Shown: in pieces, positions 1 through 57,133 of the stretch | Layout of the letters: every line of letters starts with the position of its first letter | Position numbering within the stretch: the stretch's first letter is position 1 | Virus record (IMG/VR): IMGVR_UViG_3300042691_037989 | Location: 1-57,133 of that record | Direction: 5' to 3' (one strand) | From: a virus | Length of the DNA stretch: 57,133 bases | The notes under the pieces: generated by a model | Told to the model about the DNA's origin: nothing | The model's database searches: none | The model's input: the letters and a program-made list of their open reading frames with translations, nothing else | Position numbers and translations under genes: made by a program

Positions 1-2
1 AA

Positions 3-3000
3 AAAGCTAAACGTATTACTTCATTTGTTGGGGATGTGGAAGTTGGAGAATTTTCTTCTAAGCAAAAACGCTATTCTAACAGTGATGCTGAATATGAGGC
101 GAAAAAAGTTTTTGCTAGAAATGGTGTAAATATATATGATAAAAACGAAGATGAAATAAAAGAAACAATAACTATACAAGGTGAAAGGTTGACTTTTCAA
201 GATGTGTATAGAACTATTGAAGCCAGATTAAATGAGTTTAAAAATAAAGGTAAGTTAATTCACGCTTATTTTCAATATGTTTTAGAACAAAATCCACAAA
301 AGAAAGAAGAAGCTAAGCAAAACGCTATTAAGTATGCCAAAGCAACTAAGGCAGATTTTATTTCATTAGAGTCTCATCCCAGCATTAAAAGAATAAAAAA
401 TAATTTAGATAAAATTTTTGAAGCTGCGGGAGTTATAGTAGACTTGGATAATACTCTACCCCCAGGATTAAGAGACAAAGTTTCTTCAGAAGGGGTAATA
501 GTTTCTGATTTAATGGTAGATAAGGATGGTAATAAACTTGCTACAACATATGACGGACTTTTTGTGCATCAAAACGGGGAAGCTACTTTTGTAGATTTTA
601 AAACAGGTTGGTTAACTAGAGATTCTAATACCAACCAAATGATAAAATATGGGGAAGAATTTGGTATAAATGACTCTAGATTATCCAGAGCTTATTTGGA
701 AAAAGCTTTGAGAACTGTAATGCTTAAAGAAAAATTTCCAGATTTAAAATTTAGGTCTATTAAATTGTTGGTTATAGATGCTATGGGTAATCCTACGGCC
801 ATGGAACTAGACTTAGAACCGTATCTTTTTACCATACAAAATTACTATAAAACAAATCACCCTAAAGTCCATGATGAAATGGAGAAAAAGGGATTGTTTA
901 AATTGTCTAACTACAAAGGGGTAACTCAATCACTTATAGATCTACACTCTGAAATATCTCATTTGTCTAGAGACGAAAAACTTATTTATTTAAAAAACAA
1001 ATTGTCAGATCTTTATTTAAGATCTTCTAAGGAACAAGTAGAAAGAGACCCAAGAAAAAAAGCTTTAAGTATAAAATACTCACAGGCAATACTGGAGATA
1101 GAAAAAGAACCCACTATAGATCTTAAATCTAAAACTCCAGACTTAGGTTTTTTCTGGAAAATTAAAAACTTTTCTGATGTAGATAACCCAAGAATACAAG
1201 TTTTACATAAAGTATTATTAGAAGCAAAACAAAGGCTCAATATTTTTTCAAAAAATTTGGAAGAAAACCATGATAATTTGTTTTTAAAGCTAGTGAATGA
1301 AAGGGTTGGTCCTAACGACAAAATGAATAAAGCAGCTTTGAAAGGACTTGAAATGGTTCACTTCGCCTCTATGGCTACTTGGAATCCAATTCTTGCTGCT
1401 GGTGTAGTCGCCGCACATAATGCTATTGCTTCTAAAACACAAATGGATACTAGAGATTTTTACGCGTTTATGTGGAGAAAGTCAGATGAGATAGGGGGAA
1501 GTGGTTACTATCTTAATACAAAAAATACTTATGTAAAGAATGGTAAAGAAGTTCCAATGACAAAAGCTGAGCAAGATTATAGAAACTACGTTCATAAAAC
1601 AATGAAGGAGGAGTATAATAAATTTGCTAAAGAAATAGTTGGTTTTGATGAAGTAACTAGACAACCTATTTATAGATACAGTTCTTTAGGTTTACCAGAA
1701 GAAATGCCCTTAGATTTCATGCCTAGAATACCTAAAAGTATAAATGAAATTAGAGAGGAAGAAATAAAAACTTCTGGTTATGGAGCAGGATTAATGGGTC
1801 TTAAAACCACTGTTGGAGAAGAATTTAAAAGAAGCTTAAATGGTTTCTTTGAAGATAAATATGGTAGAGGGTCTGAAGGAATACAATTTAGGTATTTTAA
1901 ACACACTGATTCTCCAGGTATAGTAGACGCAGAAAACCACAGCTTTAACGGCCAAATCGCTTTCAAAATGTTCATGATGTCCATGAAAACTAAGCAAGAA
2001 ATGGACCCTCTTTATGATCTAGCTAGGGGCGTTCGTAATGCTTTAGATGAAGAGCTTATGGAAAGTGGTGAAGAAGCTAGGTATTCTAATACAGTTCAAT
2101 GGTTAGATGATGAAATATATACTCAAATATTAGGGAGACAAAAAACTGAAAAAGTTTTAACCAGAGCAGTAAGATGGAAAGCTGGTAAGTTAACTGAAAA
2201 AGTAACAGGCATAAAAGAAGGCACTGACGTAAGAATATCTGAAATCGAAATAGTTCGTTGGCTAAGAACTTCTGTATCTTTTTTAACACTTGGATTCAAA
2301 GTTATTTCCCCAATAAGAAATGGTATATATGTAACATTGCAAACAATATCCCAGTCAACTAAAAATATAGTAACAAAAGGTTTGTCTAAAATATATGGAG
2401 TCGATGTAGAAGAACTAGGACAAATAGATTTAGTTGGTGGTAAAATAGTTTTTAATGATTATATTGCTAAGGCAATTATGGGAAAACCAGAGGAATCTAA
2501 ATTATGGAATATTGCTAAAGCGATTAATTGGTTGCCAGATAACTACGTAATAAGCGACGAGGATATTAAAAAAATGGAAGCTGTCTCTAAAATAGGTCTT
2601 GGAGAAAATGCTTATGCTGCTTATTCATTATTTGAAAACTTTTCATCCCTTTGGCATTTGGCTGGATTATTAAAATCAACTAAAGTATTAGATAAAGATG
2701 GAAACAAAATATCCCTTTGGGATGCTCATGATGATAAAGGTGGGTGGAACATGGGTGTTCGCGGCGTAGTAGAAAACTCCGACGGAACAACTACCGAACT
2801 TAAAGAGCTTACGGCAATGGAGATAAAGGCTCTTAAAAGAACTCACGAAAGAGTATCTGGCTCTTACAGAAAAGATGAAAAAATCGCTATGGAAGCTTCT
2901 GTATGGGGAGACTTCTTAGCTCAATTTCAAAAACACGCATTCCAATATGTTAAAGTTTTATTCGGGTCTAAGTATAGAGATCGCAGTATTGGTAAATATG

Positions 3001-3569
3001 TTTTAGTTGGAAAGAAGCCAGATGGTATGCCTATGTATGAATGGCATTCCGAAATACTTCAGGGACAAATAAAGATATTCTTTGCTGCTTTGTTTGCTGC
3101 TATTCAGGGAAAGCATATGGATTACATGACTGGAGGAGATCTTGGAGAAGCTACTTTGAAGAATGCAAGAATTAGAGCTATGTCTTCATTAATAAACACG
3201 CTTATATGGTGGTTAACAATGTTAGCCATTTACTCTTGGGCATTTGATGATGAAGAAGAAAAGACTCCATTAGGAAAATCTGCTGCAAGAATTGTAACAG
3301 ATATGTCTCGATTCCTTTCCTTAAAAGATATTCTTGATGCAACAGATAAACCAGTAGTATCTTTGGAGGTAGCAAACAAAATAGGTAAATCTACCTGGGC
3401 ACTTCTTACTGAAGGTATGGCTGGAGAAGTGGATAGACAAGGTTGGCCTAAGGGCCTTAGAGGGTTTTTAACTCTCACACCCGGTTATTCTTCTAGATCA
3501 CAAATAGAACAGATACTTGGTAATGATGAAGACCCAAGTTTTCTTTATGGCATCTACCCACTTAAATAG
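3..3569 (+). CDS. Giant virion protein, C-terminal part (5' truncated)
   Basis: The frame is open from the window edge, so this is the last ~1190 codons of a larger gene; the GTG at 36 is only an internal codon. Around residues 150-205 a segment reads DGLFVHQ...ATFVDFKTG, the D...DxK pattern of a PD-(D/E)XK (RecB/Cas4-like) nuclease. Later parts hold amphipathic stretches and, near the C-terminus, hydrophobic segments (IFFAALFAAIQG, LINTLIWWLTMLAIYSWAF), as in virion proteins ejected with DNA. Crass-like phages are known to carry such giant genes beside their structural module. It ends with TAG, followed by a terminator, and faces the leftward block. There is no in-frame TGA in this part. The nuclease reading is motif-based inference. 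Confidence 0.75.
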   Translation, partial: KAKRITSFVGDVEVGEFSSKQKRYSNSDAEYEAKKVFARNGVNIYDKNEDEIKETITIQGERLTFQDVYRTIEARLNEFKNKGKLIHAYFQYVLEQNPQKKEEAKQNAIKYAKATKADFISLESHPSIKRIKNNLDKIFEAAGVIVDLDNTLPPGLRDKVSSEGVIVSDLMVDKDGNKLATTYDGLFVHQNGEATFVDFKTGWLTRDSNTNQMIKYGEEFGINDSRLSRAYLEKALRTVMLKEKFPDLKFRSIKLLVIDAMGNPTAMELDLEPYLFTIQNYYKTNHPKVHDEMEKKGLFKLSNYKGVTQSLIDLHSEISHLSRDEKLIYLKNKLSDLYLRSSKEQVERDPRKKALSIKYSQAILEIEKEPTIDLKSKTPDLGFFWKIKNFSDVDNPRIQVLHKVLLEAKQRLNIFSKNLEENHDNLFLKLVNERVGPNDKMNKAALKGLEMVHFASMATWNPILAAGVVAAHNAIASKTQMDTRDFYAFMWRKSDEIGGSGYYLNTKNTYVKNGKEVPMTKAEQDYRNYVHKTMKEEYNKFAKEIVGFDEVTRQPIYRYSSLGLPEEMPLDFMPRIPKSINEIREEEIKTSGYGAGLMGLKTTVGEEFKRSLNGFFEDKYGRGSEGIQFRYFKHTDSPGIVDAENHSFNGQIAFKMFMMSMKTKQEMDPLYDLARGVRNALDEELMESGEEARYSNTVQWLDDEIYTQILGRQKTEKVLTRAVRWKAGKLTEKVTGIKEGTDVRISEIEIVRWLRTSVSFLTLGFKVISPIRNGIYVTLQTISQSTKNIVTKGLSKIYGVDVEELGQIDLVGGKIVFNDYIAKAIMGKPEESKLWNIAKAINWLPDNYVISDEDIKKMEAVSKIGLGENAYAAYSLFENFSSLWHLAGLLKSTKVLDKDGNKISLWDAHDDKGGWNMGVRGVVENSDGTTTELKELTAMEIKALKRTHERVSGSYRKDEKIAMEASVWGDFLAQFQKHAFQYVKVLFGSKYRDRSIGKYVLVGKKPDGMPMYEWHSEILQGQIKIFFAALFAAIQGKHMDYMTGGDLGEATLKNARIRAMSSLINTLIWWLTMLAIYSWAFDDEEEKTPLGKSAARIVTDMSRFLSLKDILDATDKPVVSLEVANKIGKSTWALLTEGMAGEVDRQGWPKGLRGFLTLTPGYSSRSQIEQILGNDEDPSFLYGIYPLK

Positions 3570-3590
3570 TGGGCGTCACTCAAAAAACAT

Positions 3591-3627
3591 CCCCCTGCCC
3601 TCTCGCAAGAGAAGACAGGGGGTTTTT
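3591..3627 (+). terminator. Rho-independent terminator of the giant gene
   Basis: CCCCCTG (3591-3597) pairs with CAGGGGG (3616-3622), with a second inner pairing of CTCT/AGAG, followed by TTTTTG. It sits between two converging genes. Confidence 0.85.
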
Positions 3628-3631
3628 GTTT

Positions 3632-4237
3632 TTACTGAACTCCTTTAAGGGCTTCCAGTAGATCAGTTACTTTTCGGTTGTACTTGTCTTGCCAGCGGAT
3701 CGGCAGGATACTGTAGAAGAGCTTGAGCAGTTCTTGCTCGTCTTTGGTGAGAGACTTCTTGCCGGTGATGGTCATAATGGTCAGGATAGAGTCCTCGATA
3801 AACTTATCAATCTCCTGCTCAGCCATCGGCTTATTTTTGCAGTTGTTGCACTCCCCTTTGCAGGCGCAGTAGCCCGGATCAATGAGTTTCTCTGCCAGGG
3901 ATTGAGGCGTTTCTTCATGGTACGAAAAGCAGCACTTGATGAGCTTTTTCCTTGTTTCTTCTGAAGCGAGGGTAGCGCCGGAGAATTTGGCTGGATCAAC
4001 AGACTTTGGGTAATACCCCGCTATTTGGTACGGGATCCTCATGTCCGTGAGTTGACGTCGCATTTCGATGAACAAAGGCTCTGCTACGAGAAGGAAATCC
4101 TGATCATCATACTGCATTGGAAAGCAGTCGATCATGTCCTCAGTTTCTTCGATGGGACGGTTGTCGATGCCATTTTCTGTGGAGAATAGTGGGCGGAGTT
4201 GCTCCAGTGGAACCAGAAGAAATTTCTTTTTGGTCAT
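3632..4237 (-). CDS. Hypothetical protein with a cysteine cluster (201 aa)
   Basis: I do not recognise a family. Residues ~115-150 hold the cysteine run YCACKGECNNCKNK preceded by a CC pair, which suggests a bound metal ion. The rest is charged and helical. Codons are richer in G and C than in the neighbouring genes, and there is no in-frame TGA. The ATG follows an A-rich leader (ACAAATTAACA) downstream of a terminator, so the gene is probably a single transcription unit. Its stop codon lies next to the convergent terminator of the giant gene. Confidence 0.7.
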   Translation of the reverse strand: MTKKKFLLVPLEQLRPLFSTENGIDNRPIEETEDMIDCFPMQYDDQDFLLVAEPLFIEMRRQLTDMRIPYQIAGYYPKSVDPAKFSGATLASEETRKKLIKCCFSYHEETPQSLAEKLIDPGYCACKGECNNCKNKPMAEQEIDKFIEDSILTIMTITGKKSLTKDEQELLKLFYSILPIRWQDKYNRKVTDLLEALKGVQ

Positions 4238-4261
4238 TGTTAATTTGTTTGGTGAATGTTA

Positions 4262-4306
4262 ATAAAAAAGAAAACCCCCATCCCTCCGTAATGGAGAGTG
4301 GGGGTT
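4262..4306 (-). terminator. Terminator of the leftward replication block
   Basis: On the minus strand AACCCCCA (4299-4306) pairs with TGGGGGTT (4273-4280), followed by TTTTCTTTTTT. It separates the gene ending at 4339 from the single gene starting at 4237. Confidence 0.8.
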
Positions 4307-4338
4307 CTTTGTTTTCATAAGTCTACTTTTGCTTCAGG

Positions 4339-4683
4339 CTAATTTTTAGCCCTTGAGAATAAGTAAAGATCGACAACTATGGACATAATGTCCTGCACTC
4401 GTGACGTTTCGGCGTTTAGTTTGTGGATCTTTTTAGTCAGTCTTTTCACAACCGTACTCTTAGTCTCCGACTCAAAAGCTTTCTTATTCTTGCTCTTTGC
4501 GGTCTCATAATAAATGTAAGCCTGGGACATGAATCTTCCGAAAGAAGGGGAAGAGCGTTCAATTGATTTAAGTATAAACGTCTTCTTATCCCTCCTTACT
4601 TCCTCTAATTCATAGAGGTCTTTTTCACTTAACCCAAGCTCATTTAGCGATAGATCTTTGAGATTATCATACCGCCCGATCAG
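4339..4683 (-). CDS. Hypothetical protein, start codon uncertain
   Basis: The first in-frame ATG is at 4530, but the open frame continues upstream with protein-like sequence (LSLNELGLSEKDLYELEEV) to the end of the preceding gene. I placed the start at CTG 4683, which gives 114 aa and abuts the upstream stop. The product is highly charged and helical (KSTVVKRLTKKIHKLN). No family is recognised. If only ATG is accepted, the protein is 63 aa. Confidence 0.5.
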   Translation of the reverse strand: MIGRYDNLKDLSLNELGLSEKDLYELEEVRRDKKTFILKSIERSSPSFGRFMSQAYIYYETAKSKNKKAFESETKSTVVKRLTKKIHKLNAETSRVQDIMSIVVDLYLFSRAKN

Positions 4684-4684
4684 C

Positions 4685-5302
4685 TTAAGCCGATTTCAGT
4701 TCGTAATCCTCGTGAGAAAGGTCCAATTCGATCGTAGTTTGATCTGCGACCTTCTCATTCAGTTCGACACTGTCGTTATAGTATCCATATACTTCATTAC
4801 GTGGAAATGGTTTGCTATATACTTCCGCACCATCAGGCAACACAACTCCTATCTCTCGCTCCCATCTTTGCTTCCACAAATCGCTCTTTAGGAAAACTAG
4901 CCTATTTCCGTAGCGGGAGTGTGATGGATTATCAGGGAAGTATTTGTCTACCACTTTCCGATCTGCCTCAGAATATTTGCCCTCAATAACTTTAAGGACA
5001 AAGTTCTCTCTTACCTCTTCCGGTGTTGAGAACACAAAGAGTATTCTTCCATCCTGCGGTGAATACTGCTCTTTAAAATGTGGATTTGATTTAAGGTGCT
5101 CCACAAGTTCCTGAGGAATGCTAGAGTTGTACTCCATTATGAAATACTTACCTTCCTTTCAGTTACGATACTCGGGACGCTGATGGTCACCAAGATATGT
5201 CTGGGTATAGAAGGCTTTATCAAAAACGCTGAGGGGTTCGTTCTTGCGTAGTTCAAAGATTGGAGAAATAAAGTAGGTGCTTACTGCGTGATTATGTGTC
5301 AT
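4685..5302 (-). CDS. Hypothetical protein with an in-frame TGA (205 aa)
   Basis: Reading TGA as Trp joins a 48-codon N-terminal part (starting MTHNHAVSTYF) to the 150-aa downstream frame. The TGA lies in the context PEYRN-TGA-KEGKYF. Upstream there is a proper leader (AAAAGGTAACTAT before ATG) right after the double stop TAATAA of the exonuclease gene, which supports this start over the internal ATG at 5137. No family is recognised. It belongs to the leftward operon. Confidence 0.65.
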
Positions 5303-5332
5303 ATAGTTACCTTTTAGACTGTTTAAGTTTTA

Positions 5333-6346
5333 TTAGGTGAATACTTTAAGGGGTATCCTCCCTTCATTTTGATAGATTTCTCTAGGGTATATTCATTGGT
5401 CAGTTTCCACATGCCAAAGATAATCCTCAAGAAGTTGGTAAATTCCTTTATGATATTTGTTATTAAAGTTGCCTCCAGTAAACCCAGCTTCTCTCTCCTC
5501 CTTAGAGGTAGTGTAGATTAAAGCGGGATTAAAAGATGAGGTTTTAGTCTCAGCTACTATAAAGATAAAGTCCTTTAGAGTATAACCTTCTTGAAGTAGA
5601 TCATACACTGGAGACTCTTTTGTCTTTAAAGCATACTCATATAAAGCAGCTTGTGTGTAGTAGCCGTATAGAATATAGTTAAGTGGGAATTCATAAACAG
5701 ATTTCCCTATTGTTTTTAGATCAAAAGGCTCTATAGTTTTTTCTTGGTGGTCGATCTTAATCCCATCCAAGAGAGCTTTAAACTCATGATCTTTAAGAGT
5801 AAAATATATAGGTACTTGGTGAAGTAATTCTTCATGTATTTTATTTCTTTGAAAGTATGAAAATGCGTAGGGTGAATCCATAACTAAAGATACAGCCTTT
5901 TTAGCTGAGTCGTATTCATCTTTAGATAGAATTGTATACCCATCTTCTTTATAAGTATTATAGTATTCAACAGCGTCTGGTGAAGTTCAGAATTTATTAA
6001 TCACCCAATCAGCACTCATCTTATAACCACTCATTCAGTAAGCACTCATGTAATCTTCCTTAGGAGAGTCTTTAGTTATCCCCTTAGGTAAGTTAGAAAC
6101 AAATGTGCCCATAAAACCATAAGGCTTATTTACTTCGAGTACTTTAAACTTACTAACTCAGGCTTTAGGATCTGTTAGTAAACAGTCTACTGCTGAGCCT
6201 ATTCTTAAAGAAGCCGAGTCATCTTCAAATAGTTCTGGGTTATCCTTCTTTAGTTTTAGTATTCTTGGATTTGCGATTGCTTTTAGCAGGGAGTTGGATA
6301 TTCTCGGAGATTTGTAATATTCTGTTATCGGATCATTCTCTATCAT
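5333..6346 (-). CDS. RecE-like / PD-(D/E)XK exonuclease, recoded
   Basis: The reconstructed 337-aa protein starts with SPRISNSLLKAIANPRI, then LRIGSAVDCLLTDP, the N-terminal signature of RecE/exonuclease VIII-type (DUF3799-like) nucleases. Downstream, LLDGIKID and PFDLKT provide the D...DxK active-site pattern. Such enzymes resect 5' ends of dsDNA for single-strand annealing. The frame contains four TGA codons (after DPKA, MSAY, INKF and at 5393), all read as Trp. If the last were a stop the protein would end at 5393; I prefer the TAATAA at 5333, which sits just before the next gene's leader. Confidence 0.8.
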
Positions 6347-6707
6347 TCTTTATTCACTTTTTTAATATATCTATACATACTAACACCTCTTTTTGGTTTG
6401 TAGGCATTAATAGTAACCACCCCTTATTCTTTATCGTATACTTAAAGATCTTTCATCTCAGGTCAAATGCGGGCCTTCTAAGACCCTTTGTCTCGATTAC
6501 TCAATTCTTTCCGCTAAAGTCTGGAGAATATACAATATTTTGATACTTGTTATTCTTTACTTTAAGTTGTTTGTTTCTCTTTTCGATGTCAATTCCTTTA
6601 AAAACAAAGGAAGGGAATAACTCAATTTCCTTTTCGTACTCAAAAGTTATCCCCTCCTTCGTTAGTTGTTCTCAAGCGAATTCCTCGAGGTTATTGCGGG
6701 TTCTCAT
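6240..6707 (-). CDS. Small PD-(D/E)XK endonuclease, recoded
   Basis: Five in-frame TGA codons hide this gene from a standard-code search. Translated with TGA as Trp it gives 155 aa with YSPDFSGKNWVIETKG, a DF...ExK motif of small PD-(D/E)XK (DUF1064 / resolvase-like) nucleases, followed by a basic helix. It overlaps the exonuclease start by 107 nt if the last two TGAs are sense; taken as stops, the first of them ends the protein just before the exonuclease ATG. It probably acts in recombination or DNA degradation with its neighbour. Confidence 0.6.
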
Positions 6708-7444
6708 TTCTTCTTGTTGAGGGCTACGTGCAGTTTGTCCATGTAGCTTCTCAGAGCCAAGGCATCCTCATGCACGAGATTTGTGTTGACGTTGACCACC
6801 TCCAGTTCTTTGGAGTCAGGATCGACAGTGATTGTAACGGTTGCGTAGTCGAGATTGAGCGCTTCGACAGTCTCTTTTGCAAGAGCGTAAGCTTCGTCTC
6901 GGTCGGTAAGGCAAGAGGGCATTGCTTCACGCAGGATGCCATCGGTAATGAAGTTTCGTCCGTTGTTCAGTCTGGACGGCGCGTTGGGGATTGTGGTAAC
7001 AGTGCCACTAATTGCCCCTTCAGTTTTTTTCTGGAACACACCTTCGAAGCCCGGTCCATTGAATGCATTGATCGCTTGCACCACTTCTTGCAGGGAGCTA
7101 AAGTCCATTTGCAGGCCGTGGGACAAAAGCGCCGGGAAGAAGCCGTCGTCAAAGGAAAACTCGTTCATGAAGTCTACTGCCAGAAACGCATCTTCTTTGT
7201 TGAAGAATTGTTTTTTGTTGTAGAAGTCTGGAACGGGTATGCCCTTGAGATTCAGGGCTTTCATCAGGCGGTTCTTATCTTTCGTCAAGCTGACGGCTTC
7301 AGGAGGATTTATATGCACTTTCTGTACGAACTTTTTGTCCATTGTGCCATTGAAGCATGCAGAACATGGGTAAGTGGGCCCGAAGAAAAGAGAACCAGCG
7401 GAAGCCACTTTTGATCTTGTTTCAGGATCTAAGAAGAAATTCAT
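6704..7444 (-). CDS. Degenerate ATP-grasp-like protein (246 aa)
   Basis: Residues ~50-70 (SLTKDKNRLMKALNLKGIPV) match the ATP-grasp pattern 'DK...l...GIPvP', and ALNLDYATVTI...LEVVNVNTN matches the C-terminal acidic/Asn metal-binding strand. The usual E-x-N is V-x-N here, so activity is uncertain. Codons are GC-richer than in the neighbours. It starts at ATG 7444 in a TAATG overlap with the ung stop. It ends at TGA in an ATGA overlap with the next gene; if TGA is Trp it continues to TAA at 6662 (14 more residues). Confidence 0.5.
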   Translation of the reverse strand: MNFFLDPETRSKVASAGSLFFGPTYPCSACFNGTMDKKFVQKVHINPPEAVSLTKDKNRLMKALNLKGIPVPDFYNKKQFFNKEDAFLAVDFMNEFSFDDGFFPALLSHGLQMDFSSLQEVVQAINAFNGPGFEGVFQKKTEGAISGTVTTIPNAPSRLNNGRNFITDGILREAMPSCLTDRDEAYALAKETVEALNLDYATVTITVDPDSKELEVVNVNTNLVHEDALALRSYMDKLHVALNKKK

Positions 7445-8103
7445 TACCAAATAATTGGTTTAGTTAACTTATCGTTAACTTGTGTGAAACATTTACATCC
7501 TTTGAACAGCCTGTAGCTGAAGGGAGAGGGATGAGCACTCTCTATTATAATGTGTTTCGCATTGATTTTAGATTTAAACTTCTGGGCTTTTTTGCCCCAA
7601 AGCAACCAAACTAGTTTATCCTTCTTATTAAGAGTGTTTATAACTTCAGAAGTAAATTCACGCCATACTTCTAGATGGCTTTCAGGTTTTCCTTGTTCGA
7701 CTGTGAGTGCTGTGTTTAATAGTAAAACGCCTTGTGGGGGGAGGTGCTCTAGAAATGAAACAGAATTATCGAATCCCATAGAAGGCTTGCCGGTATCTTC
7801 TTCGATCTCCTTAAAGATATTACGTAAAGATGGTGAGATCTTCCCGTTTCTTGGGTTATCAAAAGCGATACCAGTTGCACTGCCATCATGGTAAGGGTCC
7901 ATACCGAGTATTACTACACGTACGTCGTCAAATGGAACCTCTTTAAAGGCCCGAAAAATTGAGTGCGTTGTAGGGTAGATTTTTTTGGTTTCCTCTTCCG
8001 CCATTATAAAAGGGATGATGTCTTTTTTGAAAACATCGAAAGCCTTGTTTAATGGCCATACCCAACTATCCCCTACATAGGGCTTCATATTCCTGTGGTT
8101 CAT
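7444..8103 (-). CDS. ung: Uracil-DNA glycosylase
   Basis: Family 1 UDG removing uracil from DNA. All key motifs are visible: GMDPYHD (water-activating Asp and uracil-pocket Tyr; Gln replaced by Met in the usual GQDPYHG), LLLNTALTVE, LVWLLWGKKAQ and SAHPSPFSYR (HPSPLS minor-groove loop). The length (219 aa) is typical of the family. The start overlaps the upstream stop as ATGA and the end overlaps the next start as TAATG, so it is translationally coupled. It probably supports repair during replication, next to primase and polymerase. Confidence 0.93.
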   Translation of the reverse strand: MNHRNMKPYVGDSWVWPLNKAFDVFKKDIIPFIMAEEETKKIYPTTHSIFRAFKEVPFDDVRVVILGMDPYHDGSATGIAFDNPRNGKISPSLRNIFKEIEEDTGKPSMGFDNSVSFLEHLPPQGVLLLNTALTVEQGKPESHLEVWREFTSEVINTLNKKDKLVWLLWGKKAQKFKSKINAKHIIIESAHPSPFSYRLFKGCKCFTQVNDKLTKPIIW

Positions 8104-8477
8104 TGATATATCATGGTGTCTTTTAGGATTTCTGAGCGATTGAACACGGTACGCATAAGAACAACCCTAACAGAATCCGGGCACTCTTCTTCGCAATCAA
8201 AATCGCATCTGTGTTTGAATTCTTTTATACCCGACTCTTCAGTTGGTTGATCGGTAGGGATCTGGTATAGATAGGGAGATCCATCGCTGTACTCCCATAG
8301 ATGCACATCGTAGTAGGTATTATCAAGGACGGCGTCCTGTACGAGCACATCGAGTTTGTCCGAAGTTTTCTCAAAGAAATCGTACATTACTACGATGGAC
8401 GCAGCTACCGAAGAAAGCATCAAGGTGAAAGAGATCAATAAGATCAATTCTAGACGCTTAAAATGGGAGATTATCAT
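8100..8477 (-). CDS. Small membrane-anchored protein (125 aa)
   Basis: One N-terminal membrane segment (LILLISFTLMLSSVAASIVV) is followed by a soluble domain with a Cys/acidic patch (HRCDFDCEEECPD). No family is recognised. The start overlaps the end of the primase gene by 20 nt. The stop is TGA overlapping the ung ATG as ATGA; read as Trp, the frame runs nine codons further to TAG at 8073. Confidence 0.65.
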   Translation of the reverse strand: MIISHFKRLELILLISFTLMLSSVAASIVVMYDFFEKTSDKLDVLVQDAVLDNTYYDVHLWEYSDGSPYLYQIPTDQPTEESGIKEFKHRCDFDCEEECPDSVRVVLMRTVFNRSEILKDTMIYQ

Positions 8478-9426
8478 ACTGGAGTGTTTTTTTGATCAAT
8501 TTCTTGATCTGTTTGAAAGTCTTGTTTACGCCAAACTTTTTTTGAAAGTCGGAGATGTCCTTTTCTCTGGGGAGAGAAACTCATTTACATTTTATTCTAT
8601 ATGACAGTTTCATAGAGTAATCAATACCCGCAGAGTCACTGTCTAAAAAAATTATTATATGCTTAAATCTTTTCTTAAGGCCAACGATGAAAGGCTTTAT
8701 TTCTGAATAACTTTTATCAGAGGTCCCATATCCTTCTCCGTTAAAGCAAACAGCGTTAAACCCATGTTGTCTTAAGACCATTATGTCCTTGATAGAAGAT
8801 GTTATAAAAAGAACTGTTCCCTTCTGTGGAAGTTGGAATAGTCCCCCTATGTCTTTAGTATTAGCATTCCCTCCCCACTTCTTGGACTTGTCCCCACTTA
8901 AAGGGCGATAGATTTTGATATTTCCTGATGGAAACTTGTAAGCAAAAATTGGATTGCCCTTAGTTGAACGTGCCCAATACTCTTCATTTCTATAGATATT
9001 CTTAACAAAGAAACTATATTTAGCTACGATGTTTTTGGGTATCTTGTATTTGTTTCAGTAATACATTCCCTCTTCTAAAGGTGAAGAAGTGAACGAATAC
9101 TGTACGTCTTCTTTAGGACGAATCTCTACTGCACCGTCTTTCATTAACGGTATATCAGCTATCATTTTAGATAGAGCTTGCTCGTAATTTAAATTGAATT
9201 TGGCTTTAACAAAGTCTATAACGGAGTACATCTTCGCTATACCAAAATCATTAAAGTAGAGTGTTTCTCTCTCTGAATAGAAGAATGCTGCTGTTGGATT
9301 CTTGTCCTCTCGTAATGGGGATTTGTATAGTTTGCCAAGAACTATCTTTTGCCCCATGTAGTATTCAAACGCTGCCTCTTGATTTACTGAGGTTTTTCAA
9401 TCAGCAGTGTAGTAGATTGCCTTCAT
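8458..9426 (-). CDS. DnaG-type primase, recoded
   Basis: The 322-aa product is split by three TGA codons (9397-9399, 9055-9057, 8581-8583), all read as Trp. Segments in order: YKSPLREDKNPTAAF (CHC2-like N-terminal region, cysteines not evident), the TOPRIM core FNAVCFNGEG and IIIFLDSDSAG, then PREKDISDFQKKFG, the usual end of TOPRIM primases. That last motif lies after the third TGA, so this TGA must be sense. It makes RNA primers with the DnaB-like helicase. Its ATG overlaps the upstream TGA as ATGA. Confidence 0.85.
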
Positions 9427-9725
9427 TTTTTATGTACTCTTATTTTTATTATTTTTTCAGCCTTATATTTGTCTATAACAAAACACTCTGCCTGAGACTC
9501 CATATTTAAGTGGAAGTAGCGAGTGAACATAAACCAGTGTTTAGTTAGTTTTATAGTCTCTCCTAAGCTGTCTATAAAAGTACAGCTAAAGGTTCCTATT
9601 ATAATGGAATCCCCAATAGTGGGGTTGACCTTCAGAAGTTCTTCGAGCTTCTTTGGATCACCGTTAATGAATTCAGATAAAGTCTTCATGCTTTTATGAG
9701 CGGAATCGAACCACTCTTTACCCAC
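9423..9725 (-). CDS. Hypothetical protein (100 aa)
   Basis: No family is recognised. The frame starts with GTG at 9725 right after a terminator; an ATG lies 12 codons inside. It reads KTLSEFINGDPKKLEELL, then a beta-rich part (GDSIIIGTFSCTFIDSLG). It ends at TGA in an ATGA overlap with primase. If TGA is Trp, 15 residues are added. Confidence 0.55.
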   Translation of the reverse strand: MGKEWFDSAHKSMKTLSEFINGDPKKLEELLKVNPTIGDSIIIGTFSCTFIDSLGETIKLTKHWFMFTRYFHLNMESQAECFVIDKYKAEKIIKIRVHKK

Positions 9726-9740
9726 CAGGTAAAATAGAAA

Positions 9741-9768
9741 AGGGCGATAAGATTTCTCCTATCGCCCT
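9741..9768 (-). terminator. Terminator after the SSB-like gene
   Basis: AGGGCGATA and TATCGCCCT form a perfect 9-bp stem, followed on the minus strand by TTTTCTATTTT. It lies directly after the TAA of the gene ending at 9774. Confidence 0.85.
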
Positions 9769-9773
9769 AATCA

Positions 9774-10352
9774 TTAAATGAGAGAGTCTACGTCTTCTTG
9801 CGACATTGCTCCGTCATCTTTCTTAGCGCGATTTGCTGACATTTCGCTGATTGCCTCCAATTCTTTCTTGGAAAAGGAAAGACGAGATACTCCTCCTGCT
9901 TTCTCCACATAATTACCATATGAGGGGAGCTCTGGATACATCTTTTCCTTATAATCAGGAACGACTTTGAGGTTTACTGCGGTACCCTTTTGCTCATTAA
10001 GCAGTGATGCGGCATTAGCAACAAAGGTCTTATAGTCTTCTGCGCTGAAAGAGGCAACAGCCTCATCTCCAAGCAGTGCAGTCATTATGTGCACAATATG
10101 CTTGAGGTTTTTAGTTACTTCCCTGTTGTACGCATCCTGAATGCTTTCTCCCTCTTTTGGATTACCTCCAGTTGGTACAAAGAGACGTTTATGAATTACC
10201 TTTCCGGTGGCTACTTCCGAAAAGTTTATATCAGTTCATGTAGAGTCAGTGGATAGACCGTTAAACACGATATTTCCCGTGTGAATTCCTACGGGGATTT
10301 TGGAGCCTCCACCAGAGTAAGACTCTTCTTTGAACATAGTTGCTTGATACAT
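9774..10352 (-). CDS. Probable single-stranded DNA-binding protein, recoded
   Basis: The 192-aa frame has one in-frame TGA (STDST-TGA-TDINFSEVA). The N-terminal half is beta-rich (PVGIHTGNIVFNGLS), followed by a helical stretch and TAVNLKVVPDYKEK...PELPSYGNYVE, with an acidic Ser-rich tail ending DDGAMSQEDVDSLI. That layout, with the SSB-like acidic tip, resembles phage OB-fold SSBs. The SSB call is inference from layout and position among replication genes. A strong terminator follows, consistent with a high-output transcript. Confidence 0.5.
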
Positions 10353-10371
10353 AGTGATTATATTGTTTTAG

Positions 10372-11904
10372 TTAACCAATTTCAGCCTCAAGGACTGATT
10401 TTCTTATTACCTCAAGGTTGTTCTCAATCTTAGGATCAAAAACACCCATAACACTTCTCGCCTCAGTTGTCCCATCAGACTGTGTTATTAGATCGTAGGT
10501 AAATTTATTATCAGGGGTTTTAGTTACTTTAGTATATAGATTGTATGCTAGAAAAGCATTTAGATTAATTTTAGAAAGCTTCTTACCGTTTGTCATTGTT
10601 CGGTAATGCGTGATGCCATTGACATCGTATGGTTCACAGTGCGCCATAACGAATACGACAAGATCGTCTCGCTTAATTTCGCGCATCATTTTGTAAAGAT
10701 TCCACACTGAGGTCGCTAACAAGAACCCCCATATTTCTACGGGGCTTGGATCATATCTTCTTCGTTTATATATTTCTCAATAGATGTTTTCTTATAGTAT
10801 TTTGGTTTTACTGGAATTACATTTCCTTGATATGTATAAAAAGCTCTGTAGTTTTTTACATGTCTTCCGTATTTAGCGGAAAGAAGTAGTCCTGTATGAT
10901 TAACTATCAAATCTTTGCTGGCTTGCTTAAATGAGCTATACTCCCCTACAAACTTACCATTTACAGCGTTGTAAACAAATGCTGTTTTTGAAAAAGCTTT
11001 TCTCATTTTGTCTATGTGTTCTGGGCTTTTCTTTTTACCCGAAAGAGCTAAAGACTTTTTAATCTTTGTTTCCTCAGTTTGCTTTGTGCCTAAAACACCG
11101 CCTCCCCCATCAGTCATATTTAATAGTTTAAAGTTCTTATGTTTAAAGATTTTTATAAATCTTTTTTCTCACACATTTAAATCTACATCGCATATTAATG
11201 GGCGCATTATTATATCATATCCGTTATCTATTCTATTGTGCACTCACCTACTGACTTTAGTATTATGTCTTCTAGAGTCTTGCAAATGCTCTCTTAATCT
11301 TTTTGATAACGCGCATTCTGTTTTACCAATATATCTAATCCTATTATTAGAACTGTCTATTAAACAATATACACATTTACGAAGTCCTGCCATTTCGGGA
11401 ATAAATAATTTCCCTACTCCCCTTCGGAGGGATGATCTCTGAACGTTCTCCTGTTCGGAGCTTCGCTGCTGATTGTCCAATTTTATTATTTTTTAACATT
11501 CAAGTTTGCCTATATTTCAAAGCTGCTTTGTAGTATAATAAACTCTAAGGAGTTTCCAGCAATTAGACAGGTACAGGACCTAGCTATTGATCCTTCCACT
11601 GATCTCTAGATGGATTCTCTAAGATCTCCATTTCTTCGGTGGTCATAATGGCGTTAATAGTATCTATAACAATACAGTTAATATCTGGCTTGCTCTCTGA
11701 AATTGTTTTGATAAGTTTGTAGATAGTTGGTATATCTGTTGTCTTAGCATAATTCTTATTCTCAGAATTATAATCTGACTTTCATCCTTTCCAAGATAGT
11801 CCCTTACCGTCTGCATCTATGTAATAAGTTTTCTTAGGGTCTAAGAATCTAGCGCCTGTTGTTTTTCCGGTAGCAGGCATTCCGGAGATTTGTACTAAGT
11901 TCAT
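10372..11904 (-). CDS. RecA/Sak4-like AAA ATPase, interrupted by a group I intron
   Basis: The gene is join(11904..11590, 10719..10372), 220 codons after splicing. Exon 1 has the Walker A motif GMPATGKTT and Walker B INCIVIDTINAIM and breaks after RDQWKD; exon 2 resumes LATSVWNLYKMM and carries VVFVMAHCEPYD. The junction is in phase zero and restores one continuous ATPase resembling Sak4-type recombination ATPases. One TGA is sense (LSWKG-TGA-KSDY). Without splicing, exon 1 ends at TAG within two codons. Its ATG overlaps the DnaB-like stop as TAATG. Confidence 0.8.
10720..11589 (-). mobile_element. Group I intron (870 nt) with a homing endonuclease gene
   Basis: The exon ends in T (GGAT|) and the intron ends in G (TTCTTG|TTAGCG), as group I introns do. 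Core elements are recognisable on the minus strand: AATTGCTGGAAACTCC (P-like), AATCAGCAGCGAAGC (Q-like) and GTTCAGAGATCA (R/S-like), all between 11589 and the endonuclease start at 11393. Near the 3' end CCCC and GGGG can form a P9-type hairpin. The intron is inserted within a conserved ATPase gene, a common target. Pairings P3-P8 were not fully drawn. Confidence 0.85.
10737..11393 (-). CDS. GIY-YIG homing endonuclease with NUMOD repeats, recoded
   Basis: The 218-aa protein starts MAGLRKCVYCLID (GIY-like CVYCL) with RYIGKTECALSKRLREHL, the second half of the GIY-YIG motif. SGKKKSPEHIDKMRKAFS is a NUMOD3-type module and AFVYNAVNGKFVGEYSS a NUMOD1-type module. Two TGA codons fall at KVSR-TGA-VHNR, the site of a conserved Trp in this family, and DLNV-TGA-EKRFI. 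The intron gene therefore uses the same recoding as the phage. I chose ATG 11393 because upstream frame residues overlap the intron core. Confidence 0.87.
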
Positions 11905-12881
11905 TATAGTTCTACTTCTTCTAGTTTAGAAAATTTAAAGTCTTCGGCTAATGCTATAATCCCCGGCTTACCAAATCTTTCCTTAATAATATGCCAGTAA
12001 ATCATGTCTCTTGTTTCATCCCCCGGATACTTTAGTGGTAATCCTTTGGGGTGGTTTTTTCTTGGGGGACCGTAACCTTCTTTTATTCCAGATACGGTTG
12101 ATGGTCTATGTGTTATTATAACGTAATCTGATGTGTGATATATTGATGAGGCAGCAAAGATATCATTTCTATTTGGGAAGTGATACAAAGGGTTGTCTAC
12201 CCTATCCATTTTTTCAATCTCTCTATTTAACTGACCTAGACAAATGATCAAACATTTAAGGCCAATATGCGCAAAGTATTTCTTCACATCATTCAACATC
12301 TCCATTAGAGAGTCTACTGTTGCTTTCTCTTGTTCTCCCGTCTTTCCTTTAGTCAATAGAACGTGGTCAATAGTAACAACCAAACCATAGTTTTTGTTTA
12401 ATAAATCTCTCTCTTGCGCAAAGGTAAGAATAGTTTTTTGTATCTGCTCAGAAGTACCAGCATTATCTACATAGAATATAGGAGATTTCTTTCTTTCGTC
12501 AAGTACATTCTTGATAGCTTCATACTCTATATCTTCTAAAGGAGTATTTGCTGAATAAATATCTTTAAGAGTTTTGTTTCTTACAGACGCTAGATACCTA
12601 GCTATCTGATCCTCTACTAACATCTCAAAGTCAAACGATAAAATCTCAAATTTAGTTTCGTTAAGGTCTAAGAAATCTTTTTTAAATTGTTCTAGTATAG
12701 TAGATTTACCTGCTCCTGACTGACCTGCAATAGTCATTATTCTACCCCAGTCAATGCCCGCCATTAGAGCTTTGTTTAGTTTTTTAAAGGAAGTTTTAAG
12801 CGACACAATTTCGCCCTTTCTCCTCTTGTCTATATAGTTAAGGGCCGAATCAACCCCATAGGATATGTGTCTATATTCCAT
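11904..12881 (-). CDS. DnaB-like replicative helicase
   Basis: 325 aa with the RecA-fold core: Walker A GQSGAGKST, LSFDFEML, a Walker B-like VVTIDHVLLT, LIICLGQLNREIE (motif 3/4 region) and SDYVIITHRP. It lacks the long N-terminal domain of bacterial DnaB, as many phage helicases do. It unwinds the fork 5'-3' and should partner the primase at 8458-9426. Both ends are TAATG overlaps with neighbours, giving tight coupling. No in-frame TGA. Confidence 0.85.
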   Translation of the reverse strand: MEYRHISYGVDSALNYIDKRRKGEIVSLKTSFKKLNKALMAGIDWGRIMTIAGQSGAGKSTILEQFKKDFLDLNETKFEILSFDFEMLVEDQIARYLASVRNKTLKDIYSANTPLEDIEYEAIKNVLDERKKSPIFYVDNAGTSEQIQKTILTFAQERDLLNKNYGLVVTIDHVLLTKGKTGEQEKATVDSLMEMLNDVKKYFAHIGLKCLIICLGQLNREIEKMDRVDNPLYHFPNRNDIFAASSIYHTSDYVIITHRPSTVSGIKEGYGPPRKNHPKGLPLKYPGDETRDMIYWHIIKERFGKPGIIALAEDFKFSKLEEVEL

Positions 12882-13444
12882 TATAATAAGTCGTCGTCTG
12901 AAACTATTTTTTGTTGTTCAAAAGAAACATTGTTGTACTCTTCGTTAGCTAGCCAGTTATAAGAAGCCTTCATATACTTAAAAGGATTCTCTAGTGGAGA
13001 CGAAGCTTTCTTATTAGCAATCTCTGTCTCTATTGATTTTTGTAGATACTCTTCAGTTACATTATTTAAAGCTTTTAGATACTGGACAAACGTCTCTTTC
13101 TTATTCACCCTTAGCTTTCTACTTTCTTGAAACCTATCCCACTTATCTGAAGCAGGAAAAGTTTTCCAGAATTTCTCAAACCCAGAGGTATACTTTAGGT
13201 CTGAATCGAAATCTTCTTTAAGGTAGTTCAAAAGAAACGCTTGCCCAGTATTGGACAACTGGATCTTGTTTGTAGCGTCTATCTGAATTAGGTCCATTTT
13301 TTTGAGTAAACTCAGATCTTGCTCTGGAACTTCTTGAGGGTAGTTCCTCTGGCTTGTATAGATAAGATACATCTCCACTAAACACCTTATTGGAAACTTC
13401 ATCGAATCTAAGGCACTCACAGTATTTGAAGTTAATAGCAACAT
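12881..13444 (-). CDS. Possible replication organiser / helicase loader
   Basis: 187 aa. The N-terminal half looks like a winged helix (IRCLVEMYLIYTSQ...LSLLKKMDLIQID...IQLSNTGQAFLL). The C-terminal half (FEKFWKTFPASDKWDRFQ...NPFKYMKASYNWLANEEY) has the pattern of phage replisome organisers that end in a WL tail. It lies directly upstream of the DnaB-like gene in a TAATG overlap, the usual place for a loader. The role is inferred from layout and context. Its first 227 nt overlap the previous gene. Confidence 0.5.
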   Translation of the reverse strand: MLLLTSNTVSALDSMKFPIRCLVEMYLIYTSQRNYPQEVPEQDLSLLKKMDLIQIDATNKIQLSNTGQAFLLNYLKEDFDSDLKYTSGFEKFWKTFPASDKWDRFQESRKLRVNKKETFVQYLKALNNVTEEYLQKSIETEIANKKASSPLENPFKYMKASYNWLANEEYNNVSFEQQKIVSDDDLL

Positions 13445-13742
13445 TTATATATTTTAAATGAAAGTCATCGTATTCGAAGTGACCATACTTGCCTATAGAC
13501 TTAAATTCTGAAGAGACAAAGAAGGACACTATTTGTTTAAAGAAATAAATACCATGTTCAACGGTATCAGTTACATATTTATATCTTAGAGATGTGAGTA
13601 GAATAAATCTTCTGCCCTTACTCTTTTGGAAGCTTATGTGAAAGGTAAACACTTCTGGAGCGCCTAAACCTTTATAGGAATATATTTGAAGATAGAAATC
13701 GTCGTATTCCTCCGTGTGAAGCAATCTCATTTTATTTTTCAT
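13218..13742 (-). CDS. Hypothetical beta-rich protein (174 aa) with a long 3' overlap
   Basis: No family is recognised. The body (DFYLQIYSYKGLG, VFTFHISFQ, RRFILLTSLRYKYV, then a helix HGIYFFKQIVSFFV) resembles the next three small genes in layout. The last ~75 codons overlap the next gene in another frame and look low-complexity (PSRSSRARSEF), so the functional part may end earlier. Confidence 0.5.
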   Translation of the reverse strand: MKNKMRLLHTEEYDDFYLQIYSYKGLGAPEVFTFHISFQKSKGRRFILLTSLRYKYVTDTVEHGIYFFKQIVSFFVSSEFKSIGKYGHFEYDDFHLKYINVAINFKYCECLRFDEVSNKVFSGDVSYLYKPEELPSRSSRARSEFTQKNGPNSDRRYKQDPVVQYWASVSFELP

Positions 13743-14037
13743 AAAAAAGACTGTTAATGTAGTTAGAGTCTTCTAGCTCTTTATAGAAGAGTAGCTTTAT
13801 TGCACCTTCTTTAAAAGCAAGTTGAATGCCTTCATCTAGAGTAGACATAAAGGAAGAATTCCAAGTAGTTTGGTTAACAGTAATTTCTTCGGCAACTCTC
13901 TCGTCATTTCTTACGACAATAGAAGCTTTAAATTTAGATTTTATTTTGTCCTCTTCAGTGTAACTATTTAGCTCTATATAAAGATTTAAAAACCCATGAG
14001 TAGTCTCGTAGTACATTTGAATGATTCTATGCGCCAT
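13732..14037 (-). CDS. Hypothetical small beta-alpha protein (101 aa)
   Basis: No family is recognised. The pattern is strands (GFLNLYIELNSY, SKFKASIVVRND, VAEEITVNQTTW) followed by one helix (LDEGIQLAFKEGAIKLLF). It overlaps both neighbours by 11 nt in the leftward operon. Confidence 0.6.
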   Translation of the reverse strand: MAHRIIQMYYETTHGFLNLYIELNSYTEEDKIKSKFKASIVVRNDERVAEEITVNQTTWNSSFMSTLDEGIQLAFKEGAIKLLFYKELEDSNYINSLFYEK

Positions 14038-14323
14038 ACCAGTATATTAAAGCTTTTTCTAACGCCTCTACAAAAGTAACAAAAGGACCGAAGCTCTTTC
14101 TTATACGGTGTTGAGATCTGCGATACTTGTAGCTTACCGAGGAGCCGTAAGATATGCGTTTTGTAGATTTTGTTTTATAAACTATTAGAACAGCTTCCAT
14201 TCTGGATTTGTCAGGACTCCTACTGGAGGTGTCCTCTAAGTCAATCGTAGCCAAAATATTTTGATTATCGGATTTCATCTTCATTACCATAGGCACTGTA
14301 AAAGTCTGATACTCTAGTATCAA
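14027..14323 (-). CDS. Hypothetical small basic beta-alpha protein (98 aa)
   Basis: No family is recognised. Strands ILATIDLED, EAVLIVYKT and YGSSVSYKYRR are followed by a helix (FVEALEKALIYWYG). Arg/Lys-rich strands would fit nucleic-acid binding, which is inference. The start overlaps the upstream gene by 59 nt; internal methionines offer shorter overlaps. Confidence 0.55.
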   Translation of the reverse strand: MILEYQTFTVPMVMKMKSDNQNILATIDLEDTSSRSPDKSRMEAVLIVYKTKSTKRISYGSSVSYKYRRSQHRIRKSFGPFVTFVEALEKALIYWYGA

Positions 14324-14498
14324 AAGATTCCAAGAACGTCCAAATATTTGACATTCTGTTTGACGTTGTCTTTGTTATTAGTTTGCCATTTTTGTCGATA
14401 GTAGAGATATAGTAGAATTGTTCACCATTAGTAAAGAGCTTAATGACAAGTCTATACGCGTTAGAATGGTGCTCATATTCCTCTATTAATACCTCCAT
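14265..14498 (-). CDS. Hypothetical small beta-alpha protein (77 aa)
   Basis: No family is recognised. Strands YRLVIKLFTNGEQFYYISTID are followed by a helix (MSNIWTFLESFDTRVSDFY). The ATG overlaps the preceding stop as TAATG. Same layout as the next three genes downstream. Confidence 0.55.
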   Translation of the reverse strand: MEVLIEEYEHHSNAYRLVIKLFTNGEQFYYISTIDKNGKLITKTTSNRMSNIWTFLESFDTRVSDFYSAYGNEDEIR

Positions 14499-15652
14499 TA
14501 GTATAGTGTAAGTTGTTCATTTTCTTCAGCTAATAAAAACTTTAAAACTTCTTCTGCATTTAAAGAGGTATCGAAGTTTAGGAACTTGCCTTTAGTAGTA
14601 ACTCTCTTAATGTAGAATTTATCGTTTATATTAAAGATTCTAGTAATTATGTCGTCTTTTACTAAGACGTTTATAGGAGCAGTCTCTCTGAAGACACAAT
14701 CGTCGCAAATAAACTTTAAGTTAGTTTCTGTGTGCTTGTTTATAACTTCCTCAGGATGCATTGTTAAATCAATAGCTACTGGAGAAGAGCAGTAAGAACA
14801 ATTAACATCTACGAATCTTTGTATTTTATGGAACTCGTCTCTAACTATATTTGAGTAAGGAACCATTAGGTTTTCCCCCTCATACATGAGCTTATCGTCT
14901 GATTGTAGATTATTATAACAACATTCTGGGCACATATGTTTCCCAAAAGTTTGAGAAGCATTGCGACTATCTACCTCGCTATTATTTACAAAATATTGAT
15001 CGCCACATCTTTTGCATATATCTATACCTGAGAAAGTTAGTAGGTGAGCAATGTATGTATCACTTAGCTTAGAAGTCATGACTAGATCACAAGATCTGCA
15101 GACTTTTACTTGTCCGCCGTCAAGATGATACATCTCCATACCAACAGGTATAAAGTACTCTACAAACAACTTCTTTTGTGGATCTATTTGTTCGTTCTTT
15201 GCTGCCCCTAGATGAACTTGACAAAACAAGCAGCAGTCTGGGGTAATCCTAAAAGGCTCTTTATCTGGGTTTAAGTGGTTATAGAATTTATGAGTGTCAT
15301 TAGGAAAACTTGCCTCATGCACAACCCCGTCTATTCTTTGTATGGCTTTAACTCCAGCTCTAACAGAGAACTCTTCAAACATATCCTCCATGTTTTTATC
15401 AGAAGATTTCTTCTCTATCTCCTCGTTGCACATATCACAAGAGTATGTATTAAGAAGAATGCTCAGAGGCTCGCTTATTTTCTTTCTATAAAATATTGTG
15501 TTGTTATTATGTTCAGCCAAACAAAAAGGGCAAAAGTCTTCCAAAGAAGCTCCCCTGACATGTTTACCTATGTTCGGGGGAAGGAAGACTCTGTTGCTTC
15601 GGATAAACTTAGTAATGCTTGTTTCGGAAGGTCGTACACCGTGCTTGCTCAT
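14498..15652 (-). CDS. Multi-zinc-ribbon protein (384 aa)
   Basis: Eight CxxC knuckles are spread along the chain: CPFC, CDMC, CLFC, CRSC, CKRC, CPEC, CSYC and CDDC, enough for about four zinc ribbons. Between them lie hydrophobic strands without a recognised catalytic motif. Its ATG overlaps the TGA of the SF2 helicase as ATGA, and another CxxC protein lies on the helicase's other side, so the three may work together on DNA or RNA. That is inference from position. Confidence 0.65.
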   Translation of the reverse strand: MSKHGVRPSETSITKFIRSNRVFLPPNIGKHVRGASLEDFCPFCLAEHNNNTIFYRKKISEPLSILLNTYSCDMCNEEIEKKSSDKNMEDMFEEFSVRAGVKAIQRIDGVVHEASFPNDTHKFYNHLNPDKEPFRITPDCCLFCQVHLGAAKNEQIDPQKKLFVEYFIPVGMEMYHLDGGQVKVCRSCDLVMTSKLSDTYIAHLLTFSGIDICKRCGDQYFVNNSEVDSRNASQTFGKHMCPECCYNNLQSDDKLMYEGENLMVPYSNIVRDEFHKIQRFVDVNCSYCSSPVAIDLTMHPEEVINKHTETNLKFICDDCVFRETAPINVLVKDDIITRIFNINDKFYIKRVTTKGKFLNFDTSLNAEEVLKFLLAEENEQLTLY

Positions 15653-16794
15653 CTGCTTTTTAATCCGCTTGATTTAAGTTTCTTTTCTACCCAAGTTTTC
15701 TCAACCGTACCTTCTGTGTACAGATTAATAAACACGGGCTTTTTTCCTTTTTCAGGACGTATGATTCGCCCTAACTGCTGGGAATTTGTTAACTCTGTAG
15801 ATACGCCAGCAGCACAAATAGCTGCTTCTACCTGCGAGACATTTAATCCCTCGTTTAAAGCGTCAACTGCTATAAGAATATTAAACTGATTTTGTTCAAA
15901 TGCTATTAAGTTTAATTCTCTTTCTATTGGTTTTAGTTTTGAGTGGTATATAGCAGTGTTACCTCCTAAATACTCTTGCAAACTTTTAGCAAATGCAATG
16001 GACTTAGTGAAGATTATCCACTTGCGACTCATCCCCATGTGGTTTAGTATATCTCGAATTGCTTTTAGCTTCGCTGGATTAGAATAAACTAACTGCTTTC
16101 GCATAGTCATCCCAGCCCAATAAGATTTACATAATCCTTGTGTCTCCTTATCAAAAGAAGCCCACTGAGCAGCTTGAGCTAACTCAAAAACATTTTTGTA
16201 TTTTGATTTCAGTTTAGGATTATCCATTAGAACTCTAGTAAGTTTTATCATTGACTGCGTAAACTTATTGTCAAAGAGTTTGTACTTACCAGATATAGTT
16301 TTGTGTAGAGGTACTGAAAAGTTATATATCTCAAACTGAGGAACCATCTCATCCTTTAAAGCATCTTTTAGCTTCTTCTCATAAATTACTGGACAAGTTT
16401 TAGCTAAGAACTCTACATACTCTGCTTCTTCTGGAAGTGTGGCTGTTAAGCACATTAAATGCTTAGCTTTTATGCCGCTAAATACTTCCCTATATTTAGG
16501 TGATAAAGATCTATGAACCTCATCTATTATAACTAAGTCGTAATATCCTTTATGCTTGTAGGCAGATTGGATACACATAAACTTTATATTAGTTCCTGTC
16601 ATAACCTCTTTCCATTGATTTAGAATGGGCAGGCGGGAGGTGACCACTAATGTTCTGGGCTTGCCTAAATCTTGGTAAGCCATTAAGCCGCATCGTGTTT
16701 TCCCCCCGCCCGTATATATCAACAGGGTACCCCATCCATTGTTTTGTTTTCAGGAGGCAACTGCTTCCTCCTGCATTTGAGTTCTTTTATCCAT
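15649..16794 (-). CDS. SF2 DEAD/DEAH-type helicase, recoded
   Basis: 381 aa. The N-terminal Q-like motif RTQMQEEAVAS-TGA-KQNNGWGT needs TGA as Trp, a normal residue at that place. Motifs follow in order: I (YTGGGKTR), Ia (LVVTSRLPIL), II (VIIDEVH), III (LTATLPEE), IV (WIIFTKSI), V (LNEGLNVSQ) and VI (QQLGRIIRPE). It is a compact UvsW/RecG-like translocase. The gene ends at TGA within ATGA, so it appears to hold both a sense and a terminating TGA. If the last TGA is also sense, 29 residues are added. Confidence 0.85.
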
Positions 16795-17449
16795 TAGATG
16801 ATTGGCATTTAGAACACCAGCCCCTTGAGTCCATAGAGTTGGAAAGCTCTCTACAAGAGGTACACACACCTCGATGAATGTTTTCTTTACAAGGTATGCA
16901 GAAGGTGTCGTATATAGATATTGGTTTGAAGTGCGTTTGACAGCCGTGACACAGCTTGTCCTTACGCAAATTTATAGGTTTGCTTGCACAATTGGGACAT
17001 ACCTTTTGCTTCTTGTGAATTACTTCTCCACAACCGCATCTTTTTAGGTTACCCCAGTCGTTGTTTTGCGCATTAGCCGCCGAATTTATTATATGGCAGC
17101 TTAAGCAGGTTTCATCACCGTCTAAGTGCGTAACGCGTTTGCATTGTATACACACACCAGTGGCGTATTGTGGATCAGGTTTAAAGTCTTTACCGTAAGC
17201 ACACTGTATACATTCAGTAGTACCTTCAGCATATTCTTCAACGATTGAAGCACATCTTTTGCATATTGGGGATATTTTATTTGCAGTAATGCAACTATCG
17301 CAAATGTTTAGAGTACGTAAAGAGAGTTTTGAATTGCCTCTATTACATTTCTCACATATCCCCGCAGCGTCTAGCCACCTAACCTCGAAGCAGCTTCTAC
17401 AATCGCCATGGTAAAAATCTTTCCACGGATTAGTTGTATTGGCGTACAC
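16787..17449 (-). CDS. Cysteine-rich zinc-finger protein (220 aa)
   Basis: At least ten CxxC pairs (CRSC, CEKC, CDSC, CKRC, CIQC twice, CLSC, CPNC, CHGC, CIPC, CTSC, CSKC) in arrays, like chained zinc ribbons. The start is GTG 17449; the open frame runs further upstream to a TAA near 17520 and holds another knuckle (TCDYCNN), so an unusual start codon there is possible. It overlaps the helicase start by 8 nt. Confidence 0.65.
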   Translation of the reverse strand: MYANTTNPWKDFYHGDCRSCFEVRWLDAAGICEKCNRGNSKLSLRTLNICDSCITANKISPICKRCASIVEEYAEGTTECIQCAYGKDFKPDPQYATGVCIQCKRVTHLDGDETCLSCHIINSAANAQNNDWGNLKRCGCGEVIHKKQKVCPNCASKPINLRKDKLCHGCQTHFKPISIYDTFCIPCKENIHRGVCTSCRELSNSMDSRGWCSKCQSSNG

Positions 17450-17493
17450 CGATTTTACTTTAGTGTTGTTACAATAGTCACACGTTACGCCCG

Positions 17494-18579
17494 TTAGTTT
17501 TTTGGTAAGGTGAAACTGCCGTTAGTCAGGCCCTTTACGAGGTCATGAATCTCATCCTTAATAGGTTGAGTGTTTTGTTTGTTCTTCTCTGCCTCACGAT
17601 ACTTGTGAATGAAGTTCATAAGGTCAGCGACTTTCTTCACTGAACCAGCATCAGCCTGTTTGTAGATGTAAGGAACAAGTTTCTGAGCTGTATCGTCAAT
17701 CCTCTTTGGATCGGTCATACCGTGAATTTTGAGAAGCTCTTGTACCTTGTCCTTAACTTTGGTAGCATCAATGTTTTCCTCTTTCTTCTCCTCTTTCTTT
17801 TCTTCCTTCTTCTCTTCCTTCTTTTCCTCTTTCTTCTCATCCTTTACAGGGGGAACATTGAAGAACTCGCCGAGAATTGCGTGCTGAATGCCGTCATTCT
17901 TAATGGCAAGGGTCAGAGTCACAAGAACCTCCCACAAAGTTATCAGCAGGTGAGTTGTGCTCAAGGCAAGACTGGTTACTACGCCGGAGTGCAAATTCTG
18001 AAACGGGGAGTAGTCTAATGGAAGATGGTGTTTAGAAAGTAGGAAAGTGAGGTGATTAGGATGGTCTATACCCAGCATTACCCACAAAGATGTGAGAAAT
18101 ATTTCAAGCTCTGCAGTTTGCTTTAGCGAGTGTGCCATTGCGTGCAGATTGAATATTGGAGAACCGATGGTAAAGAATAGCGATATCAAAGCCAGCATAG
18201 AGCTGCCTAAGAACAAGCCGATCTTTTTAGGCATCGGTTCTTTAATGAAGAAAACGCTGATGACCGAACCTAAGTATTTTGTCATAACAAACGCACCCAA
18301 ACCGCCGACAACAGCTAGGAACATGTGAACTGTCATACGAGCAGTTACATTGATGTCTTTGTCTTGGATAGAAGCAAGCAAAGCTGCCTCTGAGATCATA
18401 GCGATTAATTGCAGGGTTATGAAAACCGTTAGGGGATAGGTTATAAAGAATTTTATAAGAACTGCGCCCGGTTCCAGATTTTTATTCTGGGGGTCTTTTT
18501 TGGCTCTATAGAAGAAAAAGCCAAGTGCTGCCGCCATCGAAAGAATGGTGACGACAAAAAACGTTGTTGCTTCTTGCAT
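17494..18579 (-). CDS. Polytopic membrane protein with an EKKE-repeat linker
   Basis: 361 aa. Six or so membrane segments fill the first ~230 residues (FFVVTILSMAAALGFFF, VFITLQLIAMISEAAL, MFLAVVGGLGAFVM, LALISLFFTIG and others), then a lysine/glutamate repeat, then a soluble helical domain. No transporter signature is recognised. Codons are GC-richer than in the flanking recoded genes, and there is no in-frame TGA. The repeat probably forms a rigid charged helix tethering the C-terminal domain at the membrane. Confidence 0.65.
   Translation of the reverse strand: MQEATTFFVVTILSMAAALGFFFYRAKKDPQNKNLEPGAVLIKFFITYPLTVFITLQLIAMISEAALLASIQDKDINVTARMTVHMFLAVVGGLGAFVMTKYLGSVISVFFIKEPMPKKIGLFLGSSMLALISLFFTIGSPIFNLHAMAHSLKQTAELEIFLTSLWVMLGIDHPNHLTFLLSKHHLPLDYSPFQNLHSGVVTSLALSTTHLLITLWEVLVTLTLAIKNDGIQHAILGEFFNVPPVKDEKKEEKKEEKKEEKKEEKKEENIDATKVKDKVQELLKIHGMTDPKRIDDTAQKLVPYIYKQADAGSVKKVADLMNFIHKYREAEKNKQNTQPIKDEIHDLVKGLTNGSFTLPKN
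17775..17845 (-). repeat. EKKE-coding tandem repeat
   Basis: Imperfect 12-nt repeats coding (EEKK)n inside the membrane-protein gene. The copy number could vary by slippage. Confidence 0.7.
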
Positions 18580-18583
18580 GGTC

Positions 18584-20446
18584 TTACTTTTCCCACTGCG
18601 AAGATACGTGAGCTTCTGCAGGGACTGTTAAATGATTCAGGAATTTCTGCGACGATTGTAATCCGATCTTCTCAACGAGTTTAGCAATAGTGTTTGCTTT
18701 GTCTTTCTCACATTCTATTACTACCTCATCATGTACGAATAACACCAGATTAAACGGTATTTTTTTAGACTTCTCTCTGAGTTCTATACAAGTGGCTTTT
18801 GCTATGTCAGCAGCGGTAGCTTGGACAGGCAAGTTTTGTGACCATCTTTGTATTTTAGAATCCCAAGTTTTATATGCTGATGCAATAGTAGGATGAGGAT
18901 CCCAACCCATTGCTTTAAAGTAGTTATAATGTTTCTTAGCTTCTAAGTATTCATTATAAAACGGTATATAACTTCTTCTTTTTGATACTTCATTACACAC
19001 AACATATCCTCTTTCCCTTGTGAGATTGCCCATCTCTATAAAGTAAGGATTAAGTTTTGGGAAAGCAGTATAAACTTTATTTAATAGTTCCTTTCCTTTC
19101 TGTAAAGTAACTCCAGCACCTTCTGATACTTTCTTAGCTCCGGCACCAAAAGCAATTGCGAAGTTAATAGTCTTTGCTAACTGTCTTTCTTCAGATCCTT
19201 TAGTTAGATTAGGATTGTCAAAAGCTAGTTTAGCAGTCTCTAAATGGTAATCACCATTGTTTATAAAGATGTTAATAAAGTTCTCGTCATTAGACTTATC
19301 AGCAAGTATCCTTGCTTCTATATTAGAGAAGTCTGCACCTACAAAGGTGTTACCTTCTTCAGCTTGAAATGCTGATCGGTATATAGATCCTCGTTTTATA
19401 TTCTGGCAATTAGGGTTAGTAGAAGAAGTTCTTCCAGTTCTCATAATTTGCATATAAGAAGAGTGAACTCTTTGAGAAGTTGGGTTGACGTGCCTTAAAA
19501 ACTTTTCACCATAGGTAGATGATTCCTTTTGGGAAAGCTTATAGTCAAGATAAGTCTTCAGAATACCAGCCTTAGCTGTTTGCTTCTTTAAGACTTCACG
19601 AGATACAGACTCCTTTATCTCACCTGTTTTCTTGTCTATAATCGACACGTCAACACCAAGCTCTTTGAGTACAGGTAAAACCTGTTTGTGGGAGTTTCAG
19701 TTTAGTTGTTGATACTCCTCCAGTTTCTTTCGCAATTCTTCGGTTTGTTGTAGTGTGTTGCGATAATTCTCTAACCACTGTTTTTGGTTGAGATATACAC
19801 CACTCAATTCCATATCAGCAAGAACTTTCACGAAGTTGAACTCTAGCTCTGCTGTTGACTCAAGCTCATTTTTCTCAAGCTGAATCTTCTGTTTCTCATA
19901 CAAGAGATATGCAACCGAAACGTCAAGAGCTCCATAATAGAGCTGCTCTAACTCAAACGGTTTATCTCCTATACTAGAAAAAGAACTCCTTATCTTTTTG
20001 GTAACTGCTGGAATAAATAAGTTACCTTGATTGGAGTAGTAATGATACCCTGTGTAGCGTCTAGCGGTTTGCTCTAGGGTAAAATGTCCCTTCTCCTCAT
20101 CCATCCCACACTCCAGTATTTGTGCTGCAAGCATGGTATCGAATAGATCTTCAAGCTCAATCCCATAGTTAGTCTTTATAACTTGGTAGTCGAACTTAAT
20201 ATTATGACCTATGATCTTTTTCTTGGATAATTCTTTGAGGAGTTTAGTGGGGTCCGCTTTCCTTGTGTCTATAATGTACTGAACTTCTTTGTTACCAAAC
20301 TGCAGCATGACAATTCTTCTATCAAAGATATTATCAAAATCTCCAGTTACCTCTGTATCTAAAGCTATTATGTCTCAGGACTTGATCTCTTTGGTGAGTT
20401 CTTTACCTGACGTAGGTTGTATCTGTCCGTGTTGGACTCGAAACAT
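18584..20446 (-). CDS. Family A DNA polymerase with 3'-5' exonuclease, recoded
   Basis: 620 aa. The exonuclease domain begins DIIALDTEVTGDF (DxE) with IIGHNIKFDYQV. Polymerase motifs: A GADFSNIEARILA, B RQLAKTINFAIAFGAG, C LFVHDEVVIEC. Two TGA codons (20375-20377 before the DxE motif and 19697-19699 in LN-TGA-NSHKQV) are read as Trp, the second at a place where phage Pol A proteins carry an aromatic or small residue. With TGA as stop the exonuclease and polymerase would be separate fragments. It is the main phage replicase. Confidence 0.92.
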
Positions 20447-20648
20447 AGATTGTTGTATATCCATTGATAGTGCGCTTAAACCTTACGTTATTAAACTCCG
20501 TAGGTTCTACTTTTGTTTCTGGTTTAGTGTTAAAGATATTAGATTGAGGGAAAAGATGAGCCGCTTTGTTTAACACCACGGGCTCCAGATAGTGCTTAAA
20601 CAACGAACCTGCGATCGTTGATAAGAGGACAAAAAAGATAGCTTCCAT
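20403..20648 (-). CDS. Small membrane protein (81 aa)
   Basis: An N-terminal membrane segment (AIFFVLLSTIAGSLF) is followed by a polar tail. No family is recognised. It overlaps the polymerase start by 44 nt and follows a terminator, so it probably heads the polymerase transcript. Confidence 0.6.
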   Translation of the reverse strand: MEAIFFVLLSTIAGSLFKHYLEPVVLNKAAHLFPQSNIFNTKPETKVEPTEFNNVRFKRTINGYTTIYVSSPTRTDTTYVR

Positions 20649-20662
20649 ATTTTAGTATGGAT

Positions 20663-20686
20663 AAAGGGGGGATTTCTCCCCCCACT
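20663..20686 (-). terminator. Terminator after the M15 peptidase gene
   Basis: GGGGGG (20666-20671) pairs with CCCCCC (20678-20683) around ATTTCT, just after the TAA at 20694; a short TTTA follows on the minus strand. Confidence 0.65.
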
Positions 20687-20693
20687 ATCAGTA

Positions 20694-21299
20694 TTAGATA
20701 TTTAAATGTATGTGGTCTCCGCTAGCATTAGGGTTAAAGAATACATACTCAGAAGCAACCTCATCGTAAAGATAACGACGTACTTTTTTGCTCCCGGGTT
20801 TGCCTTCTATATAGAAAGTTACCTCATGCTCTTTTAGCCAAGACCTACCTTCTTCGGATAGTAAGAAGGCAATAACAGTCTCATCCCACGCTAAGTCAAT
20901 TGCTTTACCGTGGTAATGTTGACTTTTACAATTCGAGTGCCTTCTCACAGAATTTACTTTAGCTACTGGGCCCTTTCAATCAGAAAGAGCGATAGCGAAC
21001 TCAGAAGATATGTTAGTATCCACTGGAGTATAAAGTAAAAACCCAAAGAAATTGCCCTCGGTACACAGACCTGTTCTCTTAGACTTCCACCGTTTGTTTT
21101 GATAGGGGTGGGTTTCTCTAAGGTTGTTAAGCTCAAACCGCATAGAATCTATGGTTATGGCCATAGAATCAGTACGCGATTTTATTTCAAGAAAGTCCTT
21201 TTTTAGATCGTTGTTTTTGTGAAACAAGCCTAAGGTAAGAACTAACCCGATAATAGTTGAGATTACCATAAAGGCCTTGTATAGTCGATTATTTTCCAA
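20694..21299 (-). CDS. Membrane-anchored M15-type peptidase (endolysin), recoded
   Basis: 201 aa. An N-terminal signal-anchor (FMVISTIIGLVLTLGLF) and a short coiled region precede the catalytic domain. The catalytic part reads FAIALSD-TGA-KGPVAKVNSVR, then SQHYHGKAIDLAWDE and SGDHIHLNI, the HxxGxAxD and DHxH zinc ligands of M15 D-Ala-D-Ala peptidases. TGA read as Trp joins the two halves, and the first half ends exactly at this TGA. It should cleave host peptidoglycan peptides at the periplasmic face. Its location in the replication block, not beside the virion genes, is notable. Confidence 0.82.
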
Positions 21300-21357
21300 A
21301 ATTTATACATTTAATGTAACAATACCCCTCTTCTAAGATCGGGGCTAAGCAGCCTAT

Positions 21358-21669
21358 TTAGTATAGCATCTTTAATGCTTTATCTAAATTCCTTAGTTCG
21401 GCTTTTCTCAGATCGAGATTATAGTGATCTATTGCATCAAATGGTTCATAGAACACATCTGGATTCTCAACTAATGGTCCGTCTTCTGAGATTATTCTAC
21501 CTTTGAAAACACGAGCATTCTTATAAAACAGGGATTTCCCCATTTTGTTTGCGGTCCATTTAAGACCGTCAACAGTATAACTCACATTTAAAGGCAAAAG
21601 ATCTTTTTTACGTCGCAAGACTCACACTCGGTCGCGAACGTAAACAGCTATTGATTTATTAATTTCCAT
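21358..21669 (-). CDS. Hypothetical protein (103 aa), recoded
   Basis: No family is recognised. One in-frame TGA near the start (RDRV-TGA-VLRRKKD) joins MEINKSIAVYV to the longer frame. The chosen ATG at 21669 follows an A-rich leader next to the upstream TAA. This is the rightmost gene of the leftward block in which I needed TGA as sense with reasonable support. Confidence 0.6.
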
Positions 21670-21671
21670 TA

Positions 21672-22232
21672 TTATAAAATGGGCACCGATACCAATACTT
21701 CGTCCTCCGGCGGTGCCTCCTTTGGAAGAAGGGACTCGGCAAGGCTGATGAGACTCTCGTCAATTTGATAATCAACAAGGCCAGCAGCTCTTTTGCCAAA
21801 GAATTTCGTCTCGTAAATATCCACGTCATTGCGGTGCATAAAGGATAGACCGTCAGAACCGCAAAGCAGATTACCTCCACAAACTTCTGCAAAGGTAAGG
21901 AAAGCTGAGTAACCTAAGCCAATAATTGGCACTTTTTTGTTTACCCAGTAATGCAAACTGTTTAACCGGAAGGACTCTATACCCTGATCTTGAGGCGGAA
22001 TGCCTGGAGCGGGAGTTTTGAAGTAACTCACGTTGGTATTGATGCCACCGGTATCTGGTATTATTAGCACGCAATTCGGATGATACGTTCGTGTCTCTGT
22101 TTCCAGAAGTTGAACTTGCCAACCATAACGCAAAAACAACATTCTTATTTTGTAGACGTGCTCTGCGAGGTGGAATCCGTATGGGTTTGCGATGAATGCT
22201 TTTTGTGCATTCTTTTTAGAAGGAGAAAACAT
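21672..22232 (-). CDS. Class I glutamine-amidotransferase-like protein lacking the nucleophile
   Basis: 186 aa with a flavodoxin-like layout: NCVLIIPDTGGINTN (like 'lvlPGG'), then KKVPIIGLGYSAFLTFAE, where GATase1/C26 enzymes have G-x-C-x-G. Cys is replaced by Tyr, so glutaminase activity is unlikely. GGNLLCGSDGLSF continues the fold. A binding or regulatory role is possible. The fold call is pattern-based. Its start overlaps the preceding gene by 88 nt. Confidence 0.45.
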   Translation of the reverse strand: MFSPSKKNAQKAFIANPYGFHLAEHVYKIRMLFLRYGWQVQLLETETRTYHPNCVLIIPDTGGINTNVSYFKTPAPGIPPQDQGIESFRLNSLHYWVNKKVPIIGLGYSAFLTFAEVCGGNLLCGSDGLSFMHRNDVDIYETKFFGKRAAGLVDYQIDESLISLAESLLPKEAPPEDEVLVSVPIL

Positions 22233-22504
22233 CGTTTGATTCCACGTTTGTAAGCATCTTGCCTAGTTCCGTCAGTTTGGATGAGGTGTAAGATACTTGG
22301 TTTGTAGAAAGTGAATTTGTACCTAGGAGTATTTTTCCTATAATACAACTCTTCTTCTATCGCTATTCCCAGTTTGCTGGTTAGGAACAGTTCGATTTCG
22401 ACGTACGTCTTCCCAACTCCATTCCGGAACGGGAAGGCCTCCGCCCTGGCGTTGTTTAATGAATCGACTCCTAACTTCAGAAGCGTTTTTTCGTTTATTT
22501 CCAT
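22145..22504 (-). CDS. Hypothetical protein (119 aa)
   Basis: No family is recognised. I placed the start at the ATG giving MEINEKTLLKLGVD rather than an earlier one lying in the upstream gene. The body is protein-like (GKTYVEIELFLTSKLG, TPRYKFTFYKPSI); the last ~30 residues (HSSQTHTDSTSQSTSTK) overlap the next gene. Confidence 0.5.
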   Translation of the reverse strand: MEINEKTLLKLGVDSLNNARAEAFPFRNGVGKTYVEIELFLTSKLGIAIEEELYYRKNTPRYKFTFYKPSILHLIQTDGTRQDAYKRGIKRCFLLLKRMHKKHSSQTHTDSTSQSTSTK

Positions 22505-22784
22505 AGGTTTGGGAAAGTTTATACCGGAGGTATTGATCCCCCCAGATAATTGCTTCCAGAACAGCAGAATCCACGTCTTGAATAGTGTCATCTTGAACGA
22601 CTCTTTGTTTTACTTTGTCGGTGATGTGTTTTCGTTTTTTGAAAATGTCACGCTTCTTCGTTTGTTTTCTGGAGCAATTTTTATTGTTATTAAATTCAAT
22701 ATTATAGTCCTCTAACTCAAGTTCTATCTCAGCGCGAAATTTTTCCCAAGAAGAAGATGTACTTGTGAACCAGTACTGCATCAT
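22338..22784 (-). CDS. Hypothetical basic protein (148 aa)
   Basis: No family is recognised. It is Lys/Arg-rich (SRKQTKKRDIFKKRKHITDK). The C-terminal ~55 residues overlap the next gene's start and look like out-of-frame sequence (RRNRTVPNQQTG). Its ATG overlaps the preceding TGA as ATGA. Confidence 0.45.
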   Translation of the reverse strand: MMQYWFTSTSSSWEKFRAEIELELEDYNIEFNNNKNCSRKQTKKRDIFKKRKHITDKVKQRVVQDDTIQDVDSAVLEAIIWGDQYLRYKLSQTYGNKRKNASEVRSRFIKQRQGGGLPVPEWSWEDVRRNRTVPNQQTGNSDRRRVVL

Positions 22785-23197
22785 TGAAATGTGATTTTTT
22801 CGCCTCTTTTAAGCGGAAGTTTGTTGGAAATACTTGACGGTGGGATGGTGATGCCTAAGTCTTTAGAGACTCTTTTAGCGATCTTTTCTTTGGTATCGCC
22901 AGGCTCAATTTTGTATTCCTTCTTAGCGATAGGATTTCCACAGCTGGTGGTGAGTGTGTAGCTGCGCACGGAGTCTTGTTTGACATAGAGCTGGATGCTC
23001 ATCGTGTATTCTTTGCAGCTTTTACCGTCAATACTTGGAGGAGAGATTGTGAAATTGCGGCTCGCAGGTTGGGGAGCGACTTGAACGGAATCCAGTGGTA
23101 CTGGGGCAAACGACGCTATGTCGTATTCTTTTCCGTCATCGCTACAGGACAATATGCTCACTGAGCAAAGCAGTAAAATACTCTTTTTTAGACACAT
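22781..23197 (-). CDS. Lipoprotein (138 aa)
   Basis: The start MCLKKSILLLCSVSILSC gives a short signal peptide with lipobox ILSC followed by SDDGKEYD; a longer frame upstream lacks a signal. The mature domain is beta-rich (YTMSIQLYVKQDSV) with a C-terminal LysM-like stretch (YKIEPGDTKEKIAKRVSKDL, PLKRGEKITF). It could bind peptidoglycan. It ends at TGA in an ATGA overlap, so TGA acts as a stop here; reading on would give 17 more residues. Confidence 0.65.
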   Translation of the reverse strand: MCLKKSILLLCSVSILSCSDDGKEYDIASFAPVPLDSVQVAPQPASRNFTISPPSIDGKSCKEYTMSIQLYVKQDSVRSYTLTTSCGNPIAKKEYKIEPGDTKEKIAKRVSKDLGITIPPSSISNKLPLKRGEKITFQ

Positions 23198-23675
23198 CTG
23201 CTTGAGTTGTTGGGAGACGGTGTCTCCACAGTTCAATGATTGTTTCTTTTCTTTCTCTAGCCGCTCTTTTAACGGGATTGAATTTACCGTGTGTCATTGA
23301 GCGGATGTCTTCAGTGCAAAAGATTGCAAAGGCTTCTGTTCTAGAAAATCTTTGCCACTTAATCGCGTTAAGATATTGAGAAATACTCATGGGCTTTACC
23401 TCTTTATTTGTATCCGGATCGAAAACATCAAGAGGTATCACTGTATTTTTATTGAGGGATATATTGGCTTTAATGTAAATAAATAACGTCTCTAGAGCAG
23501 TGAGCTCTATACCAGAGACATAGTACGGACGCGCTTCAGTAGATTCAATGCGAATAGCTGGTACTATTGTCTCGTTTATCTCGTGACCATAGTCTAACAT
23601 TGCGTCCGTTACGCCAACTATTCGCTTTATTCGTTTTTCACCACTACTTGAAGGGTGATGGATGGTTATTTCCAT
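23142..23675 (-). CDS. Hypothetical protein (177 aa)
   Basis: No family is recognised. Soluble and mixed: RIKRIVGVTDAMLDYG, YYVSGIELTALETLFIYIKA, NKEVKPMSISQYLNAIKW. It overlaps the lipoprotein start by 56 nt and the upstream gene by 10 nt. Confidence 0.6.
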   Translation of the reverse strand: MEITIHHPSSSGEKRIKRIVGVTDAMLDYGHEINETIVPAIRIESTEARPYYVSGIELTALETLFIYIKANISLNKNTVIPLDVFDPDTNKEVKPMSISQYLNAIKWQRFSRTEAFAIFCTEDIRSMTHGKFNPVKRAARERKETIIELWRHRLPTTQADVSKKEYFTALLSEHIVL

Positions 23676-24325
23676 TTTACCGATTGAAAGTTTTTGTAGG
23701 GGAGGCTCATTGCGGTACCGTCTTCAAATACGAGTACTACAACTAAATCTTCACCGGGATTCACTAGAACGCTTTCATGACAAGCATCTTTGTAGATTAA
23801 ATACCCTATTTTAGCTTTTCCCTTAATCACTTTACCTTTAATAGAATCTAAGTAGTCTCGTAAAGTTCTTCTATCCCATTTTTCTGATTTAAAAGATCTA
23901 GATGTTCTTTCAGGACCACTTATGGCTTCTAGTCTAAATGAACCCGTATTAATAAAGTCGGAGTCTAAGATTAGTCTACACTTCTGACCAGTAACTCTAT
24001 GTATACACAAATTATTATCACTTAAAGCTTCTATAAAACCTGAATGAGAAAACTTTAGCATACTTGGATGTAAATAACTCTCAAAGCCATAAGGACCGAT
24101 GCGAAGGGGTTGAATGCTGAAAGGAATTTCTATTTTCTCACCATTACTATCAACTGCCGTTACGCTTTGTAAATGCATGTTATAAGAAACTATTGTAAGT
24201 TCGCCTACTACAAGATCTACTTCTTTATCATAGGTTACACTTGAGCCTTTAAAATGTCGGGTTTTCGTAACTACGCCATCACCACCGATAATGACTGAGT
24301 TTCCGACTCGTATCAGTCTTTTCAT
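23666..24325 (-). CDS. Hypothetical beta-rich protein (219 aa)
   Basis: No family is recognised. Many short strands (RLIRVGNSVIIGG, DLVVGELTIVSYNM, DLVVVLVFEDGTAMSL) suggest a beta-barrel or SH3-like repeats. It is the first gene after the terminator at 24338-24364 and follows an A-rich leader. Confidence 0.6.
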   Translation of the reverse strand: MKRLIRVGNSVIIGGDGVVTKTRHFKGSSVTYDKEVDLVVGELTIVSYNMHLQSVTAVDSNGEKIEIPFSIQPLRIGPYGFESYLHPSMLKFSHSGFIEALSDNNLCIHRVTGQKCRLILDSDFINTGSFRLEAISGPERTSRSFKSEKWDRRTLRDYLDSIKGKVIKGKAKIGYLIYKDACHESVLVNPGEDLVVVLVFEDGTAMSLPYKNFQSVKWK

Positions 24326-24337
24326 AATTTAAAAGTT

Positions 24338-24364
24338 AGAGGGGCATCTTTTACGACACCCCTC
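24338..24364 (-). terminator. Terminator after the membrane AAA+ gene
   Basis: AGAGGGG and CCCCTCT form a 7-bp stem between 24338 and 24364; the minus strand continues AACTTTT. Confidence 0.7.
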
Positions 24365-24387
24365 TTGGTTTGGAGAAATACAGGTTT

Positions 24388-25779
24388 CTACAGTATTGTT
24401 TCTGTCAACTTCTTTGCCCGGCCAAATGCTGCGATTGTAGCGATCGTCATGCCTTCTGAATACACAAAAGGAGCCCAGACTTTATCCGGGTAGGTTCCCT
24501 TGAAGTATTCATACAGCGATTTGGCTTCTTCTTCCTTCGTGAAGGGCAGGGTCTGGATGATTTCTTCTATCCTTCCCACTCGAGTAAAGCTTTCGTCGAA
24601 GTCTTCAGGAACATTGTTGGTACAAAATACCATTGACACCCTCTCCATCTGATCGGAGCCGCTCAGGAAGTTCTTGAGTATTGCCATCACTTCTGTGGAC
24701 AGAGGGTAGAACTCATCCACAAAGATAACCAGCGACTTTTCTGAGGCTGTGAGCATCTCTACAGATTTGAGAAATCCACTTGTCTTGAGGTGCTGCAGAT
24801 CGCTGCCGGAAAGAAGCGCTACACATACTCCTTGAGACGAACATTCATGCATCAAAGCGCGCATGAGTGTTGATTTGCCGGTGCCCTTTCCGCCGTACAG
24901 TAGTAAGTTTGCTGCATCTTCTTTCCAGAATTCTACCAGTTTTGGTACGAGCTGAACAGGATTGTAGCTTCTTGCCTCTCGACCAACCAACTTACCTTGA
25001 TACGCCAGCTTGAGGAATTCCGGTGGAATTGTGTTTATCTTTTGCGTAGAAGCGGTTAAACCTCCGTAGTCGTTCAGGCGAAAAGGATTCATGACGTTGT
25101 TCGCCTTAGGCCTTTGCAGAGTGATCTTAGTGAGATTGTTCGTGAGAGACCTGGTTTGCGAGAGCAGATCAAATTGGCAATCAGCGTCGCATTCTTTCTT
25201 CGCGTAGTAAAGCACGGATGTTACTATCGGAAGGGTATCATCCAGCATATACGGCATATACTCTGTCTCCAGATTAGCCACATAAGCTTTCGACGCGTAA
25301 TTTATTCCGATACGTAGATAAAACTCCTCCACCCGTTCGTTGATGACTTTGTAGAGCAGGACATACCAGAACGAATTGTTGTCGTAAGAGGTGGGATCAC
25401 CATCGACACGATACACGTACTGGATTTCATACTCAAACTCTCGGTACTTGTCCAAAAGCTGTAGCAACGGAACACTCGTGACATATTTACTCAGATCAAT
25501 ACTGGTAAACATTTCTTGATTTCCGTTAGAGAGCCCTCTGATAGCATCTGGAATTTCCTTCATCTTGCTGGCAGAATTAGAAATCGAATCAATGATACCA
25601 GCGATTGTCGGTAATTGCCGATTGATGTTGGAGGCGACTTTCTGGACATTGTCCTTGATTTCCTCCATTACCGCTTGATTTTGTTGAATCACGTCATCTT
25701 CCCTCATGTAGTTTTTGTAGCCTACATAGAAAAGTCCGATGAGCGGGGCTGCGAGTAGCAGTAAGAACAGTAATAACAT
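24388..25779 (-). CDS. Membrane-anchored AAA+ ATPase (463 aa)
   Basis: An N-terminal membrane segment (LLLFLLLLAAPLIGLFYVGY) is followed by a coiled region (~30-110), a mixed domain, then an AAA+ module: Walker A GGKGTGKST, Walker B LVIFVDEFYPL, sensor 1 VFCTNNVPEDFD, arginine finger region RVGRIEEI and a lid. It resembles BCS1/FtsH-type membrane AAA proteins without a protease domain. GC-rich codons, no TGA in frame. It is flanked by the structured RNA at 25.8 kb and a terminator, so it is likely transcribed alone. Confidence 0.75.
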   Translation of the reverse strand: MLLLFLLLLAAPLIGLFYVGYKNYMREDDVIQQNQAVMEEIKDNVQKVASNINRQLPTIAGIIDSISNSASKMKEIPDAIRGLSNGNQEMFTSIDLSKYVTSVPLLQLLDKYREFEYEIQYVYRVDGDPTSYDNNSFWYVLLYKVINERVEEFYLRIGINYASKAYVANLETEYMPYMLDDTLPIVTSVLYYAKKECDADCQFDLLSQTRSLTNNLTKITLQRPKANNVMNPFRLNDYGGLTASTQKINTIPPEFLKLAYQGKLVGREARSYNPVQLVPKLVEFWKEDAANLLLYGGKGTGKSTLMRALMHECSSQGVCVALLSGSDLQHLKTSGFLKSVEMLTASEKSLVIFVDEFYPLSTEVMAILKNFLSGSDQMERVSMVFCTNNVPEDFDESFTRVGRIEEIIQTLPFTKEEEAKSLYEYFKGTYPDKVWAPFVYSEGMTIATIAAFGRAKKLTETIL

Positions 25780-25798
25780 TTTTGAGTTGTTTTAAGTT

Positions 25799-25945
25799 TT
25801 AAAAAACCAAGAGGCGGCCTTGTGGAGTGGGTACCTCACACCTGACTACTTAGGGTACTAGATTCCACAGGAAGAGGTATGACCCCAACCAAGAAACCAT
25901 TCCCCCCTTCGCGCGGGCTTCAGAAGGCTCCTAGACCGCCCCAAG
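25799..25945 (-). ncRNA. Pseudoknotted structured RNA with its own terminator tail
   Basis: On the minus strand the outer stem CC-TT-GGGGCGG (25935-25945) pairs with CCGCCTC-TT-GG (25806-25816) and runs into TTTTTT. Inside, GGGT/ACCTC (25873-25884, 3-nt bulge) pairs with GAGGTACCC (25828-25836), and TGTGGA (25863-25868) pairs with TCCACA (25820-25825). The order a-b-a'-b' is a pseudoknot of 9 and 6 bp. CCTTC/GAAGG forms a further hairpin. It could be a leader of the AAA+ gene or a separate small RNA. Known class: none recognised. Confidence 0.6.
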
Positions 25946-25988
25946 GAAAATTCCCAATTAGCACAAAGTATCGAGATAGTGGGAATTT

Positions 25989-26588
25989 CTACCAAGATAC
26001 CGATTTTTTTAACTTCTCCATGTGAAAGCGCACTCTTTGTGTGTACTCCTCATCTTCGGCATACCTAGAGTTAGGGCCAAAAGGTAAGTTGTTTAGTAAC
26101 CACAAATACTGCTCTTCCGTTTCGATTTTCAAACCACGTTTTGAGGCAAGATGCAGAATACAACGTTGATAAGCGCCGTAATCTAATATTGACTCTTTCA
26201 CATCACTGTAAGCAGCATGACCGTTTTTTTCTTTAAGCGCATAACCTCTTTGGGAGACTTTCATACCAAAACAGTTTTTATTCTGCTTAAATATGTTGCT
26301 ATTAAAGTTGTCAGTCTCATGAACTGCTTGTGCCAGTACTACCCACTTGAACTTTATGTTCGCGTCGTCAATCGCGTTTTTTACCTTTTGGAGCGTTATC
26401 GGCTCTAGAGGTTTGTCGACGCTTAGTGAGTCTTTCGATTTCTCTGGTGAGTACACCAATGTCTCGCTTCTGCTTACCACTCTCCCTAATAAGTTCTTTA
26501 CTAGCTGCGACACTAGCTCGAACTCTTTTTCGGGTAGGAGAAGGATTACGAGAAAACTGAATACCACCAGTTTCAGTGCGTATTGCAT
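25989..26588 (-). CDS. Membrane-anchored glucosaminidase-like lysin (GH73-type)
   Basis: 199 aa. Signal-anchor LKLVVFSFLVILLLP, a linker, then VVLAQAVHETDNFNSNIFKQNKNCFGMK, the catalytic-Glu region of GH73-type glucosaminidases (AQ-x-x-x-E-T...S...N-x-FG), and HAAYSDVKESILDYGAYQ (the 'YxxxxxSIxDY' box). It should cut glycan strands from the periplasmic side. It begins inside the preceding gene (221-nt overlap). Confidence 0.75.
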   Translation of the reverse strand: MQYALKLVVFSFLVILLLPEKEFELVSQLVKNLLGRVVSRSETLVYSPEKSKDSLSVDKPLEPITLQKVKNAIDDANIKFKWVVLAQAVHETDNFNSNIFKQNKNCFGMKVSQRGYALKEKNGHAAYSDVKESILDYGAYQRCILHLASKRGLKIETEEQYLWLLNNLPFGPNSRYAEDEEYTQRVRFHMEKLKKSVSW

Positions 26589-26928
26589 CCTTGATTCTTT
26601 TTGCGACGTCTGATATGCCGCGTTGAATTCTCATAAGAGCGAGTCCATAAGTATGCATCTCTTCATAAAAGAGTCTGCATATTATTATGATACTGCCCGA
26701 ACGTCTGCCGTCGTACTTATTCAGGTCAAATCGAAGCAAGTCTGTTGGGTAATGACAGAATAGTTTGATATTCTGCCTCAAATCCGCCTCTAGCTTGACT
26801 TTTTGCTGCGAATTCAGGGCGGATAATTGCGCTTTGTTCAACCTGATTTCCAGAGAAATTTCTATTCTCGACGGGAAGAGTTCAATCAACATCATTCCGC
26901 CTTTAACGGGTGTGTATGATCTGATCAT
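26368..26928 (-). CDS. Hypothetical protein (186 aa)
   Basis: No family is recognised. The N-terminal half has strands and helices (IEISLEIRLNKAQLSALN); the C-terminal third is very basic (RKRVRASVAASKELIRES, ERLTKRRQTSRADN) and overlaps the lysin gene. It ends at TGA; reading it as Trp would cross two more TGAs before TAA, so TGA is probably a stop here. Its ATG overlaps the upstream TGA as ATGA. Confidence 0.5.
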   Translation of the reverse strand: MIRSYTPVKGGMMLIELFPSRIEISLEIRLNKAQLSALNSQQKVKLEADLRQNIKLFCHYPTDLLRFDLNKYDGRRSGSIIIICRLFYEEMHTYGLALMRIQRGISDVAKRIKDAIRTETGGIQFSRNPSPTRKRVRASVAASKELIRESGKQKRDIGVLTREIERLTKRRQTSRADNAPKGKKRD

Positions 26929-27581
26929 AACCTGATTTCATTTACCCCGAACAGATCTTCGAGTTGGTTGGCGATAAAGTAGTTGAAGCCATTCTCCATC
27001 CTCGGAAGTATGATAGCTCTGTTTGTACCCTGCCCATAGGAGACATCTTTCACTTCAGAATCGTGCGTGTCTTTGAGTTTCTGGATAAGGTCGGCCATCC
27101 TGAGAGGGATTGGAGCGCTTCTGGGATTCATCAGTTTTCCTCTTTCGTCAATAACCAGACGTACTTTCTGGCTCTCGATGAGAACGTACAGCATATTCTC
27201 TTTTCCGCCAGACGAAATAGGTACACCAGCCAGGTATGCTCTGGGATGGACCTGTATATCATTGGCGAAAATGAACTGCCCGTCTTTGTTCTGGGTTATT
27301 TGACCCGTGAGACAGATGTTCTCGTGTATGGTAAAATTGGGGTATTCGGACATTTCTTCTTTTATCGCGCTTGCTTGCTGACCGATGACAATTCTTTGGA
27401 TCTGGTCAAGAAATACATTCGCAAACTCCGGGCGTTCTATTGGGCGCTTCTCAGGCACAAGCTTTAGTTTCGCTTGAGGAACCTGATTTTTTGATAGCGT
27501 CAAAAGAGCCGCACTGGGTACGTAATACTTTTGACCGTTTATCATTACCGGTGGATATTCGATAGAAGGAAGGTGAACCAT
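26925..27581 (-). CDS. Hypothetical protein (218 aa)
   Basis: No family is recognised. It begins PPVMINGQKYYVPSAALL and holds strand-rich segments (QFIFANDIQVHPRAYLAGV, NMLYVLIESQKVRLVID). GC-rich codons. It follows a terminator, so it heads a small operon with the basic protein and the lysin. The stop TGA overlaps the next ATG as ATGA. Confidence 0.6.
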   Translation of the reverse strand: MVHLPSIEYPPVMINGQKYYVPSAALLTLSKNQVPQAKLKLVPEKRPIERPEFANVFLDQIQRIVIGQQASAIKEEMSEYPNFTIHENICLTGQITQNKDGQFIFANDIQVHPRAYLAGVPISSGGKENMLYVLIESQKVRLVIDERGKLMNPRSAPIPLRMADLIQKLKDTHDSEVKDVSYGQGTNRAIILPRMENGFNYFIANQLEDLFGVNEIRL

Positions 27582-27597
27582 GGTGTTAGAAAATTGT

Positions 27598-27619
27598 GGG
27601 GGAGAGTTTCCCCTCCCCC
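27598..27619 (-). terminator. Terminator upstream of the 218-aa gene
   Basis: GGGGGAG and CTCCCCC pair around a short loop (27598-27619) between the stop at 27663 and the next start; the minus strand continues ACAATTTT. Confidence 0.75.
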
Positions 27620-27662
27620 TAGTTAGAAAATTGTTTAGGAACTTGCCGGACTTGGGCTGAAG

Positions 27663-28706
27663 TTACAGCTGAGTGGTCTCAGCGATTTCAGCATCCACTG
27701 TTGTTTCACGAGGATCAACGGTCATTGCTTGAAGAGCGTTGACGGTGGCTTCGAGAAGGTCGTTTTTCAAGTTATCGGCTTCTGCTGCCAGATCTCTTGC
27801 TGCAGTACTGATCTTGCCGACCTTAGTAAGAGTATCGGCAAGGGTATTTGCAGGGAAGCTGACGTGGCCGGGAGCAACAGTTGCAGATACTTGCAGGGAA
27901 TCAGCAGCAGCGTCATTCACAGGCAGCGGCATTTGTTCGATTTCCTCCACTTCGGATACGGGTACTTCTACTTCGGTGGTTGCCGAAATGGCACCTTCTG
28001 CAATCCGATCGTTCAGGACTTCCACGACTTCAGCGGGATCAACAGGTACATCCTGCTGAACCTCCATGTTGAGGTTCAGACCCATCACGCCAATAGCGAC
28101 ATCGTCTTGAGACTTGGCGTTGAGCATGGTGATCACCTCATCCAGTTCTGTCTGGAGCGCAGGGAAAGTTGGTGTGCCGGTAACATTGAGTTGGACGAGC
28201 TTCTCGAGGATCTGCGCCTCTTGGACAGCGCGGATGTTGTTGCCGAAGTTCTCACCGTCACGGTTCTTCAGCGCGGTGATGATCTCCTTTTCTCGAGGAG
28301 TTTGCTCATCCTCCGGCGTAAGAATCGCCAAGACGATCTCATCAGGGGTGATAGTTGTAGTTGCGCCGAGTCCAAAGTCAGCGTCAGTCATTGTTGGGAT
28401 AATGCCATTGATAAATGCCATTTCTGAAAGAAAGTTTTGGTGTGAAGAAAAGAATATTTTTCCTCCGGGTACATTGTTGTACCTTTTAGCGCACTGATTG
28501 TCCGCTAAACACATATAAACGTAATCGTACTTACATTTAAAGTGCTCGGAAAAGATGTTTGTAGCTGGGATTAGAGAAAAGAGTTTGTTTTTGGGTTTAG
28601 AATGAGTTAAAACTATTAGAGTTCCATCCCGAATTCTGAATCCGGGCCTGGGTTTATCTTCGGGATTAAATGCCCCGAAATAGGTATGTAGATCAATAAT
28701 CATCAT
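27663..28706 (-). CDS. Two-part acidic protein (347 aa)
   Basis: No family is recognised. The first ~95 residues (MMIIDLHTYFGAFN...GGKIFFSSHQNFLSE) are AT-rich, with Cys and aromatics. From MAFINGIIPTM (~28420) onward the sequence is GC-rich, Ala/Glu/Val-rich and acidic with helices (AARDLAAEADNLKNDLLE). The abrupt change at an in-frame ATG suggests a fusion of two genes or a second internal start. It overlaps the VWA gene stop by 14 nt and may be a partner of the MoxR/VWA pair. Confidence 0.55.
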   Translation of the reverse strand: MMIIDLHTYFGAFNPEDKPRPGFRIRDGTLIVLTHSKPKNKLFSLIPATNIFSEHFKCKYDYVYMCLADNQCAKRYNNVPGGKIFFSSHQNFLSEMAFINGIIPTMTDADFGLGATTTITPDEIVLAILTPEDEQTPREKEIITALKNRDGENFGNNIRAVQEAQILEKLVQLNVTGTPTFPALQTELDEVITMLNAKSQDDVAIGVMGLNLNMEVQQDVPVDPAEVVEVLNDRIAEGAISATTEVEVPVSEVEEIEQMPLPVNDAAADSLQVSATVAPGHVSFPANTLADTLTKVGKISTAARDLAAEADNLKNDLLEATVNALQAMTVDPRETTVDAEIAETTQL

Positions 28707-29847
28707 CTTCGTCTGGATCCAGTACATCAACAGTAATGTACTCACCACCGCTGCTCTCACAAAGAGATTTAAGGTCATAGTTTGCTAGACCTAAGCAGTA
28801 GCAGTGAATAGTCACTGGCATTTTTCTTGGGGACACGTAATCTTGACCATCGTTGATTATTAAAACGTTAGTCTCTGGAGATAGGGTAATGCCATCAACC
28901 ACGCCTGATTTTATGGAGGAACTTAACTCACTTAGAATTGAATCCAAATCAGTAGTACCACCACAACCAGTTCTAAAGGCATCTTTAAAGAACTCGACTG
29001 ACTTAGAGTCGTGCACTTCAAATAAAGTATCCCGAGTCTCCTCGAACGGTGCAACCAACAAACGTACGTTTCCTTTAAGGACTTCGTCGAACATTGCATT
29101 CAAAATGCTAAGCACTTTTTCAACAACATAAGCGACTGACATTGAGCCTGAGTCGTCTATAAGGACGATTAGGTCTCTCTTGCATTTACTTATTTTCATC
29201 GGAAGCTTTACTCTAAGCGTCTTGTCGATCAAATTTAAGAAAAATAGATCGTCCTCTAACGCAAAGTCTTCGTCAGTTATATAGTCAATGTCTTTATCTT
29301 TTTTATACTTTCGCTTTTTATACTTTACTTTAGGCTTGCCTTCTATAAGATCACTATTTACAGAACCCTTAATAAAATCAAGGAACTTAAAGTTATCCAC
29401 GATTTTGGGGATATCTGAAAAATAGCTTTTAGGTCTACCTACATTAGCTCTGTTGCCTTCAAAGAATCTGCCAAGAGGAGCTCCACCGGATTTTCCACCC
29501 GGATTGTCTTCGCCCTCTTGCTTATCAAATCCATCTATTTCTTCAGAGACTTTATTAGATTTCATTTTTACTTTATGCTGATTAGCGGTATTAGAAGCAA
29601 TATATTTAAGAGCAAATTTCGCTTTCTTATCAAAAGTCATGCCATTGTTTTTAAGCATTGGCAGTAAGTCAGCGAGAATTTCTTTGCTTTTTTTGTTCCC
29701 TTCAAACTTGGTTATAGCTTTTTTGGGATTCTCGAAAACTAAATGGCTCATTACGTCCAAAAAGTTATCGAATTCTTCCTTTTGAAAATGGTCTATATTG
29801 TACTTATTATATAAATCAGCAGCATTTCCACTAAAGGATGGGTGCAT
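28693..29847 (-). CDS. VWA-domain protein, partner of the MoxR-like ATPase
   Basis: 384 aa. The N-terminal half is helical with a flexible Gly-rich stretch; the C-terminal half is a von Willebrand A domain with a complete MIDAS: LIDDSGSMS (DxSxS), GCGGTTDLDS (Thr) and IINDGQDY (Asp). This arrangement resembles CoxE/ViaA-like cochaperones that work with MoxR ATPases. It ends at TGA just inside the next gene; reading on adds 9 residues to a TAA. Confidence 0.8.
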   Translation of the reverse strand: MHPSFSGNAADLYNKYNIDHFQKEEFDNFLDVMSHLVFENPKKAITKFEGNKKSKEILADLLPMLKNNGMTFDKKAKFALKYIASNTANQHKVKMKSNKVSEEIDGFDKQEGEDNPGGKSGGAPLGRFFEGNRANVGRPKSYFSDIPKIVDNFKFLDFIKGSVNSDLIEGKPKVKYKKRKYKKDKDIDYITDEDFALEDDLFFLNLIDKTLRVKLPMKISKCKRDLIVLIDDSGSMSVAYVVEKVLSILNAMFDEVLKGNVRLLVAPFEETRDTLFEVHDSKSVEFFKDAFRTGCGGTTDLDSILSELSSSIKSGVVDGITLSPETNVLIINDGQDYVSPRKMPVTIHCYCLGLANYDLKSLCESSGGEYITVDVLDPDEDDDY

Positions 29848-30868
29848 TTGGGAGAGTTGTTAACTTTTGGGTGAGTCTTTGGGAGATCTGGGATAATCTT
29901 TCGCTTGCCAACTCGAGTTGATTTGTGTACTCGCCGGTAAACGGAACGTCTCTGATAGTGGTTAGCAGCACGTTTGCGGTATTGAATTTCTGGATGGCCT
30001 GCATGCAATCGCTTTGCGTTCTCATTGTGCGCTCCATACTCTCTGCTTCAGACAGATTTGTGAGTATCTTTTGCAGAGTTTCCAGATACGGCATCATTTT
30101 CTCCATCTCGACGAATTTAGCGTGGAGATCTGAAGAGATACCGTTGAAGTTCTTCAGATATGCTGAGTTTCCAAGCTCTTTATAGGCTTGGTAAAATCGT
30201 ACAGCGCTACGAGGTGACATAAAGCCAGTAGAATTCACGAAAGCAGCAAATGTAGATACCAGCTTTGCTTGAGCATCAGCTATGCCCATAGAAGCAAACA
30301 TTCTATCGAATGACTCTGCTTCGTAGTTATTCCATTCGGACTTAACTACGTAGTGAAAGCGGTCTATAAAAGCTTTTTGTGAATCTGTCTTTGCCCACAC
30401 GTGTGGGTCTACATTGGTGCAGATAAACAAGCTTTCCATTCTGGATGGTACACACGTAAATCCGTTACAGTATTGTTTACGCGTAAGGGGATCGCGCATA
30501 CCGGGAGGAAAATCTTCTGGAAGGTCAAGGCCCTCCTCGAGAACGACTATTTTGAAATTATACATGATATTATTTGTTATGTAGGTCTTTATGCCTGTCT
30601 CTCTGTACGCCTTAGCGTCTGCGTAACCAATAAAATGGTCACTAGAAGACTCTGATGAACAGGCGTGAAGGAAAACTTCTGTATGATAGAATTCCTCACC
30701 TTTGAGTATTTTTATTGCCTCTTCTATTAGACCTGATTTAGCGTGACCGCCAAGACCGTATAGAATACAGTTCTTGTGGTTAACCAAAGACACAGAAACA
30801 GCTTCAACTGTCTCCGGTACATTTGGGTAACGCTCTATAAGAGCACTGATTAGTTCGTCTACTGACAT
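29831..30868 (-). CDS. MoxR-family AAA+ ATPase
   Basis: 345 aa. Walker A is GLGGHAKSG (G-x-x-G-x-A-K-S), Walker B FKIVVLEEGLDLP, sensor 1 SLFICTNVDPHV and an arginine-finger region AFIDRFHYVV, followed by a helical lid. The lysine-serine P-loop and the following VWA gene (17-nt overlap) are typical of MoxR/VWA chaperone pairs such as RavA-ViaA. The substrate in a phage is unknown. Confidence 0.78.
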   Translation of the reverse strand: MSVDELISALIERYPNVPETVEAVSVSLVNHKNCILYGLGGHAKSGLIEEAIKILKGEEFYHTEVFLHACSSESSSDHFIGYADAKAYRETGIKTYITNNIMYNFKIVVLEEGLDLPEDFPPGMRDPLTRKQYCNGFTCVPSRMESLFICTNVDPHVWAKTDSQKAFIDRFHYVVKSEWNNYEAESFDRMFASMGIADAQAKLVSTFAAFVNSTGFMSPRSAVRFYQAYKELGNSAYLKNFNGISSDLHAKFVEMEKMMPYLETLQKILTNLSEAESMERTMRTQSDCMQAIQKFNTANVLLTTIRDVPFTGEYTNQLELASERLSQISQRLTQKLTTLPNAPIL

Positions 30869-30883
30869 TTTTTGATTTTATAA

Positions 30884-30902
30884 GGGGGGAATAAATCCCC
30901 CC
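30884..30902 (-). terminator. Terminator directly after a TGA stop
   Basis: GGGGGG (30884-30889) pairs with CCCCCC (30897-30902), starting 6 nt after the TGA of the lysin gene; the minus strand continues TTATAAAATC. Its position supports TGA as a true stop there. Confidence 0.75.
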
Positions 30903-30908
30903 GTGAAC

Positions 30909-31733
30909 TCAATATTGATCCAAGTTGTGCTTCTCTATAATAGAGATGAGGGTTTGAGCATAATGAGGCGCTGTAGCATAACGGCAACGCTTCAACCCAT
31001 AAGCCCATTTTTTGTAATCGTTTCCGTGCTTCTTTAGAGACCCGTATCTTTTGCCAGATAGAAGTTCAGCGTAAGCAGTAAACGCAGCTTGGGCGGTTTG
31101 ATACCGGTAGAATCTGTCGTTTTTGTGATCATCTGGATGTTGTATGCAGTGACCTTTCTGACATCTTTTTCCAAAACATTTCATCGCAAAATAGTTGTGG
31201 AATTGCGACAGTTTGTTTGTTCCGGATCCAGATTCCAAAAGCGCTTGCCCTACAGAAATAGCTATGGGAATACCATAATCTTCTTGAATTTTCTTTGCAA
31301 AAGGCAGAGCGTATTTGATGAATGCAGCCGGTCTTGCTTGTTTTGGGAGTAACAAAAAATTCGGCTTACCGGCAGAAAAGACCTCTATTGTTCTTTTTAT
31401 AACCTTAGGAGGTTTTTTATAAACAATGCGGCCTTTTTCGGCAGGTTTGAGCTTTCTGCTGACAGATGCTTCTGCCCTTGGAATTGTTTTGGGCTCCACA
31501 ACTTCTTCCTGAACAGGGATTACAGATTCCACAAGTGGAGGAACTGTTTTTTCCAGAGAATCCAGTGCTTCAGCTGGAATTTCGGTGTTCTCTTTTGATT
31601 TGGGTTCTGTCCGCATAATGAGGACTGCCAGAGTTATAACCATGCAAAATGCTATGGCGCTGCTGGCTGATGTTTTAGGTTCTTTCGTAACCGTTTTTTG
31701 CACCACAGGGGGTTGCCATTTTTGTATTGACAT
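30909..31733 (-). CDS. Second membrane-anchored glucosaminidase (GH73-type)
   Basis: 274 aa. A membrane segment (SSAIAFCMVITLAVLIM) is followed by a long Pro/Glu/Lys linker (~45-120) that could span the periplasm, then FIKYALPFAKKIQEDYGIP, VGQALLESGSGTNKLSQF and NYFAMKCF, the FlgJ/GH73 catalytic pattern, and FYRYQTAQAAFTAYAELL. Four cysteines in the loop may form disulfides. It ends with TGA directly before a terminator hairpin; the standard code fits. Confidence 0.82.
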   Translation of the reverse strand: MSIQKWQPPVVQKTVTKEPKTSASSAIAFCMVITLAVLIMRTEPKSKENTEIPAEALDSLEKTVPPLVESVIPVQEEVVEPKTIPRAEASVSRKLKPAEKGRIVYKKPPKVIKRTIEVFSAGKPNFLLLPKQARPAAFIKYALPFAKKIQEDYGIPIAISVGQALLESGSGTNKLSQFHNYFAMKCFGKRCQKGHCIQHPDDHKNDRFYRYQTAQAAFTAYAELLSGKRYGSLKKHGNDYKKWAYGLKRCRYATAPHYAQTLISIIEKHNLDQY

Positions 31734-31759
31734 ACGGCGAGTTTTTTATTGGTGAAATT

Positions 31760-31828
31760 AAAAAGCCCACTACTACTAAAACCCAATACAGGAACGGTAC
31801 TGTATTGTAGGGGAGAAATAGTGTGGGC
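31760..31828 (-). terminator. Long terminator hairpin
   Basis: On the minus strand GCCCAC pairs with GTGGGC, with an inner 8-bp stem CAATACAG/CTGTATTG, followed by TTTTTAATTT. It lies after the TAG at 31835. Confidence 0.8.
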
Positions 31829-31834
31829 AACAAC

Positions 31835-32140
31835 CTAATTTTCATCGGGCTGTTTACCGTTCTTGGACCATGTGTTTTGCGCTCTTTCGCGCATTTTCTT
31901 GAGTTCTTGATACTCGTCAAAGAGAATTTTGAACTGTTCATAGGCGTTCGGGTAGTCGCGTTCGGGGAGCTCAAGTAGTGAAAGAACTTTGTCTCTTACC
32001 CGTTGCATTGCATCGGTAAACGTCGGTTCCGGAAGAGCTTTGCTTTTCTTTGATAGCATTGCTGATATGAGTATCGCAATTACTACCGCGCCGATAGAAA
32101 GAATCATGAATTCTTCCTCAGTGAGATTTATTTCTTGCAT
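31835..32140 (-). CDS. Small membrane protein with a coiled tail (101 aa)
   Basis: One membrane segment (MILSIGAVVIAILISAML) then a charged helical domain (FTDAMQRVRDKVLSLLEL, ILFDEYQELKKMRERAQ). It overlaps the upstream 53-aa gene by 13 nt. A role in lysis (spanin- or holin-like) is possible given the adjacent lysin, but this is only inference. Confidence 0.6.
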   Translation of the reverse strand: MQEINLTEEEFMILSIGAVVIAILISAMLSKKSKALPEPTFTDAMQRVRDKVLSLLELPERDYPNAYEQFKILFDEYQELKKMRERAQNTWSKNGKQPDEN

Positions 32141-32289
32141 CTTCTTAGAATTTTGTTAAAGACGTGAGAAAATACGTGCTGGTAGTTACTGTAAAGTACA
32201 ATTACAAACCAAGCAATTCCAACTGCAGTCACTATAGCATCTGCGTAGATAGCAAAGTACTGCTCTTTAGTTATGGAAATTTTATCCAT
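32128..32289 (-). CDS. Very small membrane protein (53 aa)
   Basis: ATG 32289 to TAA: a short polar start, one membrane segment (DAIVTAVGIAWFVIVLYS) and a basic tail (KILRRCKK), giving a topology like small holins. It overlaps the next gene. It lies back to back with the rightward promoter at 32326. Confidence 0.55.
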   Translation of the reverse strand: MDKISITKEQYFAIYADAIVTAVGIAWFVIVLYSNYQHVFSHVFNKILRRCKK

Positions 32290-32325
32290 TGGCTTAGAAT
32301 TTTGTTAAAAAAGTTGACAAAAAAC

Positions 32326-32356
32326 TTGCTTTTTGTATTTTAATTTTGTATCTTTG
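32326..32356 (+). promoter_or_regulatory. Bacteroidota-type promoter for the first structured RNA
   Basis: TTG (32326-32328), 20 nt, then TATCTTTG (32349-32356), matching the Bacteroidota primary-sigma consensus. No coding gene follows on this strand. Confidence 0.75.
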
Positions 32357-32725
32357 CGCCTGTATTACTAGGACGTTGGAAATCCTAGTTCACCCCTACA
32401 TCACCCTTCGGTAAGGTCAAGAGGGGGGTTAGAAGTCGGATTACCTCTGAATTGAGGGTTTTCTCCGATAGATACGAAACTAAACTACATACAGCCTACA
32501 GTGAGTTACAATTAGCTTGGGTATGACCCATGAAGCCAACCAGGTACGTGTCGTAAGGAAACTTACTAATCGTGGCGTTGTTGCTCTAACGATAAAGAGT
32601 ATTACGATTGTAACGAGGTTTTCGTTGCACTGCTGTAGATGTACCCCGGACAAGGAGGATCAAGTTGTAGTTGTGAAAGAAGATAAGGCTTACCCTTAAG
32701 AGTCCCTGAAAGTGGGACAGGGGAT
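32357..32725 (+). ncRNA. Large structured RNA, copy 1
   Basis: No plausible gene exists on the plus strand here. Stems visible: ACTAGGA/TCCTAGT (32367-32389), CCCCT/AGGGG with an inner CCTT/AAGG (32393-32426), TCGGA/TCCGA enclosing CCTC/GAGG (32436-32468), GGGT/ACCC, GTAAG-GAAA-CTTAC, CTCT/AGAG, AACGA/TCGTT, a closing GGTAC/GTACC, and GTCCC/GGGAC at the end. It shares five short blocks in order with the RNA at 39.8 kb. The 3' end is uncertain; no clear U-tract. Confidence 0.65.
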
Positions 32726-32733
32726 ACCTATAT

Positions 32734-32919
32734 CTAGAGGGGAAGTTTGTTAAAGATGAAGGATGTAATTGGAGCCGAAATAAATTTGACAACTAAAACC
32801 AACATAATAACAAAGAAAACATCATTGTCTCTCATAGAAGAATGCCAAATGAAATGTGCAAGCATTCCAATTGGAATCATTCCTATTATAACGGCAATTA
32901 AAAATTTGAGTTTTTTCAT
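32734..32919 (-). CDS. Small membrane protein (61 aa)
   Basis: Two membrane segments (KFLIAVIIGMIPIGMLAHF and FFVIMLVLVVKFISAP). Last gene of a chain of tiny membrane genes linked by ATGA overlaps; it stops (TAG) facing the end of the plus-strand RNA. No family is recognised. Confidence 0.6.
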   Translation of the reverse strand: MKKLKFLIAVIIGMIPIGMLAHFIWHSSMRDNDVFFVIMLVLVVKFISAPITSFIFNKLPL

Positions 32920-33005
32920 GCCACAATGAGTTTTTCTGTTTGAAACAATTCTGCGAAAGGGTTAAAGAACCCGCAAAGAAATCCGAGTGCGATTGCAATA
33001 ATCAT
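32916..33005 (-). CDS. Tiny membrane protein (29 aa)
   Basis: Sequence begins MIIAIALGFLCGFFNPF, one membrane helix plus a short tail. It starts and ends in ATGA overlaps with its neighbours, which is the main support for its being real and for TGA being a stop. Confidence 0.5.
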   Translation of the reverse strand: MIIAIALGFLCGFFNPFAELFQTEKLIVA

Positions 33006-33115
33006 TGTTTTCTTTTTTTAATGTGTGAAACAAATTTGTGGATGCCAACTGCAATTATGATTGCGGTAATAAGAATCCACAGGTGAAAAAGAAATGTTGT
33101 AAACTCGCTTTTCAT
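33002..33115 (-). CDS. Tiny membrane protein (37 aa)
   Basis: One membrane helix (LFHLWILITAIIIAVGIH) and a basic tail (SHIKKRKQ). Trp is coded TGG here. ATGA overlaps on both sides. Confidence 0.5.
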   Translation of the reverse strand: MKSEFTTFLFHLWILITAIIIAVGIHKFVSHIKKRKQ

Positions 33116-33312
33116 CGGTCAAACTTTTTAGAAAGATAATCTAATAAAGCGAGGACTATTTTGTGTGATGTAAAACCTGCAAAGAGAAGACAAATACCAA
33201 AAACGCAAAAGTTTCTGCTTTGAAGAATGTACATACACAAAAGAGTTATACTTCCAGTTAGAAATGCCCAGAAGCAAATTACTCCTAAGGAAGCTATGCA
33301 ATATTTATTCAT
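33112..33312 (-). CDS. Small membrane protein (66 aa)
   Basis: Two membrane segments (SLGVICFWAFLTGSITLLCM and FCVFGICLLFAGF) and a basic end. Stop TGA overlaps the next ATG as ATGA. No family is recognised. Confidence 0.6.
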   Translation of the reverse strand: MNKYCIASLGVICFWAFLTGSITLLCMYILQSRNFCVFGICLLFAGFTSHKIVLALLDYLSKKFDR

Positions 33313-33587
33313 ACGTATTTACTGTAGTCAAAGTTAGGGTCAATAAAATTTTTGTAGATCATAAGCCCAATGCGTTTTACGATTCTTATAGCTAGCATTA
33401 CTTTAATGACAACTAGTAAGTCGTAAAGAAGTGGGTAAGTTGTTGTGCGAAATTGAAAACCATATTCTTCAAATAGAAATTCAAAGAAACTTCCTTCAAT
33501 TATGCACATTGTGCCGTAAAATAAGGCGGCCAACAAAAGTCCCAAAATCATTACAATTTTGAGAATGAAATCAGCAAATTTTTCCAT
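33309..33587 (-). CDS. Membrane protein (92 aa)
   Basis: Hydrophobic segments IVMILGLLLAALFYGTMCII and LYDLLVVIKVMLAIRIV with a polar loop between. Stop TGA in an ATGA overlap. No family is recognised. Confidence 0.6.
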   Translation of the reverse strand: MEKFADFILKIVMILGLLLAALFYGTMCIIEGSFFEFLFEEYGFQFRTTTYPLLYDLLVVIKVMLAIRIVKRIGLMIYKNFIDPNFDYSKYV

Positions 33588-33744
33588 CGTTCCTTAAAAA
33601 TGTACCCAATCCGAAAAGGAAAAGGTAGGTGAACAATTGTTCTGCTGTAAAGTTGTCAAAAGCATGCTTAATAGCAGCACCGACAATTGCAGCGGTAAAA
33701 AGATGAAAGGTGTTAAACCTCTTCACATAAAGGAGTTTCAGCAT
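33571..33744 (-). CDS. Small membrane protein (57 aa)
   Basis: MLKLLYVKRFNTFHLFTAAI leads into a short hydrophobic protein with LFTYLFLFGLGTFL. It starts directly after the TGA of the previous gene (TGAATG) and ends at TGA, overlapping the next gene by 17 nt. Too short for standard ORF lists. Confidence 0.5.
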   Translation of the reverse strand: MLKLLYVKRFNTFHLFTAAIVGAAIKHAFDNFTAEQLFTYLFLFGLGTFLRNDGKIC

Positions 33745-34092
33745 TCAGAAAATTTTATTTTGTTTACAAAACTCTACTGCTTCCTGTAAAGAGGCAGCGT
33801 AGAAAGATTTCGGTGAGTTTGAATTACTTGGCCGTATAGTGTCTCCAACTACAGTATAAAAGTTTGGCGCATTGTGTTCAGAAATTGACATATATTTTTG
33901 ATATATCATTTCCGGCGTTTGCAAAACTTTATATTCTCTAGCAAATTGACGTATTATAAAAAGCGTTGAAGATGCATCAGAATCGTTTAAAAACGAGACG
34001 AGTGAGTATAGTACGCCAATGCTAAAATAAAAGCTCTGAGAGGCCTTTAAATCAGCGACAAGTACATTCTTTTGGAAGTTCATGTTGTTCAA
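33745..34092 (-). CDS. Hypothetical protein (115 aa)
   Basis: No family is recognised. Helical start (DLKASQSFYFSIGVLYSLVS), then a C-terminal part ending SFYAASLQEAVEFCKQNKIF, like a small alpha/beta domain. First gene of the small membrane-protein chain; stop TGA abuts the next ATG. Confidence 0.55.
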   Translation of the reverse strand: MNNMNFQKNVLVADLKASQSFYFSIGVLYSLVSFLNDSDASSTLFIIRQFAREYKVLQTPEMIYQKYMSISEHNAPNFYTVVGDTIRPSNSNSPKSFYAASLQEAVEFCKQNKIF

Positions 34093-34152
34093 AAGATTAA
34101 GGGAGACAACATTACATCATCCCCCTTATGAAAACAATTCAAACTGGTTTTT

Positions 34153-34758
34153 TTATCTTTCCCATATAGGGCTGAAGATATTCCAAAGAAGCACCGCGTT
34201 TTCGGATGTACCCATTGCATAAACAGATCTTCCAATGCAGTCTATTGCTTGTAGAGAAAACTCTCCGTAGCGATAAACTAAACGCACTGTAGTTTCGGGA
34301 TGTGATTGATGGGAGTCATCCCAATAACATTCTCCCCATTCAAATTGATAGAAAATGGAGGCAGAACGCGGGTGTTCAATACGTATCACAATATTCGGAT
34401 CGGTGTAGACTGCAGATATTCCAATGGAATCTGAGTCTTCTTCTTTACTGTGCATTACAAAAACCCCATTTTTTAAGTCTAGGGAAAAGTTTGCAGGCCA
34501 GTGTACCCAATCAACATCTTGGATTGTCAGGGAGTCTGTAATAAATTGGCCGATTTGGCGTAAATCGCCGTAGGCTTGTGCTGTATAAGAATGAGCGATA
34601 ACAGTATCACCCATTTTTTCAGCGGTGTGGATAGTGTATTCTTCTCCCAAAGAATTCTGGGAATAAGAAGATACACCGATTTGGATTGTTGACTTATCGG
34701 ACTGTGCCGAGACCAGAAGGGGGAAAAATCCCATCAAGATAAAGAAAAACAGTTTCAT
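34153..34758 (-). CDS. Secreted protein (201 aa)
   Basis: I chose the ATG giving MKLFFFILMGFFPLLVSAQS, a clear signal peptide with a VSA-Q cleavage site; a longer frame upstream buries it. The mature part is beta-rich (NVVIR-like strands, YQFEWGECYWDDSHQSH). Many Trp codons are TGG. No family is recognised. It overlaps the upstream gene by 65 nt and ends before a weak hairpin. Confidence 0.65.
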   Translation of the reverse strand: MKLFFFILMGFFPLLVSAQSDKSTIQIGVSSYSQNSLGEEYTIHTAEKMGDTVIAHSYTAQAYGDLRQIGQFITDSLTIQDVDWVHWPANFSLDLKNGVFVMHSKEEDSDSIGISAVYTDPNIVIRIEHPRSASIFYQFEWGECYWDDSHQSHPETTVRLVYRYGEFSLQAIDCIGRSVYAMGTSENAVLLWNIFSPIWER

Positions 34759-34963
34759 TTTTTGCCTGTTTATAAATGATTGAATCTTTCTTACAAAGAT
34801 ATATGTATTCACTATCGAATACATAATAATCAGTGTCAGAAATTATTGTGTCAGGGATTAAAGTTGTATTAGTTTTTCTTGGGATAGAGTTTATTATAAG
34901 AGCGATGCCCGCTATACCAATTGCGAACATCATCAAAGCCGTGAATTTATCTATTGCTTTCAT
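34694..34963 (-). CDS. Membrane-anchored hypothetical protein (89 aa)
   Basis: N-terminal membrane segment (ALMMFAIGIAGIALIINSI) and a small soluble part (YYVFDSEYIYLCKKDS). No family is recognised. It starts directly downstream of the tRNA-like element on the same strand. Confidence 0.55.
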   Translation of the reverse strand: MKAIDKFTALMMFAIGIAGIALIINSIPRKTNTTLIPDTIISDTDYYVFDSEYIYLCKKDSIIYKQAKNETVFLYLDGIFPPSGLGTVR

Positions 34964-34964
34964 G

Positions 34965-35048
34965 CCCCGGTAATGGGAGTCGAACCCACAATTTGTTTTG
35001 TAAAGCGTGCGAACACTGAGTTACATTACAAACCACCTGTGTACCGGG
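34965..35048 (-). ncRNA. tRNA-like element without a readable anticodon arm
   Basis: CCCGGTA pairs with TACCGGG (7-bp acceptor), the T arm is GTGGG-TTCGACT-CCCAT, and a G follows as discriminator. Between them there is no normal D or anticodon arm; instead TGTAA/TTACA and AGTGT-TCGC-ACGCT form one long arm. It may be a decayed tRNA or a tRNA-like structure similar in plan to the tRNA part of tmRNA. No amino acid can be assigned. Confidence 0.5.
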
Positions 35049-35052
35049 AAAA

Positions 35053-35180
35053 TGCCCCCACAATCTTACGACTACAAGGGCAAACTAAAACCTTACATCA
35101 GCATCCGCTGTTTTTCAACAGTGGTATGACAATAAAACAGCTTCAATGAAAATACTCCCCTATCTTACGACAGAAGAGTA
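35053..35180 (-). repeat. Two copies of a GUAA-tetraloop hairpin motif
   Basis: Minus-strand hairpins TGCCC...GGGCA (35053-35082) and TACTC...GAGTA (35153-35180) both present GTCGTAAGAT in the loop, which can fold as GUC-GUAA-GAU, and both are followed by ATTTTC. A third copy lies upstream of the UCA tRNA at 43380-43406. Confidence 0.5.
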
Positions 35181-35261
35181 GTATCTAAACCTTTCGTTAT
35201 GCTAGATCCTGATGTGCCCTCTCTTTAGAAGACATTACCAGAATTTCTTAATTCAAAAGAA

Positions 35262-35293
35262 GCTCCCCCACTTTACTTTTAAAGCGAAGGAGC
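35262..35293 (-). terminator. Terminator after the 49-aa lipoprotein gene
   Basis: On the minus strand GCTCCTTCGCTTT pairs with AAAGTGGGGGAGC (13 bp with G-U pairs), followed by TTCTTTTG. The stem starts 12 nt after the TGA at 35306. Confidence 0.8.
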
Positions 35294-35305
35294 AGCCAAC
35301 CATCG

Positions 35306-35455
35306 TCAGTCTTTTGTAATTCCTCGTGCCTTCCAATAGTCAGTTTGAGGGTTAGTGCAGCTCATTTTAGGAGCACAGGAGCAGAGGAATACAGTGACGA
35401 CAACCGCCAGAGCGAGCAGAAAAAGTTTGATCGCACGGTTGAGTTCATTACTCAT
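35306..35455 (-). CDS. Small lipoprotein (49 aa)
   Basis: ATG 35455: a hydrophobic signal (LFLLALAVVVTVFLCSC) with lipobox and APKMSC after it. It ends at TGA right before the terminator stem; reading TGA as Trp would push nine more codons through that stem, so the stop reading is preferred. Below usual length cut-offs. Possibly a surface or spanin-type lipoprotein. Confidence 0.65.
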   Translation of the reverse strand: MSNELNRAIKLFLLALAVVVTVFLCSCAPKMSCTNPQTDYWKARGITKD

Positions 35456-35512
35456 TTTCATAAAAAGAGATTTAAATAGTGAAACAATTTCTTAAATCAA
35501 GAGGAACCCCAC

Positions 35513-35791
35513 TCACTTTTGAATGGGGCCCTCAAGACTCTCATGAAAAGTTTTCTTTTTATATTTTCTACGAGGAGTAGCAAGCTTGTTCTCGTAGCGT
35601 TCTTTTACATCTTCAAAGGTATCTTCTGGAGTGATGTGTAGATTTTTTATTATAGGCACTTTTTTTAAGTATATTATAAGATCCTTTCTTTTAGCGTAAT
35701 TGGTTAAAAACCTTAACTGATCCATAAGAGGTATCTCTTTAGAACAGTCAGCATTTTGAGAAAGGTATTCTTTATCGTAATGAATCGCCAT
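35513..35791 (-). CDS. Hypothetical protein (92 aa)
   Basis: No family is recognised. Charged and helical with a basic C-terminal stretch (LATPRRKYKKKTFHES). Its TGA stop lies in the stem of a terminator-like hairpin (CCCCATTCA-AAAG-TGAGTGGGG), which argues for TGA as a stop. The ATG is just downstream of a 10-bp inverted repeat. Confidence 0.6.
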   Translation of the reverse strand: MAIHYDKEYLSQNADCSKEIPLMDQLRFLTNYAKRKDLIIYLKKVPIIKNLHITPEDTFEDVKERYENKLATPRRKYKKKTFHESLEGPIQK

Positions 35792-35795
35792 GTTT

Positions 35796-35863
35796 TTAAG
35801 TTAAGCGAGTTTACGTTGTTACGTCCTCACTGCTTTACGAGGGCTTTGAACCTCTTAACTTAA
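35796..35863 (-). promoter_or_regulatory. Structured leader upstream of the 92-aa gene
   Basis: TTAAGTTAAG (35854-35863 as read on the minus strand) pairs with CTTAACTTAA (35796-35805), enclosing CCTC/GAGG. The second arm ends 5 nt before the ATG, so the fold could control translation. Confidence 0.45.
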
Positions 35864-35901
35864 AAAAAGAACCCTCCCTCTTTTGGGAAGATCCTTCGTT
35901 C
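35862..35901 (-). terminator. Terminator after the 83-aa lipoprotein gene
   Basis: CTTCCC-AAAAGA-GGGAGG with outer GAAC/GTTC, followed by seven T on the minus strand. Confidence 0.8.
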
Positions 35902-35917
35902 TCACTATTAAACCTTT

Positions 35918-36169
35918 TTATTCCACAACTTCGAGGATTACGAAAGTCGAGTTTTTTCCTTTGATTGTGTCAGGTGCAGGATTTGTTTCGTCGATTAAAC
36001 GACGATCAATCCAGCAGATCTTATGTTGACCTGCTTTTTCACCTGAGATACAAATTGATTTCGCTTCTACCATGTTGTCCTCGCAAGAAGCAAGAGAGCA
36101 GATGGTGAAGAAAGCGATGATTATAAGCACGATGTTTTGTGCTGCAAAGAGGAGAAAGAATTTTCTCAT
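35918..36169 (-). CDS. Lipoprotein (83 aa)
   Basis: A long signal peptide (IVLIIIAFFTICSLASC) with lipobox LASC, followed by EDNMVEAKSICISGEK. The mature part has two further Cys (CIS, CWI), perhaps a disulfide. No family is recognised. Single unit: A-rich leader before the ATG and a terminator after it. Confidence 0.65.
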   Translation of the reverse strand: MRKFFLLFAAQNIVLIIIAFFTICSLASCEDNMVEAKSICISGEKAGQHKICWIDRRLIDETNPAPDTIKGKNSTFVILEVVE

Positions 36170-36187
36170 GTTGTTAGGTTTATATTT

Positions 36188-36436
36188 TTAGATGTGAAGA
36201 ATTTCGTTTTTATAAGGTTTAAGCCTTTTTAGAATACGGCCGTTGTTGAATATGACATTGCTTGGGATTTCTCCGTAACAGTCATACACAGTGGCGTAAT
36301 ACCCTAAATGTAAGGCTTGTACTACTACTGAACAAGCAGCACCAATATACTTATACGTTTTAAAGTAGCTTCCACCTTTAGGGTCGCTTATAAACGCAGT
36401 ATACTGTGCCACCATTTGTTTTCTCTTTCTTTTCAT
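36188..36436 (-). CDS. Hypothetical protein (82 aa)
   Basis: No family is recognised. Starts MKRKRKQMVAQYTAFISD, followed by KYIGAACSVVVQALHLGYYATVYD, a small alpha/beta pattern. Confidence 0.55.
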   Translation of the reverse strand: MKRKRKQMVAQYTAFISDPKGGSYFKTYKYIGAACSVVVQALHLGYYATVYDCYGEIPSNVIFNNGRILKRLKPYKNEILHI

Positions 36437-36466
36437 GAGATAGAGATATTTTGTAAGGGTTAAAAT

Positions 36467-36490
36467 AAGGGCAACATTTCTGCCGCCCTT
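36467..36490 (-). terminator. Terminator downstream of the 103-aa gene
   Basis: AAGGGC (36467-36472) and GCCCTT (36485-36490) pair around GGCAGAAATGTT; ATTTTAA follows on the minus strand. Confidence 0.75.
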
Positions 36491-36579
36491 ACAATCTAAA
36501 TCAACCCTTCAATTAGAAATTTGTGTTTTTCTTTTGATACAGTCCACTTAAGGAGTACTACATACGTACAGTCGCTACG

Positions 36580-36891
36580 TCATCCACCAAATACGTCTTC
36601 GGGAGGAGTTGTTTTTCTTTTCCGAAGGTCAATGCATACCACGAAATCCTCCTTTTTCGAGGATATGCCTACAATCTTAAGGGTAAGATAACCCTTTGCA
36701 GATTGTGAAAAAGAGACAACCTTGAAGTACACACCGTCCATCTGCCAAAGGGTGGGATGGAGTTCCACAGCTTGAGTAATTGGGTTACCCAAGGGGTCCA
36801 GATTATTTGTGGGGAGTTCCACAAAGTCTGGAGAAAGAAGCTGAACAAAAACTGGTTTCTTGGTGTTGTTAAACTTCAGAACGTTAACCAT
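36580..36891 (-). CDS. Hypothetical protein (103 aa, or 131 aa if TGA is Trp)
   Basis: No family is recognised. Beta-rich (KKPVFVQLLSPDFVELP, GYLTLKIVGISSKKEDFVVC). It stops at TGA 36580, but the frame goes on with protein-like sequence (RSDCTYVVLLKW) to TAG at 36496, only a few bases before the terminator. This is the one place in 22-39 kb where a sense TGA remains plausible. Confidence 0.55.
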   Translation of the reverse strand: MVNVLKFNNTKKPVFVQLLSPDFVELPTNNLDPLGNPITQAVELHPTLWQMDGVYFKVVSFSQSAKGYLTLKIVGISSKKEDFVVCIDLRKRKTTPPEDVFGG

Positions 36892-36997
36892 TTTTTTAGG
36901 TTTAAACAGTGAACAATGATTGAGGTTGAGCTACCATGCCCTCCGTGTATTTAGGAATTTATTTAATCTCGTTTCCAAGGAACATATACGAGAAAAT

Positions 36998-37018
36998 GGG
37001 GGAGAATAGATCTCCCCC
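36998..37018 (-). terminator. Terminator after the 79-aa gene
   Basis: GGGGGAG and CTCCCCC pair, followed on the minus strand by CATTTTCTC. Confidence 0.75.
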
Positions 37019-37028
37019 GGTATTTACT

Positions 37029-37268
37029 TTAGGTGAGGATCGCATCAGATTCGCCATGAAGTTTGCCCATAACGTAGACTGCGTTAGCGTATTTAGATAC
37101 GCGAGTTTTCAGCCACGCTATTTCCATGATAACGTCGTCCCTGTCTTCAGGAGATATCCCCTGCAAAGAATTTACCTTAGAAACCAAATCAGCGAAATGA
37201 TTTTCCACTTTTTTAGTTTCTTCGTGGTCTGTCACTTCTTTGAGTTTGGTGTGGGTTAAATTTTCCAT
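37029..37268 (-). CDS. Hypothetical helical protein (79 aa)
   Basis: Start MENLTHTKLKEV follows the leader AATCTAACAAC. Helical throughout (HFADLVSKVNSLQ, VIMEIAWLKTRVSKYAN). No family is recognised. Confidence 0.6.
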   Translation of the reverse strand: MENLTHTKLKEVTDHEETKKVENHFADLVSKVNSLQGISPEDRDDVIMEIAWLKTRVSKYANAVYVMGKLHGESDAILT

Positions 37269-37278
37269 GTTGTTAGAT

Positions 37279-37458
37279 TTAAGTTTGAAAAAATACACGC
37301 TTATCTGGGAACTCAGGCAAAGACGCGAGATAGGCTAAAAAGCGTATCTGGTCAGCAGCACTTAAGCACGTGTACATCCACATATCCACCAGTTTTCTCT
37401 GGATATGCAGTGATTTATCACCATCAGAATGTTTTAGTTTACTTACATGCCTAAACAA
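37279..37458 (-). CDS. Possible small protein (59 aa), weak start
   Basis: The minus-strand frame ending at TAA 37279 reads KLVDMWMYTCLSAADQIRFL and LAYLASLPEFPDK, which looks like real protein. The only usual start is TTG 37458; the frame is open ~55 nt further without ATG. No family is recognised. Confidence 0.35.
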   Translation of the reverse strand: MFRHVSKLKHSDGDKSLHIQRKLVDMWMYTCLSAADQIRFLAYLASLPEFPDKRVFFQT

Positions 37459-37545
37459 ACAATCGGCAATGCCACTTTCGTGGAACAGGGAGTGTGCTGT
37501 GGGAATTGTTTTATTACACGCTAATTCCCTATGCGTGGAACCTTA

Positions 37546-37579
37546 CCTAGGATAGGATTTACCGTTGGTTTGTCCTAGG
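37546..37579. other. Perfect 7-bp hairpin
   Basis: CCTAGGA and TCCTAGG pair around a 20-nt loop in a stretch without a clear gene (37.46-37.64 kb). No T-tract, so more likely a regulatory or processing structure than a terminator. Confidence 0.4.
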
Positions 37580-37644
37580 ATTTAGAGAAAAAATAGTTGG
37601 ACAGTACAAACTGCCCTTACACCTGTTCATTCAGGTTAATTCCT

Positions 37645-37983
37645 TCAACCCCTGTCTGAGGTCATCTCCAGCCAATGTGCTGGAATCCTGTCTTTGCTGT
37701 TTCGTTTTCTTCCGAAGATATTGTAATCCCGTTCAATACGGGAAGCAATCCTTGGTGAAACACGTCTTTTTTTCCTCTTTTCGGGGATTACTCCCCATCG
37801 TCTCAAACACTGGTAAAAGATGTAGTTTACACTTCCATCATGGAAATGCATTTCTACTCCGTTTACTTCCCAGATTTCCATTGGTTGGAAACCGTCTTCT
37901 TTAGGGGTATACCCTTTGAAGATCATGGTTACTGGAATTCGTACGCCTGTTTTTTTGTTTGATATGGTGAATGTCTTTACCAT
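37645..37983 (-). CDS. Hypothetical basic protein (112 aa)
   Basis: No family is recognised. N-terminal strands (KTFTISNKKTGVRIPVTMIF), then a very basic middle (PEKRKKRRVSPRIASRIE), which may bind nucleic acid. It ends at TGA; read as Trp only two more residues precede TAA. Confidence 0.55.
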   Translation of the reverse strand: MVKTFTISNKKTGVRIPVTMIFKGYTPKEDGFQPMEIWEVNGVEMHFHDGSVNYIFYQCLRRWGVIPEKRKKRRVSPRIASRIERDYNIFGRKRNSKDRIPAHWLEMTSDRG

Positions 37984-38090
37984 GAGAGATGCGTTTACAC
38001 TCGCCAGTGTTTTTTGTTAAATGTGACCTCATTAAATGAACGCGATTGGCCTAACACGGTTTATACTCCCCAATCGGAGTTGAAGAAAAG

Positions 38091-38112
38091 AGGGGGAATT
38101 GCTTCCCCCTTA
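38091..38112 (-). terminator. Terminator overlapping a stop codon
   Basis: AGGGGG and CCCCCT pair across AATTGCTT; the TAA of the 70-aa gene lies at its edge and TCTTTTC follows on the minus strand. Confidence 0.7.
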
Positions 38113-38322
38113 TTTATCTTCATTGTATTCTTTTATGAATTCCCTTATGTTTTTAACCTCCTTACAATTTCCGTATATCATATCTATGCTTCCGGATACA
38201 TTTTGGAATATGGCTTTTTCGGCTTTACCGTTTTTTGTGAGGTAGGCCACACTGAAGACAGTGCATCCTGAGGCCATTGTTTTTTCTTCATACGCTATGA
38301 TTTGTAGCATGAGATTTGCCAT
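38110..38322 (-). CDS. Hypothetical small protein (70 aa)
   Basis: No family is recognised. NLMLQIIAYEEKTMASGC and CTVFSVAYLTKNG suggest strands; the C-terminus is a charged helix (CKEVKNIREFIKEYNED). Confidence 0.55.
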   Translation of the reverse strand: MANLMLQIIAYEEKTMASGCTVFSVAYLTKNGKAEKAIFQNVSGSIDMIYGNCKEVKNIREFIKEYNEDK

Positions 38323-38365
38323 ATTTATATGTCCGCTTGGCTAGCGGGGTTTTGGTTAAAAAAAG

Positions 38366-38386
38366 AGCGGCTTGGTTTGAACCGCT
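38366..38386 (-). terminator. Terminator after the 159-aa gene region
   Basis: AGCGG and CCGCT pair, followed on the minus strand by TCTTTTTTT. Between this and the stop at 38528 (about 140 nt) I see only a hairpin AACTTAC/GTAAGTT and no convincing gene. Confidence 0.75.
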
Positions 38387-38433
38387 ATATTTATGTACAA
38401 CTTACGGTTAAGTAAGTTATTTACAGTGTTTAG

Positions 38434-39043
38434 GGAACAATGGGGTAGTTAGCGGTTAAAAGATATGTTGTTAGTTTTGGACATTACGAAACGTCCTTTC
38501 ACTCGTTCATTCGAGTCTTAATCCTTCTTAAGCCTCCATCGCCGCAGCGATTTCAGAGGCCGTGTATCTCTCCGCCGCTTTGGGCACGAGATATTTCACC
38601 GCGTCTGGACCCTTATCGTTTGGGTCCGGGTAATACGTCCCGAAGGACATCTTACCTTTGCCACCGGCTTTCACCAGTGGCAGTAAATCACACAAATGCA
38701 GGCGCAACTTTGCCTGCAGTGTACCAATTTGCAGGGTACACAACGCCCTGTAGACGTCTTCCCCTGTGGCCACAACTGCCCCGTTGGACAGTTTGGTTGT
38801 GCGGCCAGATTTCACCACACCCTCGTGAGAGAGGATTGTTACTTCGTGCGTGCCGTCCTTTGCAAGAGCAAAGAAAGCCTCGTCGCACTCTATCCCAGAT
38901 ACCTGGGTAGGAGTGTGGAGACTTCCGCCCTTGAAAGACGACAGAACTTGAGCCTTGACGGCCTCCGATACTATCGGAGTACCGCCAATCACCAGTGAGT
39001 CTGACATAATCAAAGAAGATTGAGCCACTACCCCATTTGTTCC
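38434..39043. repeat. Inverted repeat flanking one gene
   Basis: GGAACAATGGGGTAGT (38434-38449) is matched by ACTACCCCATTTGTTCC (39027-39043) in inverse orientation with one extra base. The repeats bracket the gene at 38528-39007. Confidence 0.5.
38528..39007 (-). CDS. Hypothetical GC-rich protein (159 aa)
   Basis: No family is recognised. Start MSDSLVIGGTPIVSEAVKAQ; a GTG 21 nt upstream is possible. Conserved-looking parts: HEVTILSHEGVVKSGRTTKL and LHLCDLLPLVKAGG. Codons are far GC-richer than in the neighbours, often a mark of strong expression in this window (compare the capsid gene). It is the first leftward gene after the strand switch, so probably made very early. Confidence 0.6.
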   Translation of the reverse strand: MSDSLVIGGTPIVSEAVKAQVLSSFKGGSLHTPTQVSGIECDEAFFALAKDGTHEVTILSHEGVVKSGRTTKLSNGAVVATGEDVYRALCTLQIGTLQAKLRLHLCDLLPLVKAGGKGKMSFGTYYPDPNDKGPDAVKYLVPKAAERYTASEIAAAMEA

Positions 39044-39178
39044 GACAAAAGCGCAGCGGGGGTATTCTGTTGTGGACTAGTGTCCCTTAGGCGCGTATAT
39101 ATTTTAGGGGGGGGTATACCTACCCCATCAATATTGTAAAAAAAGAAGGGGGGGGGCATAAAATAATTATCGAAATAC

Positions 39179-39210
39179 TTGACAAAGCACACTCAAATGT
39201 TGTATCTTTG
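39179..39210 (+). promoter_or_regulatory. Bacteroidota-type promoter, start of the rightward block
   Basis: TTG (39179-39181), 21 nt, TATCTTTG (39203-39210), about 44 nt before the first rightward gene. The 39.04-39.25 kb stretch otherwise holds G- and T-tracts and no gene. Confidence 0.75.
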
Positions 39211-39253
39211 TATAAACTTTACAAAACATGAACACAAATTATATAGATAATGT

Positions 39254-39457
39254 ATGACAGCACTAACCACTGACCCAATTGTTTTATCTGTAATATCAAA
39301 GCTTAATCAAAGATCTTCTACTGGTATTTCTAAATATAATACTACACTCTTTGAGAATAATACAGATGACTTTCTTTTGCATTTACAAGAAGAACTTTTA
39401 GATGCAGCCAATTATGTTGAAAAATTAATACAACAAAGAAATGCGCAACGCCAATAG
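39254..39457 (+). CDS. Small MazG-like / helical protein (67 aa)
   Basis: TGISKYNTTLFENNTDDF followed by HLQEELLDAANYVEKLIQ has the E-E-x-x-D-A pattern of small phage MazG-like nucleotide pyrophosphohydrolase relatives, although the chain is short. The enzyme role is uncertain. First gene of the rightward block. Confidence 0.5.
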   Translation: MTALTTDPIVLSVISKLNQRSSTGISKYNTTLFENNTDDFLLHLQEELLDAANYVEKLIQQRNAQRQ

Positions 39458-39716
39458 TTTAGAAATCGTACCCTCCTTTGAGTTTCATGGACCACACTCT
39501 AGAAACTATCGTCTTAGGATAGGGCCTTCTTTAGAGAATTTTTATTCGGTATCTACTTTTTCAGATAATGTAGATTCTCTTATTTCTTTTATGAATAAGG
39601 ATATATATGATTATTTTTATTTGGATCTTATTAATTTTCCAAAGCAATTTCATATAACTCTCTCAAAACTTCTCTCTCATCCTAAACTCGTTATATCTCC
39701 AAATAGTAATGAGTAA
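39441..39716 (+). CDS. Hypothetical protein (91 aa)
   Basis: No family is recognised. Overlaps the preceding gene by 17 nt. YRLRIGPSLENFYSVST and IYDYFYLDLINFPKQFH suggest a small beta-alpha domain. Confidence 0.5.
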   Translation: MRNANSLEIVPSFEFHGPHSRNYRLRIGPSLENFYSVSTFSDNVDSLISFMNKDIYDYFYLDLINFPKQFHITLSKLLSHPKLVISPNSNE

Positions 39717-39733
39717 AGTAATTACTAATATTA

Positions 39734-39767
39734 TTTTACACCCATATTTCCCTTTTTTGTATATTTG
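39734..39767 (+). promoter_or_regulatory. Bacteroidota-type promoter for the second structured RNA
   Basis: TATATTTG at 39760-39767 with a weak upstream TTTTAC around 39734-39739. The first RNA block lies 72 nt downstream, compared with 75 nt in copy 1. Confidence 0.6.
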
Positions 39768-40180
39768 TACTTCCGCACGAATCCATCAGAATTCTGTGTC
39801 AACCCTCAGGCACCAATGCAAAAAGTAGCCCTGGGTTTAGAAGTCGGGTTAATAGACTTGAAGAAAGTTGAAATTGTCCCCGATAGCGGAGAAAATGTTT
39901 TAAAGAATAGAATGTGATGTTATTGAAGTGGTTCTGGTAGGGCACTATATTTCGCTAACGCCTTTGGTACTATAATACCTTATACGGCGAGGCATCCACA
40001 CTTCATCGGGTAACCGTTTATAGATGGTAGCACTGGCATCCCTTAAGCTTTAAAATAAACCCCCACCAGGCCGGAAACCTGGTGCCCTAACCTCCTTATT
40101 TTTAAGGGGGAAGGGCAGAGCTGTATCCGTCCCCCTGAGCTCTTAAATCTCATCCCCCAAGGGGGAGCTTGAGATGCTCG
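39768..40180 (+). ncRNA. Large structured RNA, copy 2
   Basis: No gene fits this 0.5-kb stretch. Stems: AACCC/GGGTT (39801-39837), TCGGG/CCCGA enclosing ACTT/AAGT (39844-39883), GAAGTG/CACTTC (39925-40004), CACCAGG/CCTGGTG, and CCCCC/GGGGG inside ATCTCA/TGAGAT. Shared blocks with copy 1, in the same order: AGAAGTCGG (39839), CCGATAG (39880), CTAACG (39955), TAGATG (40021), CCCTTAAG (40040). The 3' part has extra hairpins. Confidence 0.65.
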
Positions 40181-40221
40181 ATAAATCTCGCAAAATAATT
40201 TAAAAATATTTTAGTAAATAC

Positions 40222-40252
40222 TTGACATCTCCCTTTTTATTTCGTATCTTTG
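40222..40252 (+). promoter_or_regulatory. Bacteroidota-type promoter for the chaperonin/packaging block
   Basis: TTG (40222-40224), 20 nt, TATCTTTG (40245-40252), 17 nt before the next ATG. Confidence 0.75.
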
Positions 40253-40268
40253 CAGTAAATTAAAGTAA

Positions 40269-40634
40269 ATGAAGATGAATGTAAGTTCAGACAATACGAA
40301 AGAGTTTCTGTTCAACACACTTAGGGTAATAGGATTGTTCTCTCCTGAGGATAAAAGTATCTCCGATACAGAGGCTGATCTCTTAGCGAGGTTCATGTCC
40401 TTACCAGATACTCACAGGTTCTATCCCTTCTCTTATAAGGCTCGTAAGTTAGTGTCTGAGTCTTATACTCCTAAGATGACAAAGCAGAATCTTTCCCTTA
40501 AAGTTAACTCTCTTATTTCTAAAGGGTATCTATATCGAGATGAAGATAACTTTATTGATTACACTCCCACTATAAAGAAACTTTTAAACACAAAAGAATT
40601 TAATGTTACTCTCCTCAATAGAGCCGCTGATTAA
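40269..40634 (+). CDS. Possible winged-helix DNA-binding protein (121 aa)
   Basis: No family is firmly recognised. EFLFNTLRVIGLFSPEDK, MTKQNLSLKVNSLISKGYLY and DYTPTIKKLL resemble helix-turn-helix plus wing. It could regulate the rightward block. Overlaps the next gene by 32 nt. Confidence 0.5.
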   Translation: MKMNVSSDNTKEFLFNTLRVIGLFSPEDKSISDTEADLLARFMSLPDTHRFYPFSYKARKLVSESYTPKMTKQNLSLKVNSLISKGYLYRDEDNFIDYTPTIKKLLNTKEFNVTLLNRAAD

Positions 40635-40944
40635 GCAGACTTCCCTTCTACTTAAGATGCCTGAGGATAAAGTAAAACATGTTATTTATTTTCAGTTTAA
40701 AGTTATCTCTGATAATTATAAGAATATTAGGTACGTAGGATTTAGGTTAGAAGACTTAGGTTCTTTAGTACTTAAGCCTGGAGGATTTAGGAATATGATG
40801 AGGCATCTCTTTATTAAGCTTCGTAAGAATAGATTCCCCACTGAAGTTAAATTGTTTCAATCAGCCCTTAAGATAAGGCATCAAGTTTATCAATATTATA
40901 AATCTAAAAATTATAAGGAACGATTTGGTTCCTGGCATCATTAA
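40603..40944 (+). CDS. Hypothetical protein (113 aa)
   Basis: No domain is recognised. Basic and helical (FRNMMRHLFIKLRKNRFP); a similar small protein often precedes terminase in crass-like genomes, to my recollection. Next start is 2 nt away. Confidence 0.55.
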   Translation: MLLSSIEPLIKQTSLLLKMPEDKVKHVIYFQFKVISDNYKNIRYVGFRLEDLGSLVLKPGGFRNMMRHLFIKLRKNRFPTEVKLFQSALKIRHQVYQYYKSKNYKERFGSWHH

Positions 40945-40946
40945 TT

Positions 40947-41129
40947 ATGGCACAGAAAAACACTCCAGTCTTTCCACAAGAGACTGTTCAACAAGTAAAT
41001 TCACAAAGAGAGTTTCATATTGCTTCTATTAAAGCACTTACAGAACTACTTAAGACTACTGATTCTTCTTCTCTTAAAGAACAAACAGAAAAAGCACTCT
41101 CAAAACTTATTGAAGTATATGTTAACTAA
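40947..41129 (+). CDS. Hypothetical small protein (60 aa)
   Basis: Helical (EFHIASIKALTELLKTTD, LKEQTEKALSKLIEVY). Overlaps the GroES start by 11 nt. No family is recognised. Confidence 0.55.
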   Translation: MAQKNTPVFPQETVQQVNSQREFHIASIKALTELLKTTDSSSLKEQTEKALSKLIEVYVN

Positions 41130-41499
41130 TATTAATCTTATAGGTAATAGAGTTCTTGTACTCCTAGATAAGGAACCAGAGCACACTACTACTTCATCGG
41201 GGTTATTGATACCTCAGTTTACTTATGAGGAGACAGATGGAGGTAAGCTTAAAGCTAAAGCTTCTGATCTTACTTATCTTTCACAAGGTACTGTAGTTTC
41301 TATATCCCCCCACGCTAAAGATCTCCTTTCTAAGGAGAATACTGATTTACAAGTAGGTGATAGGGTATATGTATCTACTCACGCTGTTTCCCCCCAGTAT
41401 CAATTCTTTATTGATCGTTCAACAAAGATCCTTTCTTTTGATGGATATATATCTATACCTACTTCACTTATAGAAGCTATTATTAAAGATGAAAAATAA
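41119..41499 (+). CDS. groES: GroES-like co-chaperonin
   Basis: 126 aa. LIGNRVLVLLDKEPEHTTTS and SGLLIPQF match the GroES start and mobile loop; LSQGTVVSISPHAKDLL and LQVGDRVYVSTHAV match the barrel strands. It is longer than host GroES (~95 aa) through an insert and C-terminal extension. I chose ATG 41119 because the longer frame starts inside the previous gene. Its partner GroEL is 2.7 kb downstream in the same direction, suggesting a phage-own chaperonin for capsid or other large proteins. Confidence 0.82.
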   Translation: MLTNINLIGNRVLVLLDKEPEHTTTSSGLLIPQFTYEETDGGKLKAKASDLTYLSQGTVVSISPHAKDLLSKENTDLQVGDRVYVSTHAVSPQYQFFIDRSTKILSFDGYISIPTSLIEAIIKDEK

Positions 41500-41848
41500 A
41501 CCAAAAGCTAATAAAACTCCTAAAGTTGTAGAAAACACTTCTTCTTTAGAAGAATCACCAATATATTTAGAGATGAACCAAACTGCACTAGAATTAGAAA
41601 ACACTAAAGCAGAACTTGAGACTGCTAAACAACAGACCAATCAAATGCAAGCAATTGCTCAAGAAGCACTTAATAGATTGGTAACTATTGAAACTCGTCT
41701 TGCTCCTCAAGCATTACGTAAGCCGAATCTAATGACTATACTTTTCCATTGGAAAGAGCTAATGCTTACTATTGCAGAAATTGTTTCCCTTATTAAGGAG
41801 TTTAAAGATCTGATACAGAAGCAACCTCAAAATGACGCTCCTAAATAG
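41489..41848 (+). CDS. Coiled-coil protein (119 aa)
   Basis: Central heptad-like coil (LEMNQTALELENTKAELETA, QMQAIAQEALNRLVTIET) with a C-terminal hydrophobic helix (WKELMLTIAEIVSLIKEF). No family is recognised. Overlaps its neighbours slightly. Confidence 0.55.
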   Translation: MKNKPKANKTPKVVENTSSLEESPIYLEMNQTALELENTKAELETAKQQTNQMQAIAQEALNRLVTIETRLAPQALRKPNLMTILFHWKELMLTIAEIVSLIKEFKDLIQKQPQNDAPK

Positions 41849-42329
41849 TTTTGATATACATAAGGATTTTTTCTCTACTAATCCTGAGTTGTCAGTTCTA
41901 TTAAAAGATTTTTTAGAAATACCCTCTGAACATTTATGAGCAATATTTTTATACGCGCACCCTGATTCTAAGTTCTTTGAGCTTTCCCCTAAAGAACGCC
42001 AAGAACTTATTTATAAGGATTACCTTATCTCTGATCCTTCCTTCTCATGGGAGTCCTACTCTGATCTTCTTTCTTTTGTAGAAGATAATCTACTTACTAA
42101 AGTAGAAAGGGCTCTTATGAGATGGGAAAAGACGCTACATGAAAGAGATGAGTTTATTTCCTCTATACCTTATTCTTTAGATACCTTTGAAGCTAAAGAT
42201 AAGATGGTTGCAAATACCCCCAAATTATGGGATCAGTATGAATCTATTTTAGAGCGGTTAGCTAAAGAACGTCAAACTAAAACTCATGGAGATTTAGAGG
42301 AATCTGCTTCTGAAAAAGGAGAAATTTAG
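41832..42329 (+). CDS. Hypothetical protein (165 aa), recoded
   Basis: One TGA (IPSEHL-TGA-AIFLYAHPDSKFF) read as Trp joins the two halves. SKFFELSPKERQELIYKDYL and FVEDNLLTKVERALMRWEK are helical. A protein with 'lW...hP.Sk' is, as I recall, common before terminase in crass-like phages. Its TAG stop forms the first bases of the hairpin before tmRNA. Confidence 0.6.
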
Positions 42330-42347
42330 TGGTGTTCTTCACCACTA
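42327..42347 (+). other. 8-bp hairpin before tmRNA
   Basis: TAGTGGTG-TTCTT-CACCACTA, 4 nt upstream of the tmRNA 5' end. It may guide processing of the precursor RNA. Confidence 0.55.
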
Positions 42348-42351
42348 TTAT

Positions 42352-42597
42352 GGGGGCGCCTGGTATTGATTTGGTATATAGTGCTTACATTAACTGTGAT
42401 GAAGGTCGTCTACGCCTTAAGTAGATAACAATAAATGACAACTCTTACGCAGATGCACTTATAGTGCCGGAGAACTCTACCAGCTACGTTTCTCAAGAGG
42501 TAGAAATTTTAGAATTAGTTTACGCTTAAATTAAATCACACTTAAAGGTTAATGAAAAGTAATACTGAAGACGCGGGTTCGACTCCCGCCGCCTCCA
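42352..42597 (+). ncRNA. ssrA: Phage-encoded tmRNA (246 nt)
   Basis: The acceptor stem GGGGGCG (42352-42358) pairs with CGCCTCC (42590-42596), including the G3-U pair typical of tmRNA; the T arm is GCGGG-TTCGACT-CCCGC. The long P2-type helix is CATTAAC-TGTGAT (42388-42400) with ATCACA (42535-42540) and GTTAATG (42548-42554). PK1 is AAGG/CCTT plus loop TCTA with TAGA (42422-42425). The tag frame starts about 9 nt after PK1: NDNSYADAL... to ...EILELVYA, 31 codons, then TAA (42527). CCA is not encoded. It is shorter than bacterial tmRNA, so later pseudoknots are reduced. It releases stalled ribosomes and tags the product. Confidence 0.88.
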
Positions 42598-43265
42598 CAA
42601 ATAAAGTTGAACTTATAGGTTACTATGGTTCAGATGAAGTAATAGCTCTTTCTGCATGGACGTCTACATCTAGAGATTTAACCCCAGAAAAGAAAGAACG
42701 TATCCCCGCTTTAATTAAACAGCTTTGGGATGCACACCCAGTTCCACATGGATCTCCGTTTGAAAAGGGAATTGTTCATTTCCTAGTTACTACGGATATT
42801 GCTTCACATATACATTTATTAAAGCATAGAATATCCTCTATTAATGCTGAGTCAGCTAGATATAAAGAACTTAAAGAAGATAAATACTATCTACCAGAAG
42901 ATTGGAAGGGTATTAAGTCTAAAAGATTCCATAAAGATCTTCTCTCTATATTAGAGGAGTATACAAAACTTGGGAATGTTTATTATCATGAAGCTGTTAA
43001 AGAACTTACACCAGTTCTTGGTAGAAAAAGAGCTAAAGAAACAGCTAGATTTTTTAAGACTTATAATTCTCAGATAACAGCGGATGTTATGTTTAATATG
43101 CGGTCATTTCATAATTTTATTAATCAAAGGATGGATGATCACGCTCAAAAAGAGATAAGAGAAATTGCTAGAGAAATGCTCTCCATAGTCTATAATTTAG
43201 AAGGTGCTCCTTTTAAAGCTACATTAGAAGCATGGGGATTTGATAAACCTGAACTTATTGGGTAG
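42552..43265 (+). CDS. thyX: Flavin-dependent thymidylate synthase ThyX
   Basis: Homology starts at KVELIGYYGSDEVIALSAW and includes GIVHFLVTTDIASHIHLLKH and KHRISSINAESARY, the ThyX motif RHRxxSxNxxSxRY with Lys for the first Arg. It makes dTMP from dUMP with FAD and methylene-folate. The only in-frame ATG (42552, with AAAGG 4 nt upstream) lies inside the tmRNA 3' part, adding 16 residues encoded by tmRNA sequence; otherwise the start is non-ATG near 42603. Confidence 0.85.
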   Translation: MKSNTEDAGSTPAASTNKVELIGYYGSDEVIALSAWTSTSRDLTPEKKERIPALIKQLWDAHPVPHGSPFEKGIVHFLVTTDIASHIHLLKHRISSINAESARYKELKEDKYYLPEDWKGIKSKRFHKDLLSILEEYTKLGNVYYHEAVKELTPVLGRKRAKETARFFKTYNSQITADVMFNMRSFHNFINQRMDDHAQKEIREIAREMLSIVYNLEGAPFKATLEAWGFDKPELIG

Positions 43266-43314
43266 TCGTGGTATAGAAGCCTTCATTTTAACTTTTGCCA
43301 GAAAAGAGAAGGAT

Positions 43315-43406
43315 ACAGGGTCCCGCCCTAGTATTTAAATTACAGCGGGAAAAACTGATAACAGTCGTTTATGGACCCGGTTCCCTAGTCGTAAGATTCA
43401 GGGAAC
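43315..43406 (+). ncRNA. Structured leader upstream of the UCA tRNA
   Basis: GGGTC...GACCC encloses CCCGC/GCGGG and ACTG-ATAA-CAGT, a three-way junction, followed by GTTCCCT/AGGGAAC (43380-43406) with GTCGTAAGAT in its loop. It may be part of the tRNA precursor or a separate RNA. No gene is seen between 43265 and 43532. Confidence 0.5.
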
Positions 43407-43423
43407 TTCCATAACGGCTTTAC

Positions 43424-43516
43424 GGGGGCTACAGTAGCTGGGTACTAACCGATCTTCAAAATCGCTGAACACGCCCTTCCAAAAGGCGTGCGGGGGTTCG
43501 ATTCCCTCAGCCCTTG
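43424..43516 (+). tRNA. tRNA with anticodon UCA and a long variable arm
   Basis: Acceptor GGGGGCT/AGCCCTT (7 bp; an 8th pair C43423-G43516 is possible), D arm AGTA/TACT, anticodon arm CGAT-CTTCAAA-ATCG with anticodon TCA, variable arm CACGCC/GGCGTG, T arm GGGGG-TTCGATT-CCCTC. G follows as discriminator; CCA is not encoded. It can read TGA. The long variable arm is typical of Ser, Leu or Sec tRNAs, not Trp, so the amino acid is uncertain. Confidence 0.82.
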
Positions 43517-43531
43517 CTAAAACTTAATTTT

Positions 43532-43831
43532 ATGTGGATAAAAACTTCACTATTAATGGCTGAAGGGGATTCTTTAGAAGAGAATTCCTTTTTTGAAATA
43601 CCAATATGGATAAATACGTCTCAAATAGTTACTATTAGAAAGATTGTAAAAGACACAGACGTTCCAGATGACTTAAAAAGATATTCTGCTATCTCTACTA
43701 CGGATGGTAATACTTACTACCTTAAAGTACAAGCAGAAAATCTACTTAAAATGATCAATCCTGATAACGATGGTGGTATAAGTATAGAAAATGATACGCC
43801 ACCAAAACCAACCTTAGACACAAGTATATAA
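43532..43831 (+). CDS. Hypothetical protein (99 aa)
   Basis: Start MWIKTSLLMAEGD, just after the tRNA. FEIPIWINTSQIVTIRKI and GNTYYLKVQAENLLKMI suggest a small beta domain; the tail is Pro/Asn-rich. No family is recognised. TAATG overlap with the next gene. Confidence 0.55.
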   Translation: MWIKTSLLMAEGDSLEENSFFEIPIWINTSQIVTIRKIVKDTDVPDDLKRYSAISTTDGNTYYLKVQAENLLKMINPDNDGGISIENDTPPKPTLDTSI

Positions 43832-43968
43832 TGGAAAATAAATTTACACTTACTGAACTCATAGACTTTGGTAATTATCTTCTTTCTGAGTATAGAATGA
43901 ACATGGTTACACAAAAAGACGCTGTGCACGACGCAGATATTGCAAATTGGCTCTACAGAGTTAACTAA
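43831..43968 (+). CDS. Hypothetical small protein (45 aa)
   Basis: ATG in a TAATG overlap, ends at TAA 43968. FTLTELIDFGNYLLSEYR and AVHDADIANWLYRVN resemble the short helical 'DWxYxVN' helpers seen in phages. Too short for many ORF lists. Confidence 0.5.
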   Translation: MENKFTLTELIDFGNYLLSEYRMNMVTQKDAVHDADIANWLYRVN

Positions 43969-43975
43969 ACTCAAA

Positions 43976-44206
43976 ATGAAGATCAAAGTATCAATTAAAT
44001 ATGAGCTTTGGCCATATGAGCAAGAGCTTTCTGTAACAATACCACAGGATGAATTCCATAAAATGGATACTTATGTTGATTCTATGACATCTAATTTAAA
44101 GATGAACCTACTTACTCACGTTAAGAATCATCATCCTAATACTTGGTATAAAAATTCACCCCTTAATTTGGACAAATTAAAAGATTTACAAAATGACGCC
44201 AACTAA
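43976..44206 (+). CDS. Hypothetical small protein (76 aa)
   Basis: Start MKIKVSIKYELWPYEQELSV, 7 nt after the previous stop. Beta hairpin then helix. Overlaps the GroEL start by 14 nt. No family is recognised. Confidence 0.5.
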   Translation: MKIKVSIKYELWPYEQELSVTIPQDEFHKMDTYVDSMTSNLKMNLLTHVKNHHPNTWYKNSPLNLDKLKDLQNDAN

Positions 44207-45803
44207 ACAAGTTACGTTTAAAGAAGAAACAAGAGAAAAATTACTTAAAGGTGTAGAAAAAATTTCTAATGCTGTTGGGTCTACATTAGGACCAATGGGT
44301 AAGAATGTAATAATCGAAACTCCCTATGGAGCAACTACTGTAACTAAAGATGGTGTAACAGTTGCTAAACATATAGCTTTAGAAGACCCAGTTGAGAACT
44401 TAGCTGTGGATATTCTTAAGCAAGCTGCTGCTAAAACTGCTTCTACTGCTGGAGATGGCACTACTACCTCAACTGTTATTGCTTCGGCTTTAGTACAAGA
44501 GGCATTTAAACTTATTTCTGTTGGTTATCAGCCCATAGAAATTAAAAGAGTCTTTGAGACTTTAAAACACCAGACTATTGTACAGCTTAATAAGTTATCT
44601 ACTGGAGAACTTAAGCCACAAGATATTTATGATGTGGCTACTATATCTGCTAATAATGATTCTGACATTGGTGTCCTCATTCTTTCTGCTTATGAGTATG
44701 TTGGTACAGATGGTTTAGTGTCTATGGGAGAATCTAAGACAGGTAATACTTATCTTGAGGCTGTACCTGGAGTATCTATATCTAAAGGTTATGCTTCCCC
44801 TTATTTTATTACAGATTCCGCTAAAGGAGAAGCAGTTTTAGAAAACCCCCTTATATTTATTACTGATAATAAGCTTAGACACACAGATGAAGTAATCCCA
44901 ATTTTGGAGTATGCAGCATCTCGTAGAAAGCCGCTCCTTATTATTGCTGATGCTATTGATGGTCAAGCTCTACAGCTCCTTATAATTAATAAGTTACAAC
45001 AAAGAATATCCGTAGTTGCTGTAGAAGCTCCTTCTTATGGAGAAAATAGAGCGGAACTGCTTCAAGATCTTGCAGCTATAACCTCTTCTAATATATTTAC
45101 AACAACAGATGCCTCTAGAGCAACCCTTGATGTTTCCCCTATTAATTTTGGTTCTGCAGAAAAGGTAGTTATCTCTAAAGATAAGACTGTATTTATTAAT
45201 CCAGATAAAAACGCTGATAAGGTTGACCAAAGAGTTCAGTTAATAAACTCTAAAATGCTCCAAGATTCTGATAATCCTTATCTTTTACAACAGTATCAGA
45301 AAAGACTTGCGGATCTTAAAGCTAAAGTAGCAATTATTAATGTTGGGGCTGCTACAGAAACAGAATTAAAAGAGAAAAAAGATAGGGTAGAAGATGCTCT
45401 TAAAGCTATTGCAGCAACAATTGTTGAAGGTTATCTCCCCGGAGGTGGTACTGCACTTCTTTATGCTTCATCTAAGATAACTACTGATGATCCTATAACA
45501 AAAGCATACGTTAATGCTATAAAAGAGCCACTTAGACGTATAGTTTTTAATGCGGGTAAGAGTCCAGATATGGTACTTGCTACATTAGAGGCATCTACGG
45601 ACACTAGTTTTGGATTCGATGCTAAAAGCTTTGAGTATAAAGATTTAAAAGCAGCTGGTATTATTGATCCAACTATGGTAGTTACACAAGCAGTTAAGAA
45701 TGCTGTTTCTGCAGCTAATATGATAATTCTTTCTGACACTGCGATGGTTAATGTAGATAGGACGCCCCCATATACTCCACCATCACCAGACTATGTTCAA
45801 TAA
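44193..45803 (+). CDS. groEL: GroEL chaperonin
   Basis: 536 aa, nearly full host length. Hallmarks: STLGPMGKNVIIE, KDGVTVAKHIAL, TAGDGTTTSTVIA (nucleotide-binding GDGTT), ISANNDSDIG, the apical domain (YASPYFITD, LLIIADAIDGQALQLLIINK), INVGAATETELKEKKDRVED, VEGYLPGGGTALLYA and AAGIIDPTMVVTQAVKNAVS. The C-terminal GGM tail is replaced by PPYTPPSPDYVQ. With the GroES-like gene upstream it gives a complete chaperonin, likely for folding phage capsid proteins. AT-rich codons match the phage, so it is not a recent host copy. Confidence 0.95.
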   Translation: MTPTKQVTFKEETREKLLKGVEKISNAVGSTLGPMGKNVIIETPYGATTVTKDGVTVAKHIALEDPVENLAVDILKQAAAKTASTAGDGTTTSTVIASALVQEAFKLISVGYQPIEIKRVFETLKHQTIVQLNKLSTGELKPQDIYDVATISANNDSDIGVLILSAYEYVGTDGLVSMGESKTGNTYLEAVPGVSISKGYASPYFITDSAKGEAVLENPLIFITDNKLRHTDEVIPILEYAASRRKPLLIIADAIDGQALQLLIINKLQQRISVVAVEAPSYGENRAELLQDLAAITSSNIFTTTDASRATLDVSPINFGSAEKVVISKDKTVFINPDKNADKVDQRVQLINSKMLQDSDNPYLLQQYQKRLADLKAKVAIINVGAATETELKEKKDRVEDALKAIAATIVEGYLPGGGTALLYASSKITTDDPITKAYVNAIKEPLRRIVFNAGKSPDMVLATLEASTDTSFGFDAKSFEYKDLKAAGIIDPTMVVTQAVKNAVSAANMIILSDTAMVNVDRTPPYTPPSPDYVQ

Positions 45804-48033
45804 CAGAGACTTTATAATAAAAGAAGTCCCTGAGTATCATCCTCTATCAATAGATTATAAAACATTTTGACGCGAACAGAAACGGCGTTGTATCGAAGGT
45901 TACTGGGCTGGCGGGACATTTGTTCCCCCAGCCCTTTACTATTATATAAACTTCCATACAATAAGGCTAAATAAATCTATTCACTCATCTGTAAAGTCTT
46001 TTGGTAGACCTTGACTCAGGGATGTAGAATATAACTTTTTTAATTATTACACTGAAGCCCGTGGATTCTCTGGCTTTAAAGACGATGATGAATACTCCTC
46101 TCATAGAATACTTTTAACAGATATAGATGATGATACCTTATTAAAGTATTATCCAAATACTATATCCTCCACAGGTTCTCGTAAAACTTACATTCCCGCG
46201 CGAAAGGCTTTATTCCAAACCTATGATTATCCCTTAGGTGCTCCTTTGTTTGAGAATAATCTACAGAATTTTATGCTACTTGGATCTCGAGAGTCTGGTA
46301 AGTCTTATCAGGTATCAGGACTTATAGCACACAACTATCTTTTTGATGGAGCTACTTATTATAATGAAGAAAGTATAAAGTACCCCTCCCCAGCTGAGAT
46401 ATTAGTTGGTGCTGAAAAGTCAGATAAATCAGCAGATCTACTTAAAAAAACAAGGGATGCATTTGATTGGCTTCCCGGTAAAATATCTACTTTTGACAGG
46501 ACCTATCCAGCTCCTTTTTCTAAAAGATTCAGGGGGTCTTGGGATGTTAATAAAGAGATAGTTGCTGAGTATAAAAAACGTGAGAATGGAGCTTGGATAA
46601 TTGCGGGATCTAAGTCATCTATTAAGCATAGATCTTTTTCTGCTAACCCATTTGCAGCTCAAGGTACTCGACCTCTTCTTTTAGTATTAGAAGAGATAGG
46701 TATGTTCTCTAACTTAAAACAGGTTTACACAAATACGGTGGATAACCTTCGTAACGGTCTTAGGAAAACAGGTATGCTTATGATGATTGGTACTGGTGGT
46801 GATATGGAGAAAGGAACTATTGATGCTGCTGAGATGTTTTATGAACCTAATAGATATGATATCTTAACGTTTGAAGATATATGGGAGCATAGGGGTCAAA
46901 TAGGATACTTTCTCCCAGCTTATCAAGTTCTTAATGAGTATAAAGATGAGAACTGAGTTACAAATGAAGAGGCAGCTAAAAAAGCTCTCTTAACAGTTCG
47001 TAAACAAAAGGCTGGAGATTCAGGCGGTTCCGAAGCTTTAAATAAAGAGCTTCAATATCGTCCAATAGTTCCTTCAGAAATGTTCTTAACCAAGACTGCT
47101 AATATATTCCCAACAGCAGAACTTAGAAGACGTCTTTCAGAAGTGCAATCTCAAAAGATGGAGGATTACTCTAATAAAGTGACTCTGTTTTTTGATCCCG
47201 CCGCTAAAGTTTATAATGGAGTTAATTACGAAATAAATACTAAACTAACTGCTATAACAAGATTTCCTTACGAAGGAGATGATGTAGAAGGAGCGGTTAT
47301 GATATACGAATTCCCAAAACTAGTAGATGATCATGTTCCAGAAGGAGCTTATATAATAGGTTGTGACCCTTATAAAGATGATACTTCAACTGGTGGATCT
47401 TTAGCTGCCGTCTATGTTATGAAGACTAACAAGTATCCTTCCACTGTTGGATATTCAGAAATAGTTGCTACATATATAGGTAGACCTTACCTAGGTAAAA
47501 ATCAAGTTAATGAGACGTTATACAAACTCTCCTTGTTTTATGGTAATGCTAAAATATACTTTGAGAATAACGTAGGTAACGTAAAAGATTACTTTGATAA
47601 AATACGCCGTCTAGATCTTTTGGCTAGACAACCAGTTACTATTTTTAATAAAAAAGCTTCTTATGATACAGGGCCCCAGATTATTTATGGTTACCCCTTA
47701 TCAAACGATAAAGTTAAATGAGAAGCACTTCAATATGTTCGTTCTTTCCTCTTAGAAGAAAGAGGAGATAATAGACGCAATTTAGATGTAATACCCGATA
47801 TAGGATTATTACAAGAATTAATCTCTTATAACCTCGATGGCAACTTTGATAGGGTATCTTCGTTAATAGGATGTGTTTTAGGTCTAGAAGAAATATCCAA
47901 TCTTAGTCGCAAAAAATCCATAACCGATAAGGAGCTTTCTCAATTTGAGAAGGACTTTGATAGGTTATTTGTAAACAACACCAGACTATTCAATGTACAA
48001 CTTCCCAAAACAACGCCTTCCTTATTCACGTAA
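45793..48033 (+). CDS. terL: Terminase large subunit, recoded
   Basis: 746 aa with four sense TGA codons (26, 74, 388, 643). ATPase: LLGSRESGKSY (Walker A), PLLLVLEEIGMF (Walker B); nuclease: YIIGCDPYKDDTSTGGSL and later Asp/Asn-rich IYFENNVGN. The N-terminal TF-W-REQKRRCIEGYWAGG and FGRP-W-LRDVEYNFF fit crass-like TerL, which I recall having Trp or another aromatic there. Under the standard code the gene would be in five pieces. It packages DNA with the portal, whose gene overlaps its end by 41 nt. Confidence 0.93.
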
Positions 48034-50413
48034 AGCTTCTAGTAACTTTAAGTGGGCAAAGGATGTGGTAGATTCTATACTGTCATATTCTCCTCAAGAT
48101 GAAGGAGTTGTGAATAAGTATAACTCTTCCTACCAAAGAAAATTATCAAATTACCAACTTTACAATAATCAACTAAACCAGTTTGATTTTGAAAGAGAGT
48201 GTAACCCATTAGGACTTGATGTAGGTCAATTTAAGGATGCTATACAACCCTACAATAAGACTTATAATAAAATACAAATACTTCTTTCTGATGAATCTAA
48301 AAGGCCCTTTAACTTTAGGACAATATTAGTAAACGCAGAAGGAGTTCGTTCAAAGCTCTCGCAAAGAGACGCAATGCTTCGTAATTATATTGATTCTGTA
48401 ATAAAACAAACAATCTCTTCTCTCTCAGATATTTATTCCCCAGAGCTCTTAGAAGTTCATCAAGAGCATATTATTAATCCAAAAGATCTTGATAAATATA
48501 TGAGGTATTCTTATCGTGAAAGAAGGGAGATACTTGCTCAAAATATTCTTCAGTATCTTTATCGTAAAATGGATATAAAAGATATTAAGACCGATGCTTT
48601 TAAGCATGCCCTTATATCTGGAGAAGAAGTAGTTTATGTAGGTACTAATGGAGATGAACCACATATTGAAGTTATTAATCCACTAGGATTTTTCTATCAT
48701 AAGAGTGGAGAAACAAAGTGGATTCAAAAATCTCTTTACGCCGGTTATACTACATTTATGACTCAAGCAGAGGTACTAGATCGTTATGGAAAGTATTTAT
48801 CTCAAGAAGATATTGAGAAGATAGATACTGCTTTTGGTGATACAAATGCACTTAGAGAATTCTCAATGGAGCAAAACGCCAAGTATGGTAATCTTCCTTA
48901 TGATCCAGTCTATCACGATACTTATACAACTACCCAAGGATCTTATGGGAAAAGCTCACACACGGACGTGCGCGTATCACACGTTGAATGGGTATCCCAA
49001 AGAAAAGTAGGATTTCTTACTATGTTTAATGAGTATGGTGAAGAAGAAACTACTATTGTTTCTGAGGATTTCGAAATCCCAACTGAGTTTACCAAAGAAA
49101 TAGTTCGTGGTAGATATGGTGTAAAGACTGAGTACTACATTTGGAAATTAGAAGATTCTGTGTATAAACTTAATTGGGATTATATTCCAGAAGTATGGAC
49201 TGCTACTAAAATAGGTCACGATATTTACACTATGGTTGGTCCTAAAGAAGTTCAGTTTAGATCTATGGACGATCCTTATGATGTTTCCTTAGGATATCAT
49301 GGCATAGTTTATAATGCTACAAATGCTGAGTCTGTTTCCTTGATGGATAGGATGAAACCTTTTCAGTATCTTTACTTTATAGTAATGCATAAGCTTAAAA
49401 AGCTCATTGCTCAAGATCAAGGTAAGGTATTCCACTTTGATGTATCTATGGTAGATCCAAAAATTGGTATAGAGAAAACACTATATTACCTTAAGGAAAT
49501 GAACCTTGATATATTCAACCCCCTTGCAAATGCGGATGAACCAGGACAAGCTCAAAGAGGTAAGATAGCTTCAGAAACAGATATGTCAAATATGCAGTAT
49601 ATAATGAATTACATTAATATACTTGCAGCTCTTGATAACCAAATCTCTGAAGTAGCCGGTGTATCTAGACAAAGAGAAGGACAAACTACTCCAACTGAAG
49701 CTGTATCAAATGCTCAGAGTAACATACAAATGTCAGCTCTTATTACTGAGATATACTTTCAAAGCCACGCTAAGATGTGGGAAAAAGCATTAACTGCTCT
49801 TATCCATGTTGCTCAGCACGTTTGGAAAGGTAAGTCAGTTATTAAGCAGTACGTGTTAGATGATATGTCTCTTTCTACACTTGAACTTTCTCCAGAAGAT
49901 GTTTCTAATTGCGACCTAGGTGTTTTCCTTACAGATTCTGGCAAAGAATACGAAATGTTCTCAGCCCTTAAAAGTATATCTGATGGCCTACTTAATACAA
50001 ATCGCGCTACATTCTCTGATCTTATTACTCTTTACGAAGCGAATTCTTCTGCCGAACTTAAAGCAGCTATCAGGCAGTCTGAAGAAGAAACCTTTAAACG
50101 GGAACAACAATCTCAACAGCAGCAAATAGAAGCAGCCCAACAGCAGCAACAAGCTCAACAACAGTTTGATATAATGATGCAAGACAGGCTCTTTGAACAT
50201 AAAGAACGTTTAGCTCAGATAGAAGTATTTAAATTCCAAAAGGATATTGATATAGATAATAACGGTATTCCTGATCCACTCGAGATACAGAAATTTATTT
50301 CGGATCAAAATCTACGTGAAAGAGAGCTTGATTTAGCTGAAAAGAAATTTGAAAAAGAATCAGATCTAAAAGAAAAAGACCTTAAAATAAAAGCTAGAAA
50401 ATCATCTAAATAG
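47993..50413 (+). CDS. Portal protein
   Basis: 806 aa, the length of crass-like portals. YNKTYNKIQILLSDESKRPF, HIEVINPLGFFYHKSGETKW and VAGVSRQREGQTTPTEAVSN match portal wing/crown patterns. The C-terminus is a long Gln-rich coil (SQQQQIEAAQQQQQAQQQ) followed by a helix rich in Glu/Lys. It follows TerL with an overlap. No in-frame TGA. Confidence 0.85.
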   Translation: MYNFPKQRLPYSRKASSNFKWAKDVVDSILSYSPQDEGVVNKYNSSYQRKLSNYQLYNNQLNQFDFERECNPLGLDVGQFKDAIQPYNKTYNKIQILLSDESKRPFNFRTILVNAEGVRSKLSQRDAMLRNYIDSVIKQTISSLSDIYSPELLEVHQEHIINPKDLDKYMRYSYRERREILAQNILQYLYRKMDIKDIKTDAFKHALISGEEVVYVGTNGDEPHIEVINPLGFFYHKSGETKWIQKSLYAGYTTFMTQAEVLDRYGKYLSQEDIEKIDTAFGDTNALREFSMEQNAKYGNLPYDPVYHDTYTTTQGSYGKSSHTDVRVSHVEWVSQRKVGFLTMFNEYGEEETTIVSEDFEIPTEFTKEIVRGRYGVKTEYYIWKLEDSVYKLNWDYIPEVWTATKIGHDIYTMVGPKEVQFRSMDDPYDVSLGYHGIVYNATNAESVSLMDRMKPFQYLYFIVMHKLKKLIAQDQGKVFHFDVSMVDPKIGIEKTLYYLKEMNLDIFNPLANADEPGQAQRGKIASETDMSNMQYIMNYINILAALDNQISEVAGVSRQREGQTTPTEAVSNAQSNIQMSALITEIYFQSHAKMWEKALTALIHVAQHVWKGKSVIKQYVLDDMSLSTLELSPEDVSNCDLGVFLTDSGKEYEMFSALKSISDGLLNTNRATFSDLITLYEANSSAELKAAIRQSEEETFKREQQSQQQQIEAAQQQQQAQQQFDIMMQDRLFEHKERLAQIEVFKFQKDIDIDNNGIPDPLEIQKFISDQNLRERELDLAEKKFEKESDLKEKDLKIKARKSSK

Positions 50414-50487
50414 TAACTTGGCTATATAAATAAAAACGATTTTTAACTAAGTCTTTTGTTGCACAATAATAAACATAGTAATTTTAC

Positions 50488-51525
50488 ATGATAAACGAAA
50501 ACGATGACTTTTTCTCCTCAATGTTTGGAGATGCTAAAGCACAAACTACTGAAGAACCTACTGAAATAGAACAGGAAAACGAAGAAACTCCAGTTAATGA
50601 AGAGCCCCAGTCCCCTTCGGAACCTCCACAAGAAACATCTGAAGAAGTAGATGATAAGCTACAAGCTTACATAGATTTTTTACAGCAAAATGAACTTGTA
50701 GATATTCCTGAAGAGTTTGATTTTAAAGGTACACCAGATCAACTTCAGCAAGTATTTCAATACACAAAACAAAAGCGTCAACAAGAAGCACTAGAGACAA
50801 TCTTTAATAGTCTTCCAGATGATTTTAAACCTGTGTTAGAATATGTAGCTAATGGTGGAAATTCTGTAGTTGACTTTATGAATCTTTATAATCAAGACCC
50901 TCTTGCAACTGTTGATATATCAACCACAGAAGGACAAAGAAGAGCTGTGTATTTAGCATTGAGAGAGACATCTAATTATCCGGATGAAAAGATAAATAAA
51001 ATAGTTTCAAGAATAGCAGAAGATGAAGACGAATTAGCTTCTGAAGCTGCTGAGTCTTATAGAGAACTTCTTTCCTTACAAGAACAAAAGAAGTATGGTA
51101 TGATTCAAGAAGCTAAGATTCAGCAGGAACGTCAAAGACAAATGATGGAGCAAAAAACTCAAGCTCTTCATTCTGCAATAGAGTCTTCACAAACTATTCA
51201 TCCACAAAGAAGAAATAAAATAAAGGCGTTCTTTTTTGAACCCGTTAATACGCAAGAAGGAGTTACTACTGGTTTTAATTATGCCATAAACTCTATATTG
51301 CAAAATCCAGAACATCAAGCTCAGCTTGCTGACCTGCTTTTAGAGTATGATCCTTCGTCTGGTTTTTCTTCAGACCGCCTTGAAAAAAGGGTTAAAACAA
51401 AAGCAACACAACAATTCCAAACACTATTGTCTAAAGCAATAGATCCTAAACAAGTTCAGAAATCTTCTACGCGTCCACAGTCTTCAAAAGACTTTGACTG
51501 GGATGTATTTAATCAGTCTATGTAA
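50488..51525 (+). CDS. Scaffold-like protein (345 aa)
   Basis: Acidic, disordered N-terminus (TEEPTEIEQENEETPVNEEP), then coiled helices (SLQEQKKYGMIQEAKIQQ) and a basic C-terminus. Its place between portal and capsid and its composition are those of scaffolding proteins; no catalytic motif for a protease is seen. Confidence 0.65.
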   Translation: MINENDDFFSSMFGDAKAQTTEEPTEIEQENEETPVNEEPQSPSEPPQETSEEVDDKLQAYIDFLQQNELVDIPEEFDFKGTPDQLQQVFQYTKQKRQQEALETIFNSLPDDFKPVLEYVANGGNSVVDFMNLYNQDPLATVDISTTEGQRRAVYLALRETSNYPDEKINKIVSRIAEDEDELASEAAESYRELLSLQEQKKYGMIQEAKIQQERQRQMMEQKTQALHSAIESSQTIHPQRRNKIKAFFFEPVNTQEGVTTGFNYAINSILQNPEHQAQLADLLLEYDPSSGFSSDRLEKRVKTKATQQFQTLLSKAIDPKQVQKSSTRPQSSKDFDWDVFNQSM

Positions 51526-51533
51526 ATTAATTT

Positions 51534-53033
51534 ATGGCTAATCCTCAATCTTCCTTAATTATTAAACATTGGGATTCCTTTGGAGGCAACTTCATTGATT
51601 CCGATTACTTGGCAGCCGCTTACGAAACTGGTAAGCCGCACTACTTGCCCGGAGCACTTATGAAGATCTACTCTTCTGGCTCACAGTTTTTTAAAGTAAA
51701 ACCTTTCCTTAATCTCGTTGGTATGGGTACTAACGGTGGTACTGAAGTAGAAACAGAGATCGTTCGCTGGCGTCTTCAGGGTGCAGAATACAAGTGCGCT
51801 CGCGTTATCGAAAACGTAGAATCTTCTTCTAACCTTACCCCAGGTATCAACAACACTCAGTTCCGTGTTAAACTTGATCTGGATTACTACGCTTACCCAG
51901 ATATCCTTGTTCCTGAAGACAATGACTACAATGTACAAGTTGTAGACAAAGTAAGCGATGGTACTGGTACTATCTACACTCTTAAACTGATCACCGACGA
52001 TCCAACCAAATATCTTGATGCTCAATACCTGAACCCAGGTCGTGAGTGGTGCAAAGTATCTACTGCAGTTCCTTCTGAAATGAACCAGTGGTTTGGTACT
52101 CAGCAGTACCCAGCAATCTTTGAACTTGAGTCTCAGATTGGTGCTTTCGGTCAAAAAATTGATGTTACCGATAAAGCATGGCGCCAGCAAGGTCGTCTTG
52201 GTTTTGAATTCATGTCCACTGACTACAATGGCCGTTCTTCCACTGTAAACAAGTTCCTGCCTTACGCAGAAGCTATGATGGTTGATGAGCTGTACAAATC
52301 CATGGAATGGGCACTTGTTTATGGTGAGAAATCAACTATGACAGGTCCTGATGGATACTGGCAGAAGACAGGCGCTGGTATTCGCCAGCAGCTGAAAGAC
52401 TCTTGGGTTCAGTATGTTAACGGTCCTTTGACTGTAAACCTCCTCCAAGACTTCCTGCTCAACATCTTCTTCGGTCGTACAGATGAAGCAAATCGCGGTA
52501 TCACTCTTATGACTGGTCAGCTTGGATCACTTCTTTTCCACAATGCCCTCACTGCTGTTGCTAACGGTTTCTTGACTGTAGATTCTAACTACATCCGTAG
52601 CGAATCCAATCCTAATTCCTCAACTCCAGGTCTGGCATTTGGTGCGCAGTTCGTTCGTTACACTGGTCCTCTGGGAATAGACATCCGTCTTATCCACAAC
52701 CCACTTTACGACGATCTTCGCTACTGCAAGAAGATGCACCCACAGTACCCCAACATTCCAATTGATTCTGCTCGTATGACTTTCCTCAACATCGAAGGTC
52801 GTGGTGTAGAAACAGCTAAAGGTCTTGGTAAGAATATTGAGCTGCTCAAAGTTAAAGACACTTTCCGTTACTTCTACGTTCCTGGATCAGTTACCCCAAT
52901 GGGTCCGATCACTAACAAAGGTATGGCTGTAACTGCTAAAGCTGGTTACACTGTAGCCATCGAAGGTACAATGGGCGCAATCATCCGCGATGTTACTTCT
53001 TGCGGCGAGCTTATCACAGATTACGATAACTAA
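51534..53033 (+). CDS. Major capsid protein (crass-like HK97 fold)
   Basis: 499 aa. SSLIIKHWDSFGGNFIDSDY and GVETAKGLGKNIELLKV are, as I recall, typical of crass-like major capsid proteins; the length also agrees. Codons shift to GC-rich, translation-optimal choices (aac, ttc, cgt, ctg) relative to neighbours, as expected for the most abundant virion protein. All Trp codons are TGG. It overlaps the next start by one base (TAATG). Confidence 0.88.
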   Translation: MANPQSSLIIKHWDSFGGNFIDSDYLAAAYETGKPHYLPGALMKIYSSGSQFFKVKPFLNLVGMGTNGGTEVETEIVRWRLQGAEYKCARVIENVESSSNLTPGINNTQFRVKLDLDYYAYPDILVPEDNDYNVQVVDKVSDGTGTIYTLKLITDDPTKYLDAQYLNPGREWCKVSTAVPSEMNQWFGTQQYPAIFELESQIGAFGQKIDVTDKAWRQQGRLGFEFMSTDYNGRSSTVNKFLPYAEAMMVDELYKSMEWALVYGEKSTMTGPDGYWQKTGAGIRQQLKDSWVQYVNGPLTVNLLQDFLLNIFFGRTDEANRGITLMTGQLGSLLFHNALTAVANGFLTVDSNYIRSESNPNSSTPGLAFGAQFVRYTGPLGIDIRLIHNPLYDDLRYCKKMHPQYPNIPIDSARMTFLNIEGRGVETAKGLGKNIELLKVKDTFRYFYVPGSVTPMGPITNKGMAVTAKAGYTVAIEGTMGAIIRDVTSCGELITDYDN

Positions 53034-53371
53034 TGAATATAGAGGAACAACTTGGGATTAAGTTGTCCGTCCTCGTAGCAGGACTTATTGGAGGAATTGT
53101 TTCGTTAACTTATGAAACTAGATTATCTTTCTCCAGAGCCCTTCTATTAATAATAGGCGGTGCTTCCACAGCAGCCTATTTGCATCCAGTAATGTCGCAC
53201 TATTTATCTGTAGACAATCAGTTTTCTTCCGGAATAGGATTTATATTGGGACTTGTTTCCATGAAAATTATAAATTTTATAATGGCGAACGCTGAAAAAA
53301 TACTGGCTAAATATGTAAATATAGATGGAACAAACACTAACCTTAATAAACCTGCTGGTGGTGCTGAGTAG
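53033..53371 (+). CDS. Holin-like membrane protein (112 aa)
   Basis: Three membrane segments (LSVLVAGLIGGIVSLTY, ALLLIIGGASTAAYLH, IGFILGLVSMKIINFIM) with a polar tail, like class I or III holins. Located directly after the capsid gene. Function inferred from topology. Confidence 0.6.
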   Translation: MNIEEQLGIKLSVLVAGLIGGIVSLTYETRLSFSRALLLIIGGASTAAYLHPVMSHYLSVDNQFSSGIGFILGLVSMKIINFIMANAEKILAKYVNIDGTNTNLNKPAGGAE

Positions 53372-53603
53372 CATGATAGCTACTGTTTATTTGTCACAAA
53401 ATAAATTACCGAACCTACAAAAAGCACTTAAGTTGGGTAGTAAAGAGATGACGTGTTTTAGAGGCTTAGTAACTATTACTAACGCTGCTCAACTTGCTAC
53501 ATTATTGTCACCGGCAACTATAGCTGTAACAGCTCTTAATACGTTGTTACTCATTAACAAATTATACATTTCTAAAAAGTTACTTAATATGCGTCCTGAA
53601 TAG
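53325..53603 (+). CDS. Small membrane protein (92 aa)
   Basis: LTLINLLVVLSSMIATVYLS at the N-terminus and a second segment (ATIAVTALNTLLLINKLYI). Overlaps the holin-like gene by 47 nt, a layout seen for holin/antiholin or spanin pairs. No family is recognised. Confidence 0.5.
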   Translation: MEQTLTLINLLVVLSSMIATVYLSQNKLPNLQKALKLGSKEMTCFRGLVTITNAAQLATLLSPATIAVTALNTLLLINKLYISKKLLNMRPE

Positions 53604-53647
53604 CACGCAGACTTTTTGTTTAATGCAAATAAGAAGAAAGAAAATTT

Positions 53648-54628
53648 ATGTCTAAATTAGTCTTCATTATGTCTATTCCTCGTCAAACAGCTACGGGAAT
53701 ATCAGACTGGGTTTCAACATCCTCAGGTCTTAAAATGAAAAAGACGAAAGTTGGTAGGGCTACTGATTCGTTGGTAGCCCTTCCTTCTCAAAAGATCGGA
53801 GGACTTGCAAACTATATATCATATAATTATAAAGTAGATCCTGCAACAGGACAAGTAGAAAAAGACGAGAATGGTGAACAAATAACTATTCAAACTTTTC
53901 TAGAAAAGAAGTGGGGTAAGCCCAAAGGATTCTTTTCAAACGCACTCCCTCCTAAAGATTATAAAGGATCAGGCGCAGACCTTGGTTATTACTTTAATAA
54001 ATCTTGGCAACTACTAGATGGAACAACTGTTTTAGATCTTTCTAAAATGGATGATGAAATAGGTTATTATGTAATGCTCGCATCATCTAAAGTTGCTAAC
54101 TCTGAAAAAGAATGGAGGGAACACAAGTGGCCAAAAGCTACTCATTATATTGCCCTTGAAAATGAATCTGAAGAAATCAAGTATAAGCGTACGCAAGCTA
54201 AAACTAAGGCGTTCTCTTTTTTACATGATTCACATCTTACAGATTCAGTAAAACAAAAACTTATTGCGCTTCTTGATGTTGCAAGTAGCCGCACTAAACT
54301 ATCTACAGAACAGATCCACAATTTGCTCTTTGACTATATTGACGCAACAACCTCGCCCGCAGGCAAGAACATAGATAAGTTTAACCACTATATGTCGTTA
54401 CTTAAAACTGCTGATGGTAAGGCCAAGTTTGAGGTTATGTATATGTTAAAGCAAGCTCAAGAGGTGAGGCTAGTTTACTCTAAACAAGATATCTGGACTT
54501 GGATACGAGAGAGTGGTGCTACTCTTGTAATTGGAGATAAATACTCAGAAGCAGTAGACTTCTTGCTTAACCCTAAGAAGAAAGACGAGTATGACGAATT
54601 GAAGGCTCAGATAAAAGCTAAGCTTTAA
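53648..54628 (+). CDS. Probable structural protein (326 aa)
   Basis: No catalytic motif is recognised. Parts such as QTFLEKKWGKPKGFFSN, GADLGYYFNKSWQLLDGTTV and YIALENESEEIKYKRTQA, plus the position between capsid and connector genes, suggest a conserved crass-like virion protein. Internal Met 8 is an alternative start. Confidence 0.55.
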   Translation: MSKLVFIMSIPRQTATGISDWVSTSSGLKMKKTKVGRATDSLVALPSQKIGGLANYISYNYKVDPATGQVEKDENGEQITIQTFLEKKWGKPKGFFSNALPPKDYKGSGADLGYYFNKSWQLLDGTTVLDLSKMDDEIGYYVMLASSKVANSEKEWREHKWPKATHYIALENESEEIKYKRTQAKTKAFSFLHDSHLTDSVKQKLIALLDVASSRTKLSTEQIHNLLFDYIDATTSPAGKNIDKFNHYMSLLKTADGKAKFEVMYMLKQAQEVRLVYSKQDIWTWIRESGATLVIGDKYSEAVDFLLNPKKKDEYDELKAQIKAKL

Positions 54629-54630
54629 TA

Positions 54631-55350
54631 ATGTCTATCCAAGAACTACATTATCAATTTAAATTAAATTTAGATAGAATAGATTCACTTGCTAACCCTG
54701 ACTTCAATCCTGCTGAAATTGACTTTTTGTTAAATGAGGCTCAGTTGATCTTTGTAAAACAAAGAATGGGGACAACTAATATGAAAAGATCAGGGTTTGA
54801 AACTCTTCAAAAAAGAATTGATGATCTTGGTAATTTAGTTGTTAATTTTCCAGTTCAACCTTACATAACTCCTACAGTAGTTTCTCCAGGTGTTTATGAA
54901 GTAGATTTAACAACAACGACTCTACCCTATTTACAACTAATAAATGCTTACGCTATTGTCACTAATGCAGATTGTACTTTAAGAGTTCCTCTTAAATTTA
55001 CACAACATGATGACATAAACGAAGCCCTAAGAGACCCATTTAATAAAGATTCCAAAGAGTTTATACCATATAATATAGGAAAGAATTCTAATAATACAGG
55101 GTCATCTATTTATATATACAGTACACAAAATATAACTTCAGTAGCAGTTGAATATGTTAAGTATCCAAACAGAGTATCTTTTGGTAACTATGCTTACATA
55201 GATGGTATTACTTATCCGCCCTCTACCCTAGAGACCGCTGAGCATACCCATCGTGAAATTGTAGATATTGCTTGTCAGTTAGCTGCGCAGAATTCACTCA
55301 ATCCAGAATACATTACAGTTAGAGAAAAGAAAACTGTAATACATGAATAA
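54631..55350 (+). CDS. Head-tail connector / ring protein (239 aa)
   Basis: IQELHYQFKLNLDRIDSLAN, IDFLLNEAQLIFVKQR and IYIYSTQNITSVAVEYVKYP have the pattern of crass-like ring/connector proteins (N-terminal helices, beta core, helical end EHTHREIVDIACQLAAQNSL). Specific role (ring 1 or 2) unknown. Start 2 nt after the previous stop. Confidence 0.65.
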   Translation: MSIQELHYQFKLNLDRIDSLANPDFNPAEIDFLLNEAQLIFVKQRMGTTNMKRSGFETLQKRIDDLGNLVVNFPVQPYITPTVVSPGVYEVDLTTTTLPYLQLINAYAIVTNADCTLRVPLKFTQHDDINEALRDPFNKDSKEFIPYNIGKNSNNTGSSIYIYSTQNITSVAVEYVKYPNRVSFGNYAYIDGITYPPSTLETAEHTHREIVDIACQLAAQNSLNPEYITVREKKTVIHE

Positions 55351-55363
55351 ACCTTATTAAAAC

Positions 55364-56725
55364 ATGATCCCGACAAATTCACAAAAACGCGGTGTTGAAA
55401 CTTTTGTTGTTGCTAAAGCAGCACAAGGCGCTCTTCCTACATCAGGAACTTTGGTAGGTTCTAACGGTAACATTAACCTTGCTGATGGTCAGCTTGGTAT
55501 CGTTTCTGTTTCTCCTTACGGCGGAATTGCTATGAACAGTTTCACAGACGCTACCCCTACTTTTACAGAAGCACCAGTAATTGGTATTTACCAAGGCACA
55601 CAATATTCTGCAAACGTTGTCGGATCTTCAGCTACTTATCCGCTGTGGGTCCGTCCGTTTGAGAAGACCCAGGATATAAGCGGTCGTCAAAATAATATAA
55701 TTGTTACTAAACAGGCTTATCGCCTTGATGCTCATAATGTATGGGTAGTAGGTGCTCCTAGTACAAACGCAGCAGCTGCAGTAAACACACTTAACAGCAC
55801 TGAATATCGTTTGAACATTGGTTTCCGTTCACGTCGTTACGATGAACTGATGGCTACACAAGTTCAATCTGCTAACCTGACTGTTTCTACAACTACACCA
55901 AATTGGGCAGTTGGTTTTAACAACGATCTTAAAATTGATTACATTCTCACCAATCTTGGTTACGAAGTAAACCGCAACTCTAGTGCGTTTCTTTCTTTCA
56001 ACCGCTATCGTGGAACTTCTCCAGTAATTGCTCTTGGTATTGGAACTGTAGCTACTAATGGTACAGCAATCGACTCACTTACTGCAGGTTCAACTTTAGC
56101 CGTATTTAATTACAAAGGAATCGTACGTTCAATCACTCTTACGCAAGCCATGTTGACTTCTATAGTTAACGCAGCAACTAATTCAGGTTTCACTCCAGCC
56201 ACTTCTTATGTTTACACTATAGATCTGGCTAGTGCTGCTAGCGCTACTGGTGGTTTGATTTCTGGTCTGATGTTCGTAGCTCTTGACCACAAGCCAGTTT
56301 ACGAAGATTGGATTCCTCAAGTTAAAGTTAACCTTCAAGTAGGACTTCCTTCTGGTTTTGATTTTAACACTGTACAATGCGCTTCTTTTACTAACCTCGA
56401 TGAAGGTCAAGGATTTTCTCGTCAACTTGATCTGTGGTATAAGAATACTGCTGGTCAGCGTAAGTACACACAGAAACACACTACTGATCCAGTTATCAAT
56501 TTCCCATCACCAATTGTAGATGGTACAGTTTATAACACCTATGTAATAAACCACGGAACTACATCTAACCCAGATATTAACTCCTTGGTTTATGCGCCTA
56601 AGCGCGAAGTTGTTTTGATACCACGTTACTCTACCGGTATTGCCACTAACCCACTTATTGCCCTTTTCGAGGCGGCAATGAACAGCTGGTTAGAATCTAC
56701 TGGAAACACAGCTATTAAAGAATAA
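55364..56725 (+). CDS. Abundant virion protein (453 aa)
   Basis: Codon choice resembles the major capsid protein (gct, cgt, ctt with few rare codons), so high expression is likely. Beta-rich: GQLGIVSVSPYGGIAMNS, YRLNIGFRSRRYDELMAT, DWIPQVKVNLQVGLPSGF. Candidates are an auxiliary capsid protein or main tail-barrel protein of crass-like phages; I cannot decide. A strong terminator follows. Confidence 0.6.
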   Translation: MIPTNSQKRGVETFVVAKAAQGALPTSGTLVGSNGNINLADGQLGIVSVSPYGGIAMNSFTDATPTFTEAPVIGIYQGTQYSANVVGSSATYPLWVRPFEKTQDISGRQNNIIVTKQAYRLDAHNVWVVGAPSTNAAAAVNTLNSTEYRLNIGFRSRRYDELMATQVQSANLTVSTTTPNWAVGFNNDLKIDYILTNLGYEVNRNSSAFLSFNRYRGTSPVIALGIGTVATNGTAIDSLTAGSTLAVFNYKGIVRSITLTQAMLTSIVNAATNSGFTPATSYVYTIDLASAASATGGLISGLMFVALDHKPVYEDWIPQVKVNLQVGLPSGFDFNTVQCASFTNLDEGQGFSRQLDLWYKNTAGQRKYTQKHTTDPVINFPSPIVDGTVYNTYVINHGTTSNPDINSLVYAPKREVVLIPRYSTGIATNPLIALFEAAMNSWLESTGNTAIKE

Positions 56726-56731
56726 TCACCT

Positions 56732-56765
56732 AAAGGGGGATGGGGAAACCCGTTCCCCTTTTTTA
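56732..56765 (+). terminator. Terminator after the abundant virion protein gene
   Basis: AAAGGGG pairs with CCCCTTT (56732-56761) followed by TTTTATTT. Confidence 0.85.
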
Positions 56766-56787
56766 TTTCCCATAAAACTACTCTATT

Positions 56788-57133
56788 ATGTTTATACAAA
56801 GAAATACATTCTCTGAGTCCCTACTTAAAGTTGATGAACCATTATATAAAGTTTATCACGATTCTACACTTTATGGGGATGGAACAAGAGCCAATCCACT
56901 AAAAGTAATTGGTGGAGGAGGAACTTCACTACCTGATCAAACAGGTAATATTGGAAAATACCTAACTACTGATGGCGCAACTCTCAGTTGGGCTACTGTA
57001 AATGCACTACCCTCTCAAACAGGAAACGATGGAAAATTCTTATTTACAGATGGAACGACTGCCACTTGAAGCAATCCTGTAAGAGGAATAAGCGCAACTG
57101 TTAATGACGCAAATATTACTCTGAATTTAACTA
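56788..57133 (+). CDS. Tail fibre-like protein, N-terminal part (3' truncated), recoded
   Basis: STLYGDGTRANPLKVIGGGG is the 'GDGTxxNPLxV' motif common at the start of tail fibres. A 26-residue repeat follows: (L)PDQTGNIGKYLTTDGATLSW and LPSQTGNDGKFLFTDGTTAT plus TGA. The Trp of the first repeat is TGG (56989-56991) and the aligned codon of the second is TGA (57067-57069), direct evidence for TGA = Trp. The gene runs off the window. Confidence 0.75.

Follow-up and report, generated by a model that had tools for sequence, protein, structure and literature searches.

Locus and phage genome

The window analysed here is a 57-kb IMG/VR contig (57,133 nt) in which a spacer of 209 nt separates two minus-strand genes, one for an endolysin and one for a membrane AAA+ protein. 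The endolysin gene (25989-26588) lies directly upstream and its product matches phrog_21890 endolysin (4.4e-11) and Pfam Glucosaminidase (1.6e-10), and the AAA+ gene (24388-25779) lies directly downstream, with a product that matches Pfam AAA (1.4e-13) and has a hydrophobic N-terminus. The spacer holds a predicted structured RNA of ~143 nt on the minus strand, running from 25945 to 25803, and the start codon of the AAA+ gene is 21 nt past its U-tract. Upstream of this RNA, and directly after the endolysin stop codon, lies a hairpin termed P0 (AUUCCCA/UGGGAAU, 25950-25986, minus strand). The preliminary description had placed the RNA before a membrane AAA+ gene, which is correct, and between two transcription units, which we could not uphold, as the neighbouring genes share one strand and the search between them gave no host-type promoter. 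Before the RNA we found no promoter of the Bacteroidota type (TTG-N17-21-TAnnTTTG), although clear examples (TTG...TATCTTTG) occur elsewhere in the contig at 32326, 39179 and 40222 on the plus strand; related copies are at 45179 and 45478 in a distant syntenic phage (L030/G013).

The window comes from a crAss-like phage, with matches to PHROG families for the portal and the major head protein and with a portal ~27-31% identical to those of crAss-like phages. The same phage is present on two further contigs (~99.97-100% identity where compared), and the coordinates of the contig overlaps with the window suggest a circular genome of ~100 kb. TGA apparently encodes Trp in this phage, a reassignment already on record for Crassvirales (PMC11210395). 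The frame at 45793-48033 (+), directly before the portal gene at the position expected for the terminase, is open over 746 aa only when TGA is read as Trp and has four in-frame TGA codons; in the DNA polymerase (18584-20464, minus strand) one stop aligns with a Trp of the distant phage; and a tRNA with anticodon UCA lies nearby, at 43424-43517 (+), and is kept in the distant phage. Near this tRNA the phage encodes a tmRNA (42352-42598, plus strand) with a 30-aa tag, and the distant phage has the same pair with a different tag. In other spacers of the window phage, terminator-like hairpins lie a short distance ahead of the following ORF, and one of these spacers, directly before an ORF, holds a type-P3 twister ribozyme (Rfam twister-P3, RF03154; 35798-35861, minus strand; 49.8 bits). 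A close relative of the window, described below, also has one, and the Rfam search of the distant phage gave no twister match. Literature searches for noncoding RNAs or ribozymes in crAss-like phages found no such elements.

Predicted stems and database searches

The 5′ and 3′ ends of the RNA are joined by a closing stem, P1, in which GGGGCGGUCU (25933-25942) pairs with AGGCCGCCUC (25811-25820). P1 is 10 bp long including one G-U, and the U-tract (UUUUUU, 25801-25806) starts 4 nt beyond its 3′ strand; the stem and the U-tract proposed earlier were thus found, but the stem had been given as 9 bp and as ending in the U residues. P2 pairs AGGAGCC (25926-25932), which is in the MFE fold and invariant in the close relative, with GGUUUCU (25892-25898) over 7 bp. 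P3 pairs UGUGGA (25864-25869) with UCCACA (25821-25826), both strands being invariant in the close relative. A possible pseudoknot stem of 6 bp, formed by UACCUC (25874-25879) and GAGGUA (25832-25837), crosses P3. Both of the interleaved inner stems that had been described, of 9 and 6 bp, can be recognized here, but the lengths of 9 bp depend on wobbles or bulges; P3 is 6 bp and reaches ~9 bp only if a bulge is allowed. All these strands are given as minus-strand RNA, and the minus strand is favoured because the G-U pairs of P1 would become A-C mismatches on the opposite strand; the predicted folds have -54.1 kcal/mol on the minus strand versus -39.2 kcal/mol on the plus strand.

Taken from the window sequence alone, the evidence for this fold is unremarkable, and both the energy and the pseudoknot are within chance. 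The MFE has z = -0.99, with 33 of 200 shuffles equally stable, and crossing Watson-Crick stems of 6 + 6 bp were present in 31% of 2000 shuffles. A terminal stem of at least 10 bp occurred in 5.6% of the 2000 shuffles, and together with crossing stems in 1.65%. The locus is a G+C-rich spot (54%), and equally stable folds were found in only 12 of 2326 other contig windows and strands. The pseudoknot of the preliminary description is kept as a candidate: crossing stems can form, but they are unproven, being frequent in shuffles, in competition with nested pairings and composed of pairs that do not vary in our alignment (A6).

There is no ORF that plausibly covers the RNA, either under the standard code or with TGA as Trp. 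No family of Rfam 15 reached its gathering score at 25799-25945, and E<=10 gave only unrelated weak matches nearby; Rfam searches of the whole window, of the locus and of the distant phage spacer had no match for the RNA, and DNA searches of INPHARED and PLSDB had no match to it. A strict home-made descriptor of HDV-like folds (nested double pseudoknot P1/P2/P3, fixed spacing) gave 0 hits in the RNA versus 6 in the HDV control, and a short-hairpin scan did not list the RNA. A 17-mer search of a genome collection gave three matches, each of only 17-18 bases and attributed to chance, and the candidate relative L026 was discarded likewise, with just 16 bases in common within unrelated G+C-rich DNA. 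Searches of viral contigs with the AAA+, endolysin and MoxR-like proteins returned near-identical contigs only.

Conservation between relatives

The close relative, contig IMGVR_UViG_3300037189_022865 (L023/L029/G014), was found with a 17-mer from the RNA. Over most of its length it is ~94-99% identical to the window, and in a block of ~24.35-32.3 kb the identity falls to roughly 40-60%. Inside this diverged block, 138 of 143 aligned bases of the RNA are identical, while the AAA+ protein is 36% and the endolysin 65% identical in amino acids, and just 33% of fourfold sites are unchanged in the AAA+ gene and the same fraction in the endolysin gene. The jump in identity coincides with the predicted ends of the RNA, as the loop of P0 upstream is strongly diverged and identity drops directly past the U-tract. 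The near-invariance extends to parts predicted to be unpaired. Where pairs of the tested stems vary, they stay paired: P1 has one GU to GC and one GC to GU change, and P0 has a compensatory double change from A-T to T-A. The pseudoknot pairs are invariant in the alignment, and the other placement of a 2-nt indel would give one A-U to G-U change (UGCCUC in the relative after the 2-nt insertion). This indel breaks the frames, making coding of the locus unlikely. The U-tract is shortened from 6 U in the window to 4 U in the relative. A covariance model (R1) located the RNA exactly once in the window and once in either of the two relatives that have it.

In the distant phage, a spacer of 249 nt lies between the same two genes. 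It has a closing stem of 12 bp (GGCCUCCUCGAC/GUUGAGGGGGCC), a long-range stem matched by 3 of 300 shuffles, followed by UUUAUUUUUUU in the place of the U-tract ~15 nt upstream of the AAA+ start codon. The spacer also contains UUUAGUACUCAAAG, a motif that resembles UCUAGUACCCUAAG. The covariance model has its best score there at the full-length position, at 3.7 bits and E 0.28, which is not significant. With a score of only 3.7 bits we treat this spacer as an architectural analogue whose homology is without proof, and a plain alignment of the two was discarded as untrustworthy. In all three genomes the AAA+ start codon follows at a comparable distance.

The structured minus-strand RNA that was first proposed is thereby supported by the pair-preserving changes in the close relative and by the architecture of the distant one. 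The stems are kept in the former, and the closing stem and U-tract recur in the latter. Covariance, which had been named as a check, comes from changes in P1 and P0 that keep pairing; it is minimal, the comparison comprising effectively one informative relative and one distant analogue, and it lends the pseudoknot no support. Selection on an RNA is favoured by three variable pairs, a noncoding indel and a conserved interval that matches the predicted ends. This falls short of strict proof, because the divergence of the RNA between the window and the close relative (3.5%) is near the 6-9% found at fourfold sites of the unexchanged backbone.

A proposed intercistronic control RNA and its alternatives

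The RNA is probably a control element of unassigned type. Our leading reading, held tentatively, is a genuine noncoding RNA of ~143 nt that acts in cis as an intercistronic leader or terminator-like element for the membrane AAA+ gene; the lack of a host-type promoter before the RNA and its comparable spacing from the AAA+ start codon across three genomes argue for it. The RNA would be made on the minus strand within a transcript running from the endolysin gene into the AAA+ gene, and P1 would occupy the place where other spacers of this phage have a G+C-rich terminator-like hairpin. The folded RNA may delimit the endolysin message and, for the AAA+ gene, control read-through, processing or the access of ribosomes. 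Strong intrinsic termination is less likely, because the U-tract is 4 nt off P1 and is shortened from 6 to 4 in the close relative. The partner may be a ligand or a factor supplied by the host or encoded in the conserved backbone; the AAA+ protein is probably not the partner, since it diverges fast beside a near-invariant RNA.

The preliminary description had left the choice between a regulatory leader and a stand-alone RNA, and the leader appears to fit better. A small RNA with its own promoter, in which P1 and the U-tract form the 3′ end and which acts in trans on RNAs or proteins of the phage or host, would agree with the paired ends followed by U residues, as in many free-standing RNAs, with a primary sequence near-invariant even where predicted unpaired, and with a partner seemingly outside the diverged neighbour genes. 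But the promoter is absent here though clear elsewhere, and the similar spacing to the AAA+ start codon in three genomes suggests action in cis; we consider this reading rather unlikely. Somewhat less credence still, but enough to make it a serious rival, goes to module-junction DNA, that is, swapped gene modules whose spacer stem-loops were left behind or used as recombination homology, with any RNA function secondary (plain terminators). The diverged ~24-38 kb region between the close relative and the window has further conserved islands, which are gene ends and intergenic hairpins (27598-27712, 31744-31873, 36419-36524, 36889-37018 and 37589-37648, minus strand, ~90-95% identity), and the divergence of the islands resembles neutral divergence of the backbone. 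A closing stem with a U-tract also precedes a glucosaminidase gene, at 31734-31834, and the ~8-kb block 24350-32300, with two glucosaminidases, a MoxR-like ATPase, a VWA protein and the AAA+ protein, has the appearance of a region of module exchange or fast evolution. Against the junction reading, identity shifts at the RNA's own predicted ends and not at arbitrary points, the close relative has pair-preserving and compensatory changes, and the distant phage has the same architecture with another sequence. Module exchange and a selected RNA can both hold.

A novel element in the leader of the AAA+ gene, either a small self-cleaving ribozyme or a ligand-binding riboswitch, would suit a compact, possibly pseudoknotted, near-invariant RNA in a genome with a type-P3 twister in the equivalent slot before another ORF, yet Rfam gave no ribozyme or riboswitch match and the HDV-like descriptor was negative, and we hold it to be very improbable. 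Chance folding in a G+C-rich spacer, in keeping with z = -1.0 and with the frequency of crossing stems in shuffles, is largely refuted by the strong conservation and pair-preserving changes in the close relative, and is hardly credible.

The intercistronic RNA we favour can be set beside known systems. T4-type phages have intergenic cassettes of promoter and stem-loop (PeSLs) in spacers between exchanged genes, and the window RNA is alike as a short conserved stem-loop stretch between diverged genes, but it is larger, has a long-range closing stem and has no host-type promoter found in its spacer. The intercistronic RNase III sites of T7 are likewise structured RNAs in a polycistronic phage transcript, directly before a start codon as predicted here; the window RNA differs in having no long regular double helix and instead a branched, possibly pseudoknotted predicted fold. 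Like the twister-P3 ribozyme of the same genome it is compact and intergenic and lies immediately ahead of a same-strand ORF, but the two have no match in sequence or model. As in intrinsic terminators, a G+C-rich stem is followed by U residues, but P1 spans ~110 nt of structured RNA and the U-tract is offset by 4 nt, with only 4 U in the close relative. In its presumed action the RNA comes closest to the intercistronic control RNAs or the stem-loop cassettes of phages, and we claim no membership for it.

It is quite improbable, though conceivable, that the RNA founds a new class, a pseudoknotted phage RNA (a self-cleaving ribozyme or a switch sensing a ligand or host factor) controlling a membrane AAA+ gene in environmental crAss-like phages that recode TGA. 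A near-invariant spacer RNA beside genes diverged to saturation would point either to an important partner in trans or to an unrecognized joint for module exchange.
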